Below are positions 1 through 64,000 of a stretch of DNA of 64,000 nucleotides, piece by piece. Location of the stretch: the NCBI GenBank assembly GCA_024698805.1, contig JAILQT010000145.1:1-64000 (forward strand), written 5' to 3'. The first letter of the stretch is position 1. Each line of letters opens with the position of its first letter. Origin of the DNA: Solobacterium sp. (GTDB lineage Bacteria > Bacillota_I > Bacilli_A > Erysipelotrichales > Erysipelotrichaceae). The notes under the pieces were generated by a model. The model saw only the letters and a program-made list of their open reading frames with translations. It had not been told where the DNA came from and made no database searches. The translations under genes and the position numbers were made by a program.

Positions 1-23
1 TGCGCAGAATGTAACACGGCGGT

Positions 24-1361
24 TTACATCGGCCTGGTTCTTCTCCAGATCTTCTGTTTTTCTGCTTCCCGGACCAGTTCATCCCGGAAATCCGGATGTG
101 CAATGCTGATCAGCATCTCCGCGCGTTCCCAGGTGGACCTGCCGGCAAGGTTGACAGCGCCATATTCGGTAACGATGAAATGGTCCTGGCTGCGGGGGAT
201 GGTCACGATATCCCCGCTGAAATGCGGAACGATGCGGGAATGCACGACGCCTTCCTTATCGGTATAGGTGGAAGTCAGGCATGCAAATGCTTTGCCTCCT
301 TTAGCCATAGCGGCGCCTGTCAGATAATCCAGCTGTCCGCCTGTGCCGCTGATATGGCGGAAGCCTGCGCTCTCCGCGCCGGTCTGGCCGTACAGGTCGA
401 TCGCTATGCAGTTGTTGATGGAGACCATATTCTCCTGCAGGGCGATGATTTCCGCGGCGTTGACGAATTCCAGCGGTTCAACGATGACGCCCGGATTCTC
501 ATTCACCCAGTCGTACAGGTCTGCGGAACCGAACACCATGCCCGTAACGCCTTTGCCGGGCTGGTAGGTCTTCCTCCGGTTTGTCAGCTTCCCGGCTTTG
601 AACAGCTCATAATAGGCATCCCCGCACAGCTCTGTATGCATGCCCAGGTCTTTCAGGTCGGAATCGATCAGTCTCTTACCGATGACGTTGGGCAGTGAAC
701 CGATCCCCAGCTGCAGAGTCGCACCGTCTTTGATGTATGGAAGGATATGTTCCGCAATGCGGATATCCTCCTCTTTCGGCTCGCGGGTCGGGATCTCGGG
801 GAGGGGACCGTGGGGGCCTTCCACGATATAATCGACTTCGGATATATGGATGCTTTCATCAAAGCCCCCGTAGATCTTCGGGAGTCTTTCATTGACCTCG
901 AGGATGACGATATCCGCCTTGTCGAGAATGCCTTTCGCAACGCCGGTCGCACAGGACAGATTGAAATAGCCGTGCCTGTCCATCGGCGTAACACACATCA
1001 TTGCGACATTGACGGTCAGGAAATGCCGGTAATAGGCAACGACGTTGCGGAAGATCATCGGTATGTAATTGCATAAACCCCTGTCGCAGAGGCTCCTTTC
1101 ATAGGCGGAACAGTGCCAGCTGTTGTACAGGAAGTGTTCCCTGGTCGGATCACACTCAACAGCTTTGATCGGCCCGAAGGCAAGATTTCCCCGTATCTTT
1201 ACATTGAAAAGCTCATCCCTCCTTTTGGAGAGGGCCTCATCCAGAAGCACCGGGAAACATACATTTGTGCTGTAGTCCACCCAGTCCCCGCTCCGGACGA
1301 TCTGTACTGCCTGTTCGGGCGTACGAAGTTTGTCATAGTATTCCTGTATATAGGACGGCAT
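24..1361 (-). CDS. acetyl-CoA hydrolase/transferase family protein (4-hydroxybutyrate CoA-transferase-like)
   Basis: Translation MPSYIQEYYDKLRTPEQAVQIVRSGDWVDYS...GIGSLPN...GRSTWERAEMLISIAHPDFRDELVREAEK is typical of the CoA-transferase/hydrolase family. The ORF track extends upstream, but the natural start is the ATG at 1361. Confidence 0.85.
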   Translation of the reverse strand: MPSYIQEYYDKLRTPEQAVQIVRSGDWVDYSTNVCFPVLLDEALSKRRDELFNVKIRGNLAFGPIKAVECDPTREHFLYNSWHCSAYERSLCDRGLCNYIPMIFRNVVAYYRHFLTVNVAMMCVTPMDRHGYFNLSCATGVAKGILDKADIVILEVNERLPKIYGGFDESIHISEVDYIVEGPHGPLPEIPTREPKEEDIRIAEHILPYIKDGATLQLGIGSLPNVIGKRLIDSDLKDLGMHTELCGDAYYELFKAGKLTNRRKTYQPGKGVTGMVFGSADLYDWVNENPGVIVEPLEFVNAAEIIALQENMVSINNCIAIDLYGQTGAESAGFRHISGTGGQLDYLTGAAMAKGGKAFACLTSTYTDKEGVVHSRIVPHFSGDIVTIPRSQDHFIVTEYGAVNLAGRSTWERAEMLISIAHPDFRDELVREAEKQKIWRRTRPM

Positions 1362-1548
1362 AGCATGATCTCCTGTGTCGAATATCCTGCTTTCATTATA
1401 AACGCTGAACATACTGAAAAATAATGAAAGAGGGTAAACGAATCTATATAATGAAAACATGCATAACCGTTTGTCCATCAAAGACAAACTGCAGATAACT
1501 TCATGATCATTGTATACAGTCCGTTCACAGATACAGGGAGGACCGGCT

Positions 1549-2434
1549 ATGGAATACACAGAGAGCAGTATCAGCGGCACCATCAGTAAACTGGACGCAG
1601 AAGAGAGGTCCATGTTCAGGGCGAGCATGGACGATGCAGCAGGCCGTCTGGCGGATGGCATAAAACCTGAATCGATCTCTTCCGAGAGGATCGAGAAAGG
1701 AAACATCCTGCTGGATACCTATGAAGTATTGTCAGAAGCGGTACACGGCGGAATGGGAAGCGTATGGTGCGTGCACCATAAGAACTGGGATACAGACCTG
1801 GCAATGAAGCGTCCCCAGCCGAAATACTTCGCAGAAGGAAGCAGGGAAAGGAAAGAGGAGTTTGTCCGGGAGTGCGAGAACTGGATCGAACTGGGCCTGC
1901 ATCCGAATATCGTATCCTGTTACTATGTGCGCGATATCTCCGGCGTACCGTCGATCTTTTCGGAATGGATGGACAACGGCAGCCTGAAGGACAGGATCGC
2001 AGACGGAACACTGTATGAAGGCAGTGCGGAAGAGGTACAGGAGAGGATACTGGATATTGCCATCCAGGCAGCCAGGGGCCTGCAGTATTCACATGCGAAC
2101 GGGCTGATCCACCAGGATATCAAACCTGGGAATATACTGCTCACAAAGGAGTGGGATGCGAAGGTGGCAGACTTCGGCCTTGCGAAAGCAGCTGCACAGC
2201 TGACAGAAGGATCGGATGCGGGAAAAACTGTCAGTTATACGCTGGCGTACTGTCCAAAAGAACAGACAGAAGGGGCAGAACCTGCGGAATGGATGGACTG
2301 GTATGCATGGGCACTGACGGTGCTCTCCATGTATGCAGGAGAGAGCCATACCGGGGATGACCGTCTGTGGAAAACAGGTGCAGAGGTCAAAGACCACTTT
2401 GATGAATACCCTGCACAGTGTGAATGGGAGATCC
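1549..2434 (+). repeat. direct repeat copy 1: 5' kinase-domain segment shared with ~4880-5765
   Basis: Long near-identical stretches (e.g. AAACTGGACGCAGAAGAG..GGTCCATGTTCAGGGCGAGCATGGA; GTTTGTCCGGGAGTGCGAGAACTGGATCGAACTGGGCCTGCATCCGAATATCGTATCCTGTTACTATGTGCG). Homology stops abruptly after GAATGGGAGATCCCCG. Confidence 0.85.
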
Positions 2435-4875
2435 CCGAAACGGTCCTGGACCTGCTCAGGGCCTGCATCGCTGCCGATGAGGAGGAGTGTATTTATGATC
2501 CCTCGGATGCGGCAGATATCCTGCTTGAGGCTTATGAGGAGGAGACCGGTGAAAAATATCCCCGTCCTGTCCCAAAAGCTGCCGAAGAATCTGCGGCATC
2601 ACTGAACAATAAGGGTCTCTCCTTTATGGACCTCGGCCAATATGAACTTGCGGACGATCTCTGGTACCAGTCAATGAGCACAGAGGAATACTATCCCGAA
2701 GCAGTCTACAACCAGAAACTCGGTGAATGGCTGCAGGGGACAGGCACGGATATCGACCTTCTCGAAGCAGTTGAAAAGATCTCCGATGAAGACAGGATGA
2801 GGGATCTTCATCTGATGGCACAGCAGGTCAGGGGGGAAGAAAGTGCATCCGGTCATTATGAGATGTACATTGATCTGGCAAAACAGAGCGATATCCATTA
2901 CAGCAGGCGGAAAGGATCCGACCTGAAGCTGGACGGCAGCGAGGCTGTCTTTTCTGCTGTGAAAGACCGATATTTTGTATTCACAAAAGTACAGGAAAAG
3001 AAAAACAAATCATGCTGCATATATGTCCTTGATTGGAAGGATAACGAAGATACGTACCGGAAACACGCAGATCATCCGGATTTTAAATATGAGGCTGTCT
3101 CTGCCTGCAGCGAAAGCGCCTGTATGGATGGAAAAGGACTGGTACTGTATTCGTACGAACGGATCATGATGGTAAGCACGGATGAGCCTGCTGTCCTGTA
3201 TGAGTATCCGGATGGGAAGTATAAGGTCCTTACTGCCTGCGGCGGTGAAAACAATGAGAGCTTCTGGTTTTCCGACGGAAACAGCGTTTACAGGGCCGGC
3301 CTGAATATTCCCGAACCCGGGCTGTTCATGAAAACAGAGTTTAAAGTCTGGTCGCTGAAGCTGAGGCAGGACGGGAATGTCCTGCTGATAAGCGACGGGA
3401 TCTCCATGATCCTCGCAGCGGACGCAAAGAGCGGGGAAAAGCTCCTGTCCCTGAAGCCGGAACGCCTGTTTGACTGGTATGACCTTTCGGAAGACGGGAA
3501 ATGCATTTATACCGGAAGGAAAAACGAACTGTTCTGTTATGACCTGGAGAATGCAGAAGGAACAGAGATCTTTGAATTCCCGGACAGCGTAACAGAGATC
3601 CTGGATAAAAGCGGCGATAAAGTGCTCGTGAAAGGAAAACATTTCATAAGCATATGGGATATCGCAAACCGTATTTGTCTCCGGAGCATACGCCGGGAAA
3701 AGATCGGGAACGGGTATTTCCTGCCTAGGGATAACCGGAAGGAAGACATGATCAAAGGCATATTCTTTATCCTGTCAGCCCAGCCGGCATTGTCAGTGTT
3801 TGAGATACCGGACTGCCTGCCGCAGCCGAAATGGGCGCTGGTAAAGGTCACAGAGACTGCGGAGCAGATCGAAGAAGACGAGAACTTCCGCAGCCTGATC
3901 GAACAGGCGGAAAAAGCGATCGATGATGGGGAGTATACGTCTGCACGGGACCTGCTGGAAGAAGCCCGCAGGATACCCGGAAGGAAAAATGCCGAGGAAT
4001 GCCAGGAGATCTATGACCGCCTGTATCCGCATTTTAAGAGGGGGAACCTGACCGAATGCATTTTCCGGACAGATTATTCCTTTGCGTATAAAAATTATCT
4101 TCCGGTCTTCAGCAGTGACGGGAAGTATCTGATCGGAAGGACAGGCACAAGAAGGGTCGAAGTACGCGCTTCCGAACTGCTGGAAGACAAAGACGTAGAT
4201 CCTGTACTGACGATCAGGAACTGTATGTTTGACGATCATTTCGTCCCCGTCTGCGGCGGCAGAAGACTGGTGTGCATTGAAGCCGTGAAAAAGTTTGTCC
4301 TCTATGATATCCCTTCCGGGAAAGCACTGATGGAAGCGGAAAGACCGTTTAAGAATCCCAGGATCGCTGTGATCAATAAAGACGGGGAGGATATCGTGAT
4401 CGTTCATGAGAAAGGAATGTTCGGCGAGAAGATCATGCTGGCAGTGAATGCCGAAACAGCCGAAGCAGCGGATGAAAAGACCGCTAAAAGCCTGCTTAAG
4501 GGCAAAAGTGAATATGCGGGGACAAACGGGGAAGGCATCAGTTACCGCATGGAGAAGATCAATAATGATGATCACCTGTGTTTCTATGATAAAAAAGGAA
4601 AAAAGATCGGGGACATACGCGTAAACTGTTATAAAAAAGATATTACGGTCGAATACGATCACGGTGTCCTGCAGCCGCATGATCTGATCATTTACGCGGA
4701 AGGCAGCCGGATGCAGATCGCCAGCGTCTGGGACTTCCCTTATCCGAATGGACAGGAGCTGCCTGTCCCGGCGCCTTACGGGCCGGCAAGAATGTCGGAG
4801 AACTGCAGATATCTGTATACCCGGGGAAATGTCTACAGGCTTGAATGGGAACTGCTGGACGAACAGGAGAAGTGA
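1549..4875 (+). CDS. Ser/Thr protein kinase with long C-terminal beta-propeller/WD40-like region (kinase A)
   Basis: GGMGSVW loop, LAMK lysine, LIHQDIKPGNILL catalytic loop, VADFGLAKA. The C-terminal ~700 aa has repeated SxDGKxL / xxYDLxxG strands. ATG at 1549 is preceded by CAGGGAGG. Confidence 0.85.
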   Translation: MEYTESSISGTISKLDAEERSMFRASMDDAAGRLADGIKPESISSERIEKGNILLDTYEVLSEAVHGGMGSVWCVHHKNWDTDLAMKRPQPKYFAEGSRERKEEFVRECENWIELGLHPNIVSCYYVRDISGVPSIFSEWMDNGSLKDRIADGTLYEGSAEEVQERILDIAIQAARGLQYSHANGLIHQDIKPGNILLTKEWDAKVADFGLAKAAAQLTEGSDAGKTVSYTLAYCPKEQTEGAEPAEWMDWYAWALTVLSMYAGESHTGDDRLWKTGAEVKDHFDEYPAQCEWEIPETVLDLLRACIAADEEECIYDPSDAADILLEAYEEETGEKYPRPVPKAAEESAASLNNKGLSFMDLGQYELADDLWYQSMSTEEYYPEAVYNQKLGEWLQGTGTDIDLLEAVEKISDEDRMRDLHLMAQQVRGEESASGHYEMYIDLAKQSDIHYSRRKGSDLKLDGSEAVFSAVKDRYFVFTKVQEKKNKSCCIYVLDWKDNEDTYRKHADHPDFKYEAVSACSESACMDGKGLVLYSYERIMMVSTDEPAVLYEYPDGKYKVLTACGGENNESFWFSDGNSVYRAGLNIPEPGLFMKTEFKVWSLKLRQDGNVLLISDGISMILAADAKSGEKLLSLKPERLFDWYDLSEDGKCIYTGRKNELFCYDLENAEGTEIFEFPDSVTEILDKSGDKVLVKGKHFISIWDIANRICLRSIRREKIGNGYFLPRDNRKEDMIKGIFFILSAQPALSVFEIPDCLPQPKWALVKVTETAEQIEEDENFRSLIEQAEKAIDDGEYTSARDLLEEARRIPGRKNAEECQEIYDRLYPHFKRGNLTECIFRTDYSFAYKNYLPVFSSDGKYLIGRTGTRRVEVRASELLEDKDVDPVLTIRNCMFDDHFVPVCGGRRLVCIEAVKKFVLYDIPSGKALMEAERPFKNPRIAVINKDGEDIVIVHEKGMFGEKIMLAVNAETAEAADEKTAKSLLKGKSEYAGTNGEGISYRMEKINNDDHLCFYDKKGKKIGDIRVNCYKKDITVEYDHGVLQPHDLIIYAEGSRMQIASVWDFPYPNGQELPVPAPYGPARMSENCRYLYTRGNVYRLEWELLDEQEK

Positions 4876-4876
4876 T

Positions 4877-7800
4877 ATGACGGAATATTCAGAAAGCAGT
4901 ATAAGCAGCAGCATCAGTAAACTGGACGCAGAAGAGCGGTCCATGTTCAGGGCGAGCATGGATGATGCGGCAGACCGTCTGAAAAAAGGCATAAAGCCGG
5001 AATCGATCTCTTCCGAGAGGATCGAAAAGGGAAACACCCTGCTGGATACCTATGAAGTCGTATCGGATGCGGTCCACGGCGGCATGGGAAGCGTATGGTG
5101 CGTACACCATAAGAACTGGGATACGGACCTGGCCATGAAGCGTCCGCAGCCGAAATACTTCGCGGAAGGAAGCAGCGAAAGGAAAGAGGAGTTTGTCCGG
5201 GAGTGCGAGAACTGGATCGAACTGGGCCTGCATCCGAATATCGTATCCTGTTACTATGTGCGTGATATATCCGGCGTACCGTCGATCTTTTCGGAATGGA
5301 TGGACAACGGAAGCCTGAAGGACAGGATCGCGGACGGCTGTTTATATGAAGGCAGTGGGGAAGAAGTACAGAAGAGGATGTTGGATATCGCCATCCAGTC
5401 AGCGAGGGGACTGCAGTATTCGCATGAGAACGGCCTGATCCACCAGGACATCAAACCGGGGAATATCCTGCTGACAAAGGAGTGGGATGCGAAGGTGGCG
5501 GATTTCGGCCTTGCGAAAGCAGGGGCACAGCTGACAGAAGGATCGGATGCGGGAAAGACAAGCGGGTATACGCCGGCCTACTGTCCGAAGGAACAGGCAG
5601 AAGGGGCGGAACCTGCCGAATGGATGGACTGGTATGCATGGGCGCTGACCGTGCTCTCCATGTATGCCGGGCAGGGCCATACCGGGGATGACCGTCTGTG
5701 GAAAACAGGTGCAGAGGCAAAAGACCGCTTTGACGAATATCCTGCACAGTGTGAATGGGAGATCCCCGGAGGGATAGCCGGTCTGCTGAAAGCCTGTTTG
5801 CTGTCCTGTTTGGATGAAGGGATCCGGTTCGGGGATATCGAGGATACACTCCTGCAGGTCTACCGAGCTCTTTTCGGTGAGGATTATCCTGTGGAAAGAC
5901 CCGCTGCGGCAGGCGATACAGCCGATTCGCTCAACAACCGTGCTTTGAGCTATCTCGACCTTGGCAAAAAGGAAGATGCGCTGGCATTGTGGGACCAGGC
6001 ACTGAAGGTCAGGCCGAATCATTTTTATACGTCCTATAACCTGCTGACCGTGAACTGGTATGACGGAAAGATCGATGATCTTTCCGGGCTGATCCGTCTG
6101 AAGGAGATCGACCGCTTCATGAACCACGCGGACAGCGCCGAAGGTCTTAAGCATTTCCGGGAGTGCCGCGGAACAGATGAACTGATCCGGGAAGATATAC
6201 CGGACTTTGATATACCGGCAGTGCCGGCAGGCCATGTGTTCGAGTATACCGATGCAGAGAACGGTACGCGTCTTGCGGGTGTAAGCCCGGAAGGAAGGGG
6301 TTACGGCAACCTGAAACTGTATGATCTGAAGACCGGCAGGTGCATACGCACGATCTGCCCGAGGCTCTCCGAAGATCCGGAGATCAGCGGCGGCGCAGAG
6401 AGCGACCTCTTCTCGGAGGCATGGATCACAGGGGACGGCCTTTACTGCTACCCCAACAGGCTCCATACAAAGGTGTATTACCGGCGTCCGGATATGCGTT
6501 CGCTTTCCCCCGTATGGATGCTCAGCCGTATCCAGCCGTATTCCGAGATCGCGGATAAAAAACGAAAGCTGGATAAACTGGTCTTAAAAGCGAGGGTGGA
6601 GATCGAGGATTTCCGGATCCCCGAAGCCTATGAACTGATCGGGCAGGCCTATGAACTGGTGGAAAGCACCGAGAACGATTCGCTGAACCGGCTGAACGAA
6701 AAGATCTGCTATTACGGCAGGATCAGCGGCATCCGCAACTATTCCGTCAGTTCGTACAGCGAACCGTTATCACTGGAAAACAGACAGGCACTGCGTAACG
6801 GTGAGGGATATCCGATCGAATATAAGCGGAAAGATGACGGCGCCGAGATCACACTGGATAAGAAATTTACCGTCTCCCTACCGCACAGCGGTATCTGTTT
6901 CAGCGAGCAGTATCTGCAGAACAGGAATAAACTGTACTTCCTGCAGACGATCGAAGGCAGACAGGATGAAAGAAGGCTCTGCATCGTAAACACGGAGTCA
7001 AAAAAGCTCATTCCTTGCAAACTCCTTGTACGCGGAAACATGCTGAGGATCAGTCCGGATGAAACGAAACTGATCACAGTCGAATATATTGAGAATAAAG
7101 ACAGGCCGGTCACCCGTCTTCTGCACGTATATTCTGTGGAAGAAGAAAAGGAGGTCAGAACGATCCGTATACCGGATAATGCCTTTGATATCTCCGGGGA
7201 ACCGAGATCACTGTATGAGATGCAGATCACGGATATCTGTTTCCGTCATGATTCGGAAGCGGTCTTTGTCATGAAAGGCTCCGGCGCATTAACGATGATC
7301 GACCTGCAGAGTGAACAGGAGATCGTCCTGCACGGGGATGACCTCACCATCGACAGAGGAAACAGCGAACTGCTGCAGGACAGGGTGATCGCGATCGCTG
7401 CCGACAAGGACAGCGTCTGCTGCATGCGGGAAAGCCGCAGCTGTTATAACTGGAGACTCACATACGGGCTTGAATTCAAAGGCTGGACGGACTGGGACCG
7501 TCAGGCGGATACACTGCTGGAAAAATATGCGGAAAAGAACCCGGTCTACAGTGAAAAACAGCTGGATGATTTCCTGGAAGTACTGCGAAAAAACGGTTTT
7601 GCGAATATCCGGGAAGAGGCTGTTGCGAAAGCCCTGCAGGAACAGTGTGAAAAGGCGCAGAAGAAAGAAGCTGCGAAAAGCAGGAGACCGTTCTTCCTGC
7701 ATCTTGGGATCATCGCTGCATTGGCCGTACTGGCGGTGTTCAGCGTTGTCTCTTACCGTTCCATGGCCAGACAGGCATTAAAGATGCAGGAGATCTGGAG

Positions 7801-8224
7801 AACAGGCGAGACCGTGCAGGCGGAGGTGACCGTGAAGGAGAACTTCACGACATGGAACCCGGTCAGCCTGAAATATACGGTCGACGGGAAAGACTATGAA
7901 GATTCCTGCATCGTGCAGTTTGCGAACAATACGGACAGGGGCGATGTGATCGGCAGCTACGAAAACGGGAAAGGCACGATCGAGCTGCACTATCTTGCGG
8001 AAGATCCCTCCCAGTATGCGGTCATACCCCGCTATGCGGCAGTCAGTACGCTCAGCTTTGTTTTCAGGATCATATACCTGTGTTCTTTCCTGTACTGCAT
8101 ATGCATGACGCCGTATATCATCCTTAAACAGCTTCGTGCGCGGAAAGACCGTTCAAGACAGAAAAAGACCAGTGTGCATAATGATGACTACTACATTCAG
8201 AAATACGGCAGGAAGAAGCTGTAA
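4877..8224 (+). CDS. Ser/Thr protein kinase paralogue with C-terminal TM - DUF3592-like - TM module (kinase B)
   Basis: N-terminal ~290 aa nearly identical to kinase A. C-terminus has TM LHLGIIAALAVLAVFSVVSY, then QEIWRTGETVQAEVTVKENF...YTVDGKDYEDS (DUF3592-like), then a second hydrophobic stretch. Starts 1 nt after the kinase A stop. Confidence 0.85.
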   Translation: MTEYSESSISSSISKLDAEERSMFRASMDDAADRLKKGIKPESISSERIEKGNTLLDTYEVVSDAVHGGMGSVWCVHHKNWDTDLAMKRPQPKYFAEGSSERKEEFVRECENWIELGLHPNIVSCYYVRDISGVPSIFSEWMDNGSLKDRIADGCLYEGSGEEVQKRMLDIAIQSARGLQYSHENGLIHQDIKPGNILLTKEWDAKVADFGLAKAGAQLTEGSDAGKTSGYTPAYCPKEQAEGAEPAEWMDWYAWALTVLSMYAGQGHTGDDRLWKTGAEAKDRFDEYPAQCEWEIPGGIAGLLKACLLSCLDEGIRFGDIEDTLLQVYRALFGEDYPVERPAAAGDTADSLNNRALSYLDLGKKEDALALWDQALKVRPNHFYTSYNLLTVNWYDGKIDDLSGLIRLKEIDRFMNHADSAEGLKHFRECRGTDELIREDIPDFDIPAVPAGHVFEYTDAENGTRLAGVSPEGRGYGNLKLYDLKTGRCIRTICPRLSEDPEISGGAESDLFSEAWITGDGLYCYPNRLHTKVYYRRPDMRSLSPVWMLSRIQPYSEIADKKRKLDKLVLKARVEIEDFRIPEAYELIGQAYELVESTENDSLNRLNEKICYYGRISGIRNYSVSSYSEPLSLENRQALRNGEGYPIEYKRKDDGAEITLDKKFTVSLPHSGICFSEQYLQNRNKLYFLQTIEGRQDERRLCIVNTESKKLIPCKLLVRGNMLRISPDETKLITVEYIENKDRPVTRLLHVYSVEEEKEVRTIRIPDNAFDISGEPRSLYEMQITDICFRHDSEAVFVMKGSGALTMIDLQSEQEIVLHGDDLTIDRGNSELLQDRVIAIAADKDSVCCMRESRSCYNWRLTYGLEFKGWTDWDRQADTLLEKYAEKNPVYSEKQLDDFLEVLRKNGFANIREEAVAKALQEQCEKAQKKEAAKSRRPFFLHLGIIAALAVLAVFSVVSYRSMARQALKMQEIWRTGETVQAEVTVKENFTTWNPVSLKYTVDGKDYEDSCIVQFANNTDRGDVIGSYENGKGTIELHYLAEDPSQYAVIPRYAAVSTLSFVFRIIYLCSFLYCICMTPYIILKQLRARKDRSRQKKTSVHNDDYYIQKYGRKKL
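4880..5765 (+). repeat. direct repeat copy 2 of kinase-domain segment
   Basis: See copy 1; boundaries estimated by eye. Confidence 0.85.
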
Positions 8225-8250
8225 CAGCAGGATGAAAGAGGTGGACGAAT

Positions 8251-10131
8251 ATGAAATATGAGATCAAAGACGGCATCCTGCTGAGATTCAACGGCCGGGG
8301 CATCGCAGACATACCGGATAATGTAACGGGTATAAAAGGCGATGCATTCCGGAATGCATCCGTATCGGAGATCACGATCCCTGCATCTGCGGAATCGATC
8401 GAAGAAGAATTCTATACTGTTAAATCAGGCGGTATTACAGTCAGGGGGGATAATGCGCATTTCAGCAGTTCTGAAGGCGTTCTTTACAACAAAGACAAGA
8501 CCGTACTGCTGCGTTATCCGGCATTGAAGGAAGCGGAAAGCTTTACTGTACCCGGTACGGTCCGTACGATCCGTAAAAAAGCATTCTCCGGCAGCGTGAA
8601 TCTGAGAATGATCCGTATTCCGGGCTCTGTTGAAACAATCGAAGACGGCGCCTTCTCAATGTGTGAGAACGTGGAAGAGATCCGTATCCCGTCCGGTTTC
8701 GCAGACGCAGGCGGTTCCATGTTCTATAACTGCAGGAAACTGAAGGGCATACAGCTGAAAGAAGGCATCACAGCGATCGGCCCGTATGCGTTCAGCGGGT
8801 GTGAGGGTATAACAGCGATCAGACTTCCTGAAAGTATCCGGGCTATTCATAACAGCGCTTTCTCGGAATGCAGGAACCTGGAAACGATCAATATTCCTGC
8901 AAGCGTGCAGCAGATCGGGGAAAGGGCCTTCTGCAATTGCGCTGCGCTGCAAGGGATCAGCCTGCCGGAGGGGATCACGGAGATCACGAAAGAGATGTTC
9001 TCCGGATGCGCAGAATTGCGGAAAGCGGATATCCCGGATACGGTCACAGCTATCAGAAAAAATGCGTTTTCCTATTGCAGGCAGCTGCAGGAGATCCGTA
9101 TTCCCGGTGCAGTGACCGTGATCGGTGACGGTGCATTCGAAAAGTGCAGCAAGCTCAAAACGATCCGTATCCCGGATGCGGTGACAGTGATCAGCCGGAA
9201 CATGTTTGCCGGGTGTTACAGCCTTGCGGAAGTGGATATCCCGGAAGGTGTCTCAGCGATCGCAGACAGTGCGTTCAAAGACTGTGAAAAACTGCAGACG
9301 ATAAAGCTGCCGGAAGGCGTCGTGTCGATTGGGGAAGAGGCATTCTCCGGCTGCAAATCCCTCACCGGGATCCTGATTCCGGACACGGTCAGGGAGATCG
9401 GCAGTAAGGCTTTTTATGAATGTGAATGCCTGCAGGAGATACATCTGCCGGAAGGGCTCGAAGCGGTCAATGAATCCGCATTCTACAGCTGCAGGAAACT
9501 GAAAACTGTGCATATCCCGGACAGTGTATCTTCCGTAGACAGGAAGGCATTCCAGTTCTGCAGCGAACTGGAAGAGATCCGTATTCCCGAAGGTGTAAAG
9601 ACCCTTGGGGATGAACTGTTCGGCTATTGCAGGAAACTGAAGAAATGCAGTCTGCCGGATACGCTTCTCTCGATCGGTGAACATGTGTTCCGTAACTGTA
9701 CGGGATTAGAGGAACTGCACCTTCCCGGCAGTGTTTCACTTATCAATGCCGGGGCATTCAGCGGATGTACATCGCTTTTGGACATCAATGTACCGGAAAA
9801 TGTGACCTCGATCGAAAAACAGGCATTCCAGGGCTGCAGCGGACTGAAAGAGGTGGTGCTCGGCGATGACTTCAGATATCTCGGCGACGAAGCTTTTTCG
9901 GGCTGCAGGGACCTGGTCATCGTCCGCTGTACATCGTCAGTCAGGATTAGCAGGGGTGCATTTGAAAACTGTGACCGCCTGCGGTCTGTATATATCAGGG
10001 ATGCAGCCGTGATCGGGGAAAACGCATTTGCCGGCTGTACGGATCTGCGGGAAATGGTCCTGGATGATCCCATCAGTGTCGGCGCCAATGCGTTCCGGGG
10101 CTGCAGGATGATGGATATACGCGGGGAATGA
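8251..10131 (+). CDS. BspA/TpLRR-type leucine-rich repeat protein (LRR_5), no signal peptide
   Basis: About 23-aa repeats AFSGCxxLxEIxIPxxVxxIxxxAFxxC along the entire protein. N-terminus MKYEIKDGILLRFNGRGIADIP has no hydrophobic leader and the C-terminus has no TM or sorting signal. Confidence 0.9.
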   Translation: MKYEIKDGILLRFNGRGIADIPDNVTGIKGDAFRNASVSEITIPASAESIEEEFYTVKSGGITVRGDNAHFSSSEGVLYNKDKTVLLRYPALKEAESFTVPGTVRTIRKKAFSGSVNLRMIRIPGSVETIEDGAFSMCENVEEIRIPSGFADAGGSMFYNCRKLKGIQLKEGITAIGPYAFSGCEGITAIRLPESIRAIHNSAFSECRNLETINIPASVQQIGERAFCNCAALQGISLPEGITEITKEMFSGCAELRKADIPDTVTAIRKNAFSYCRQLQEIRIPGAVTVIGDGAFEKCSKLKTIRIPDAVTVISRNMFAGCYSLAEVDIPEGVSAIADSAFKDCEKLQTIKLPEGVVSIGEEAFSGCKSLTGILIPDTVREIGSKAFYECECLQEIHLPEGLEAVNESAFYSCRKLKTVHIPDSVSSVDRKAFQFCSELEEIRIPEGVKTLGDELFGYCRKLKKCSLPDTLLSIGEHVFRNCTGLEELHLPGSVSLINAGAFSGCTSLLDINVPENVTSIEKQAFQGCSGLKEVVLGDDFRYLGDEAFSGCRDLVIVRCTSSVRISRGAFENCDRLRSVYIRDAAVIGENAFAGCTDLREMVLDDPISVGANAFRGCRMMDIRGE

Positions 10132-10132
10132 T

Positions 10133-10807
10133 ATGAAAAACAGAATTCAGTTCCTTGACGGGACAGTATTAAAGATCATCGCGATGATCAGTATGATCTT
10201 TGACCATATCGGGGATGCCTTCTTCCCGGAACAGACGTGGATGCGGATCATCGGCAGGATCGCCATGCCGGTATTCGCTTTCTGTGTGGCCGAAGGATTT
10301 GCGCATACCAGGGACAGGAAGAAGTATTTGCTGAGGATGGGTATATTTGCCCTGATCAGCGAGGTGCCGTTCGACCTGTTCGCAAAAGGTGATGTAAACC
10401 TGGTCCATCAGAACATCATGTTTACATTCCTGTGGGCGATGCTCGGTCTCACCTGTTATGAGAAGATCACGGAGAATAAAAAATCTGCAGCGAAAGCAGC
10501 CGGGATCGTTCTGCTCCTGGTGTTTATCATCATTTCCGCAATACTGCGGCTGGACTACAACATGACCGCATGCGGCCTGGTCATGATCTTTTACCTGCTG
10601 CGTGAAAAGAACATGTTTCTGCGGACCGGGGCTGCAGCCCTTTATCATATGGTCTTACGGAATGTGGGGATACACTGGTTCGGACTGCTGAGCTTCCCGT
10701 TTCTGCTTATGTATAACGGTGAGAAGGGGAAAGGCCTCAAATGGCTGTTCTATGTATTTTATCCCGGTCATATGCTGGCGATATGGCTGATAAAGATCTT
10801 ACTGTGA
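10133..10807 (+). CDS. TraX family membrane protein
   Basis: LDGTVLKIIAMISMIFDHIGDAFFP..RIIGRIAMPVFAFCVAEGFAHTRDRKKYLLRMGIFALISEVPFDLF is the TraX signature; polytopic. Confidence 0.85.
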   Translation: MKNRIQFLDGTVLKIIAMISMIFDHIGDAFFPEQTWMRIIGRIAMPVFAFCVAEGFAHTRDRKKYLLRMGIFALISEVPFDLFAKGDVNLVHQNIMFTFLWAMLGLTCYEKITENKKSAAKAAGIVLLLVFIIISAILRLDYNMTACGLVMIFYLLREKNMFLRTGAAALYHMVLRNVGIHWFGLLSFPFLLMYNGEKGKGLKWLFYVFYPGHMLAIWLIKILL

Positions 10808-10817
10808 GGTGAATACT

Positions 10818-12353
10818 ATGAATTATTATCTCGGCCTGGATAACGGCGGAACGAACACCAAGGCTGCGCTGTTTGACGCAGAAGGAAAAGAGATCGCGGT
10901 ATATGCGGTATCCGCATCTGCCATAACGGAGAGAGCCGGCTTTGTTGAGCGGGATATGGAACAGATGTGGGAAGATAACTGCCTGGTCATCCGGGAGGTG
11001 ATCCGCAAAGCAGATATCCTGCCGGAAGAGATCAGGGGCATCGGCATCTGCGGACACGGGAAGGGCATGTACCTGTGGGGAAAGGACGAGAGTCCTGTGC
11101 GTATGGGGATCATCTCGACTGACAACCGCGCCTATGCCTATGCGTCAAAGTGGAAAAAGGACGGTACGGAAGACAGGGCATTCGAATACTCTTACCAGCA
11201 TGTGATGGCCTGCCAGCCGCCGGCACTGCTCGCGTGGCTGAAAGACAATGAACCGGAAAGCTATCAGGATATCCGCTGGATCTTTGAATGCAAGGATTAT
11301 ATCCGCTTCCGCCTGACGGGTGAAGCACGTGCGGAGATCACGGATTACTCCGGCACAGGCCTCATGAATCTGGCGGAAAAGAGATTCGATGAGAGGCTTC
11401 TTGCATTGTTCGGCATCCCGGAAGTCCTGGATGCGCTTCCTCCCCTGTGCGGTTCAACCGAGATCGCCGGTCATGTGACGACAGAAGCTGCGGAAAGGAC
11501 AGGCCTGAAAGCAGGCACACCGGTCATCGGCGGCATGTTTGATATCAATGCCTGCGCGATCGCTTCCGGTGTCTTATCCCCGGATCGTATATGCATGATC
11601 GCCGGCACATGGTCGATCAATGAATACCCGAATCCGGAACCTGTACTTGACGGTACGGTACTGATGAATTCCCTTTTCTGCATCGAACCGTATTACCTGA
11701 TCGAGGAATCCTCCCCTACCTCGGCAGGCAATCTGGAATGGTATATCAATACACTTCTTCCGGAACTGCGAGCAGCAGCTGACGCAGAAGGGAAAAGCAT
11801 CTATGATCTGATCAATGAGCATGTTGCGTCAATTCCTGCAGAGCGGTTCGTTCCGATATTCCTGCCGTTTCTGATGGCGTCCACTGTCCATCCCAATGCG
11901 AAAGCCTCGTTTATTGGCCTGTCGGTAAGCGATACCAGGGAGGTCATTGCCCGCAGTATTTTTGAAGGGATCTGTTACGGACACCGTTACCATTACGAAA
12001 AGCTCCTGAAAACAAGGAGGACAGCACCGGAAGTGATCCGTCTTTCGGGCGGTGCAGCCAATTCCGAAGTATGGACACAGATGTTCGCGGATGTTATGAA
12101 GACGCCTGTGGAGACAGTCCGGGCAAAGGAGACAGGGGCACTCGGATGTGCCATCGCTGCTGCCGCGGCTGCAGGAGAGTACGATTCCATTGAAACTGCC
12201 GTCCGGAATATGTCGGAAACAGGCAAAAGGACAGAACCGGATCCGGATACCTGTAAGTATTATGATGAACGGTATGGTTTATACTGCAGGATCATTGAAC
12301 AGCTGGATCCCCTCTGGGATGATATCCAGAAGAACATAGAAAACAGGTTATAA
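10818..12353 (+). CDS. FGGY-family carbohydrate kinase (xylulose/L-xylulose kinase-like)
   Basis: MNYYLGLDNGGTNTKAALFD N-terminus, GICGHGKGMYLW, VIRLSGGAANSEVWTQMFADV. ATG at 10818 preferred over the GTG at 10809. Confidence 0.85.
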   Translation: MNYYLGLDNGGTNTKAALFDAEGKEIAVYAVSASAITERAGFVERDMEQMWEDNCLVIREVIRKADILPEEIRGIGICGHGKGMYLWGKDESPVRMGIISTDNRAYAYASKWKKDGTEDRAFEYSYQHVMACQPPALLAWLKDNEPESYQDIRWIFECKDYIRFRLTGEARAEITDYSGTGLMNLAEKRFDERLLALFGIPEVLDALPPLCGSTEIAGHVTTEAAERTGLKAGTPVIGGMFDINACAIASGVLSPDRICMIAGTWSINEYPNPEPVLDGTVLMNSLFCIEPYYLIEESSPTSAGNLEWYINTLLPELRAAADAEGKSIYDLINEHVASIPAERFVPIFLPFLMASTVHPNAKASFIGLSVSDTREVIARSIFEGICYGHRYHYEKLLKTRRTAPEVIRLSGGAANSEVWTQMFADVMKTPVETVRAKETGALGCAIAAAAAAGEYDSIETAVRNMSETGKRTEPDPDTCKYYDERYGLYCRIIEQLDPLWDDIQKNIENRL

Positions 12354-12357
12354 CATG

Positions 12358-12390
12358 AAAAAAAGATATCGGCGATTCGATATCTTTTTT
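12358..12390. terminator. bidirectional intrinsic terminator
   Basis: A-tract GATATCG-GCGATT-CGATATC T6, between convergent genes. Confidence 0.8.
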
Positions 12391-12393
12391 ACA

Positions 12394-13017
12394 CTATTTG
12401 ATCAGTGCCTTGTCGATGATCTGGAAGTTCGCACGGTGCAGATACAGCGCTTTCCCGTCGACCATCAGTTTTGTGAATTTAGGCAGGTCATCCGGTATGG
12501 ACCAGGTGACCTTTTTGCCGGTGAAGGCATAGATCGGATAGCCCGTCTGGGACTTGATGACAACGACCATCTGTTTGCCGAATTTGTTCTTCACACTGTT
12601 GACCAGACCGGATATTGCCGGGCTGTCCAGAATGGAACTGCTTTCGGAATCGATGCCTTCTACGCGGAAGTCCACGACAGGTGTAAGCCCGTCTTCATAG
12701 AAGATCATCGTATCCCCGCAGGACAGCATCTCATGACCGTCGATCGTCAGTGTGATCACGGAGCTCAGCGTGTTGACATAACCGCTGGATTCCTGGGAAT
12801 TGTCATACGTGGCTTCCTGGACGATATTGCCGGAAATGTCGATCTTTGAGCCCCTTGTCGTTAATACCTTTGTTCCGAAATTGTCAAATGTGTCGATCGT
12901 ATAGGTGTTGCCGAAGATGTGACCGTTGAAGTCATTTACTTTCTGCTGGATGGATCCGCATCCGGTCAGGACCGCAGCCATAACGACTGCAAGAATTGCT
13001 GTATACAGTTTTTTCAT
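12394..13017 (-). CDS. DUF5052-like lipoprotein
   Basis: MKKLYTAILAVVMAAVLTGCGS lipobox; body GHIFGNTYTIDTFDNFGTKVLTTRGSKIDISGN resembles DUF5052 proteins. Confidence 0.7.
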   Translation of the reverse strand: MKKLYTAILAVVMAAVLTGCGSIQQKVNDFNGHIFGNTYTIDTFDNFGTKVLTTRGSKIDISGNIVQEATYDNSQESSGYVNTLSSVITLTIDGHEMLSCGDTMIFYEDGLTPVVDFRVEGIDSESSSILDSPAISGLVNSVKNKFGKQMVVVIKSQTGYPIYAFTGKKVTWSIPDDLPKFTKLMVDGKALYLHRANFQIIDKALIK

Positions 13018-13105
13018 ACTATCTTTCTCCGCACTTATTATACTATTTCCCCATCGATTGTATTCTTTCGAATATAATTGAAGAGATTAAGAATGGGGGA
13101 ACATA

Positions 13106-14479
13106 ATGAATATCCTGATATTGAACGGATCTCCTGCAGGCAGGGACAGCATCACACTGCAGACGGCTGCGTACGGAAAGATCCTTTTCCCGGAACATAT
13201 ATATACAGAGCTGGATGTCGGCCAGAGGATCAAAAGCTATGAAAAGGATTTTGCGGAATGTGAACAGGCACTGCTGGAGGCTGACCTGATCCTGTTCTGC
13301 TATCCGGTCTATACATTCCTTGTACCGGCGCAGCTGCACCGCTTCATTGAGATCATCAAAGAGAGGAATATCGACCTTACAGGCAAATATGCGACACAGA
13401 TCTCCACATCCAAGCATTTCTATGATATTACCGCGCACCGGTTCATCAAGGACAACTGTGCGGATCTTAAGATGCGGTATATACGCGGCCTGTCCGCGGA
13501 TATGGAAGACCTGCTTTCAAAGAAAGGGCAGGAGGACGCAGAGTCCTTCTTCCGGTATGTTTTCTGGAATATGGGGAACAACATTTCGGAGCCGTATGTG
13601 CAGTATCCTCAGACCGGGAAAGAACTGATCACTGCATCGGATACGGAAGAGAATCCCGTAAAGACAGGCAGGGCTGTGATCGTTACAGACCTTACCAATG
13701 ACACAGACGGCAGGCTGCAGGCAATGATCAGAAGATTCCGCAGCAGTGTTCCGATGAATACGGATGTCGTCGATCTGCAGGAGTTCCCGTTTGCGGGCGG
13801 CTGTCTTGGCTGCTTCAACTGTGCTGCATCGGGGAAGTGCATCTACAAAGACGGATTCGACGCATACCTGCGTGAGAATATCCAGACATCGGACGCGATC
13901 GTCTATGCATATACGGTAAAAGACCATTCCATGGGATACCGCTTCAAGCTGTATGATGACAGGCAGTTCTGCAACGGGCACAGGACCGTTACGATGGGCA
14001 AGCCTGTCGCATACCTCGTGGACGGACGTCTTGATACGGAAGAGAACCTGCGGACACTCATGGAAGCGAGGTCCCAGGTAGGCGGCAACTTCCCGGCAGG
14101 CATCGCCTCGGATGAACACGATCCGGATCAGGAGATCGATGACCTGGCTGCGTCGCTTGCCTATGCGGTGAACCATCATTACGAGACGCCTGCCAATTTC
14201 TACGGTGTCGGGGGAATGAAGATCTTCCGAGACCTGATCTGGCAGATGCAGGGACTGATGAAAGAGGATCACAGGTTCTACAAGGAACACGGGTTCTATG
14301 ATTTCCCGCAGAAGAAGAAAGGCATGATTGCAGGCATGTACGCCGTCGGGGCGATGATGCAGAATGAGAAGATCCGTAAGAAGATGGGATCCAGAATGAC
14401 GGAAGGCATGATCATGCCCTATAGGGGTGTACTGAAAAAAGCAGGAAAGAGAGCGGGGAGAACATCGAAAAAGAAATAA
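13106..14479 (+). CDS. NAD(P)H-dependent oxidoreductase with two flavodoxin-like/FMN-reductase-type modules
   Basis: N-terminal MNILILNGSPAGRDSITLQ...LILFCYPVYTFLVPAQLHRFIE and a second module with GGCLGCFNCAASGKCIYKD...AIVYAYTV. Confidence 0.7.
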   Translation: MNILILNGSPAGRDSITLQTAAYGKILFPEHIYTELDVGQRIKSYEKDFAECEQALLEADLILFCYPVYTFLVPAQLHRFIEIIKERNIDLTGKYATQISTSKHFYDITAHRFIKDNCADLKMRYIRGLSADMEDLLSKKGQEDAESFFRYVFWNMGNNISEPYVQYPQTGKELITASDTEENPVKTGRAVIVTDLTNDTDGRLQAMIRRFRSSVPMNTDVVDLQEFPFAGGCLGCFNCAASGKCIYKDGFDAYLRENIQTSDAIVYAYTVKDHSMGYRFKLYDDRQFCNGHRTVTMGKPVAYLVDGRLDTEENLRTLMEARSQVGGNFPAGIASDEHDPDQEIDDLAASLAYAVNHHYETPANFYGVGGMKIFRDLIWQMQGLMKEDHRFYKEHGFYDFPQKKKGMIAGMYAVGAMMQNEKIRKKMGSRMTEGMIMPYRGVLKKAGKRAGRTSKKK

Positions 14480-14517
14480 TCGTGAAGTGACCGTACTGAT
14501 CAGACGGATAAAACGAA

Positions 14518-14542
14518 AAAACACTGCCCAAGGCAGTGTTTT
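14518..14542. terminator. intrinsic terminator between convergent genes
   Basis: AAAACACTGCC-CAA-GGCAGTGTTTT perfect hairpin. Confidence 0.8.
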
Positions 14543-14586
14543 CATGATGCAGTGATCATCAATGATATTACAGCTGCAGTAAATAA

Positions 14587-15342
14587 TTATTTTTGCTGCC
14601 TCAGCTTCTTCTGAATATTCTCTATGACCATTTCAATCGCAAGAAAGAAACAGATCGCGTCATCCAGCAGATAAGGGCTGCCGGAATGAGAAGCGCTGGG
14701 AAGCAGGAATATATGGTCTGCATGACTGTTTAAGGAAGTATTCGGATTCATTGTAAAAAGGATCACGCTGACTCTTTTTGATCTGAATACATCCAGACTG
14801 TCTGCCAGTACTTTTGCGCCGGAAATGGAAAAAACAGCCAGTATGTCCCCTGAACCGAGGATACCCTCATTACTGCGAAGGACGCTGTCATCACCTGTAT
14901 AGGTCGCGTCAATATGATTTCTGCTAAGACGGAAAGCCATCTGCTGGGCAGAATATCTTGAATGATCCCGGCCGTAGCATAGTATCCGCCGTGCATGTGC
15001 CATCAGATCGCTGATCACAGACAGCTCCGTGCTGTCTGTTTTGCGAAGCTGATCGATACAGGACTGGTAGATATCCAATGCAGTAAGATCCTCTGCGGAA
15101 TCATCAGTATTTGCGGTCTCGTATTCTCTGAGCACGGTTTTCTGAAAATCGATGAACCCGGTAAAACCGAGCTTCTGGCAGAAACGGATCACCGCGCTTC
15201 TTGAGACATTGCATACATCAGCGATATTGTTGCTTGAGAATCGCTGCAGGTCATACGGGTATTTCAGTATGTGGTCTGCGATCCTTCTTTCGTTTTTTGA
15301 GAAATCAGGCAGCATTTCCTGTATTTTTTCCAAAGTCTTCAT
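14587..15342 (-). CDS. MurR/RpiR family transcriptional regulator
   Basis: MKTLEKIQEMLPDFSKNERRIADHILKYPYDLQRFSSNNIADVCNVSRSAVIRFCQKLGF HTH plus SIS domain. ATG at 15342 has a GGAGGTGAAA RBS. Confidence 0.9.
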   Translation of the reverse strand: MKTLEKIQEMLPDFSKNERRIADHILKYPYDLQRFSSNNIADVCNVSRSAVIRFCQKLGFTGFIDFQKTVLREYETANTDDSAEDLTALDIYQSCIDQLRKTDSTELSVISDLMAHARRILCYGRDHSRYSAQQMAFRLSRNHIDATYTGDDSVLRSNEGILGSGDILAVFSISGAKVLADSLDVFRSKRVSVILFTMNPNTSLNSHADHIFLLPSASHSGSPYLLDDAICFFLAIEMVIENIQKKLRQQK

Positions 15343-15388
15343 TTTCACCTCCGAGCGGACCATATATATTATATACCAGCCAGAGATA

Positions 15389-15427
15389 ATGTGTTCAAAA
15401 ATGAACACATATTTCATTTTTGAACGC
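15389..15427. promoter_or_regulatory. candidate RpiR operator cluster (two tandem sites)
   Basis: 22-bp perfect palindrome ATGTGTTCA-AAAA-TGAACACAT at 15389-15410, followed by the near copy TTTCATTTTTGAACG (reverse complement CGTTCAAAAATGAAA). Confidence 0.65.
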
Positions 15428-15496
15428 ACAAAAGGAAAGAATAAAGCAAATTAACGAGAAAAAGTCCAGATATAAACAAATATTTTGACTTTAATG

Positions 15497-15525
15497 TTGC
15501 AAAACTGAACATACAGCATTATACT
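15497..15525 (+). promoter_or_regulatory. promoter of PTS/sulfatase genes, overlapping a third operator-like sequence
   Basis: TTGCAA-N17-TATACT; TTGCAAAACTGAACA resembles the operator TTCAAAAATGAACA. Confidence 0.6.
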
Positions 15526-15568
15526 GTGATCATGGATGAATACTCATTGGAGTGGAAAGGGGAAACAA

Positions 15569-16843
15569 ATGAATACTGAGTCCATGAGCAATTGGGTACA
15601 GGAAAAACTGATGCCTGCTATCTCAAAATTCACGAACACGAAATTTATAAAATGCATGCAGGAAGGTGTTGTCGCATGTATGAACGCAACCATGATCGGT
15701 TCGATCTTCATGCTGCTGATGATCCCTCCGTTCCCTGCAACAGCAACCGGCGGCTTCGTTGAAGCATGGAGAGCTTTCTCTGCTGCAAACATGACCTGGC
15801 TGAATATGGGTTATCAGATCGGCCTGAATGCTGCAGGCTTCTATATCCTGCTCGGTATGGTCAATGCTGTCTGCAAACATGACGGTGCCCCGCTTGTCAA
15901 CAACCTGGTACTGTCAGTCTTCTCTTATATCTGTCTGCAGTGCTCCTTCCTGGAAGGCGGCGGACTGGATATCGGATTCTGGGGTGCCAAGGGCATGATG
16001 GCAGCGATCATCGTCGGCTATTTTGTACCAACACTCAATATCCTGTTCAAGAAGCACGGCATCAAGATCAAGATGCCTGATTCAGTTCCCCCGTTTATTT
16101 CAAACCAGCTTGAAGAAATGTTCTCAAGTGTAGGGACTGTAATCGTTGTCTTCGCAGTCAAACTGCTCTTTGCCCAGTTCGGAACAACACTCGGCGCTTT
16201 CGTCAACAGCCTGTTCGCCCCGCTGTTCAGCGCATCTGATTCACTCGCTGCTGTACTGATCTACTGCATTCTTGTACGTATCCTCTGGTTCTTCGGTCTT
16301 CACGGCAACAACATTGCCGGTGCAGTCGTTAATGTTGTTCTCACGCAGAATTTCGTTGCAAACGCTGAAGCTGTAGCTGCAGGCGGAAAACCGACATATA
16401 TCTTCAATACAGCATTCCAGAACTGGACAACACAGGGCATTCTGTTCATCGTCATTGCGGTGATCCTTGTGGCCAGATCCGAACAGCTTAAGGCAGTTTC
16501 CAAGATCTCCCTTGCACCTGCACTCTTCAACATCGGTGAACCTACAACATTCGGTCTGCCGCTGATCCTGAACTTCGATATCTTTGTTCCGTATCTGATC
16601 GTCTTCGCACTCAACGGCGCAATTCCGTATCTTGCATGCAAGATGGGCTTAATGAACATACCGTATGTCGACGTTCCGTTCACAGTTCCTGCATTCATCA
16701 AAGTCTTCCTGCAGACAATGGACTTCCGTTCGATCATTGTCTACCTCGTTAACGCAGCTGCCTGCATCCTGATCATGATCCCTGCGATCAAGAAGTATGA
16801 CGCAAAGCTTCTCGCTCAGGAACAGGCTGAAGCAAACATGTAA
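15569..16843 (+). CDS. PTS sugar transporter subunit IIC (cellobiose/lactose-type EIIC)
   Basis: FIKCMQEGVVACMNATMIGSIFMLL, LWFFGLHGNNI, LFNIGEPTTFGLPLILNF motifs; no EIIB domain. Confidence 0.85.
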   Translation: MNTESMSNWVQEKLMPAISKFTNTKFIKCMQEGVVACMNATMIGSIFMLLMIPPFPATATGGFVEAWRAFSAANMTWLNMGYQIGLNAAGFYILLGMVNAVCKHDGAPLVNNLVLSVFSYICLQCSFLEGGGLDIGFWGAKGMMAAIIVGYFVPTLNILFKKHGIKIKMPDSVPPFISNQLEEMFSSVGTVIVVFAVKLLFAQFGTTLGAFVNSLFAPLFSASDSLAAVLIYCILVRILWFFGLHGNNIAGAVVNVVLTQNFVANAEAVAAGGKPTYIFNTAFQNWTTQGILFIVIAVILVARSEQLKAVSKISLAPALFNIGEPTTFGLPLILNFDIFVPYLIVFALNGAIPYLACKMGLMNIPYVDVPFTVPAFIKVFLQTMDFRSIIVYLVNAAACILIMIPAIKKYDAKLLAQEQAEANM

Positions 16844-16862
16844 TCTGTAAAGGAATAGAATT

Positions 16863-17315
16863 ATGAACCTGCTGATCATTAGCCTTAAAGCCGGATTGGT
16901 TCTGAGCTGGGTGCTGACAATTCTCGGCATAGTGAACCTGTACCGGGCTGATACCGGTGTGAAAATGAAATTTGACTGGCTTTCTTATATGAACATTTCC
17001 GGAACTATAGGTCTGACCCTGGTATCCCTGTTCGCAGTCATTCAGAGCAGCACATACATATTTACCGTATGCCTGATCGCAGTCACTATCGGAATGGTCT
17101 GGTTTCTGAAAACAAGGCTGATGATCGCAGGAGATCATAAAGTACTGCTTGGATCCAGGATCATCGATCTGTCCGATATCAGGGGGATCAGCACGAAATT
17201 AATGACATTGTCAGTCGAAACGAAAAACGATAAGATGAGGCTGTACGCACCGGTCACAGAGCGTTCTGTGACAATGAAGCTGTATGAAGCGGGAAAGGGG
17301 AAAAAGAAAAAATGA
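16863..17315 (+). CDS. hypothetical membrane protein with C-terminal soluble domain
   Basis: Hydrophobic N-terminal segments, then a basic soluble tail; stop overlaps the sulfatase start (ATGA). Confidence 0.55.
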   Translation: MNLLIISLKAGLVLSWVLTILGIVNLYRADTGVKMKFDWLSYMNISGTIGLTLVSLFAVIQSSTYIFTVCLIAVTIGMVWFLKTRLMIAGDHKVLLGSRIIDLSDIRGISTKLMTLSVETKNDKMRLYAPVTERSVTMKLYEAGKGKKKK

Positions 17316-18775
17316 GAACGATCATGGTAATGTTTGATACACTGACAAGAAAGTATCTTCCAAACTATGGCAATGACTGGATCCATGCACCGAATTTCAG
17401 AAGACTGCAGAAAAACTGCACGCAGTTCAATAATTTCTATTCCGGAAGCCTTCCCTGCATGCCCGCAAGAAGGGAACTGCATACAGGAAAATACAATTTC
17501 CTGCATCGCAGCTGGGGTCCGCTGGAACCGTTTGACCGTTCCTCTTTCGAGATCTTATCTCAGAATGGAATCTATACACATCTGATCACCGACCATTCCC
17601 ACTACTGGGAGGACGGCGGTGCCACATATCACAACAGGTATTCCTCCTGGGAGGGATTCCGCGGGCAGGAAGGTGACCGTTATGTCGCTAGGGATGCCTG
17701 TGCAGTCCTTCCGGAAAAGACCCATCCCCTGAACAAACAGGGCATATCTGTAGTTCAGCACTACAGGAACAGGACAAGACAGCAGACACAGGAACAGATG
17801 TCCAGTGTGAAAACATTTGCGGCAGGACTTGAATTCCTGGATGAGCACAAGGATCTGGATAACTGGTTTGTACAGATCGAAGCATTTGATCCGCATGAAC
17901 CGTTCTACGTACCGCAGAAATTCAGAAAGATGTACGGTCTTCCCAAAGAAGAAACACTGTTCTGGCCGAGGTACGGGTCACTGCCTGAAGAATATAAAAA
18001 GGATATGGATCACTGCCGGAAGGAATACGCAGCCCTGATCAGCATGTGTGATGAGAGCCTTGGCAAAGTCCTTGATTTTATGGATGAGAATGACATGTGG
18101 AAAGACACGGCCCTGATCGTCAATACAGATCATGGCTTCCTTCTTGGTGAACATGAATATCTCGGAAAGAACTTCCCTCCGTGCTATGACGAACTTGTCC
18201 ATCTGCCTTTCTTCCTTCATATTCCGAAGCTTGCGGAAGGAGGGGAATGCGATCAGCTCTTTTCCACGGTCGATATTGCGCCTACACTCCTTGATCTGTA
18301 CGGCATCGATCTTTCTCTTCTCATGGAAACAGACGGAAAGTCGATCAAGGCAGTCCTCGAGAACAAAGAAGCTCCCAAGGATCATGTACTGTTCGGAATG
18401 CATGGAAGCTATACCTGCTGGACAGACGGCAGATATGTATATATGAAGGCGGAAAAATCAGAAGACGCAAAGGCATATGAGTATACGATGATGCCCACAA
18501 ACATACGCGGGTTCTTCTCCAAAGAACAGATGCGGGAAGCAGAGATCGTAAATCCCGGAAGATATTCCAATCATATCCCGGTCATGAAAATGCCTTCAAA
18601 AGCATTCTCGCTTGCGTGTAAATTCGGTGACCAGCTGTTTGACCTGGCTGAAGATCCGGAACAGGAAAACAATCTGGCATCTGCAGGCTGCAGAGAATTC
18701 AATGAAAAAATGAAGCTGGCCCTGAAAGAAGCAGGTGCGCCGGAAGAGGAATATGTCCGGATAGGTCTGAATTGA
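17312..18775 (+). CDS. Cys-type sulfatase, predicted cytosolic
   Basis: MRTIMVMFDTLTRKYLPNYG metal-binding start; PCMPARRELHTGK (C-x-P-x-R; Cys49); IVNTDHGFLLGEHEYLGKN. No signal peptide. Confidence 0.85.
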   Translation: MRTIMVMFDTLTRKYLPNYGNDWIHAPNFRRLQKNCTQFNNFYSGSLPCMPARRELHTGKYNFLHRSWGPLEPFDRSSFEILSQNGIYTHLITDHSHYWEDGGATYHNRYSSWEGFRGQEGDRYVARDACAVLPEKTHPLNKQGISVVQHYRNRTRQQTQEQMSSVKTFAAGLEFLDEHKDLDNWFVQIEAFDPHEPFYVPQKFRKMYGLPKEETLFWPRYGSLPEEYKKDMDHCRKEYAALISMCDESLGKVLDFMDENDMWKDTALIVNTDHGFLLGEHEYLGKNFPPCYDELVHLPFFLHIPKLAEGGECDQLFSTVDIAPTLLDLYGIDLSLLMETDGKSIKAVLENKEAPKDHVLFGMHGSYTCWTDGRYVYMKAEKSEDAKAYEYTMMPTNIRGFFSKEQMREAEIVNPGRYSNHIPVMKMPSKAFSLACKFGDQLFDLAEDPEQENNLASAGCREFNEKMKLALKEAGAPEEEYVRIGLN

Positions 18776-18858
18776 CCTTCAGTAAAGCATTCGATGAATA
18801 AGCCCTGAAGCATTTTAGATAACAAAAATCCTGCGGGGTTTACAAAAGCAAAAACAAC

Positions 18859-18921
18859 AAAGGAATACAGAAGATCGGAACGGACGGCGGGGCCGGAAGA
18901 GAAGATATTCTGTATTCCTTT
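18859..18921. repeat. 14-bp perfect inverted repeat with 35-nt GA-rich loop (possible terminator)
   Basis: AAAGGAATACAGAA ... TTCTGTATTCCTTT followed by TATTG. Confidence 0.6.
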
Positions 18922-18989
18922 TATTGCGAAAATAAAACAAAAGGTGTCCCCGTCAGATTTATGAGTGCCGCATTTTACATCGGATACTG

Positions 18990-19037
18990 AAAAAGGAGCT
19001 GTTGACTCCCGGTCTCCCGGAGGAATACAGCTCCTTT
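18990..19037 (-). terminator. intrinsic terminator of opp operon
   Basis: AAAGGAGCTGT...ACAGCTCCTTT stem with T-tract on the minus strand; overlaps the end of the last gene. Confidence 0.75.
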
Positions 19038-19308
19038 ATCGTGAAAACAGAAATGTAAGCAGGAATATGAATAATCCGAAACAGACAGCGTAAACGAGCC
19101 AGATCAGCAGTCCTGCTTTCAGGGCGCCGAGGATGTACCACTTGCTCTCGTCTTCCGAAAGACTGTTGTCGCTGCTGCCGGAAGGCTTCACGAAATCATT
19201 TTCGAATCTCTCCTTCACGGCATCGGGGATCAGGATACTGCGCTTCTGCACACCGTGCATATCCGCGATCACGCGTCCGTCATCGTTCTCATCCGGCCTG
19301 CCGTTCAC
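19036..19308 (-). CDS. hypothetical single-TM protein, last gene of opp operon
   Basis: Starts where oppF ends (19305-19308 overlap); C-terminal TM LLIWLVYAVCFGLFIFLLTFLF. Confidence 0.6.
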   Translation of the reverse strand: MNGRPDENDDGRVIADMHGVQKRSILIPDAVKERFENDFVKPSGSSDNSLSEDESKWYILGALKAGLLIWLVYAVCFGLFIFLLTFLFSR

Positions 19309-20345
19309 TGATTCCCTCCGGGATACAGATGGCAGACAACGAAGTGGCCCGGTTCTGCTTCATACATGACAGGCGGCTCTGTTTCGCAGCGCTTCATGCA
19401 TTCGGAACATCTCGTATGGAATTTGCAGCCCTTTGGCGGATTTGCCGGTGAAGGGATGGAGCCTTCCAGGACGATACGGTTCATCTTGGAATCCGGATCC
19501 GGTACAGGCACTGCGGAGAGCAGGGCTTTTGTGTACGGGTGGAGCGGATTGTTGAAGATCTTTTCGGTAGGGCCGTATTCGACAAGGTTGCCGAGATACA
19601 TAACGCCTACTGTATCGGAGATGTGCTCAACGACGGAAAGGTCATGCGAGATGAACAGGTATGTCAGGTTGTGCTTTTTCTGCAGATCCCTGAGAAGGTT
19701 GATGATCTGCGCCTGGATCGAAACGTCCAGGGCGGATACAGGTTCGTCACAGACGACGAATTCCGGGTTCAGTGCGAGCGCCCTGGCAATGCAGATACGC
19801 TGTCTCTGACCGCCGGAGAATTCATGCGGATAACGGTCTTTCTGGAAAGGCTGCAGGCCGCATTCATCCATGATCTTGTCGATATAGTCGTCGAATTCCT
19901 CTTTCGGGACGATGTTGTGTTCACGGACAGCTTCACCGATGATCTCGCCTACAGGCATACGCGGCTGCAGGGAAGAGAACGGGTCCTGGAAGATGATCTG
20001 CATCCTCGGACGCATATCGCGCATCTCTTTCGTTGTGAAGTCAAAGACTTCCTTGCCGTTGAACAGGATCTGTCCGGCGGTCTTCTCGCCGTTGAGGCGG
20101 AGGATCGTTCTGCCGGTCGTTGTTTTTCCGCAGCCGGATTCGCCGACAAGGCCCATCGTCGTGCCGCGTTTGAGGTTGAAGGTGATGCCGTCGACAGCCT
20201 TGACATAACCTACGGTCTTCTGCAGCATGCCGCCCTTGATCGGGAAGTATTTCTTCAGATTGTTGACCATCAGGATATACTGGTCATCGTATTCGACAGG
20301 TGTATAGGAGGTATCGATCTTAAGATCTTCTTTACTGCTCATCAT
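19305..20345 (-). CDS. oppF: oligopeptide ABC transporter ATP-binding protein (OppF/DppF type)
   Basis: GLVGESGCGKTTTGRTIL, LSGGQRQRICIARAL, CKFHTRCSECMKRCETEPP oligopeptide C-terminal motif. Confidence 0.9.
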   Translation of the reverse strand: MMSSKEDLKIDTSYTPVEYDDQYILMVNNLKKYFPIKGGMLQKTVGYVKAVDGITFNLKRGTTMGLVGESGCGKTTTGRTILRLNGEKTAGQILFNGKEVFDFTTKEMRDMRPRMQIIFQDPFSSLQPRMPVGEIIGEAVREHNIVPKEEFDDYIDKIMDECGLQPFQKDRYPHEFSGGQRQRICIARALALNPEFVVCDEPVSALDVSIQAQIINLLRDLQKKHNLTYLFISHDLSVVEHISDTVGVMYLGNLVEYGPTEKIFNNPLHPYTKALLSAVPVPDPDSKMNRIVLEGSIPSPANPPKGCKFHTRCSECMKRCETEPPVMYEAEPGHFVVCHLYPGGNQ

Positions 20346-21480
20346 TGTCCTCCTTTGCATATCTGTAACAGGAAACAAAGTGTGTTTCCGACAGCTGGAT
20401 CATCTCCGGGTAAGGTCCGCTGCACTTGCTGATGCATTTGTCACAGCGGTCCTTGAAGTAGCAGTAGTCGGGCATGTTGATGGGGTTGGGGACTTTACCC
20501 GGGATGGAATAGAGTTCCTTTACCTTCTTGCCGACAACAGGCTTGGATGCCATCAGACCGATCGTGTACGGATGGCACGGGTTGTGGAAGATATCCGCAG
20601 CTGTGCCTTTTTCAATGACCCTGCCGGCATACATGACAACGACATAATCTGCCATTTCGGCAATGACGCCGAGGTCATGCGTGATAAACATGATCGAGGA
20701 ATTGATCTTGTCCTTCAGCACGCGCAGCAGGTCGAGGATCTGTGCCTGGATCGTAACGTCAAGCGCTGTTGTAGGTTCATCTGCGATGATGACCTTCGGG
20801 TTGCACGCAAGCGCCATGGCGATCATGACACGCTGACGCATACCGCCGGAGAGCTCATGCGGGAACATGTCGTATACGCCTTTGGAGTTGGCGATGCCTA
20901 CGAGCTCGAGCATCTCGATCGTACGGTCTTTGACCTGCTGTTCGCTCATGCCTTTTTCATCATGAAGCTCGATGACTTCATTGATCTGCTCGCCGATCCG
21001 GAATACGGGGTTCAGGGCTGTCATCGGCTCCTGGAAGATCATGGAAACATAGTTTCCGCGCAGTTTCTGCATGACTTCATCCGGTGCCTTTGTGACATCG
21101 TATGCCTTGTTGCCGAGATTCAGGCGGATCTGGCCGTCGACGGTCTGACCCTGGGGTCTCTGCAGCAGACGCATGAAGGAAAGGCTCGTTACGGATTTGC
21201 CGCAGCCGGATTCACCGACGACGCCTACCGTCTTTCCGGCAGGGATATCGAAGGATACGCCGTCGACAGCTTTGACAGTGCCTGCATCGGTAAAGAAATA
21301 CGTATGCAGGTTGTCGAATTCCACTGCGTTGTTCGGATCACGCATCGTTGTCAGGTATTCCGACTCGGGTACGTTCTTCCGCTTATGTCTTTTCTCATAT
21401 TCGTTCGTGATCTTACGGTTTTCCCGGGAAATCCGGCGTGCCTCTTTTGCGGAGAGATAACCGTCATTTCTTTTTGCCAT
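20332..21480 (-). CDS. oppD: oligopeptide ABC transporter ATP-binding protein (OppD type)
   Basis: GVVGESGCGKSVTSLSFMRLL, LSGGMRQRVMIAMAL, CYFKDRCDKCISKC. Confidence 0.9.
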   Translation of the reverse strand: MAKRNDGYLSAKEARRISRENRKITNEYEKRHKRKNVPESEYLTTMRDPNNAVEFDNLHTYFFTDAGTVKAVDGVSFDIPAGKTVGVVGESGCGKSVTSLSFMRLLQRPQGQTVDGQIRLNLGNKAYDVTKAPDEVMQKLRGNYVSMIFQEPMTALNPVFRIGEQINEVIELHDEKGMSEQQVKDRTIEMLELVGIANSKGVYDMFPHELSGGMRQRVMIAMALACNPKVIIADEPTTALDVTIQAQILDLLRVLKDKINSSIMFITHDLGVIAEMADYVVVMYAGRVIEKGTAADIFHNPCHPYTIGLMASKPVVGKKVKELYSIPGKVPNPINMPDYCYFKDRCDKCISKCSGPYPEMIQLSETHFVSCYRYAKEDNDEQ

Positions 21481-21494
21481 GTTTTCCCTCCTTC

Positions 21495-23042
21495 CTATCG
21501 CTTCATACGCGGGTCGAACGCATCGCGCAGACCGTCACCGACAAGGTTGAACGCAAGGACTGTCAGCAGCAGGAGCGTACCGGCAGGGATCCATACGAAC
21601 CAGTAATTTGTAAGAACGAATGTGTTGTTTACGTCGTTGATGATATTGCCCCATGACGCGAACGGGAACTTGACGCCCAGTCCGAGGAAGGACAGGGTAG
21701 CTTCTGTCAGGATCGTTCCGCCGAGACCCATTGTAATGGATACGATCAGCTGGGGGATAACGTTCGGGATCAGGTGCTGCAGGATCTTTCTCTTGACACT
21801 GAGACCAGTCGCTTCGGCAGCGATCATGAATTCCTGCTCACGCAGTGAGAGGATCTGACCACGGACCATATGCGCGATGCCGGGCCATCCGAGGAAACCG
21901 AGGATGAGCATCAGGTAGATCATGCGGATCTTGGGATCCACATGCATTGCGTCCATCGCAGCACCGAGGATGATGATCAGCGGTGTCGAAGGCACGCAGT
22001 AGAAGATGTCGACGATCCTCATGATCAGCATATCGACCCATTTGCCGAAATAACCGGAGATACCGCCGAGGATAACGCCGAGAACGGTGGAAATGATCTC
22101 AACGATGAAACCGATCGTCAGCGAAACGCGTCCGCCGTACATCAGCCTCGTTAACATGTCCATGCCGTTTTTGTCGGTGCCGAGCCAGTGATCTTTTGAA
22201 GGAGGTGAATAGGTATCGAATACCCTTGTCTCCTTCTGCTGGTTGATCGACCAGGAGTTGATGCGGGGATCGAACTGGATGACATATTCGTATTCCTGAC
22301 CGTCTGCTTCTTTGAAGATGAAGTCTTCATCGCCGTTCATGATCGAATCGACCAGTTCTTCTTTGAATGCGCGGCTGAGGAAGACGTCTGCCATCAGCGG
22401 GCGGACGACATACTTGGAGATATATGCATAGTCCTTCCCGTCTTCAAAGACGCCGCCGTCTTCATCGATCGTGTATGTATGACCGTCTGCTTTGAAGGAA
22501 TCTTCCTGGTTCTCATAGGCTTTGACAAGTTCATACATCGTCGCGAAGGGGATCGACGCACCCTGGATGGAGGAACTGATGATCTGCTTTGACGCAAAAC
22601 CGATCTGTTCGTTATCAAGCGAGCATGTATACATATCATCGCCTGTTTTTTCGACCTGGTATGTAATATCGCGGTATGTGAATTCTTCCTGGTTCTTTGT
22701 CATTGCCAGGAACATCTGTGCCTGCAGTGCGCTGGAGAACCTGCTGTCTGCCGCAATGAACTGGTATTCCTTGTTTTCCGTTACGGCAGCGAACTGCTTC
22801 GACTGCATGTCCGTACGGTAGAACAGCTGGTCTTCCTTATACGGTGATACCCATCCGCCGACAAACGAGAACAGGAACATCATTATGAGGATGACAAGAC
22901 CGACAACAGCGATCCTGTTGCGCAGGAAGCGTCTGCGTACGAGGGCACCCGGTGACAGGACCTTGATTCGTCTGTCATCGTTCAGCGAATACTGGGGCTC
23001 GTTGTTCTGATTCTCAGGTATGTTTTTGTTTTCTTCACTCAT
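21495..23042 (-). CDS. oppC: oligopeptide ABC transporter permease (OppC type) with ~200-aa extracytoplasmic insertion
   Basis: RRRFLRNRIAVVGLVILIMM TM1, a long soluble segment, then SPPSKDHWLGTDKNGMDMLTRLMYGGRVSLTIGF and the permease core EAATGLSVKRKILQHLIPN. Confidence 0.88.
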   Translation of the reverse strand: MSEENKNIPENQNNEPQYSLNDDRRIKVLSPGALVRRRFLRNRIAVVGLVILIMMFLFSFVGGWVSPYKEDQLFYRTDMQSKQFAAVTENKEYQFIAADSRFSSALQAQMFLAMTKNQEEFTYRDITYQVEKTGDDMYTCSLDNEQIGFASKQIISSSIQGASIPFATMYELVKAYENQEDSFKADGHTYTIDEDGGVFEDGKDYAYISKYVVRPLMADVFLSRAFKEELVDSIMNGDEDFIFKEADGQEYEYVIQFDPRINSWSINQQKETRVFDTYSPPSKDHWLGTDKNGMDMLTRLMYGGRVSLTIGFIVEIISTVLGVILGGISGYFGKWVDMLIMRIVDIFYCVPSTPLIIILGAAMDAMHVDPKIRMIYLMLILGFLGWPGIAHMVRGQILSLREQEFMIAAEATGLSVKRKILQHLIPNVIPQLIVSITMGLGGTILTEATLSFLGLGVKFPFASWGNIINDVNNTFVLTNYWFVWIPAGTLLLLTVLAFNLVGDGLRDAFDPRMKR

Positions 23043-23054
23043 AATTCATACCTC

Positions 23055-24041
23055 TCAGGCAATACGTACACGGGGGTCGACCACCGCGTAGAGAATATCT
23101 GTGATCAGGTTGCCGAGCAGCGTCAGCACTGCCAGGAAGACGAGATAGAACATGGAGAACGGGATATCGCCGGCGACCATTGCCTGGTAACTCGTATAGC
23201 CGATGCCGGGGATCTGGAACAGTGTTTCCGTGATCAGTGCACCGGAGAACAGGCCGGGCAGGGAACCGCCAACGATCGTTACCAGCGGGATCAGCGTATT
23301 GCGGAATGCATGGTGATAAATGACACGTTTTTCATCCAGGCCTTTTGCACGGGCTGTACGGATGTAGTCCGCATTGAGGACTTCCAGCATATTCGTTCTT
23401 GTATAACGCATGAGTCCGCCGATGGATACAACTGTCAGTGTAATGATCGGCAGAACAAGGTGATGTGCCTTATCAAGCAGCTGTCCCATAGCGTCAAGCT
23501 GCGCATGGTTCCTTCCGACAAGTCCGTACAGATCGAACCAGCCCAGTTTTACGGAGAACAGCAGTTTGATCAGGGACGCAAAGAAGAATGTCGGCAGCGA
23601 GATGCCTGAGATCGCTACGACAGAGATGATATAGTCTGTCTTTGTATACTGTTTTCTTGCGGCCAGGATGCCCAGGGGGATGGAGATGATCAGTTCCAGG
23701 AACAGCGTGATCAGTCCAACGATAAAGGAAAGCCAGACGACCTCGTTGAATTTTGTGATGACAGGGACTGTAAAGTACCAGCTGTCGCCGAAATTGCCGC
23801 GCAGTGCATTCCCGGTCCATGTCATAAAGCCGGGCAGGATCCCCTGGTCCATGCCGTAGGCAGCAGATAACTGTGCGAGCCATTCCTCATAACTCTTTGA
23901 GTTCGGCAGCTGCGATTTCTGAAGTGCCAGACTTTCAATATAGGAGGTCGGAAGACAGCGCATCAGTATATAAATGATAAATGCGACGAAAACCAGCAGG
24001 ATCGCTGAAATGATCAGACGCTTAATGATATATTTTCGCAT
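23055..24041 (-). CDS. oppB: oligopeptide ABC transporter permease (OppB type)
   Basis: MRKYIIKRLIISAILLVFVAFIIYILMRCLP...YIRTARAKGLDEKRVIYHHAFRNTLIPLVTIVGG. Confidence 0.9.
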   Translation of the reverse strand: MRKYIIKRLIISAILLVFVAFIIYILMRCLPTSYIESLALQKSQLPNSKSYEEWLAQLSAAYGMDQGILPGFMTWTGNALRGNFGDSWYFTVPVITKFNEVVWLSFIVGLITLFLELIISIPLGILAARKQYTKTDYIISVVAISGISLPTFFFASLIKLLFSVKLGWFDLYGLVGRNHAQLDAMGQLLDKAHHLVLPIITLTVVSIGGLMRYTRTNMLEVLNADYIRTARAKGLDEKRVIYHHAFRNTLIPLVTIVGGSLPGLFSGALITETLFQIPGIGYTSYQAMVAGDIPFSMFYLVFLAVLTLLGNLITDILYAVVDPRVRIA

Positions 24042-24081
24042 TGAGATACCTCCTTTCAGATACGTAATATCATATGTAAAG

Positions 24082-24127
24082 AAAAGAATGCGAAGTTTCT
24101 TTTACGTCCCTCCGCATTCTTTTTTTA
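24082..24127 (-). terminator. intercistronic terminator-like hairpin between oppA and oppB
   Basis: AAAAGAATGCG...CGCATTCTTTT, 20-nt loop, T-rich on both sides. Confidence 0.7.
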
Positions 24128-24150
24128 TCATTCAGAATTGCATCTAAACG

Positions 24151-26496
24151 TTATTTCAGCTCGATATTTTCGATTTCAGCCATCCAGCCGTAGAATGTTG
24201 TGATGTCCGGTGTGACTGTGTCGATGTTGACACGCTCCGTGCTGAAGATCGTGCAGTCCTGTCTCTGGTATACAGGTACTTCAACTGCCCAGTCAACAAC
24301 GATGTCGAGAGCTGCTTTGTAGAGTCTCTTACGATAGCTCTGATCGAGGGACTTCCTTGCGTCGAGGATCAGCTGGTCAAGCTCTTCGTCCTGGATCGCA
24401 TATGCAGTTGCGTTGGAACCGCCTGCGTTTGCGCCGCCGTTAGCGATGTCGGAGTAGTAGATCTGATACATGTCGGGATCGACAGTTGCCTGCCAAGCCA
24501 TGCACCACATCGGCATCTGGCGGGACTTCTGCTTGTTCTGCATCTCTGACCAGTCACTGTAGTCGGAAACGATCAGGTTGACATTCATAGCTGCCAGAGC
24601 TTCTTTTGCGAGAGTCAGGATCATGAATGAAGGGTGGTCACCGGAACCGGAACCGCCGATACCGACTTCATATTCGATCTGGCCTTTGTCATTTGTCGGA
24701 ACGCCTTCGGGTGCCGCAACGACTTTGCCGTCTTCAACTGTGCATCCTGCAGCTTCGAAGTATTCGAGGGCAGCAGCTGCAGCAGCAGCGTAACGGGCTT
24801 CATCATCCATGTCGGATGTGTAGATCTCGGAACCGCCTGCCTTCTTGGAGAATGCGATCGCATAGTCGCTGTCTGTAGCCTGCGGAGCAGCCCATGAAGT
24901 GTTGGAGATCGGATAGTTGATGACAGAAGCACGGTCGCCGTAGTAGGAGTCGATCGCTACGTTTCTGTATACGGAGAAGATCGTTGCGAATGCCTTACGC
25001 AGATTCTTGGATGCGTCGGAAGCACGGTCGCCTGCAACGTTGACCTGGTCAGCACCGATACCGATGTAACCATAGCCGAGTGTGTCGTTTGTGATCGTTG
25101 TGAGCTTGGAACCTGTGAGTTCTTCGCCGCCGTTAGCTTCCTTGATCTCCTTGATCTTGTCATCGGAGAAGGAAGGCATTGCGATATCAGCTGTACCTGT
25201 TACGACACCGGATACGTATTCGGGATCGTTCGCTTCGAGGAAGTTGATATACTTTGTCTTCGGAGCGCCCTTGAAGTAGTTCTCGTTGGCTTCGAAGTAA
25301 ACAACGCCGTTCTCATACTTGACGAATTTGTACGGGCCTGCGCCTAAAGGCTCAGTTGTAACGGAACGAACGTGGGAGAGGTCACCCTTGTCGAAACCGA
25401 ACTTGTTGCTGTCATAGTCAAACTTGTCTGTTTCACCATAGTAGTGCAGCGGGGCGATCGTAACACCAAGCTGGTAGATAGCTGTAGCGTCAACTTCGGA
25501 GAGCTTTACATTGACTTCATAGTCGTTGACCTTTGTGATGCCTTCGATGCTGTCAGCGGATTCGCCTGTTTCGATACCCTTTACATACTCATCATATGTA
25601 GGCATCAGATCGCTCATAGCGCTTCCTGCTGTCTCTTTGCCTGTCATCTCAGCGACGTTGTAGTCGTAAGCTTCAAGCATCTGCATGAATACATCAAAGT
25701 TTGTGGCATCAGCCGGAACTTCATAACCCCAGTTGACCATCTTTGCGGCAATGTCATCTTCTTCTGCATTCGCACCTGCAGCTACGCAGTAATCCAGGAT
25801 CTCCTGAACGAATGCATCACCTGCGGCTTCGAATTCTTCCCAGAACTTTGTCTGTGTCGCTTCATCCCACAGGTCGAAGTTTGTATTGTCCTTGCCTGCT
25901 GCAGCGAGCAGGTTGATCAGTGTGGACATACCGCTTCTGTAATCTTCCATACCGACAATCGGCAGTGCGAAGAAGGAAGAGGATCCGTCATATGTCGGGT
26001 CAGACAGTACATACATGGAGAAGATAACGTCGTCTGCTGTGATCTTTTCGCCGTCGGAGAAGACGAGGTCTTCGCGCAGCTTGAAGTCATAGTCGACTGT
26101 GCCGTCTTCGTTTTCCTTGATCGTCAGATCAGCGGGTCCGTAGTAAGTATAATCTGTTCCGTTGTAAGGTCTTGTCTCACCGTCGATACCCTTTTCAACG
26201 ACAGCGCCCTGACGGTCGGATGTCAGCAGACCGAGTGAAGTCATGCCGTAGACATCTGTGTCATAAGCTGTTTCCGAGAAGAACGGGGAGAACTTACGAT
26301 TGAAGTGGTTTGTTGCATACACAAGAGGTGTGTTCTCATCTCTTGCGGCGGGTTCTGCTTCACTTCCTGATTCAGAACCTGCTGAAGATGCAGCACTCGT
26401 GGCAGAGCTTCCTGCAGGAGCGGAGCAGCCGACTAACATGGCAGCTGCGGCGATTCCGGCGAGGAATTTTGTGCCGAAGTTGTGATTAAAGCTCAT
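24151..26496 (-). CDS. oppA: peptide ABC transporter substrate-binding lipoprotein (OppA type, 781 aa)
   Basis: Lipobox AAMLVGCSAPAG; SBP_bac_5-like segments (YDFKLREDLVFSDGEKITADDVIFSMYVLSDP). Confidence 0.9.
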   Translation of the reverse strand: MSFNHNFGTKFLAGIAAAAMLVGCSAPAGSSATSAASSAGSESGSEAEPAARDENTPLVYATNHFNRKFSPFFSETAYDTDVYGMTSLGLLTSDRQGAVVEKGIDGETRPYNGTDYTYYGPADLTIKENEDGTVDYDFKLREDLVFSDGEKITADDVIFSMYVLSDPTYDGSSSFFALPIVGMEDYRSGMSTLINLLAAAGKDNTNFDLWDEATQTKFWEEFEAAGDAFVQEILDYCVAAGANAEEDDIAAKMVNWGYEVPADATNFDVFMQMLEAYDYNVAEMTGKETAGSAMSDLMPTYDEYVKGIETGESADSIEGITKVNDYEVNVKLSEVDATAIYQLGVTIAPLHYYGETDKFDYDSNKFGFDKGDLSHVRSVTTEPLGAGPYKFVKYENGVVYFEANENYFKGAPKTKYINFLEANDPEYVSGVVTGTADIAMPSFSDDKIKEIKEANGGEELTGSKLTTITNDTLGYGYIGIGADQVNVAGDRASDASKNLRKAFATIFSVYRNVAIDSYYGDRASVINYPISNTSWAAPQATDSDYAIAFSKKAGGSEIYTSDMDDEARYAAAAAAALEYFEAAGCTVEDGKVVAAPEGVPTNDKGQIEYEVGIGGSGSGDHPSFMILTLAKEALAAMNVNLIVSDYSDWSEMQNKQKSRQMPMWCMAWQATVDPDMYQIYYSDIANGGANAGGSNATAYAIQDEELDQLILDARKSLDQSYRKRLYKAALDIVVDWAVEVPVYQRQDCTIFSTERVNIDTVTPDITTFYGWMAEIENIELK

Positions 26497-26523
26497 TTTC
26501 TTTCCTCCAATTGCTTTAATGGT

Positions 26524-26553
26524 GTTTTTACCGCGGGTGAACGCGGTAAAAAC
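26524..26553. promoter_or_regulatory. 12-bp perfect inverted repeat in oppA leader
   Basis: GTTTTTACCGCG-GGTGAA-CGCGGTAAAAAC, about 28-57 nt upstream of the oppA ATG; no U-tract on the minus strand. Confidence 0.6.
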
Positions 26554-26795
26554 AACGATAAAGATATTTTATCACTCTTTGTGAAAGTAAAATCAGAAAA
26601 CCCCGGCAATTCCGCAGTAATTTATCAAAAAAAGAAAAAAAGCACATGTATTTTCAAAAAAATGCCGACAGGTTTTCAGAAAATACACAGGAAAAGCAGG
26701 AGGGGCATCCACTTTGATATATGTGGTCATTTCGCAGCATTTCTGAAATATGTGCAGATTATGTTAATTGATGCATGTGCATATTTTTTGTTTGA

Positions 26796-26818
26796 TTAAA
26801 GCGCTTACATGATATAAT
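26796..26818 (+). promoter_or_regulatory. cre-like (CcpA) site overlapping promoter
   Basis: TTAAAGCGCTTACA (reverse complement TGTAAGCGCTTTAA, cre consensus-like), immediately followed by GATATAAT (-10 TATAAT 26813-26818). Confidence 0.75.
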
Positions 26819-26844
26819 TATTTGCAGTAAAGGAGACAAAAAAG

Positions 26845-27099
26845 ATGTTAGTTAACATTAGTGCACCTATGAAGCGCGATGAGATCAAGGCGATCCTCGA
26901 AGCAAATGAAAATCCTACATTCAAGTTCGTCAAGATGAAGACACCGATGGAGATGCAGTTTGAAGTTACATATGCAGAAGGAACAGAAGGCGATCCTACT
27001 TCCTTTGCAAAGAAACTCATCAAATCGCAGCCCTGGGGCGCTGTCCTGATGGTTCGTGCTCTGATCGAAGGTCAGGCATTCACAGGCGGAAAAGTCTAA
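26845..27099 (+). CDS. conserved-looking hypothetical small protein (84 aa)
   Basis: AAAGGAGAC RBS before ATG, strong promoter upstream and terminator downstream. Confidence 0.75.
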   Translation: MLVNISAPMKRDEIKAILEANENPTFKFVKMKTPMEMQFEVTYAEGTEGDPTSFAKKLIKSQPWGAVLMVRALIEGQAFTGGKV

Positions 27100-27107
27100 T
27101 GTACGGG

Positions 27108-27137
27108 AAGACAGCTGATTTTCGGCTGTCTTTTTTT
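27108..27137 (+). terminator. intrinsic terminator after 84-aa ORF
   Basis: AAGACAGC-TGATTTTCG-GCTGTCTT followed by a T-run. Confidence 0.8.
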
Positions 27138-27167
27138 ATCAGATAATTTAAAAAAAGGAGAGATTAG

Positions 27168-28634
<1,467 letters not shown>

Positions 28635-28650
28635 TCAGAAAGGATCATAA

Positions 28651-30123
<1,473 letters not shown>

Positions 30124-30131
30124 TCATAACG

Positions 30132-30172
30132 AAAGACGGACAGCTCCCATCTGAACTGTCTGTCTTTTTTTC
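30132..30172 (+). terminator. intrinsic terminator after GH1 genes
   Basis: AAAGACGGACAG...CTGTCTGTCTTTTTTT. Confidence 0.8.
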
Positions 30173-30183
30173 GCCCTGTTCAG

Positions 30184-30221
30184 GAAAAAAAGAAGCTTTC
30201 CGGTATCTTGGGAAAGCTTCT
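30184..30221 (-). terminator. intrinsic terminator of lipase-like gene
   Basis: AGAAGCTTTCC...GGAAAGCTTCT with T-tract on the minus strand. Confidence 0.75.
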
Positions 30222-30226
30222 CAGGT

Positions 30227-32938
30227 TCATTCGTTTACCGCTTCCGTAAGCGATTCTTCCGGAACAAGTTTCGGTATCTCGATCCGGGTATTGGCACAGG
30301 CCAGGGTGCTGACTGCCAGATAATACGTGCCCAGGGACAGGATATGCGACAGGAACGTCTGGCCGTTGATCACATTGGACATCAGCAGGCATCCGGCTGT
30401 GAACAGCAGGAGCGAACCGGTAAAGACACGCCGCGGCAGTGTGAAAGAGGTGCATACCATCGTCAGTGCCGTAAGCAGGTAGATCACTGCCAGCAGCCGC
30501 ATGACGCCGAAGCTTCCTTTGACCGAGAGGATCGTACCGACGGCGAAGAATGACATGATCACCCAGGCAATGATCTGTTTCTTTTCCGGCTTTTCTTCAA
30601 ACCAGTAAGCATAGGTCAGTACCGTATAGGAAGCGATATGAAGAAGTCCGCCGAAGACGATATTGACAGTGGTGATGATGTCAGCTGCTGCCAGCAGGAT
30701 GACCGCTGCCAGCATCCAGCCGGACAGATGGTCTTTGTGCCTGGAATAGCCTGTATAGGCAGCTGTGACGGACAATACACCGATGGCAAGCTTGAACATC
30801 ATCTGTGTCTTGGGGATATCCGGATACAGGGCAGCGAAGAACTCCTTGATCATGAACAGCAGGAATATTCCGTATACACAGAAGAACGGCAGTTTTCCGT
30901 AGGTGCTTCCGGCCGGGAGCCAGCCCTTTTTGATACGCCGGTTGAAACGTATCTTTCCGACCAGGTATGTCAGCTGGAAAAGTATCAGTGCGATGATGAA
31001 GAATACGGCACTGATCACGCTGATCGCGACGGTACGCCAGGGAAGTGAAAAGACGGATTCGCCCTTTGTGACGGCAACAACGAGGGAAATATCAAACTCA
31101 ATGTCATCACGGAAATTGAGTTTTTCCTGATCCATCGGCTGATCCGTCGCCAGTTCCGGTTCCCCATGCGGCTGCAGTGTGACCGTAAATGCATCGCCCT
31201 GGTCGAGTACGTAATCGTACAGGAGGGATTTTTCCGGTAACTGGCTTTCAACGGTATAATCCAGCTGCAGTATACTGATATAGTTTTCGCCGTTACCCGC
31301 AGGTATACGTATGCTGTATTCGGCGTCACGGGGCAGCGTGCACACGATGGAGCCTTCCGAGTACCTCAGGTATACGTTCTCTTCCGGTGTCTTCAGTTTT
31401 TTTGTGGCTTTCGTTATTTCATTAACATCGGCATCGGGACCGTAAGGAGCGGCAATGGTCTCAATGACATTTCCGTATTTGATCAGGGAAACGGTGTCGG
31501 TGCTGCTGATATAGAGTTCGGTATATTCATCTTCTATATTGTAAAGCTGCACGCCTCCCGTCGTTGAGAACAGCCAGGAGACATACAGTTCCGGGGTATG
31601 CGCCTGCAGGATGTTGGCGCCGAGGGAAGCTGTCGGATTCCATCTGCTGAACACGCTGGATTCATTGATGTATGCCAGGGCAAAGCCGGATATATAATTC
31701 AGCAGCATGTTCGCATGGAAACGGTTTTTTTCGTTGATCAGCACGGGATCGTTGGCAAGGTCAAGCAGGTTCTTCAGGAGATTGACCGGCGACCTGTCCG
31801 CCCACATGCGGATCAGTTTTTCCTGCAGGCTTGCCGCATAGACATCGACCGTCGGACTCAGTTCCAGACAGTAGGCAAGGATGATCTTGAGCGCTTCATC
31901 CGCTTCGACGTTATACCAGTAGTCGATGCCGGTCAGCTGTTTATAGACGACATTGGCCTTGGCCCTCTTTTCGTAATAATCGGAATCGGTCTCCGGCACA
32001 GGGAGATAGAAAGTATCGCCGTAACGCCGGTAGCCCCAGTCAGCGAACGGGACATTGGGCACAGGGTCGGTCTTTCCGACGATATTGAAAATGTTCTTAT
32101 ACCTGTCCGCGTTTTCATCACGGACAGTACGCGGCGTCGCAAAAGTATATGCAAAGACAGAGTCCTGTGAGAACACAGGCGAATCGGAAAGCCTGGCAGC
32201 TGTTATATTGGTGACTGCGGCAGCCCGTGAGAAGCCGGACATCCAGATCTTCATGGGTCCCTGCAGGTTATTTCTGGCGATATAGCCGAAGATGCGGTCA
32301 TAGATCAGGCTGGCAGAGCGGTCAAAGCCTTCATGCACAGTACCGGTGCCGATGGAGAAATTGGATTCCCATTCATCGATGTATCCCTGTCCGCAGACAC
32401 CGACCGCGATGAGTTCAAAGGCCTCGTCGCCTTCCCCGATCTTCTGGTGACCCATGACCGTGGATACGGTGTACATGCTGGGGTTCTTGTCATAGTCGTC
32501 ACTCCTGAGATCCGTGAAATGCGCTTCCTTCAGGTAGTTTTTCAGATTGGCATCGGTCGGCGTATCTTCGCCGCCGGCACCCACTTTCGGACGGAACGCC
32601 GCTGTTGCCAGGCCAAGGGACAGTCTGGCCAGGTCATGGGAATAGGTACTGGCATCGCGTTTGAACCAGTCCCGGCTGAATTCCACTTCCAGGGACCGTG
32701 TTTCCTGAACAGTCAGTACATAAAAATTAGAATGGATCGTTTCCGTCGGTACCGGATCGGGAATCACCTGTTCTACGTTGTCGTCCGGATCATCGGACTG
32801 TTCCGTTTCTGTTGTCCCTTCCGTATTTTCTTCACCTTCCGTATCCGGTTCCTCTTCGGCGAAGATTCCGGTCCCGGAAAGAATGAGCATAAATAAGCAG
32901 ATGCTGAAACTGATGATTTTTCGCAATATTGTTTTCAT
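30227..32938 (-). CDS. secreted/membrane alpha/beta-hydrolase (lipase class 3/Mbeg1-like) with C-terminal polytopic domain
   Basis: Signal peptide MKTILRKIISFSICLFMLILSGTGIFAEE; nucleophile-elbow-like WMSGFSRAAAVTNITAARL; several C-terminal TMs. Confidence 0.7.
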   Translation of the reverse strand: MKTILRKIISFSICLFMLILSGTGIFAEEEPDTEGEENTEGTTETEQSDDPDDNVEQVIPDPVPTETIHSNFYVLTVQETRSLEVEFSRDWFKRDASTYSHDLARLSLGLATAAFRPKVGAGGEDTPTDANLKNYLKEAHFTDLRSDDYDKNPSMYTVSTVMGHQKIGEGDEAFELIAVGVCGQGYIDEWESNFSIGTGTVHEGFDRSASLIYDRIFGYIARNNLQGPMKIWMSGFSRAAAVTNITAARLSDSPVFSQDSVFAYTFATPRTVRDENADRYKNIFNIVGKTDPVPNVPFADWGYRRYGDTFYLPVPETDSDYYEKRAKANVVYKQLTGIDYWYNVEADEALKIILAYCLELSPTVDVYAASLQEKLIRMWADRSPVNLLKNLLDLANDPVLINEKNRFHANMLLNYISGFALAYINESSVFSRWNPTASLGANILQAHTPELYVSWLFSTTGGVQLYNIEDEYTELYISSTDTVSLIKYGNVIETIAAPYGPDADVNEITKATKKLKTPEENVYLRYSEGSIVCTLPRDAEYSIRIPAGNGENYISILQLDYTVESQLPEKSLLYDYVLDQGDAFTVTLQPHGEPELATDQPMDQEKLNFRDDIEFDISLVVAVTKGESVFSLPWRTVAISVISAVFFIIALILFQLTYLVGKIRFNRRIKKGWLPAGSTYGKLPFFCVYGIFLLFMIKEFFAALYPDIPKTQMMFKLAIGVLSVTAAYTGYSRHKDHLSGWMLAAVILLAAADIITTVNIVFGGLLHIASYTVLTYAYWFEEKPEKKQIIAWVIMSFFAVGTILSVKGSFGVMRLLAVIYLLTALTMVCTSFTLPRRVFTGSLLLFTAGCLLMSNVINGQTFLSHILSLGTYYLAVSTLACANTRIEIPKLVPEESLTEAVNE

Positions 32939-33136
32939 ATGTCCTGTCTTCCCTGTCTAAGAACACGCCGGCTCCGCTGCGCCGCTTCATGTGTTTCAAA
33001 AATGATTATGCGTCCGGTAAAATGTGATGCACGCCCAGCATAAGTATACAATGATTGTATTAGAACAGGATGTGTTATTCATGACAAAACGCATGGCACC
33101 GGAATGGTAAAATGCCGGTACCTATTAACATTTCAC

Positions 33137-33165
33137 TTGACTAATGAATTATGCAAATCTATAAC
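33137..33165 (+). promoter_or_regulatory. sigma-A-type promoter
   Basis: TTGACT-N17-TATAAC upstream of the 33213 gene. Confidence 0.6.
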
Positions 33166-33212
33166 AGAAATGATATTTCAAGGAAATGAAAGATATTCAG
33201 GAGGATTTACGA

Positions 33213-33872
33213 ATGAGATATCCAAATGCACTTAGCGGTATTCGAAAGATCTACACAGCAGAGATGCTTACCCTTCTTGCGGCCGTTCTTGGTGTTGCTG
33301 CATCCGTCTTCGGCGGAATCATTTCCCAGCAGATCGCAGGAGGCGGCGAGATCACAGCCCAGTCGGCAGTCAGCGTGCTGATACCGGTCCTTGCTGCGGG
33401 ACTGATCACCATCATCGCCGGCATCATGCAGTTATTCGGACTGAAAGACGCTTCAGCGGATGATGAGAGCTTCCGGAAAGGATATACATACGCCCTTATG
33501 GGACTGGTATTCTCCGTTGCGTTCACGGTCCTCTCAAACACGAAGACAGGCGGCTCGCTGCTGGATGACGGCGCAAAGCTCCTTTCCAACATTATCGAAA
33601 TCGCCGTCACATTCTTTGTCATTGCCGGCATCAAGAGCCTGGCTGAAAAGCTCGGCGATATGAATATGGTCAGCCGCGGCAAAACAGTGTTCAATATCTA
33701 TGCCGCATCGGTCATCTGCTCAAGTCTTGCCCAGCTGGCATCGGCAGTTCTGCAGAACGATCTCAAGACGGTCGTATCGGGCATTCTCGGTATTATCACA
33801 CTTGTTCTGACAGCAGTCGCATACATCCTTTACCTTGGCTATCTCGGCAGGGCAAAGAAGATGCTTGCCTGA
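33213..33872 (+). CDS. hypothetical polytopic membrane protein
   Basis: Multiple TMs; AGGAGGA RBS before ATG 33213. Confidence 0.65.
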   Translation: MRYPNALSGIRKIYTAEMLTLLAAVLGVAASVFGGIISQQIAGGGEITAQSAVSVLIPVLAAGLITIIAGIMQLFGLKDASADDESFRKGYTYALMGLVFSVAFTVLSNTKTGGSLLDDGAKLLSNIIEIAVTFFVIAGIKSLAEKLGDMNMVSRGKTVFNIYAASVICSSLAQLASAVLQNDLKTVVSGILGIITLVLTAVAYILYLGYLGRAKKMLA

Positions 33873-33897
33873 TCCGGCATTCGGAACCGCTCACCAT

Positions 33898-33928
33898 GAC
33901 AGCAGAAAAAGACTGCTGTCTTTTTTTT
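33898..33928 (+). terminator. intrinsic terminator
   Basis: GACAGCAG-aaaaaga-CTGCTGTC T8. Confidence 0.8.
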
Positions 33929-34046
33929 GCAGTACCGGACACAGATCTGCCGCAAAAAACAGGAAAAAACCTTACATTCTGTTTCAAAAAAGAATAGAAT
34001 TGCATGGTACATAACTGTATGGAGGAGAGGCGGACAGGAGGTTTTT

Positions 34047-35417
34047 ATGTCTGAAACAAAAGGCCGTGAGAACAGGCTCGGCACGATGCCTGTCGGCAGG
34101 CTGCTCATCTCCATGGCAGTACCCATGATGTTATCATTCTTTATCCAGGCGCTCTACAACATCGTCGATTCCATGTTTGTTGCGCATATATCGGAAAACG
34201 CGCTGACAGCGGTATCGCTGGCTTTCCCGATGCAGCAGGTCATGAACGCGATCGGTGTCGGAACGGGCGTCGGAATCAGCGCCGGCATACCGCGTGCGAT
34301 CGCGCAGAAAAGGAAACAGGAAGCGGACGATCTTGCCAATACAGGCATCTTCCTGTGCCTCTGTTATGTCGCTGTCTTTGCGCTGCTCGGTATATTCTTC
34401 GCGCACAGGTTCTACCTGTTCCAGACAGACGTCGAAGAGATCGTGACCGGCGGAACAGCATATCTTTCCATTGTCTGGATCCTCGGCGCAGGCGTTTTCT
34501 TCGGTAATTTCTTTGAGAAGATGCTGACGGGGACGGGGAATGCCTCCCTGGCGATGGCTGCGCAGGCGAGCGGCGCAATATTCAATATCATCTTTGACCC
34601 GCTGCTGATCTTCGGCATCGGCCCGTTCCCGGAAATGGGCATTGCCGGCGCAGCCCTGGCAACGGTGCTGGGACAGATCCTTGCCGGTGTGATCGCATTC
34701 TGGTTCAATATGCATCACAATGAATGGGTATCTTTCCATGTAAAGGAGATCTTTCATCCGAAATGGAGAGCCGCGAAGAAGATCTATACGATCGGCATCC
34801 CTTCGATGATCACGATCGGTCTTTCTTCCATGAGCTCTTTCTTCATCAACCAGATCCTGCTGCAGTACAGCACGACCGCGACGGCGGTATACGGCATCTG
34901 GCTGAAACTGCAGAACTTCTGCTTTATGCCGGCATTCGGCATGAACAACGGCATGGTGCCGATCCTCTCGTATAATTACGGCGCGAAGCGGTTCGACAGG
35001 GTATGGGGCACGCTGAAATATGCGCTCAGCGTCATCGTACCCCTGATGATCGTCCTGACAGTCGTGCTGGAATGCATCCCGTCCGTGATCCTGCAGATGT
35101 TCAACGCGTCGGAGAACCTGATGGGCATCGGTATGACAGCGCTCCGCTTCTGCGTGTTCTCACTGGGATTCGGCGGCGCATGCATCGTGCTGACTTCGGC
35201 AATGCAGGCACTGAGCCATGCAAAGTATACGCTGATCGTCAATGTCCTGCGGGGATTTGTATTGCCGGTGAGCTCCTTCTTCCTTCTCAGTGAACTGTTC
35301 CATGAACTTTCCAGGCTCTGGATCGCGGTCCCTCTTGCGGATGTGCTTGCATTCCTGATCTCGCTTCTGCTGTTCCGGAAAATGCGTACGGACCTCGCGG
35401 CGGGTCAGCAGTCCTGA
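34047..35417 (+). CDS. MATE family efflux transporter
   Basis: MPVGRLLISMAVPMMLSFFIQALYNIVDSMFVAHISENALTAVSLAFPMQ. Confidence 0.9.
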   Translation: MSETKGRENRLGTMPVGRLLISMAVPMMLSFFIQALYNIVDSMFVAHISENALTAVSLAFPMQQVMNAIGVGTGVGISAGIPRAIAQKRKQEADDLANTGIFLCLCYVAVFALLGIFFAHRFYLFQTDVEEIVTGGTAYLSIVWILGAGVFFGNFFEKMLTGTGNASLAMAAQASGAIFNIIFDPLLIFGIGPFPEMGIAGAALATVLGQILAGVIAFWFNMHHNEWVSFHVKEIFHPKWRAAKKIYTIGIPSMITIGLSSMSSFFINQILLQYSTTATAVYGIWLKLQNFCFMPAFGMNNGMVPILSYNYGAKRFDRVWGTLKYALSVIVPLMIVLTVVLECIPSVILQMFNASENLMGIGMTALRFCVFSLGFGGACIVLTSAMQALSHAKYTLIVNVLRGFVLPVSSFFLLSELFHELSRLWIAVPLADVLAFLISLLLFRKMRTDLAAGQQS

Positions 35418-35430
35418 CAAAAGCAGAAAT

Positions 35431-35474
35431 AAAAATGCGGAACAGCTGCGCTGCAGCGTATTCCGCTTTTTTTT
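35431..35474. terminator. intrinsic terminator
   Basis: GCGGAA...TTCCGC T8 with an inner CAGCTGCGCTGCAG stem. Confidence 0.7.
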
Positions 35475-35479
35475 ACGGA

Positions 35480-36436
35480 TCAGGGATTCAGGGTGATCTT
35501 TTCGTTGAAGATATCGCCGCCCATCAGATCGTCATAGTCATAGACATGCAGATTGAACTCGATCTCTTCGATGTCTGTGATCCCGTTTTCCTCAAGTGTC
35601 GTATCCGACCAGGAGATCGAGGAGAACGCGCATTTGCCGCCGTTCAGGGAAGCTGCGAAGAACGGGTCTGCCATGAATCCGTTGACCGATGCTTCATCGA
35701 CAGAGAACATGAGGGTCTTATCGGTCCTGTTCAGGAAGTACACATTCACCGTATAGCCCCAGATGCTGTCTTCCTCAAAACCTGTAACGACAGCCGTGAT
35801 GTCGTCATTATCAGCCAGGACGATGTCATCCGGTGAAGCTTCACGCACAAAGGATTCCGCAGCGTCTTCCCCGTAAGGATAGATATGAACGGTCTCCCTG
35901 GCAGCCGCATCTGCTGTCCAGTCATTGGAATCATAGACACGGAAGACCAGTTCGATATCGGTATAATCGGTGATGCCGTTCTCCTTCAGCACATCGGTGG
36001 TAAAGGAGATGTCCGCATTGGCCTTTTTCCCGGGCGCCACTTCCTCGGCGAACAGGGGATCGGTCCTGACATCGTTTACCGAAGCGGATTCCACAGAGAA
36101 CATATAGGTGATGCTGTCTGATTTGTTTTCCAGTACTGCCTTTACCGTATAGCCCCAAAGACTATCCGGGTCCAGCCCGGTGATTGTGACGGTGCATTCG
36201 TCATTGTCGATGGCAGTGAATTCTTCAAATGTGATCTGCTTCTCCGTCTCTTCCGGTACAGTTTCTTCTGTTTCTTCAGCTGCCTGGGTATCTTCTTTTT
36301 CCGTATCCGCTGCTTCCGGCGCCTGTGCGGATGTTTCGCTTTCCTTTTCCGTATCCGGTCCTGCCGCGGCGGATGAACACGCAGCCAGGGTCATCGCAAG
36401 AAATAATGCGAATACTTTTGTCAGTCTGTTTTTCAT
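35480..36436 (-). CDS. lipoprotein with two tandem homologous ~115-aa domains
   Basis: MKNRLTKVFALFLAMTLAACSS lipobox; repeated DNDxxTxxxTGxxxDSxWGYTV...SVxxASVN...DPxFA...LxENGITDxxxIExxxxVYDxxD. Confidence 0.75.
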   Translation of the reverse strand: MKNRLTKVFALFLAMTLAACSSAAAGPDTEKESETSAQAPEAADTEKEDTQAAEETEETVPEETEKQITFEEFTAIDNDECTVTITGLDPDSLWGYTVKAVLENKSDSITYMFSVESASVNDVRTDPLFAEEVAPGKKANADISFTTDVLKENGITDYTDIELVFRVYDSNDWTADAAARETVHIYPYGEDAAESFVREASPDDIVLADNDDITAVVTGFEEDSIWGYTVNVYFLNRTDKTLMFSVDEASVNGFMADPFFAASLNGGKCAFSSISWSDTTLEENGITDIEEIEFNLHVYDYDDLMGGDIFNEKITLNP

Positions 36437-36789
36437 TTTGTCCCTTTCTTCCTCATCATGGAGATCACTGCCGTTACGGCACACAGCAGGCACCAGCCTG
36501 CCCAGATATTGAGGTCTTTGAAGTTTCCTGCCATTGTAAACCCGGTCAGGGCCGCAATACCGAACAGGATCACCAGTGCGATGTCGCCGCCTTTGCCTTC
36601 GCTGTTCCTGGTCGAAACGCTGACGATGCCTCCTGCCAGCATGAGCACCGATGTGATCAGGCCTGCACCCCCGCTGACACCGCCGCTGTCTGCCATGGCG
36701 TCTGCGATGCCTGCGGCGCAGGACTGGAATGAAACGAATACGAACATGACCATGCAGAGAATGCCGGATACCAGTTTCCATGTCTTCAT
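36433..36789 (-). CDS. small hypothetical membrane protein
   Basis: MKTWKLVSGILCMVMFVFVSFQSC...; ATGA overlap with the downstream lipoprotein gene; AGGAGGAG RBS. Confidence 0.65.
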   Translation of the reverse strand: MKTWKLVSGILCMVMFVFVSFQSCAAGIADAMADSGGVSGGAGLITSVLMLAGGIVSVSTRNSEGKGGDIALVILFGIAALTGFTMAGNFKDLNIWAGWCLLCAVTAVISMMRKKGTK

Positions 36790-36810
36790 AGGTCTCTCCT
36801 CCTGTAATGA

Positions 36811-36840
36811 AAATTCAGATGACATCTGACATCTGAATTT
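36811..36840. promoter_or_regulatory. candidate operator: 11-bp inverted repeat with third half-site in spacer
   Basis: AAATTCAGATG-ACATCTGA-CATCTGAATTT, perfect arms. Confidence 0.55.
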
Positions 36841-36873
36841 GATTTCATATTAGTATTTCGTTCTATGATATTG

Positions 36874-36890
36874 GTGTGCTGCCAGCACAC
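36874..36890. repeat. 17-bp perfect palindrome downstream of kinase gene
   Basis: GTGTGCTG-C-CAGCACAC; no T-tract on the minus strand. Confidence 0.5.
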
Positions 36891-36898
36891 AAAGATAT

Positions 36899-37921
36899 TC
36901 AGAGGATCAGGAGAAGGATCATTGTGAAAAATACAACGATCAGGGATGCCGCAAGCGCATGGCCGATGATCCTGAGAAGGATGTTTTTTGACCGGATGAA
37001 AGGGAAACGGTCATAGATATGCGTCCATCCTGTAAACAGATCGATCTCACACAGCAGGATGATGACGGTAATGACCCTGTATTTGATCAAGGCGGATCCC
37101 CGGACGGCCTCCCCGGTCACCGAATCGGTGATCTCCATCTTCAGACCTAAATAGAGGATCAGAAGATATGCAAAGACAGCGATGCACATTTTCCACCATC
37201 TGCCTGTGCGGAAGCCGGGAGGCAGGTATTTCCTGTATGCGGCAATCTGCTCTGCAGCGAAATCCCTGCGCAGGGCTTCGACAGTCTGATACCGGTCGGA
37301 AGGATCCAGCATCGCAGCCTTGTCCGCGATCGCAAGGAGCTTCCTGTCGCCGGGGAAGAGTTCCCGGATCAGCACGCCCAGCGCATAGATGTCTGTCCGT
37401 GTGTCGGATGCGCCGAACCCGTACTGTTCGGGCGCTGCGCTGCCTTCCGTCCCGATCAGGACAGTGTCTCTTTTCGCATCGGGCTTATAGATCTTCGCAG
37501 CGTCATAATCGATGATCTTTACAGAGCCGTCATAAGCGATAAGAATATTGGACGCTTTCAGGTCGCGGTGGATGATCGGCGGGTCCGCATGATGAAGGAA
37601 GACCATGCCGTCCATGACGGACAAAACGATCGCTTTCTTCTCTTTCCTGTTCAGATCCTTCTCTTCCAGTGTTTCCGCCAGTGTCTTCCCCTGTATGTAT
37701 TCCTCCCTGACGACCAGCTGTCCGCCGGATTCATAAAAATCAAGTATCTCCGGTATATACTCGCAGTGATGGTCCTTCAGGTACTGGAAGACACGGAGGT
37801 CATAGTAATCCAGCTTTTTCTGCAGGATGATCCGCCTCGTATCGGGATCGATGAGTATGGATTGTCTGTTTCCGGGTGTCTGGTATAATTCATCATGTAC
37901 GGGATCGGTGTGTTTATCCAT
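36899..37921 (-). CDS. membrane-bound protein kinase-like protein (kinase C; divergent active site)
   Basis: IIHRDLKASNILI, GTEGSAAPEQYGFGASDTRTDIYALGVL, but KIIDYDAAK (DYD for DFG) and no clear Gly-rich loop; C-terminal TMs. Confidence 0.8.
   Translation of the reverse strand: MDKHTDPVHDELYQTPGNRQSILIDPDTRRIILQKKLDYYDLRVFQYLKDHHCEYIPEILDFYESGGQLVVREEYIQGKTLAETLEEKDLNRKEKKAIVLSVMDGMVFLHHADPPIIHRDLKASNILIAYDGSVKIIDYDAAKIYKPDAKRDTVLIGTEGSAAPEQYGFGASDTRTDIYALGVLIRELFPGDRKLLAIADKAAMLDPSDRYQTVEALRRDFAAEQIAAYRKYLPPGFRTGRWWKMCIAVFAYLLILYLGLKMEITDSVTGEAVRGSALIKYRVITVIILLCEIDLFTGWTHIYDRFPFIRSKNILLRIIGHALAASLIVVFFTMILLLIL
37862..37889 (+). promoter_or_regulatory. candidate promoter for HTH gene located inside the divergent kinase CDS
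   Basis: TTGTCT-N16-TATAAT. Confidence 0.5.
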
Positions 37922-37950
37922 ATCGCTATTCTAGCACGGAGGAACAAAAA

Positions 37951-38388
37951 ATGAACAATGATACAACAGACAGGCTTGAAGAGAAACTGGTGCGTATCCG
38001 TGATGAAAATGAACTTTACAGATATCTGGATGACCCGGATGCGCTGCTTGGATTCGCATCGTTTCCGGAATACTTCCTCTCGCTCGACAGGGTCGCCGGT
38101 ATGGCTCCAGCGGACCTTGTGCGCGCAAGCGGGATCGACAGGACGTACTGCTACCAGATCCTGAACGGTACGAAACCGCGTCCGGGGAGGGACAAGATCA
38201 TACGCCTGTGCATTGCGGCAGGGCTTACGCTGAAAGAGACGATGCGGGCCCTGAAGACCGGCGGGGAAGCGGTTCTCTACGCCAGGAACCGGCGCGATGC
38301 CGTGATCATCTACTGCATCGAGCAGGGATATTCCTGTGAAGAAACGGATATCCTGCTGGATGATATGAACGAAAGACCCCTGATGTGA
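37951..38388 (+). CDS. helix-turn-helix (XRE-like) protein
   Basis: APADLVRASGIDRTYCYQILNGTKPRPGRDKIIRLCIAAGLTLKETMRALKTGG is an HTH_3-like fold; GGAGGAACAAAAA before ATG. Confidence 0.75.
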   Translation: MNNDTTDRLEEKLVRIRDENELYRYLDDPDALLGFASFPEYFLSLDRVAGMAPADLVRASGIDRTYCYQILNGTKPRPGRDKIIRLCIAAGLTLKETMRALKTGGEAVLYARNRRDAVIIYCIEQGYSCEETDILLDDMNERPLM

Positions 38389-38390
38389 TA

Positions 38391-38435
38391 AAAGCAGCCT
38401 GCTGACAGCGGATCGCTGATAAGCAGCTGCTTTTC
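38391..38435. terminator. terminator between convergent genes
   Basis: AAAGCAGC...GCTGCTTTT. Confidence 0.6.
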
Positions 38436-38443
38436 TTCATGAC

Positions 38444-39343
38444 TCAGATCTTTCCGTCCCCGATCGCTTTGCGGACAGAACCGTCTGCTTCGCGGATCTT
38501 ACGACGTGCAGAAGCGGCGTCTGTTTTCAGGAGGATCATCACGATCGCTTCACCGCATGCATTGTCCGTCTGCTTCAGGGCTTCGTCTGCTGTTTCGTAA
38601 TTGCAGCCCGCAGCCTCCATGACGATATGCCTGCATCTTTCAATAAGCTTTGCATTTGCCGGACGGACATTGATCATCAGGTTCCTGTACACCCTGCCTG
38701 TACCGATCATGGAAACGGTCGACAGCATATTGAGGATGATCTTCTGGCATGTGCCGCTTTTCAGCCTTGTCGATCCTGTCAGTATCTCCGGACCGGCACA
38801 GACTTCGATCGGATGATCCGCTTCTGCGCCGATCTGCGTGGCCGTGTTGCAGCAGATACATGCAGTCTCTGCACCGATCCCGTGCGCGTAGCGGATGCCG
38901 CCGAGCACATACGGGGTCCTTCCGCTGGCGGAGATCCCGATCAGGAGGTCCCTGCTGCAGAAGCCGATCGCTTTGAGGTCTTCGGCACAGGCTGTCTCAC
39001 TGTCTTCGGCGCCTTCGGCAGCCCGGAAGACAGCATCCGGACCGCCTGCGATCACGCCGGTGAATTCCGTTGTGCATCCGAATGTGGGACCGCATTCGAC
39101 CGCATCAAGGATGCCGAGACGGCCGGATGTCCCGGCGCCGGCATAGACGATCCTGCCGTTTTGCCGAAGTACCCTGATCATGACCGCAGCGACCTTTTCG
39201 ATCTGCGGCAATGCTTTCCGGACAGCCGCTATAACATTGCTGTCCTCTTCGTTCATGATGCGGAGTATCTCCGCTGCTGAAAGCAGGTCGAGATCCTCCG
39301 TGCGGGAATTTCTCTGTTCCGTACCGATATTCAGATCCGGCAT
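38444..39343 (-). CDS. murQ: N-acetylmuramic acid 6-phosphate etherase
   Basis: GTEQRNSRTEDLDLLSAAEILRIMNEED; YAGAGTSGRLGILDAVECGPTFG; MurQ hallmark motifs. Confidence 0.93.
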   Translation of the reverse strand: MPDLNIGTEQRNSRTEDLDLLSAAEILRIMNEEDSNVIAAVRKALPQIEKVAAVMIRVLRQNGRIVYAGAGTSGRLGILDAVECGPTFGCTTEFTGVIAGGPDAVFRAAEGAEDSETACAEDLKAIGFCSRDLLIGISASGRTPYVLGGIRYAHGIGAETACICCNTATQIGAEADHPIEVCAGPEILTGSTRLKSGTCQKIILNMLSTVSMIGTGRVYRNLMINVRPANAKLIERCRHIVMEAAGCNYETADEALKQTDNACGEAIVMILLKTDAASARRKIREADGSVRKAIGDGKI

Positions 39344-39355
39344 ATTGTCCTCCGT

Positions 39356-40690
39356 TTATTCAAAGTGGCTGTCGTCAAAGCCAAGCACCAGGCATGCGGC
39401 GAATCCTGCCGCATAGGATATCAGGATGCCCAGCAGGTATTTGAAAGGCGCATTGGTGACCAGGGACAGCTGGATGCCGGAAAGCCCCGGGATCAGTGCG
39501 GCCACCTTCATGACGGCGATCGCACTTCCGCCGATGCCGCCGCCGATGCAGGAGGCGATGAAAGGCCTGCCCAGGGGGATCGTAACGCCCCACATCAGCG
39601 GTTCCCCGATGCCCAGGATACCGGCAGGCAGTGCGTTCCTGCAGATCTTTTTCAGCCTGGAGCTCCTGGTCTTCAGCATGACATACAGGGATGGGCCGAC
39701 CTGGCCGGCGCCTGCCATGCATGTGACCGGCAGCAGGTAAGTCATGCCGAGATCCGCGATCAGCTGCGTATTCACTGCCAGCATGCCATGGTGCATGCCT
39801 GTGGCTACCAGCGGGAGATAGAACAGCGACGCAAGGCCGGCCAGGGCAGGGGTATTGTAAATGATATAGGTGACGGCGCTGCCGACAGCGTCAGAGACGA
39901 AGCCGCAGACAGGCTGCAGGATGGTCATCGACGCAAACGTCATGACAAAGATCACGATCAGCGGGGAGAAACATGTATCGAGCGCGTCCGGCATCACAGC
40001 CCGGACTTTCTTTTCGAACAGTGCGCCGAGGATCGCTGCCGCAAGGACCGAGATGATGCCGCCGCGTCCTGCCGCATACACTGTGCCCAGCAGTTTTATC
40101 CCGTTCAGGGAAGAAGCCCCGAGAACATAAGCCAGCACGGCGCCGATGGCGGGTGATCCGCCGAAATCCCTGGCCGCGTTGTATCCGATGATGACCGGCA
40201 TGATCTCGAATATGGAAGAGGATACTGTGCCGAGTATGCGTCCGGCAGCGGATGCCCGGAATCCCGGGACATAGATGCCGCAGAACTGGCAGGCAGCCAG
40301 CAGCAGGCCGCATCCCATGAAGGCAGGGATCAGGGGGATGAAAATGCCTGCGATCCGTTTGAGGAACAGCTTGAACGGGGTGCTGTTCCGTGCGTCCGCA
40401 GCTGCTTTCCGCCGGTCTGCTTCATTTTCCGCCGGTGCAATGCGGCTGACCTGCGCATGCATCGCTTCCGCGATCTTCGCTGACTTTCCCGGACCGACGA
40501 CGATCTGCACGCTTTCCCCTTCCGCGATCACGCCCAGTACGTCCTCCTGTTTTTTTAATTCATCCGCATTGACTGCGGAGGGATCCGCGACGGTGAGCCG
40601 GACACGGGTCATGCAGTTCTGTACAGACAGGATATTATTCTCTCCGCCGCAAAGCCCTGTAAACAGGGCGGCGGTCTCTTTGACGTCCAT
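39356..40690 (-). CDS. murP: PTS EIIBC, probably N-acetylmuramic acid-specific (MurP-like)
   Basis: EIIB NCMTRVRLTVADPSAVNADELKKQEDVLGV plus EIIC; 12 bp from murQ. Substrate assignment rests on the murQ linkage. Confidence 0.78.
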   Translation of the reverse strand: MDVKETAALFTGLCGGENNILSVQNCMTRVRLTVADPSAVNADELKKQEDVLGVIAEGESVQIVVGPGKSAKIAEAMHAQVSRIAPAENEADRRKAAADARNSTPFKLFLKRIAGIFIPLIPAFMGCGLLLAACQFCGIYVPGFRASAAGRILGTVSSSIFEIMPVIIGYNAARDFGGSPAIGAVLAYVLGASSLNGIKLLGTVYAAGRGGIISVLAAAILGALFEKKVRAVMPDALDTCFSPLIVIFVMTFASMTILQPVCGFVSDAVGSAVTYIIYNTPALAGLASLFYLPLVATGMHHGMLAVNTQLIADLGMTYLLPVTCMAGAGQVGPSLYVMLKTRSSRLKKICRNALPAGILGIGEPLMWGVTIPLGRPFIASCIGGGIGGSAIAVMKVAALIPGLSGIQLSLVTNAPFKYLLGILISYAAGFAACLVLGFDDSHFE

Positions 40691-40763
40691 GATGCTTTGC
40701 CTTTCCTCTAAACGATACGTCCGTTACAAAAGAATTATAACAACCGCAAAACAGATGATGCAG

Positions 40764-40801
40764 AAAAAAAGCAGTTCGGACAGAAGTACTGTCCGGACTG
40801 C
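40764..40801 (-). terminator. intrinsic terminator of ABC exporter operon
   Basis: GCAGTTCGGACAG-AAGTA-CTGTCCGGACTGC with T7 on the minus strand. Confidence 0.8.
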
Positions 40802-40810
40802 CCGGGTCGT

Positions 40811-42670
40811 TTACGATGCGCCTTCAAACTGCGCGTTGTAGAGCTGGGCATAGAACCCGTCTTTCGCGAGCAGTTCGCTGTGCGTGCCGATCTCGACGAT
40901 GTCGCCGTGGTTCATGACGAGGATCATATCGGCGTTGCGGATCGTGGAAAGCCTGTGGGCGATGACGAAAGATGTCCTTCCCTTCATCAGCTTCTCCATG
41001 CCTTTCTGGATCAGGATCTCCGTCCTGGTGTCGACAGAGGATGTCGCTTCATCCAGGATCAGGATCTTCGGATCGGACAGGAATGCCCTGGCGATCGTCA
41101 GAAGCTGTTTCTGTCCCTGCGAGATATTTGTGGATTCCTCATTGATGACCGTCTGGTATCCGTCTTCCAGCGTGCGGATGAAGTGGTCCACGAAGGCTTC
41201 GTCTGCCGCCTTAACGACCTCTTCGTCCGTCGCGTCCATCTTACCGTAGCGGATGTTGTCCATGATCGTGCCTGTCTGCAGCCATGCGTCCTGCAGGACC
41301 ATGCCGAAGCAGTCGCGCAGGTCGTTCCTGGTCAGCGTCGTGATATCTTTGCCGTCGACGTAGATCTTCCCGCTGTTGAGTTCATAGAAGCGCATCAGCA
41401 GTTTGACGATCGTTGTCTTGCCTGCGCCGGTAGGTCCTACGATCGCGACCTGCGAGCCCCTTGCGATATAGGCGTTCAGATCGTGGATGATGATCTTTTC
41501 GGGGTCATAGCCGAATACGACATTTTCGAATGTGACGTTGCCTTTGATGCGCAGCGAACCGTCTTCATTGCGGATGGATACAGGCGTATCCGTATCGGGG
41601 ATCTCTTCCTGTTCTTCCAGGAATTCGAAGACCCTTTCTGCCGCGGCCGCAGTGGACTGCAGGACGTTCATGATCTGCGCAGTCTGCGTGATCGGGTGGT
41701 TGAAGTTCCGGACATAGGTGATGAATGCCTGGATATCGCCGATCGCGAGACCTTTGTGTATAACGAGATAACCGCCGAGGACACAGCAGCCGACATAGCC
41801 GAGGTTGCCGATAAAGCTTGTGATCGGCATCATGATGCCGGACATGAACTGGGCTTTCCATGCGGAATCGTACAGTTTATGGTTCAGTTCCTCGAATTCG
41901 CGGACGGATCTCTCCTCGCCGTTGAATGCCTTCATGACGATATGTCCGCCGTACATCTCTTCGATATGCCCGTTGACATTGCCGAGCGTCGTCTGCTGGA
42001 GTTTGAAATACTTCTGGCTGTTCCTGACGACGATCGCAGCCGCAATGCCGGAGAGCGGTACGACGACGAGCGCCATCAGCGTCAGCTGCCAGGATATGCT
42101 GATCATCATGAAGAGGATGCCGACGATCGTAACAGCGGATGTGAATACCTGCTGTACAGACTGGTTCAGGGACTGCGATACGGTATCGACGTCGTTGGTG
42201 ACGCGGGAGAGCACTTCGCCGTGTGTCTGCGTATCGAAGTATTTCAGCGGCAGCCTGTTGATCTTTTCCGAGATCTCTTTGCGCAGGCGGTAGGTGATCT
42301 TCTGCGTGACGCCGGCTGTCAGCCAGCCCTGCATATAGGTGAATACGGCAGAAGTGCCGTAGATCGCCAGAAGGGTGAGCAGGATGTTCCGGATCCCCGC
42401 AAAGTCGATCCCGCCGGTCTGCGAGTATTTGGCTGCGATGCCCTGTGCGAGCTTGGTCGTTGCTGTGCCGAGGATCTTCGGCGCGATGATGCCGAAGATG
42501 GTAGAGCCGGCTGCGAACAGGATAATGATGAAGGTCGTAAAGGCATACGGCCTCATATACAGGATCAGTTTCGCGATCGTGCCTCTGAAGTTCTTTGCCT
42601 TTTCAACATTGCCCATGCCTCTTCCCGGACCTCTGCGGGGAACGCTGCTTCTTCTCTCACTCATATGCAA
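40811..42670 (-). CDS. ABC exporter, fused permease/ATPase subunit 2
   Basis: IVGPTGAGKTTIVKLLMRFY, ISQGQKQLLTIARAFL, ILDEATSSVDTRTE. Confidence 0.92.
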   Translation of the reverse strand: MHMSERRSSVPRRGPGRGMGNVEKAKNFRGTIAKLILYMRPYAFTTFIIILFAAGSTIFGIIAPKILGTATTKLAQGIAAKYSQTGGIDFAGIRNILLTLLAIYGTSAVFTYMQGWLTAGVTQKITYRLRKEISEKINRLPLKYFDTQTHGEVLSRVTNDVDTVSQSLNQSVQQVFTSAVTIVGILFMMISISWQLTLMALVVVPLSGIAAAIVVRNSQKYFKLQQTTLGNVNGHIEEMYGGHIVMKAFNGEERSVREFEELNHKLYDSAWKAQFMSGIMMPITSFIGNLGYVGCCVLGGYLVIHKGLAIGDIQAFITYVRNFNHPITQTAQIMNVLQSTAAAAERVFEFLEEQEEIPDTDTPVSIRNEDGSLRIKGNVTFENVVFGYDPEKIIIHDLNAYIARGSQVAIVGPTGAGKTTIVKLLMRFYELNSGKIYVDGKDITTLTRNDLRDCFGMVLQDAWLQTGTIMDNIRYGKMDATDEEVVKAADEAFVDHFIRTLEDGYQTVINEESTNISQGQKQLLTIARAFLSDPKILILDEATSSVDTRTEILIQKGMEKLMKGRTSFVIAHRLSTIRNADMILVMNHGDIVEIGTHSELLAKDGFYAQLYNAQFEGAS

Positions 42671-44792
42671 GTTCCTCCTCGCTCAGCTGGGAATAAGCGA
42701 TCTCCTGGTATACCGGGCAGTTCTTCATGAGTTCCGCATGTGTGCCGATGCCGGCTGTCCTGCCGTTGTCGAGAACGATGATCTTATCCGCATTGCGGAT
42801 CGTGCTGATGCGCTGGGCAACGATGATCAGCGTGGATCTCGTCTCTTCGATCATTGCGGCGAGCGCGCTGGGCAGGGATGCGTCCGTCTTGTAGTCAAGG
42901 GCGCTGAACGTATCGTCGAAGATATAGATATCCGAATGCTTCGTCAGGGCCCTGGCAATGGAAAGACGCTGCTTCTGTCCGCCGGAGAAGTTCGTCCCGC
43001 CTTCTGCGACGGGCGAACGGATGCCGTCTTCCATGCGGTCTACGAATTCCGCGGACTGCGAGACCTCCAGTGCACGCCGTATCATCGCACCGGATGCGTC
43101 TTCATCCGCATAGCGCAGGTTGGATTCGATCGTACCCGAGAACAGTATGCCTTTCTGCGGGATATAGCCGATCCTTTCACGCAGTTCTTTCTGTGTGACA
43201 TCGCGGATATCGACATCGCCGAATCGCACGGTGCCTTCATGGACATCGAAGAAACGCGGGATCAGGTTGACAAGCGTGGATTTGCCGGAACCGGTCGAAC
43301 CGATGATGGCAACGGTCTCGCCCGGGTCGGCAGTGAAGCAGATATCCTCCAGGACGTTCTGTTCCGCTTTCGGATAACGGAAAGACACATGATCGAATAC
43401 AAGGGAGTGGTTCCCTGCAGGCAGGTGTATCGGGTCCTCCGGATCCCTGATCTTCGGCTTTGTCTCGAGGACTTCGAAGATCCTGTTCGCGGAGACCGCG
43501 GATCTCGGGATCATGATGAAAATGACCGCAACGAACATGAAGGACATCAGCACATGCGTCGCATACTGCAGGAATGCCATCATGTCGCCGATCTGCATGG
43601 CGCCGGAGTCGATCTGGTTGGCACCGATCCAGATGATCGATACAGAGACGAAGCTCATCAGAAACGTCATCAGCGGCGAAGCGACGGACATGACCCTGTT
43701 CAGGAAGATGTTCAGCTTCGTCATAGCGGAATTGACATTGTCGAAGCGCTGTTCTTCGTGCTCCTGGTTGTTGAAGGCGCGGATGACCAGCATGCCGGAA
43801 AGCTGTTCCCTGGTGACAAGGTTGAGGCTGTCGACCATTTTCTGTGCCTGTTTGAATTTCGGCATCGTAAACGTCAGGATGACGATCATGACCGCGATCA
43901 TGAATGCGACAGCCCAGCCGAGGATCGAGGCAAGGCTTCTGTAGCGCAGTACCTTGACCAGGGAGGTAAGTCCCATAAACGGGGCAAACAGGACGATACG
44001 CAGCAGCATCGTGATGACCATCTGCACCTGCTGGATATCGTTGGTAGTCCTTGTGATCAGCGAAGCCGTAGAGAACTTTGAGAATTCCTCACTGGAGAAG
44101 GATTCGACCGTACGGAAAACATCCGCGCGCATATTGCGGCATGCGCCGGTAGCGGTACGGCTCGCGAGGAACGCGGAAGCAGCCGCGCATAAAGAACCCA
44201 TGAGGGCGATGCCGAGCATGAGGAGGCCCTCATGCAGGATGTATGCAGTCTGTTTCTTTTCCATGTCGATGCCGATGGACGTGTATTCCCCCTTCAGCAT
44301 CATGATCTGTGCAGCCCGCAGGTTGTCTGCGGTATAGCCTGCTGTCTGTTCTTCCATTTTTGCCATGACGGCGGCAGCTGCTTCCGGCTGTGCTTCGATC
44401 ATGGCGTACAGGGCCTCGGGATCGATGCCGATCTGCGAAGCGACCTCTTCGCTCTTCAGCATCGAAACGATCAGGAACGGCTTTTCCGTGACGGAAGCCA
44501 GTTCCGCGGAAGGGGAGCTGATGCGGTCGTATACCGCACCGTTCTTTGTATAGTTTTCTTCCAGTACGGCAGCGTCTGCCGCATCCATGAACAGTTTCAT
44601 ATGTTCATATGTCGATTCGGACAGATGCTCGGGCACAGGGTCGGTGATGCCGCTGTACTGGATACCGTATGTAACGATCGCAGACATGTAATCCGGCAGG
44701 GCGAGTTCAAACTGCACCTGCGCGAATACAAGCAGGATGATCGCTGCGACTGCGAACTTAAACGGTCTCAGATATCGTAAAGCCTTAAGCAT
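42657..44792 (-). CDS. ABC exporter, fused permease/ATPase subunit 1, with large loop between TM1 and TM2
   Basis: IIGSTGSGKSTLVNLIPRFF, FSGGQKQRLSIARAL; ~150-aa soluble insertion after TM1. Confidence 0.92.
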   Translation of the reverse strand: MLKALRYLRPFKFAVAAIILLVFAQVQFELALPDYMSAIVTYGIQYSGITDPVPEHLSESTYEHMKLFMDAADAAVLEENYTKNGAVYDRISSPSAELASVTEKPFLIVSMLKSEEVASQIGIDPEALYAMIEAQPEAAAAVMAKMEEQTAGYTADNLRAAQIMMLKGEYTSIGIDMEKKQTAYILHEGLLMLGIALMGSLCAAASAFLASRTATGACRNMRADVFRTVESFSSEEFSKFSTASLITRTTNDIQQVQMVITMLLRIVLFAPFMGLTSLVKVLRYRSLASILGWAVAFMIAVMIVILTFTMPKFKQAQKMVDSLNLVTREQLSGMLVIRAFNNQEHEEQRFDNVNSAMTKLNIFLNRVMSVASPLMTFLMSFVSVSIIWIGANQIDSGAMQIGDMMAFLQYATHVLMSFMFVAVIFIMIPRSAVSANRIFEVLETKPKIRDPEDPIHLPAGNHSLVFDHVSFRYPKAEQNVLEDICFTADPGETVAIIGSTGSGKSTLVNLIPRFFDVHEGTVRFGDVDIRDVTQKELRERIGYIPQKGILFSGTIESNLRYADEDASGAMIRRALEVSQSAEFVDRMEDGIRSPVAEGGTNFSGGQKQRLSIARALTKHSDIYIFDDTFSALDYKTDASLPSALAAMIEETRSTLIIVAQRISTIRNADKIIVLDNGRTAGIGTHAELMKNCPVYQEIAYSQLSEEELAYE

Positions 44793-44942
44793 AGGAACCT
44801 CCTACGCATGTAAGCGTAACATTACGGAAACAAAGTTGAAAGAAACATGCAGGTGAAATATAAGTGAAAATAATTTGCATTGAAAAAAAAGGTGTTAACA
44901 GGCAAAATTAAACTGTCGCATTAACGATGTGGAGCGAAGAAA

Positions 44943-45974
44943 ATGAAAAAGAATATTACATTTGTCACAAAGGCCGGGATCGCTGCGCTTGCGCTTTCGC
45001 TGGCAGCCTGCAGGGGGAAGATGCCGTTCATACCGGAGGCTAAAAAAACCGGGACGAATTCGACGTATGCGTACCTGCTGGATACAACAGACCTGAAAAA
45101 GCCTGAACTTGATCTGGAGAATGCGGGAGGCGCCCTTAAAAAAGTACTGGATAAAGGCGTACTGACAGTCGTTACGTCACCGGACCTCCCCCCGTACGAG
45201 TGGGTCGATGAAGAAGGAAAAGTCCGGGGAACGGAAATGATGCTCGCAAAATATATCGCTGACTGCCTGGAGGTCGACCTTGAGGTCAGCCAGACAGCTT
45301 TCACCGGTACATTCGCAGCGCTCGATGCAGGCGAGGCGGACTGTGCTTTCGCAGGTTACGGATGGACGAAAGACAGGGAGGCGACGTATGAGCTGACCTC
45401 CGGTTTCAGCGGGGAAGGCAATGACGCCGTGATGTACTGCACGGTCGTCGCTGCGGCGGAGAAAGCCGATCAGTATACAGCCATTGAAAACCTGTCAGAC
45501 GCACGTGCGGCAGTACAGGAAGGTACGCTGCAGGATATGTTCTGCGGGGAACAGAAGAATGTATTCGGTGAGGTGATCCGCACCGGGACGCTGGACGAAG
45601 CGATACAGGGACTTGAATCCGGCGATTACGATGTGGTCGTGCTGGACGGTACGACAGCTGAGAACTATGGCAAGAAATCCGACGGGAAGATCGTCCTGAC
45701 AGGCATCCGGCTGGATATCTCGTCTTACGAGGATAAAGCCGGTACGGTGGGCCTCTGTACGAAGGGTGAGACATCCCTGCTCGAAGTGCTCAATGCATGC
45801 ATAAAGACGGCAGCGGAGAACGGCTATTACAGCAGCTGGTACGAACAGGAAAAGAACAGGGCTGTATGGAAGACCGAATTCCCGGAACCGACTGAGGAAA
45901 CAGAAGGAACAGAAGGCTCCGAAGAAGGGGAAGGATCCCAGGAAACTGAAAACTCCGGGGATACGGAAGGCTGA
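44943..45974 (+). CDS. amino-acid-type ABC transporter substrate-binding lipoprotein (SBP_bac_3)
   Basis: LALSLAACRGK lipobox; KVLDKGVLTVVTSPDLPPYEWVDEEGKVRGTEMMLAKYIADCLEVDLE. No adjacent permease/ATPase. Confidence 0.85.
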   Translation: MKKNITFVTKAGIAALALSLAACRGKMPFIPEAKKTGTNSTYAYLLDTTDLKKPELDLENAGGALKKVLDKGVLTVVTSPDLPPYEWVDEEGKVRGTEMMLAKYIADCLEVDLEVSQTAFTGTFAALDAGEADCAFAGYGWTKDREATYELTSGFSGEGNDAVMYCTVVAAAEKADQYTAIENLSDARAAVQEGTLQDMFCGEQKNVFGEVIRTGTLDEAIQGLESGDYDVVVLDGTTAENYGKKSDGKIVLTGIRLDISSYEDKAGTVGLCTKGETSLLEVLNACIKTAAENGYYSSWYEQEKNRAVWKTEFPEPTEETEGTEGSEEGEGSQETENSGDTEG

Positions 45975-46003
45975 TCCGTGAAAGAAGTGAAGGATGACCA
46001 ACT

Positions 46004-47689
46004 ATGATGAAAACTGCATTCCGATATGACCACTATTACAAGTATGACGAGATCTGTCAGGTCCTTGCGTACTTCGCTGAAAAATATCCTTCACTCTGCA
46101 CAGTTGAAACGAACTGCGTAACGGAAGAAGGCAGGAACCAGTTCGCCGTAACACTTACGAATCAGGAAACAGGCGATGCCCTGTCCAAGCCGGGCTGGTA
46201 TCTTGACGGCAACATCCACGCCGGGGAAGTCACTGCAAGCATGACGGCGATGTATACGATCGACTGGCTGCTGACGAATTATGAATCGGATGACAAAGCG
46301 AAATACCTGCTGGATAACATGGCCATCTACGTGATCCCGCGCGTCACGCCGGACGGGGCAGAGACGTATCTGACCACGCCGTATTCGCTTCGTTCCGTTG
46401 ACCGTGATTACCTGCCGGAAAAGGGCGGCATCCGGGAAGAGGATCTGGACGGCGACGGCGTGATCCGCATGATGCGCATCCCGACCGGATACGGCGCATG
46501 GAAAAAGGATCCGGAGGACCCGGATTCCATGAAGCCGAGGGAACCTTCCGATATCGAAGGGGAATTCTATGATATCTATCCGGAAGGCTGTCTTGAAGAG
46601 ACTGATGACATCAATCTGAAGATGAAGAAAGCTTCCTGGGGCCTGGATTTCAACCGGAACTTCCCGCTGGGATGGTTCCCGGAATCCAGACAGCCGGGTG
46701 CCGGGAAATACCCGTTAAGCAATCCCGAGACGAAGGCAGTAGCTGACTTTGTACTGGGTCACCCGAATATCGGCGGGGCTGCAGCCGGACATACGAGCGG
46801 CGGGATCATCCTGTATCCGCCCGGCACCAGGCCCGCAAAGAGCGCTTCGTACAATGATATCAAAGCGTTCAAAGAGATCGCACAGATGGGGAAGCAGGAA
46901 CTCGGCTATACGCCGATGAATATCTTTGATTCTTTTATGAGCGACCAGGACAACTACAGCAGCGGCGCGCTGGACGACTGGTTCTACCAGTCCCAGGGAA
47001 TACCTGCCTATACGATGGAATTCTGGGATCTGAACACAAAGGCAGGCGTACCGTTCGAATGGGGCGCTGCGATGAAGGAAGATACGCCGGCAAAGAAGCT
47101 CGAGCGCTTCAACGCCTGCATGAAGTGGGTCAGGGAAAACGCCCCGCAGTATTATTCGCCGTGGACGGAATATGACCATCCTGCTTTCGGTAAGGTAGAG
47201 CTTGGCGGCTTCAATTACAAATTCACGCAGCAGAACCCGCCGGAAAACATGCTGGTGACGGAATGCGAGAACGACTGCCGGTTCAATATCCGCTTTGCGC
47301 TTGCAATGCCGATGCTGGAGATCGCATCCCTGACAAGGGAAAAGATCACGGACGGTATCTGGAAGATCACAGCCGTAACGGGCAATACCGGCTACCTGCC
47401 GACGAACCTGACGGACGAAGCGGTAAATCTGAAAGTGAACAGGCCTGTATGCGTCACGATCAGCGCCGATGATATCGTCACCGGACACAAAACAGAGACG
47501 ATCGGAGACCTGGCCGGCTGGAGCCGGACAGACACAGGCACGAACTTCTACGGGAATATCAGCACATACGAAAACGCGAAAGCGAAGAAAAAGACCATCT
47601 GGATCATCCGGGCGGAAGAAGGAACGGTCATTACCGTAACTGCGAAACAGGAAAAAGCGGGAACAGCCTCCGCTTCCGTAAGGCTGTGA
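46004..47689 (+). CDS. M14 family zinc carboxypeptidase-like protein, no signal peptide
   Basis: WYLDGNIHAGEVTAS (HxxE), WGLDFNRNFP, AYTMEFWDL. Confidence 0.82.
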   Translation: MMKTAFRYDHYYKYDEICQVLAYFAEKYPSLCTVETNCVTEEGRNQFAVTLTNQETGDALSKPGWYLDGNIHAGEVTASMTAMYTIDWLLTNYESDDKAKYLLDNMAIYVIPRVTPDGAETYLTTPYSLRSVDRDYLPEKGGIREEDLDGDGVIRMMRIPTGYGAWKKDPEDPDSMKPREPSDIEGEFYDIYPEGCLEETDDINLKMKKASWGLDFNRNFPLGWFPESRQPGAGKYPLSNPETKAVADFVLGHPNIGGAAAGHTSGGIILYPPGTRPAKSASYNDIKAFKEIAQMGKQELGYTPMNIFDSFMSDQDNYSSGALDDWFYQSQGIPAYTMEFWDLNTKAGVPFEWGAAMKEDTPAKKLERFNACMKWVRENAPQYYSPWTEYDHPAFGKVELGGFNYKFTQQNPPENMLVTECENDCRFNIRFALAMPMLEIASLTREKITDGIWKITAVTGNTGYLPTNLTDEAVNLKVNRPVCVTISADDIVTGHKTETIGDLAGWSRTDTGTNFYGNISTYENAKAKKKTIWIIRAEEGTVITVTAKQEKAGTASASVRL

Positions 47690-48399
47690 TATCTATGAAA
47701 ACATTGTTTCTCGGCAACAGCCATACCTATATGAATGACATGCCGTATCTGTTCCGGACCCTGTATCACGATTCGTTCGGCACCGGGAATGAAGCGGTGA
47801 TGCTGGCATATTCCGGCAGGAGCCTGGAATGGCACATGAAGGAATACATGTCCCTGCGCTACCAGCTGCTGTACGGCCGTTTCGATCACTGCATCATCCA
47901 GCAGGCAGCCCATCCCTTTCCAGAGGAAGGGACGACGATGGAGAACGGGAAGAAGATCATCGAACTGTGCCGTAAGTGCGGTACGGAGCCGGTCCTGTTT
48001 ATGACATGGGCGGAAAAGAGATCCCCTGAAAACCAGCAGAAGATGATCGAAGTGTTTGAAAAACTCGCTGCAGAGACCGGTGTGAAACTTGCGCCGGTCG
48101 GCCTGGTCTGGCAGAAGGTACAGCAGGAATATCCTGAGATCGAACTCTATTTTGAAGACGGGGAGCACGCATCCCCTTACGGGGACCTGCTCATCGCGAT
48201 GACGCTCTGCCGGACGCTCCATCCTGCAGATGAGATCGTTCTGCCGGACAGGATCATTGATTATCAGGTGGTATGGGATGAATACCCTTCCGCATCCCTG
48301 GATGACACAAGGTTTATCCCTTGTGATCATGAAACTGCCGCATGTATTCGCAATGCGGTCGAAGAGATCACAGGCACATATCGATATCTGAAACAGTAA
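47686..48399 (+). CDS. SGNH/GDSL-type hydrolase
   Basis: MKTLFLGNSHTYMNDMPYLF block I; DGEHASPYGDLL block V-like. ATGA overlap with the M14 gene. Confidence 0.72.
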   Translation: MISMKTLFLGNSHTYMNDMPYLFRTLYHDSFGTGNEAVMLAYSGRSLEWHMKEYMSLRYQLLYGRFDHCIIQQAAHPFPEEGTTMENGKKIIELCRKCGTEPVLFMTWAEKRSPENQQKMIEVFEKLAAETGVKLAPVGLVWQKVQQEYPEIELYFEDGEHASPYGDLLIAMTLCRTLHPADEIVLPDRIIDYQVVWDEYPSASLDDTRFIPCDHETAACIRNAVEEITGTYRYLKQ

Positions 48400-48509
48400 G
48401 CGGGGGCAGGATCCTTGAATATCATGGCCTGCACCGCTTTTTTTCTTTTTGAAGAGGTCAATCTTTTGCGCAAATGCCGGATAACCAATATGATAATTAA
48501 GAAAAGACC

Positions 48510-49574
48510 ATGAGATATACATTTGACGACACAAGACCTGTCTATATGCAGATCTATGAATATATGCGCGGCGATATCATCCGGGGGACATACCGTTATG
48601 ATGAAAAGATCCCGTCCAAGCGTACGCTTGCACAGGAGCTCCATGTATCCCTGATCACCGTCGAGCATGCGTATGACTTTCTGGCAGAGGAAGGATATAT
48701 CATATCCAGACAGAGGAAAGGATACTATGTCTGTTACCGCAGCGAAGACCTTTTCCCCGTGGCAGAGGGGGATCCGGACGATGAGGGGACTGCGTTTGAA
48801 ACGGATGAAGACCTGTTTCCGGCTTCCGTCTTCAAAAAAGCAGTGCGCGAGGTCCTGCATAAATATGATGAAAAGCTTCTGAGTGCGTCGGAACCGTGCG
48901 GCTGTTTTGAACTGCGGCAGGCTGTATCCCTGTATCTTGCGCGCAGCAGGGGGATCTATGCGGATCCTTCCCAGGTATTCATCGGCGCCGGCGCGGAATA
49001 TCTCTATTCGATGATCATACTGCTGCTGGGCAGGCACCGTATCTACGGCATCGAGGATCCTTCCTATGAGAGGATCCGGCAGATGTACCGGGAGAACGGC
49101 GTCAGGATCGACAGGCTGAAGATGACGGAAAACGGCATACGCAGCGACGAACTGGCAAGGACGCCGGCGTCGGTACTCCACGTTACGCCGTACCGGAGTT
49201 TTCCTTCCCTGTATTCCGCGGATATCGATAAACGGAATGAATATCTGGAGTGGGCATACAGCAGGAACGCATATATCATCGAGGATGATTATGAAAGTGA
49301 ATTCGCGACAGCCGAAAAACCGGCAGATACACTGTTTGCGATGTCACATGGCAATGTCATCTATATGAATACATTTACGAAAACGATCAGTCCCGCATTA
49401 AGAACGGGATATATGATCCTGCCGGAGAAGGAATGTGAAAGATTCCGCAGTATACTTTCCGAAAGATCCTGCACAGTGCCGGTGCTGGTCCAGCTGACGC
49501 TTGCCTACCTGATCAATGACGGCAGCTTTGAACGCCATATCAACAGGGTAAGAAGGAAGAGAAGGGAAAAATAA
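48510..49574 (+). pseudogene. MocR-type (GntR-aminotransferase) regulator lacking its C-terminal domain
   Basis: GntR wHTH (FDDTRPVYMQIYEYMRGDIIRGTYRYDEKIPSKRTLAQELHVSLITVEHAYDFLAEEGYI) and a PLP aminotransferase core (FTKTISPALRTGYMILP). The ORF stops at HINRVRRKRREK, where family members normally continue for about 100 aa. Confidence 0.65.
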
Positions 49575-49598
49575 ACAGATCATCAGAAAGGACAGGTC

Positions 49599-50396
49599 AT
49601 GTACTTAAGGAACACCGCTTCTGCAATTTTGATCTTTGCGGTCCTGACTGCCGGCTGCACCGGGACAGTACAGCAGGAATCTTTACAGGAAAAGACTGCC
49701 GGGCCGGAACAGACGGCTGGATCCGGACAGACAGGATATACAGCCGTTACGGAGTATCCGTATTATTACCATACATTGCCGGAAGATGCCGGATACACAT
49801 CCGGCAGGATCGTGATCGGCGACAGCCGGTGCTGCCAGCTTGGTGTATATGCGGAAGAAACAGGCAGGGCTGATTTTGCGGTATTTGCCGTATGGGGCGG
49901 ACACTATTCCGAAGGGGCGATGCCGGCGATCATGACAGATGAACTGGTGTCTGAAGCGGAGGAATGTTTTCAGGCGCAGATCAGGGCGTGCGGGGAATGC
50001 GCATTATATTTATTTGCCACGATCAATGACTGTGATTTCAGCGGAAATGACAATGAAACCGCCGTTGCGGCAGCTGCGGGTGCTGCTGAAACATTCGCAT
50101 CAATGCGTTTTGAATATGAAGGCAGGGAATACCATCCTGATGTTTTTGTGATCGGCTTTGACGGTGTCAGGCACAGTGCTTCCGCAAGTGAGATCGACCG
50201 CATTGTTGAAGAATATAATGAGCAGCTCCGCATAGCGGTAAAAAACAGCGAACTGCTTAAGGAAAATGCATCGCAGTATACGACTGTACCTGAGATCACA
50301 GATAACAGAACAGAGTTCATAGAAGACGGTCTTCACTACAGTGACAGTACATTGAAAATGATCGCTGATCACATAGCGGACAGCGGGAACAGGTAA
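49599..50396 (+). CDS. lipoprotein, SGNH-hydrolase-like
   Basis: IFAVLTAGCTG lipobox; RIVIGDSRCCQLG and EDGLHYSDST blocks. Confidence 0.65.
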   Translation: MYLRNTASAILIFAVLTAGCTGTVQQESLQEKTAGPEQTAGSGQTGYTAVTEYPYYYHTLPEDAGYTSGRIVIGDSRCCQLGVYAEETGRADFAVFAVWGGHYSEGAMPAIMTDELVSEAEECFQAQIRACGECALYLFATINDCDFSGNDNETAVAAAAGAAETFASMRFEYEGREYHPDVFVIGFDGVRHSASASEIDRIVEEYNEQLRIAVKNSELLKENASQYTTVPEITDNRTEFIEDGLHYSDSTLKMIADHIADSGNR

Positions 50397-50484
50397 ACTT
50401 ACCCCGGGAGAAAAATAAAATATGGGTGAAGACCATGGGGGCAGTTCTGCAGGAATGTTCAGAAACGCCTCTGGCAGAACGAAT

Positions 50485-50513
50485 AAGACGGTATATGTGT
50501 ATCCGTCTTTTTT
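50485..50513 (+). terminator. intrinsic terminator
   Basis: AAGACGG-TATATGTGTAT-CCGTCTT TTTTT. Confidence 0.75.
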
Positions 50514-50807
50514 ATTCTGTTCCGGAATATGCATCCGAAACAGTTTTACCGGAAGGAGCGGCTGCTAAAACCAGATAACTTATCATTTCTGCCTGCAAAC
50601 AGAATCCTTGAAAATGGATAATTCTGCTGCTTGACAGTTTCCGCTGTTCAAAAGATACTGAATCCGGGTATTACATAGATTTGAATTCCTGCTCAGGCTG
50701 CTGTACAGGAATGTAAGACCTTCAATTCCGGGATCGATTGAATATGGATCTTCCCTGTCATTTATACAGTCCGGAATCAGGGATCAAACAAAAAAAAGAA
50801 TCCGTTT

Positions 50808-52577
50808 ATGAACAACAAAAACAATATACAGATGATCCGGAAGATGATGTTCCGGCTTCTGCCGGTACAGATCCTGCTGGCTGCGGCGGGTTCCGTCAAC
50901 GGCATCGTATCCAGTTATTTTGCGAGCAATTATGTCGGACTTGACGCAATGAGCGCTGTCGGTCTGTACGGACCTGTCAGTATGATGATCGGTGCTGTCA
51001 GCACCGTACTCTCCGGCGGAAGCGCGATCATCTGCGGGAGATATCTCGGTCAGAACGAACAGGGGAAACTGCAGAAGGTGTTTTCGCTGGACCTGTTCCT
51101 GACAGCCCTGACAGCGGTACTTTTTACTGCCGTTCTGCTGGCAATGGGGATGTTTGATCTGACAGGCATCTTTACACAGGATATGTCCATACGTCCGGCT
51201 TTCAACCGGTATCTTCTCGGCCAGGCGATCGGCGTGATCCCGATGATGGTCGGGAACCAGCTGCCGATGTTCCTCGCGATGGAAAATAAAGGCAGAAGGG
51301 CCCTGAATGCGAGCCTGGTCTATATCGCCGTCAACCTTGCGCTGAATATCCTGTTCGTACAGACGATGCATATGGAAGCGTTCGGACTGGCACTGGCATC
51401 TTCACTCGGCATGTGGGTCTTTATGTTTGCGGAGATCGGGCATTTCCTTTCAAAAGAGTCAAACCTGAAGATCACATTTGCGGATATCGCATGGAAAGAA
51501 TGGACAGTCGTGCTCCTGATCGGCTTCCCCGGCGCAGCGACATATATCTACCAGACATTCCGCGGGTTAGCTGTCAACCGTCTGCTGGAGATGACCGCAG
51601 GCAGTGCCGGGCTTTCGGCCTTTGCGGCAGCCAATAACCTGCTTGGCATCTTCTGGGCGATCCCTGCCGGCATGCAGGCGGTATCCAGCCTGCTCATCAG
51701 CGTCAGTATCGGTGAAGAGGACAGGGAATCCCTGACGAATGTCATGCGGGGCATGTTCCGGTATTATGTCCCCGTGATGTGCGGGGTGATCGCATGCATC
51801 ATCGCACTGGCAGTCCCCCTTACATATATCTTCTTCAAAGACCCGTCACAGGATGTATTCCGGTATATGGTATCCGGTCTCAGAATCCTGCCGCTTTGCA
51901 TGCCTCTGAGCATAATAAAAATGCACTTTACGGTCTACGGGCAGGCGGCGGACAGGAACGGTTTCGTCAATGTGCTCTCACTCCTTGACGGCCTTATCTG
52001 CGTTGCGGGATATTCCTGGCTGCTCAAAGATATCCTGGGCATGAAATCTGTATACGCTGCCAACGTGCTGAACGGTGTCACGACGACGCTGTATATCATC
52101 GCGTATGCATGGTTCCGGAAGAAACATTTGCCCCGGAATATGGAAGAGCTTATGGCGATCCCGGACAGCTTCGGCGTACCGGAGAGTGACAGGATCGATG
52201 TGGTCGTACAGACGGAGGATGACGTCGTCAGGGTCTCCGAACAGATCGAAAACTTCTGTCTTCAGAAAGGGGCGGATAAAAAACGTTCGTATTATGCCGG
52301 CCTTGCGATGGAGGAGATGGCAGGCAATGTGGTCAGCCACGGTTTTACGAAAGACAAAAAGACGCATTCCGTTGAGATGCGTGCTGTATGGAAAGAGGAT
52401 ACGGTCATCCTCAGGGTACGTGATGACTGCATACCGTTTGATCCGAAAGAACGGGCAGGGATGCTGGATGATGCGGATCCGTCCAGAAATATCGGTATCC
52501 GTATGATCTACGGCATGATGCAGGATATCCGTTACCAGTATCTTCTCGGCATGAATGTGCTCACGGTGCGGATATGA
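50808..52577 (+). CDS. MATE-type transporter fused to C-terminal HATPase_c_2 (anti-sigma/RsbW-like) domain
   Basis: 12-TM MATE-like region, then RSYYAGLAMEEMAGNVVSHGF (N-box) ... ILRVRDDCIPFDPKER...RNIGIRMIYGMMQDIRYQYLLGMNVLTVRI. Confidence 0.82.
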   Translation: MNNKNNIQMIRKMMFRLLPVQILLAAAGSVNGIVSSYFASNYVGLDAMSAVGLYGPVSMMIGAVSTVLSGGSAIICGRYLGQNEQGKLQKVFSLDLFLTALTAVLFTAVLLAMGMFDLTGIFTQDMSIRPAFNRYLLGQAIGVIPMMVGNQLPMFLAMENKGRRALNASLVYIAVNLALNILFVQTMHMEAFGLALASSLGMWVFMFAEIGHFLSKESNLKITFADIAWKEWTVVLLIGFPGAATYIYQTFRGLAVNRLLEMTAGSAGLSAFAAANNLLGIFWAIPAGMQAVSSLLISVSIGEEDRESLTNVMRGMFRYYVPVMCGVIACIIALAVPLTYIFFKDPSQDVFRYMVSGLRILPLCMPLSIIKMHFTVYGQAADRNGFVNVLSLLDGLICVAGYSWLLKDILGMKSVYAANVLNGVTTTLYIIAYAWFRKKHLPRNMEELMAIPDSFGVPESDRIDVVVQTEDDVVRVSEQIENFCLQKGADKKRSYYAGLAMEEMAGNVVSHGFTKDKKTHSVEMRAVWKEDTVILRVRDDCIPFDPKERAGMLDDADPSRNIGIRMIYGMMQDIRYQYLLGMNVLTVRI

Positions 52578-52618
52578 TCCCCCGTACCCGTTTATTGATC
52601 TCTGTTCAGAAGAAAACA

Positions 52619-52639
52619 GGGGCGCTGCGGCGCCCCTTT
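52619..52639. terminator. GC-rich terminator hairpin
   Basis: GGGGCGC-TGCG-GCGCCCC TTT. Confidence 0.65.
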
Positions 52640-52658
52640 GTGCTGAACCTTTTGCAGG

Positions 52659-53117
52659 TCAGTTATATTCCTTTTCGTATTCGGTGATCTTTCCGGTCTC
52701 GGCGTTGACTTTCGCTTCGCCCCTGTATGCCGGTGTTTTGAATTCGATCTCGTAATAACATCCGTCCTTCTTTGTCTTTTTCTTTTCGATATCGGTGATC
52801 TTTGCGCCTTTGAAGGCTTTCTTCACCTTTGCCTTCGCTTCTGCTTTTGTGAGCACGAAAGACTTCCCGCCTGCTTTTTTGATGCAGTCTTTCTCCACTT
52901 CAAGGACTTTGCCTTTGGAACTGATCGTGACTTCGTATTCGTAGTTTCCCTTTACGAATCCGACTTCACTCTTTCCGTGTTCTGTTTCTGTCTCAACGTA
53001 TGTGCTTCCTGCGGGGACGTATTTCTCTGCGATCTCTTTCGCTTCCGTATCTGTCAGTGCACTGACAGGGGTCATGAACAGCACGGCTGCTGTCAGAATG
53101 CTGAATATCTTTTTCAT
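52659..53117 (-). CDS. secreted PepSY domain protein
   Basis: MKKIFSILTAAVLFMTPVSA signal peptide; two PepSY-like segments (DTEAKEIAEKYV...; TKAEAKAKVKKAF...YEIEFKT...AKVNAETGKI). Confidence 0.8.
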   Translation of the reverse strand: MKKIFSILTAAVLFMTPVSALTDTEAKEIAEKYVPAGSTYVETETEHGKSEVGFVKGNYEYEVTISSKGKVLEVEKDCIKKAGGKSFVLTKAEAKAKVKKAFKGAKITDIEKKKTKKDGCYYEIEFKTPAYRGEAKVNAETGKITEYEKEYN

Positions 53118-53174
53118 TGTTTTTCTCCCTTCTGCCATAACAATGCATGAGGGAGGCATTTTATTGCATTGTTC

Positions 53175-53205
53175 AGAAAAAAAGGATATGCGCAGTGCAT
53201 ATCCT
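53175..53205 (-). terminator. intrinsic terminator
   Basis: AGGATATGC-GCAGT-GCATATCCT with T7 on the minus strand. Confidence 0.75.
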
Positions 53206-53207
53206 CA

Positions 53208-53966
53208 TTAACATACGAAATTGAGATAGTAGGGGAACTGCTTTTCCCACCACGGCCAGTCATGCGCGACATCCGGTCCCCAGAAGTCGACCCATGCAGG
53301 GATGTTCTTGTAATCGAACAGTTCCTTCATGCGGGCGGAATCTTCCTGCATCGGGTGTTCCCATGCACCTCTGCCGCAGCAGATGATGATGTCCCTGTGA
53401 CGGTACATCTCTACATACGGATGGTCATAGGCCATGCCCTCGATGTAATCGACGGGGGAGTTCGCATAGACGAGGTCATCCATGTAGTCCGGGAAGAACA
53501 GTCTTGCGTTATACGCACCGGAAAGGGCGATGCAGCCGGAGAAGATATCCGGCCTTCTCAGCAGGAAATTGACCGCGTGCGAAGCGCCCATGGAACATCC
53601 CATCGTCAGGATGCCGTTTGCGTAGTAGCCGTTGCCTTCCGCGTTGATATCGAAGATCCTGGGGCACAGTTCGCCGACGATATAGTTGTAATATCTTTCC
53701 TGCTGGATGATCCTGTCACGGTTGTCCCAGTCATCGACCCTGGACCAGGAATTGATATCGTTGGAATCACAGGTGAAGATCTGCAGCCTGCCGGAATCGA
53801 TATACGGGGCAGCGAGGTCTGTCATCTTCCTGTCTTCAAACTCATAGAACGTTCCGTTCTGGCAAGGGAATACGAGCATCGGCCTGCCGCTGTGCCCGTA
53901 TACCTTGAATTCCATATCCCTGTTGAGATTCTGGCTGTATTCCTTAAAATATCTGATCTCCATCAT
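53208..53966 (-). CDS. putative esterase (alpha/beta hydrolase, Esterase_D-like)
   Basis: MMEIRYFKEYSQNLNRDMEFKVYGHSGRPMLVFPCQNG; nucleophile elbow MGCSMGASHA; cytosolic. Confidence 0.8.
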   Translation of the reverse strand: MMEIRYFKEYSQNLNRDMEFKVYGHSGRPMLVFPCQNGTFYEFEDRKMTDLAAPYIDSGRLQIFTCDSNDINSWSRVDDWDNRDRIIQQERYYNYIVGELCPRIFDINAEGNGYYANGILTMGCSMGASHAVNFLLRRPDIFSGCIALSGAYNARLFFPDYMDDLVYANSPVDYIEGMAYDHPYVEMYRHRDIIICCGRGAWEHPMQEDSARMKELFDYKNIPAWVDFWGPDVAHDWPWWEKQFPYYLNFVC

Positions 53967-55162
53967 TCACCGGCTTTCTCATAAACAAAGTTACTGAATT
54001 CTTTGACCTCTTCGACCGTTTCGAATCTTGCAAGGTAGAATTCATTGCCCATGGCTTCGCCGAGAAGCTCCGGCATGCGGTCATGGACCATGATGTGGCT
54101 GCCGTATTTTTCATAGACAGCTGCAGGGTCGTTCTTATAGGTAAACTTGTCGCGTTTGCCGCAGTATACCGCATGATACGGCCTGTCGGTCTCATACCTG
54201 CCTTCGTTGAACATCGCCATATTGGCATAGATCTGGAAGACATTGATATCGTTCGCGAAATTCATCATATCCGGCGTATAGCCCCCGGGAGGCCTCATGT
54301 TAACTTCAAGGCCTACCAGTCCGCCCTTCTTGCCGAGGCCGGGCTTGTCTTCCGTCAGACGGAAGTATTCCGTATGGAAGAATCTTCCGCGGATGTTGAA
54401 GGAATGGATGACATCGCTTCCCATCTTATCGAGGTCTTCGGGGATCACCCTCTCCGACCAGTAGAAGCACTCGTCCTTGGAATTGACGATATCCATGACG
54501 GGCTCGGGGAACGTATGGCTCGTCTTGAAGATGATGTTGTTGTCCTGATCGGCGATGCCGTCAAAGGATACGATATAGCCGGGGACGAATTCCTCCATGA
54601 TGTACTGCGTGCCGAGATCCTGTTTGTAGAAATCCTCAAGGCCTGCATCATCCTTGATCTTCCATGTGGCATTGGCACCGACGCCGTTGTCCGGCTTGAC
54701 GATCACGGGGTAGCCGACTTCAGCAATGAATTTCTTTCCTTCTTCAAGCGTTGTCGTCAGATGGTATCTCGCAACAGGCACATTGACTTTTTCATAATAT
54801 GCCTTCATGTTGGACTTGAACTTGTAGCGCTGTACATCCTCGGACTTGTCGCCGGAAGTGATATTGAAATCCGTACGCAGTCTGGCATCCTGCTCCAGCC
54901 AGAACTCGTTGTTGGATTCCAGCCAGTCGATCTTTCCGTGCTTGTGCGCGAACCATGCGACTGCACGGTAGACTTCGTCATAATCCTGCAGGGATCTGAC
55001 CTGATAATATTCGGAGCATGCATCTTTCATTTCCTGTGACAGCGAGTCCCAGCTGTCTTCGCCGATGCACAGGGATGTGCCGCCGATCTCTTTCCAGGCT
55101 TTCGGAAACTGGTAGTAAGTTTTCGGGAAAGTAGGTGAAATGAATACAAAGTTCTTACTCAT
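53963..55162 (-). CDS. ATP-grasp domain protein (carboxylate-amine/thiol ligase superfamily)
   Basis: YPVIVKPDNGVGANATWKI, YIMEEFVPGYIVSFDGIADQDN, GLVGLEVNMRPPGGYTPDMMNFAND; ATGA overlap with the esterase gene. Confidence 0.82.
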   Translation of the reverse strand: MSKNFVFISPTFPKTYYQFPKAWKEIGGTSLCIGEDSWDSLSQEMKDACSEYYQVRSLQDYDEVYRAVAWFAHKHGKIDWLESNNEFWLEQDARLRTDFNITSGDKSEDVQRYKFKSNMKAYYEKVNVPVARYHLTTTLEEGKKFIAEVGYPVIVKPDNGVGANATWKIKDDAGLEDFYKQDLGTQYIMEEFVPGYIVSFDGIADQDNNIIFKTSHTFPEPVMDIVNSKDECFYWSERVIPEDLDKMGSDVIHSFNIRGRFFHTEYFRLTEDKPGLGKKGGLVGLEVNMRPPGGYTPDMMNFANDINVFQIYANMAMFNEGRYETDRPYHAVYCGKRDKFTYKNDPAAVYEKYGSHIMVHDRMPELLGEAMGNEFYLARFETVEEVKEFSNFVYEKAGE

Positions 55163-55281
55163 ATATTTGTCCTCTTTTTCGGTATGATTGTATCATAAAA
55201 TATACCTGTATCCTTGTATATAGATCAATGTATGCAATTTATTTCTGAAAATTCAGGGAATCATTTTCATCAGGAGGGCAT

Positions 55282-55581
55282 ATGACAGAACTGGAATTAT
55301 ACAGGCAGTGGATCGATGAAGTCGATGCGCAGCTGGCAGAACTGTTTGAAAAAAGATTTGCGATCGTAAAAAACGTGATCGCATACAAAACGGCAAATAA
55401 CATACCGGTGCAGGACACGGGAAGGGAAGCCGTGATCATCGAAAAAAATACAGACCGCATCACGAACAGTGAACTGCGTCCGTATTTCAAAAAGTGGTAT
55501 GAGGAGATGATCGCATTATCCAGGGAATACCAGGAGGATATCCGGAAAGAAAAGGAGAGAAAAGGGAATGATGAACAGTAA
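55282..55581 (+). CDS. chorismate mutase (AroQ type II fold)
   Basis: ELELYRQWIDEVDAQLAELFEKRFAIVKNVIAYKTANNIPVQDTGREAVIIEK. Confidence 0.85.
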   Translation: MTELELYRQWIDEVDAQLAELFEKRFAIVKNVIAYKTANNIPVQDTGREAVIIEKNTDRITNSELRPYFKKWYEEMIALSREYQEDIRKEKERKGNDEQ

Positions 55582-56584
55582 CAGGCCCCTGATCGTGATC
55601 CCGATGGGGGATCCGGCAGGCATCGGGCCGGAGATAACCGTAAAGGCATTATCGAAAAAAGAGATCTGCGGGATCAGCCGCAGTGTCGTGACAGGTGACC
55701 TGGGTATCCTGGAAAAGGCTGCAGATATCTGCGGCATCGATACAAAGTTCCATGTCATTGGAGATCCGGCAGAAGGGATCTATGAAGAAGGCACGATCGA
55801 TGTCATCGATCTGCATAATATCGACCCGGGACAGTTCTGCTACGGCAAAGTGTCGGCGATGTGCGGCAGGGCAGCGTATGAGTATATCGAAAAAGCGATC
55901 GAACTGGCAATGGCAGGGAAAGCCGATGCCGTTGCGACGACCACCATCAACAAAGAATCGCTGCGTGCTGCAGATGTCCCGTATATCGGGCATACGGAGA
56001 TCTTCGGCGCCCTGACCGGCACGGAGGAACCGCTGACGATGTTCGAGCTTGAGGATATGCGGATCCTTTTCCTGAGCCGGCACATGTCCCTTCGGAAAGC
56101 CTGTGACTATGTCACAAAAGAGCATATTATCTCCTGCGTCCGCAAGGGATACCGCGCCCTGCAGCAGCTCGGCATCGAAGATCCGCGCATCGGCGTTGCC
56201 GGACTCAACCCGCACTGCGGTGAGCACGGCCTGTTCGGCGATGAGGAAGTCAGGGAGATCATTCCGGCTGTAGAGGAACTGCAGGAGGAAGGATACAGGG
56301 TCTATGGGCCCGTCGGTGCGGATTCCGTTTTCTGGCAGGCAAGGAACGGGCGTTATGACTGCGTCCTGTCGCTTTATCATGACCAGGGCCATATCGCATC
56401 CAAGACGGTCGATTTCAACAGGACGATCTCCATCACCTGCGGGATGCCGATCCTGCGCACTTCCGTCGATCACGGCACGGCGTTCGATATTGCCGGGAAA
56501 GGGATCGCTGACGAGATCTCCCTGTGCGAGGCTGTCCGCAAAGCCGTGCGCTATGCGCCGGCATTCCGGCGTTCCCGGGACTGA
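55568..56584 (+). CDS. pdxA: PdxA family dehydrogenase (4-hydroxythreonine-4-phosphate dehydrogenase / PdxA2-like)
   Basis: IPMGDPAGIGPEITVKAL; VAGLNPHCGEHGLFGDEE; YHDQGHIASK; TSVDHGTAFDIAGKG. Confidence 0.88.
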   Translation: MMNSNRPLIVIPMGDPAGIGPEITVKALSKKEICGISRSVVTGDLGILEKAADICGIDTKFHVIGDPAEGIYEEGTIDVIDLHNIDPGQFCYGKVSAMCGRAAYEYIEKAIELAMAGKADAVATTTINKESLRAADVPYIGHTEIFGALTGTEEPLTMFELEDMRILFLSRHMSLRKACDYVTKEHIISCVRKGYRALQQLGIEDPRIGVAGLNPHCGEHGLFGDEEVREIIPAVEELQEEGYRVYGPVGADSVFWQARNGRYDCVLSLYHDQGHIASKTVDFNRTISITCGMPILRTSVDHGTAFDIAGKGIADEISLCEAVRKAVRYAPAFRRSRD

Positions 56585-56604
56585 CAGCACTTTGTGAACA
56601 AAGG

Positions 56605-56637
56605 AAAATCCGAGTCTTCCGACCCGGATTTTTTTAC
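56605..56637. terminator. intrinsic terminator between convergent operons
   Basis: AAAATCCG...CGGATTTTTTT. Confidence 0.75.
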
Positions 56638-56906
56638 AGGTTTCTGCAGTCTTCGATCCTTCGTTTGATGCCGTTCAGAACGACATATCCCTGCTGGGGC
56701 TCTTCATGGACGACATATCTTCTTTCGCTGTAGTCATGCTGATGACCGTATTTGGTCTCGCAGGTAAAGTCATCTTCACGCGGGACTGCATGGCCGTCCG
56801 AAGAATAGGTAACGTGCTTTCTGCGCATTACGGATGACAGGATCGACGCAGCCGCGATGATCACGATCCAGACAGCGATGATAATGAAAGGAAACATGAC
56901 GCGCAT
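56634..56906 (-). CDS. small single-TM protein, last gene of SPFH operon
   Basis: MRVMFPFIIIAVWIVIIAAASILSSV; 1-nt overlap (TAATG) with the upstream SPFH gene. Confidence 0.65.
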   Translation of the reverse strand: MRVMFPFIIIAVWIVIIAAASILSSVMRRKHVTYSSDGHAVPREDDFTCETKYGHQHDYSERRYVVHEEPQQGYVVLNGIKRRIEDCRNL

Positions 56907-57832
56907 TATTCTTTGACCGCTTCTTTGATCCCTTCAGCCAGGCCTGCGATACCCTGGATCTCGGAAGGGATGATGATCTTGGTAGCCTGTCCGTTGGCAG
57001 CTGCCTGGAAGGCTTCCAGACTCTTGAGTTTGATGACGGACTCACTGGGATCCGCTTCCTTGATGGCTCTGAGACCTTCGGCTGTAGCCTGGTGGATCTG
57101 ACGGATCGCTTCGGCGCGGCCTTCCGCTTCACGGATCTCTTTTTCTTTCTGCGCTTCCGCAGCGAGGATCGTTGCGCGCTTGGAAGCTTCCGCTTCGAGG
57201 ACGGCAGATTCCTTGCGTCCTTCCGCAGTAAGGATCATTGCCTGTTTTTCGCCTTCGGCTGTCAGGATGGCAGCTCTCTTTTCACGTTCAGCCTTCATCT
57301 GTTTTTCCATGGATTCACGGATCGCTGCAGGCGGCTGGATATTCTTCAGTTCGACACGCGTTACCTTGATGCCCCACGGATCGGTCGCGTAATCGATCGT
57401 CTGCAGCATCTGGGAGTTGATCTGCTCGCGGGATGTCAGCGTAGCGTCGAGCTCGAGGTCACCGATGATGTTTCGCAGCGTTGTGGCAGTCAGGTTCTCC
57501 ATGGCCATGATCGGATTCTCAACGCCGTATGCGTAGAGTTTCGGATCTGTGATCTTGAAGTAGACGACAGAGTCGATCTGCATCGTGACGTTATCCTTTG
57601 TGATGACCGGCTGCGGCGCGAAGTCCGCGACCTGTTCCTTCAGAAGCGCCCGGCGTGAGATCCTGTCGATGATCGGCAGCTTGAAATGGATGCCTGCGTT
57701 CCAGGTGCATCTGTATTTGCCGAAACGCTCGATAACGAATGCGCTTTCCTGCGGTACGACCTTCAGGCAGGAGAAGACAATAATTCCTGCGAGCACCAGG
57801 ACAACAGCTAATGTAATAACGAATTTGATCAT
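56906..57832 (-). CDS. SPFH/stomatin-like (QmcA-type) membrane protein
   Basis: CLKVVPQESAFVIERFGKYRCTWNAGIHFKLPIIDRISRRALLKEQVADFAPQPVITKDNV; AEGRAEAIRQIHQATAEGL. Confidence 0.9.
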   Translation of the reverse strand: MIKFVITLAVVLVLAGIIVFSCLKVVPQESAFVIERFGKYRCTWNAGIHFKLPIIDRISRRALLKEQVADFAPQPVITKDNVTMQIDSVVYFKITDPKLYAYGVENPIMAMENLTATTLRNIIGDLELDATLTSREQINSQMLQTIDYATDPWGIKVTRVELKNIQPPAAIRESMEKQMKAEREKRAAILTAEGEKQAMILTAEGRKESAVLEAEASKRATILAAEAQKEKEIREAEGRAEAIRQIHQATAEGLRAIKEADPSESVIKLKSLEAFQAAANGQATKIIIPSEIQGIAGLAEGIKEAVKE

Positions 57833-58029
57833 GCAATATCCTCCTGTTCATCTTCGTTTTGCACGGATTTGGGAATGTATCTGCCGCTCTTTTTATGTGC
57901 TTTCACACATTCTGTCAGCAGATATTCGATTTGTCCGTTGACAGAGCGGAAATCAGCCTCTGCCCATGCGGCCAGTTCCTTATAAAGCGAATCACTCAGT
58001 CTTAACGGGATCTGTTTTTTCGCGGGCAT
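57829..58029 (-). CDS. Arc-like ribbon-helix-helix DNA-binding protein (66 aa)
   Basis: KKQIPLRLSDSLYKELAAWAEADFRSVNGQIEYLLTECVKAHKK (RHH/Arc fold); overlaps both flanking SPFH genes. Confidence 0.82.
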   Translation of the reverse strand: MPAKKQIPLRLSDSLYKELAAWAEADFRSVNGQIEYLLTECVKAHKKSGRYIPKSVQNEDEQEDIA

Positions 58030-59033
58030 TAATACAATGTTCCGCTGTTGACGACGGGCTGGGCATCATGGTTGCCGCAAAGAACGACCAGCAGGTTGGA
58101 GACCATTGCGGCTTTTCTCTCGTCGTCTAATTCTACTGTATTCTTTTCCTGCAGACGGTCAAGTGCCATCTCCACCATACCTACAGCACCGTCAACGATC
58201 ATCTTTCTCGCGTCGATGATCGCGCTTGCCTGCTGTCTCTGCAGCATGACGGCAGCGATCTCAGGCGCATATGCAAGGTATGTGATCTTCGCAGCCAGGA
58301 TCTCGATGCCGGCTTCGTCGACGTGTTTCTGGATCTCTTCACGGATGCGTTCCGCAACGATCACGGAAGAACCGCGCAGGCTTCCGTCATCTGCGACGCC
58401 GTCGCCTGTCGTATCGATATTCGGGGCGACATCATACGGATAGAGTCGGACGATATCACGCAGCGCCGTATCGCACATCAGCGACAGGTATTCCTTGTAG
58501 TTATCCACATTGAATACGGCTTTTGCGGTATCCACGACATGCCATGTGACAGCGATGCCGATCTCGACGGGATTGCCGAGCACATCGTTGATCTTCTGCC
58601 TGTTGTTGTTCAGTGTCATGACCTTCAGGGAGATCTTCTTGGAACCGGATGTTTCCACAGCCTGCGTACCGTTGACAGTACCTGTGAGCAGGTTTACGGA
58701 TGTCTTGACGTCACCGCTCTGAGAGAGCTGTGTTTTCGCGGCGGGGTTGACGGCTGTGCAGAAGGGGTTGACGAAGTAGAAACCGTCACCCTTCAGTGTG
58801 CCGGCATATTTGCCGAACAGTGTCAGTACAAGCGCCTCCTGCGGCTTCAGGACCTTCAGTCCCAGGAACAGGATCCATCCGAATGCGAACCAGAGGACGC
58901 TGGCAGCGAGAAGGATGAAACTGCCTGTGCTTGCCCCGGCGATAAATCCGGCGATTGCGAGGATATATAATGCGATCAGTCCGATCAGGACCGGCATTCC
59001 TGCGGCTTTTCCGCCTAATACTCTTTCTTTCAT
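58029..59033 (-). CDS. SPFH/Band 7 domain protein
   Basis: VLKPQEALVLTLFGKYAGTLKGDGFYFVNPF; ILAAKITYLAYAPEIAAVMLQRQQASAIIDARKMIVDGAVGMVEMAL. Confidence 0.88.
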   Translation of the reverse strand: MKERVLGGKAAGMPVLIGLIALYILAIAGFIAGASTGSFILLAASVLWFAFGWILFLGLKVLKPQEALVLTLFGKYAGTLKGDGFYFVNPFCTAVNPAAKTQLSQSGDVKTSVNLLTGTVNGTQAVETSGSKKISLKVMTLNNNRQKINDVLGNPVEIGIAVTWHVVDTAKAVFNVDNYKEYLSLMCDTALRDIVRLYPYDVAPNIDTTGDGVADDGSLRGSSVIVAERIREEIQKHVDEAGIEILAAKITYLAYAPEIAAVMLQRQQASAIIDARKMIVDGAVGMVEMALDRLQEKNTVELDDERKAAMVSNLLVVLCGNHDAQPVVNSGTLY

Positions 59034-59051
59034 ACGTTAAATCACCTCCTG

Positions 59052-59089
59052 TGATATCAAAATGATATCATTTTGAGGCTAATAGTCAA
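59052..59089 (-). promoter_or_regulatory. promoter of SPFH operon with tandem TGATATCA operator
   Basis: Minus strand TTGACT-N16-TATCAT. TGATATCA at 59052-59059 and 59063-59070 (11-bp centre spacing), embedded in the 20-bp palindrome TCAAAATGATATCATTTTGA (59057-59076). Confidence 0.65.
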
Positions 59090-59120
59090 GGGAGGCACAT
59101 ATTAACTGTTTATTAAGGAG

Positions 59121-60569
59121 TTATCCTGTATTCCCGTTCAGAAGATCCCGGATGCCTTTTTCCAGTTCATTCCGCCTGTCATCGAGAAAATCCAGCAGGG
59201 CATCGCCGATAACGGACGTCAGGTCTTCAAAGTTGTCCATCATGCCTTCGAACTCGGGGAGATCATTCTGTCTGATGTCGAGATACCGGCGAACCGCGTC
59301 GCCTGCCATCGTGTACAGGGGATCATCCGCCGCCTGCCTGGCAGGTGTGAATCTGCCCGCCTGTTTCAGGTCCAAGACCTCCCTGTAGCGTACGGCAGCC
59401 CTGCCTACGGCGTTTTCCCAGGAAAGATAGATCTCTGCCATCGCATGTTCCCCGGCTTCACGGATCTCACTGCCGTGGCTGCAGGCATGTTTCAGGAATG
59501 CCGCTAATGACCCGCTGTTTTCTTCGATCAGGAAGCCGTTCCTGCCGTCTGTGATATCCTCGGCAGCACAGGATCCCCGGATCAGCACGCTGGCAAGCCC
59601 GCATGCGGCAGCTTCCCGGACAACGAGCCCGTTCGTATCGAAAGTCGAGGGGAACAGGAACAGGTCTGCCCTGGTATTCCACGCCCTCAGGATATTCCTG
59701 TCGCGGACGGGACCGGTGAAGATGATCTTCCCGAACTGCGAGGATCCGGCATGGCTGACGATCGTGCCGTCTTCCGCCTTCTCATCATAAGACATGCCGT
59801 AAGCACGGATCTTTTCCTTCAGGCCTTCGCTGTCCGTGCCCTGTCCGATCATGACCATGCGGAAGTCTTTTTCCTGCGCCAGTTCATGAAGGGCGTCGAT
59901 GATCATCGGCAGCCCTTTGTAATTCACCAGTCTTCCGACGAACAGGAACACGGGTATGCCGGCGGGAAGGTCACAGCCCTTTACCGCTGCAGTTACTTCC
60001 TCTTCGCTGCATCTTCCCTTCGGGAAATCAACGCCGTTGGGCATGACCAGGAATTCCCCTTCGTAGCCGAGCGCCTGCAGGCTCTCGCCTGCACCTTTGC
60101 TGACAGCCCATACCTCGTCACAGGCGGAAACATTGTTCACCAGTGCCCTGATGCACTCATCCTGCAGCAGAGGGGGAACTGTCCTTTTGATGTCGATATC
60201 GTATTTTGTATGGTAGGTCAGTATGACCGGGGCACCGGATGCGTCGCGCAGGGAGCGGGCGATAAAACAGGAACTGACGGGACAGTGCGTATGGATGATA
60301 TCCGGCGCAAAGGCGGCCATATCGCCGATCTCCTTTACGGGGAACGGATAGCCTGCACGGTATCCGCCTGTCAAAGCGGAAGTATCCAGGCTGGGATAGG
60401 TCTTAACGGGGAAAGCATAGGAAGAATAATCGGTGCCCGGATAATACGGCGTGCCTACCATCACTTCAAAGTCTTTCCTGTGTTCCAGGACAGACGCGTA
60501 ATTCAGTACAGCATTCACCACGCCGTCGATCACGGGCGGGAAGGAATCATTCAAAAGACAGATCTTCAT
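59121..60569 (-). CDS. glycosyltransferase family 4 (GT-B)
   Basis: MKICLLNDSFPPVIDGVVNAVLNYA; FLFVGRLVNYKGLPMIIDAL; LFLFPSTFDTNGLVVREAAACGLASVLI. Confidence 0.88.
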   Translation of the reverse strand: MKICLLNDSFPPVIDGVVNAVLNYASVLEHRKDFEVMVGTPYYPGTDYSSYAFPVKTYPSLDTSALTGGYRAGYPFPVKEIGDMAAFAPDIIHTHCPVSSCFIARSLRDASGAPVILTYHTKYDIDIKRTVPPLLQDECIRALVNNVSACDEVWAVSKGAGESLQALGYEGEFLVMPNGVDFPKGRCSEEEVTAAVKGCDLPAGIPVFLFVGRLVNYKGLPMIIDALHELAQEKDFRMVMIGQGTDSEGLKEKIRAYGMSYDEKAEDGTIVSHAGSSQFGKIIFTGPVRDRNILRAWNTRADLFLFPSTFDTNGLVVREAAACGLASVLIRGSCAAEDITDGRNGFLIEENSGSLAAFLKHACSHGSEIREAGEHAMAEIYLSWENAVGRAAVRYREVLDLKQAGRFTPARQAADDPLYTMAGDAVRRYLDIRQNDLPEFEGMMDNFEDLTSVIGDALLDFLDDRRNELEKGIRDLLNGNTG

Positions 60570-60745
60570 TTCAGAACCTCTCGCTATATTGTATATCCGC
60601 ATTTTCCGGATGAAGGTGATAATTGCGTGACGATTCTTAAGAATCCCTGTACCGCGCCTGAAAGACGAATCTGTACAGAGGATGAACTGTATCATGCAGA
60701 AAAGATGTTTTCGTGTATAATATATGAGTTTCACGGAGGTGAGTT

Positions 60746-62404
60746 ATGAGTGATATCAGTGAGAAACTCAAGGCAGTGATCAAAGAGACTGTCTCTGATC
60801 TGTATAAAATCGAAGCGGAAGACAGGATGGTCATGATCGAAAGACCGCGTGATCCGAAGATGGGAGACTATTCTACGAATATCGCGATGAGGCTGACCAA
60901 GATGCTGAAGAGAAAACCTGCGGAGATCGCGCAGGAGATCGCTTCCGAACTGGCAAAGAGAATCGAGGAAGCTTCCTCTGTTACCGTCGCGGGACCGGGT
61001 TTCATCAACTTCGTGATCTCCGGAAGCGCACTCAGCACGGTGATCAACCGGGTCCTGGATGCCGGTGACGATTACGGAAAGAACGATACCGGCAAAGGCC
61101 AGAAGGTGCTTGTAGAGTATGTATCCGCCAACCCGACCGGCGACCTGCACTGCGGCCATGCAAGGGGCGCAGCCTGGGGCGATTCCCTGACAAGGATCCT
61201 TTCCTTCAGCGGCTTTGATGTGCTGCGCGAATATTATGTCAATGACGCCGGCCATCAGATCGATGTGCTCGCGGAATCGATCCTGAGCAGGTATTTTGAA
61301 CTGTTCGGCAGGGAGTATCCGCTGCCCGAAGACGGCTATCACGCAAACGACATCATCGACGTCGCAAAAGGTATCGCAGCGAAAGACGGCGACAAATGGC
61401 TGGATGCGGATCCGGCTGAAAGAACGGAATACTTCAAGGACCAGGGCATCGAAGCCAAGCTGGCAAGGATCCGGGAGGATCTCGCGCTGTTCGGCGTTGA
61501 GTTCGATTCCTGGGTCCATGAAAGATTCTTCTATGAGAATAACAGCGCCAGGATCAATGCCGTCCTGAAGGAGATGGCTGAAAAGGATCTGACGTATGAA
61601 AAGGATGACGCCCTGTGGTTCAGGTCTTCCCTGTTCGGTGATGACAAGGACCGTGTCCTGAAGAAGAATACAGGCCTTCTGACATACCTGACGCCGGATA
61701 TCGCCAACCATGTATACAAACTCGAAAGAGGCTATACGAAGCTGATCGACCTCTGGGGTGCGGACCATCACAGCTACGTTACCAGGATGAAGTGTGCCCT
61801 GACAGCACTCGGTTATCCGAAAGACAGTCTTGAAGTGGATCTGATCCAGATGGTGCGCATGGTCTCCAACGGTGAAGAAGTCAAGATGTCCAAGAGGACC
61901 GGCAATGCGATCACCCTCAGGGAACTCTGCGAAGACGTCGGTACAGATGCGGCGAGATGGTTCTTCGTATCGAAGGAAGTCGGCACGCACATGGATTTCG
62001 ATATGGATCTTGCCAAACAGAAGACCAATGACAACCCTGTTTATTACGCACAGTATGCCTATACGAGGATGTTCAATATCCTGCACAGGGACGATGCGCC
62101 GGAATTCGTCCGCAAAGACAGTTATGATCTGCTGACGGATCCGAAGGAGCTTGCAGTACTGAAACAGATCAGCGAGTTCCCGAAGACAGCAGGGGATGCG
62201 GCAGAGACCAGGTCCGTCAACAGGATCTGCAATTACTGCCAGACACTGGCGAGGAACTTCCACAGCTATTACAATGCCTGCCGTGTGATCGATGCGCAGA
62301 ACCCGGAACTGACGAACCAGAGGCTCGGCCTTGTCAGCGCCGCAATGATCACGATGAAGAACGCACTGTCGCTGATCGGCGTCAGCGCACCGGAAAGAAT
62401 GTGA
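60746..62404 (+). CDS. argS: arginyl-tRNA synthetase
   Basis: VEYVSANPTGDLHCGHARGAAWGDSLTRIL (HIGH-like), LWGADHHSYVTRMKCAL, KMSKRTGNAITLREL (KMSK). Confidence 0.92.
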   Translation: MSDISEKLKAVIKETVSDLYKIEAEDRMVMIERPRDPKMGDYSTNIAMRLTKMLKRKPAEIAQEIASELAKRIEEASSVTVAGPGFINFVISGSALSTVINRVLDAGDDYGKNDTGKGQKVLVEYVSANPTGDLHCGHARGAAWGDSLTRILSFSGFDVLREYYVNDAGHQIDVLAESILSRYFELFGREYPLPEDGYHANDIIDVAKGIAAKDGDKWLDADPAERTEYFKDQGIEAKLARIREDLALFGVEFDSWVHERFFYENNSARINAVLKEMAEKDLTYEKDDALWFRSSLFGDDKDRVLKKNTGLLTYLTPDIANHVYKLERGYTKLIDLWGADHHSYVTRMKCALTALGYPKDSLEVDLIQMVRMVSNGEEVKMSKRTGNAITLRELCEDVGTDAARWFFVSKEVGTHMDFDMDLAKQKTNDNPVYYAQYAYTRMFNILHRDDAPEFVRKDSYDLLTDPKELAVLKQISEFPKTAGDAAETRSVNRICNYCQTLARNFHSYYNACRVIDAQNPELTNQRLGLVSAAMITMKNALSLIGVSAPERM

Positions 62405-62465
62405 CATCGCTGTTCACAATATTACGAAATTCCGATATAGTATTACGGTAATGCGAGGTAATGGT

Positions 62466-62597
62466 ATGGATAACCTGGAAAAGAGACTGTATCTGATGAG
62501 CCGTGATTCACTGGTCACCCTGATACTGAGGCTTGCGGAGATCGATGGCTGCAGGGAAGTGATCGATGAATATCTGCAGGACGTATCGAAAAACTGA
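62466..62597 (+). CDS. possible small protein (43 aa)
   Basis: MDNLEKRLYLMSRDSLVTLILRLAEIDGCREVIDEYLQDVSKN, read directly from sequence; GAGGTAATGGT upstream. Confidence 0.4.
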   Translation: MDNLEKRLYLMSRDSLVTLILRLAEIDGCREVIDEYLQDVSKN

Positions 62598-62616
62598 GTA
62601 ACAAAGACACAAAAGG

Positions 62617-62648
62617 AAAGAGCAGTGACCGGGGTCACTGCTCTTTTG
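62617..62648. terminator. strong bidirectional terminator
   Basis: AAAGAGCAGTGACC-GG-GGTCACTGCTCTTT. Confidence 0.85.
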
Positions 62649-63195
62649 TCAGGAAGCGGATCAGCTTTTCAAGGAAGCTGTCCGTTTTTGTTTTTTTCCG
62701 CACATATTCCTTCACTTCCGCTTCGATCTTGTCTTCCGAGATATGCACGAGCATGTACGAAGGCGGACTGCCGTCGCGGTTCTGGCGGATCGATCCGGGA
62801 TTCAGCAGCCGGATGCCGTCTTCCGTCGTGTCATGCACGGTATGGACATGCCCGAAGAAGACGGTGTCTGCGCCGATGTTCTTCGCGTTACGGATCATCG
62901 GTTTGAAACCGTAAAAAGAGATCGGCTCCAGATGCCCGTGGCAGACATAGACCGTATGTCCCTTGATGTGCAGCGTCATCGTGTCGGGGATCCTGCTGTA
63001 ATAGGAATAATCATTGTTTCCCCGGACGCATATATAGCCGCCCATCTGTTCCGCATCCATTTCCGAATCGCCGCAGTGCACGAAAAGATCATAGTCGCTG
63101 TATGTCTCTTTCAGCCATGCAAGGCAGTTCTGATCCCCGTGGTTATCCGAGACCAGCACGATATTGACTGTATCCATGAATGTATTGTAGCGCAT
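62635..63195 (-). CDS. metallophosphoesterase (YfcE/MJ0936 family)
   Basis: NIVLVSDNHGDQNCLAWLKE, DLFVHCGDSEMD, VRGNNDYSYY, VYVCHGHLEP, VFFGHVHTVHD. Start 63195 or 63177. Confidence 0.88.
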   Translation of the reverse strand: MRYNTFMDTVNIVLVSDNHGDQNCLAWLKETYSDYDLFVHCGDSEMDAEQMGGYICVRGNNDYSYYSRIPDTMTLHIKGHTVYVCHGHLEPISFYGFKPMIRNAKNIGADTVFFGHVHTVHDTTEDGIRLLNPGSIRQNRDGSPPSYMLVHISEDKIEAEVKEYVRKKTKTDSFLEKLIRFLTKEQ

Positions 63196-63244
63196 ATCGC
63201 ACCTGTTACGGGTATAATTAAGCACGGATACAGGAGGAAGCGTT

Positions 63245-64000
63245 ATGACAGCCATATTGCTCGGGCAGCAGATCGCCCAGCTGTTTCTGATCATGTTTCT
63301 GGGATACCTGATCGTTAAGGCAGGACTGCTCTCATCAAAGGATTCCAAATCCCTTTCCATACTGATCGTCTATATCATCTGCCCGTGCACGATCCTGAAT
63401 GCGTTCCAGATCGAGTATTCGGCAGAAACGGCAGGGAATTTCCTGCTGGCAGTCGCTTCGGCGGTGATCATACATATCGTGGTCTTCCTCTTCACATATA
63501 TACTGGACCGGTTCTTCCATTTCACCAGTGTCGAGAAGGCATCCGTCATTTACAGCAATGCCGGCAACCTGATCATACCGCTTGTGACGGCGCTGCTCGG
63601 CGAGGACTGGGTGCTCTATGCCAGTGCCTTTATGGTCGTCCAGCTGTTTATCATATGGACGCACGGCAAATCGCTCATTGAAGGGAAACGCGGTGCGGAT
63701 ATGAAAGCGATCCTGACGAACGTCAACCTGATGGCATGTGCCCTCGGACTGGTCATGTTCCTGCTTCATGTAAAGCTGCCTGCACTGGTCGGCAATACTG
63801 TCCGGTCCCTCGGCAGCACGGTCGGCCCCCTGTCGATGCTGATGCTGGGCATGATCCTGGCGGGAGTGGATATCGGCGCCATGGTCCGGAAGAAACGGAT
63901 CTGGACCGTATCGCTGATCAGGATGATCGTTATGCCGGCGCTGGTCCTGACAGTCATGAAATTCAGCGGCCTTGCGAAACTTTCGCCGGAAGGCGTTACG
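63245..64000 (+). CDS. AEC family (auxin efflux carrier) transporter, truncated by window end
   Basis: MTAILLGQQIAQLFLIMFLGYLIVKAGLLSSKDSKSLSILIVYIICPCTILNAFQ; YSNAGNLIIPLVTALLG. Open at 64000. Confidence 0.85.
   Translation, partial: MTAILLGQQIAQLFLIMFLGYLIVKAGLLSSKDSKSLSILIVYIICPCTILNAFQIEYSAETAGNFLLAVASAVIIHIVVFLFTYILDRFFHFTSVEKASVIYSNAGNLIIPLVTALLGEDWVLYASAFMVVQLFIIWTHGKSLIEGKRGADMKAILTNVNLMACALGLVMFLLHVKLPALVGNTVRSLGSTVGPLSMLMLGMILAGVDIGAMVRKKRIWTVSLIRMIVMPALVLTVMKFSGLAKLSPEGVT

Follow-up and report, generated by a model that had tools for sequence, protein, structure and literature searches.

Genetic organization of the SPFH operon

The window analyzed here, the whole stretch of 64,000 nucleotides from Solobacterium sp., carries on its minus strand an operon with the gene order SPFH1, RHH, SPFH2 and a 90-aa ORF, in which each gene overlaps the next by 1-4 nt. 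SPFH1 (58029..59033) encodes a Band_7 protein of 334 aa according to Pfam, and it is followed by the gene of an Arc-like RHH protein of 66 aa (57829..58029), the presumed repressor, which overlaps both adjoining genes. SPFH2 (56906..57832) encodes an HflK-like Band_7 protein of 308 aa and is optional among relatives, while the 90-aa ORF (56634..56906), with an N-terminal TM segment, comes after SPFH2 in the relatives that bear it. A terminator-like hairpin on the same strand (56605..56632) closes the operon. The Band_7 scores were 77.2 bits for SPFH1 and 138.5 bits for SPFH2 (Pfam cut-off 23.6), and SPFH1 gave no significant sequence match in the PDB. Many operons among relatives consist of SPFH1 and RHH alone.

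Some loci present variations of this organization. In the five SPFH2-containing operons of the genus (L003, L005, L006, L007 and L017), the C-terminal tail of the RHH protein (window 57829-57880) is devoid of the usual IDxPxExDI end; this difference might mark a region of contact with a partner, or it could reflect the history of the clade. The operons of L106, L133 (DUF4003 gene) and L134 (YbjQ gene) are headed by those genes, behind the operator, and a YbjQ gene is also present near L015, which suggests that the DUF4003 and YbjQ genes share the function of the SPFH1-RHH operons. In [Ruminococcus] torques (L249:448-623), an operator-bearing SPFH1 is divergent from an operon with a YtrA-like GntR gene and an ABC ATPase gene. 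The SPFH1 of L026 / G001:C113 contains in-frame TGA codons and its matches are distributed over two frames, as might result from a frameshift or an assembly error.

Tandem boxes and promoter upstream of SPFH1

The original prediction placed in front of SPFH1 two identical TGATATCA palindromes 11 bp apart, which we confirmed to the base at 59052-59059 and 59063-59070. A 20-bp palindrome TCAAAATGATATCATTTTGA, also predicted, proved to be perfect (59057-59076), and the predicted minus-strand promoter, TTGACT-N16-TATCAT, whose -10 is overlapped by the boxes, was likewise confirmed. Its -35 hexamer TTGACT (59089-59084), assigned from the sequence and a consensus scan, and its -10 hexamer TATCAT (59067-59062) belong to a region that reads TTGACT-ATTAGCCTCAAAATGA-TATCAT-TTTGATATCACAGGAGGTGATTTAACGTATG on the minus strand; this sigma-70-type promoter scored 10/12 and was the top match of the consensus scan between 56.3 and 59.4 kb. 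Box 1 (59063..59070) is the one closer to the -35 and holds the -10. Since a TG (59070-59069) precedes the -10, box 1 has a second reading as an extended -10 (TGATATCAT). Box 2 (59052..59059) extends over the likely transcription start and lies directly next to the ribosome-binding site AGGAGG (59045..59050), recognized from the sequence. Between the boxes there is a 3-bp spacer (59060..59062), the sole conserved spacing. Lone TGATATCA boxes are not rare: the window has 5 of them, where 1.75 would be expected. The pair without mismatch occurs at a single locus of the genome, and when up to 3 mismatches were allowed a single further locus was found, with all 3 of them.

Conservation of the pair at SPFH1-RHH loci

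If the boxes were the operator of this operon, they should recur in front of orthologous SPFH operons that keep the RHH gene, and the pair was indeed present in nearly all of them. The form TGATATYA-N3-TGATATCA precedes about 140 of the 143 non-redundant SPFH1-RHH operons of Erysipelotrichia and Clostridia. Within the genus it was found in 24/24 testable loci, whose flanks have diverged. Among 104 pooled upstream regions of SPFH1 orthologs, 99 had the pair with at most two mismatches, 95 with at most one and 43 exactly, all with the 3-bp spacer; every other spacing from 0 to 15 was found in at most 12 of these upstreams, and their shuffled versions gave zero pairs. The distance from the pair to the start codon ranges from about 15 to 107 bp, and the flanks and the remaining promoter are highly variable. 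A scan of species genomes contributed 80 further loci from Erysipelotrichaceae, Lachnospiraceae, Oscillospiraceae and others, where the RHH gene directly follows SPFH1 in all but one, located at a contig end. Samples at class and phylum level added more loci, among them some on contigs of 4-5 Mb and some with altered RHH beta-strands (KKQILLRL, KKQLVLRL).

Counted strictly, with at most two mismatches and within 300 bp, 134 of the 143 loci present the pair. In L004, L078 and L111 it is also there, and its apparent absence was an artefact of start-codon choice, the script having chosen a start too early. Where a gene has been inserted at the head of the operon, the site is found in front of the inserted gene (DUF4003; small TM protein plus YbjQ), as occurs in L106, L133 and L134. 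L098 is cut by the contig end and, at two loci with the RHH gene, the pair is degenerate (L309, 3 mismatches) or was not found in 664 bp (L310), the latter being the sole true absence among the 143. In L308 the site is present at SPFH1 although the RHH gene lies about 4 kb off.

In a set of 50 clostridial genomes the exact pattern had a frequency of about one per genome, and the reversed control gave zero. The specificity of the spacing, the shuffles and this genome-wide count rule out a chance origin of the pair. It should be noted that searching with two mismatches in AT-rich relatives returns mostly noise, and therefore 0-1 mismatches were allowed in later searches. Part of the conservation of box 1 could be due to its second role as an extended -10.

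Association of the site with the RHH gene

The RHH gene is present in 40 of 70 genomes of the genus, and the exact site was found in 31/40 genomes with it versus 1/30 without it (Fisher p=1e-10). In the lone genome of the second group, G463, SPFH1 runs off the contig end before the position of RHH. When one mismatch was allowed, 39 of the 40 RHH-bearing genomes had the site, the exception being G028, which begins inside SPFH1. A comparable situation was observed among SPFH1 homologs taken from plasmid-collection records of five phyla (Bacillota, Deinococcota, Bacteroidota, Actinomycetota and Pseudomonadota): the pair is present at 9/9 SPFH1 loci with an adjacent RHH gene (Acetoanaerobium, two Deinococcus, the actinomycete Nonomuraea, Parabacteroides, Prevotella, Phocaeicola, Qipengyuania and Bosea) and at 0/6 without it (D. 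radiophilus, D. proteolyticus, two Pseudomonas, Rhizobium and Teredinibacter). The best pairs had 0-4 mismatches in the former and 5-9, the chance level, in the latter, with no overlap (p=0.0008, in a small sample). Bosea was the weakest positive, with 4 mismatches and one perfect box, and the operator could be recognized even in the 62% GC promoter region of an actinomycete. RHH paralogs located outside SPFH operons had no pair.

These data bear on the possibility that the pair serves some other, unlinked transcription factor as its operator and that the RHH protein acts elsewhere, which we regard as highly unlikely. Binding of the RHH protein to the pair is predicted, and the AF2 monomer is uninformative: it shows one long helix and no strand (pLDDT 71), whereas RHH chains fold as dimers. 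Furthermore, the operator core is constant across phyla while the first two contact positions of the RHH beta-strand vary (Q/S/N/K/A; P/L/V/I/A), with the arginine fixed. However, in the genus as in the five phyla the site co-occurs with RHH and not with SPFH1, and paired RHH dimers would require just such perfect palindromes at a distance of one helical turn.

Upstream of the Rhizobium SPFH1 (L322), near-perfect boxes TGATATCG and CGATATCA lie 25 bp apart with no adjacent RHH gene, and they possibly serve an unlinked regulator. On a Thermus thermophilus plasmid (L327:400-2668), a homologous RHH gene ends an ABC transporter operon that has neither SPFH nor TGATATCA boxes. A match in a phage collection (MT836356) comes from a faecal scaffold, unverified as such, in which SPFH1-RHH is truncated, and it was taken as bacterial DNA.

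Position of the boxes relative to the promoter

The distance from the end of an exact TTGACA to box 1 is 14 bp in 37 loci, 13 bp in 8, 11 bp in 13 and 2-3 bp in 15, other values being sporadic. With a spacer of 16-17 bp, the -10 lies in box 1 (TATYAT), in box 2 (TATCAT) or across the spacer between the boxes (CATAAT or TAAAAT). The clustering of these distances thus places the -10 inside the operator in every register. RNA polymerase and the presumed repressor share the same bases in all of them, and this speaks for a repression that works by exclusion. The most frequent departure from the motif is a T in place of C at position 7 of box 1 (27%), and it gives a better -10 in the box 1 and spacer registers. 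In addition, there is a weaker third box at exactly -11, with a mean of 4.1/8 matches compared to about 2.2 nearby, and at least 6/8 in 14/80 loci.

Some RHH proteins, AmrZ among them, can both activate and repress (PMC3325190), and the 66-aa protein could be an activator at this site. Nevertheless, in all registers the boxes cover the -10 and the start site, a placement that would be abnormal for an activator, and this reading has very little chance of being correct compared with repression.

The RHH protein and related systems

The 66-aa protein matched PF07878 RHH_5 with 26.4 bits (cut-off 26) and PF11903 ParD_like with 25.3 bits (cut-off 23), both near threshold. The PDB sequences closest to its profile were Arc repressors (1baz, 1arq and 1u9p), with marginal E values of 0.03-0.7; the Q-x-x-x-R of its beta-strand is in register with the QFNLR of Arc, and one homolog is labelled 'Arc family DNA-binding protein' by NCBI. 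As is generally known, Arc works with an 11-bp spacing, two dimers occupying half-sites one turn apart that overlap the promoter. The met boxes of MetJ, in turn, are 8-bp elements arranged contiguously, with a period of 8 bp.

The paired half-sites found here, about 11 bp apart on the promoter, are of the Arc type. The original prediction had invoked MetJ, and of that analogy the tandem 8-bp palindromes hold, with one RHH dimer predicted per box. The geometry is instead Arc-like, because MetJ boxes are contiguous and here the period is strictly 11 bp with a 3-bp gap; no MetJ-like contiguous boxes were seen, and no effector of the S-adenosylmethionine type is implied. As in P22 Arc, we propose two dimers on half-sites one helical turn apart overlapping the promoter. 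Unlike Arc, to which the similarity is weak, the present system has perfect-palindrome boxes, a conserved C-terminal tail, a chromosomal location and an SPFH partner.

Among RHH antitoxins, RelB dimers bind the same helix face of relO and the spacing of the half-sites is critical (PMC2812701). Paired half-sites, same-face dimers and autoregulation, predicted for the present system, would be common to both (PMC2812701), but the relO half-sites are of 12 bp and abutting, whereas here there are 8-bp boxes with a 3-bp gap and no toxin partner. The RHH protein could act as antitoxin in a toxin-antitoxin system of type II, with the site serving ordinary autoregulation, given that ParD_like scores above its cut-off and that NCBI names one homolog a HicB-family antitoxin. 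This is hardly credible, since nearly all loci have SPFH as the partner rather than an adjacent toxin, and many operons are limited to SPFH1 and RHH and include no toxin-like gene. Least credible of all is that the motif is just a conserved extended -10 with a chance duplication: TGATATYAT can be read in that way and the C to T drift at position 7 of box 1 makes a better -10, but both boxes are fully conserved at a fixed spacing while the -10 lies variously on box 1, box 2 or the spacer, and the pair appears about once per genome.

Secondary sites in front of exporter genes

Setting aside the sites attributable to SPFH1 and those at contig ends, 11/11 exact secondary sites precede ABC exporter genes. 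Six exact sites plus one with one mismatch came from the genus, and five from the 50 clostridial genomes (L204, L205, L206, L207, L208, L209, L211, L250, L252, L253, L254 and L255). All secondary sites are followed by an ABC ATPase gene and then by the gene of an ABC-2-type permease of one of several subfamilies (PF16949, PF01061, PF12698), and the distance to the -35 is mostly about the same as at SPFH1 promoters; in L255 the ATPase start is about 600 bp from the site. The genomes with exporter sites carry the RHH gene (G463 probably). Furthermore, in G013 an ABC ATPase/permease gene pair comes directly after SPFH1-RHH. Not all orthologs are targets, since in G446 a permease with 84% identity had no site.

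Exact sites ahead of ABC-2-type exporters indicate that the RHH protein probably governs a small regulon, and not itself alone. Together, the secondary targets and the counterexample of G446 depict a small regulon of variable composition, in which SPFH1-RHH is the constant member. The site had been proposed as the autoregulatory operator of the Arc-like protein of the operon. Its conservation and its co-occurrence with RHH support that proposal, but it is not solely autoregulatory, because copies of it precede ABC exporter operons.

Proposed mechanism and implications

Judging from the sequence comparisons, the region 59052-59070 is very probably the operator by which the Arc-like RHH protein represses its own SPFH operon, plus exporters in some relatives. 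One symmetric RHH dimer would occupy each TGATATCA palindrome, and two dimers would sit cooperatively one helical turn apart on the same DNA face; in some relatives, a third dimer may occupy the weaker box that lies upstream at a further 11 bp. With Arc and RelB as models, the natural reading is one dimer per palindrome, two or three in a row. Since the -10 and the start site are inside the operator, its occupancy would exclude RNA polymerase, and SPFH1-RHH-SPFH2-ORF would be repressed in a negative autoregulatory loop. In some relatives, unlinked operons of ABC-2-type exporters would come under repression by the RHH protein as well.

We therefore regard the module as a probable membrane-response regulon, which some signal would release. 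In B. subtilis, the sigma-W regulon includes the flotillins floA and floT (PMC8144471). SPFH proteins are thus under envelope-stress control there, and this parallel, if the biology is shared, suggests that the releasing signal may be envelope or antimicrobial stress; an alternative sigma factor activates in that system, whereas here an RHH protein would repress sigma-A-type promoters. Some operons of the PspA/CesT-Tir membrane-stress type have a terminal RHH gene, and one class has a band-7/flotillin protein (PMC11237479). Their gene content, unlike the present one, comprises PspA, CesT/Tir and DUF350, and no operator was seen described in the passages considered.

A more ambitious proposal, which we advance as tentative and rather unlikely, is that SPFH1-RHH is an ancient and widespread sensor of membrane state, in which the SPFH scaffold or its lipid domain would release RHH, perhaps through the C-terminal tail of the latter, so that the scaffold and ABC-2-type exporters would be induced via one operator common to five phyla.

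A search of openly licensed papers returned nothing that describes this operator or an SPFH-RHH pair. The kind of RHH protein and the regulatory logic are already known, while the operator itself, its reach across phyla and the link between SPFH and exporters were not found described. A cis-element that can be recognized across five phyla is unusual for bacteria, and the operator would let this regulon be annotated in many genomes. To our knowledge, the physiological roles of bacterial SPFH (stomatin/flotillin-like) proteins are poorly defined. A common repressor and operator would put SPFH1 and ABC-2-type exporters in one regulon, and a function in export or in envelope defence is predicted from this. 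The exporter-linked operator, present in some Bacillota, is a testable clue to the function of the SPFH scaffold, and it would provide a one-promoter assay for the inducer.
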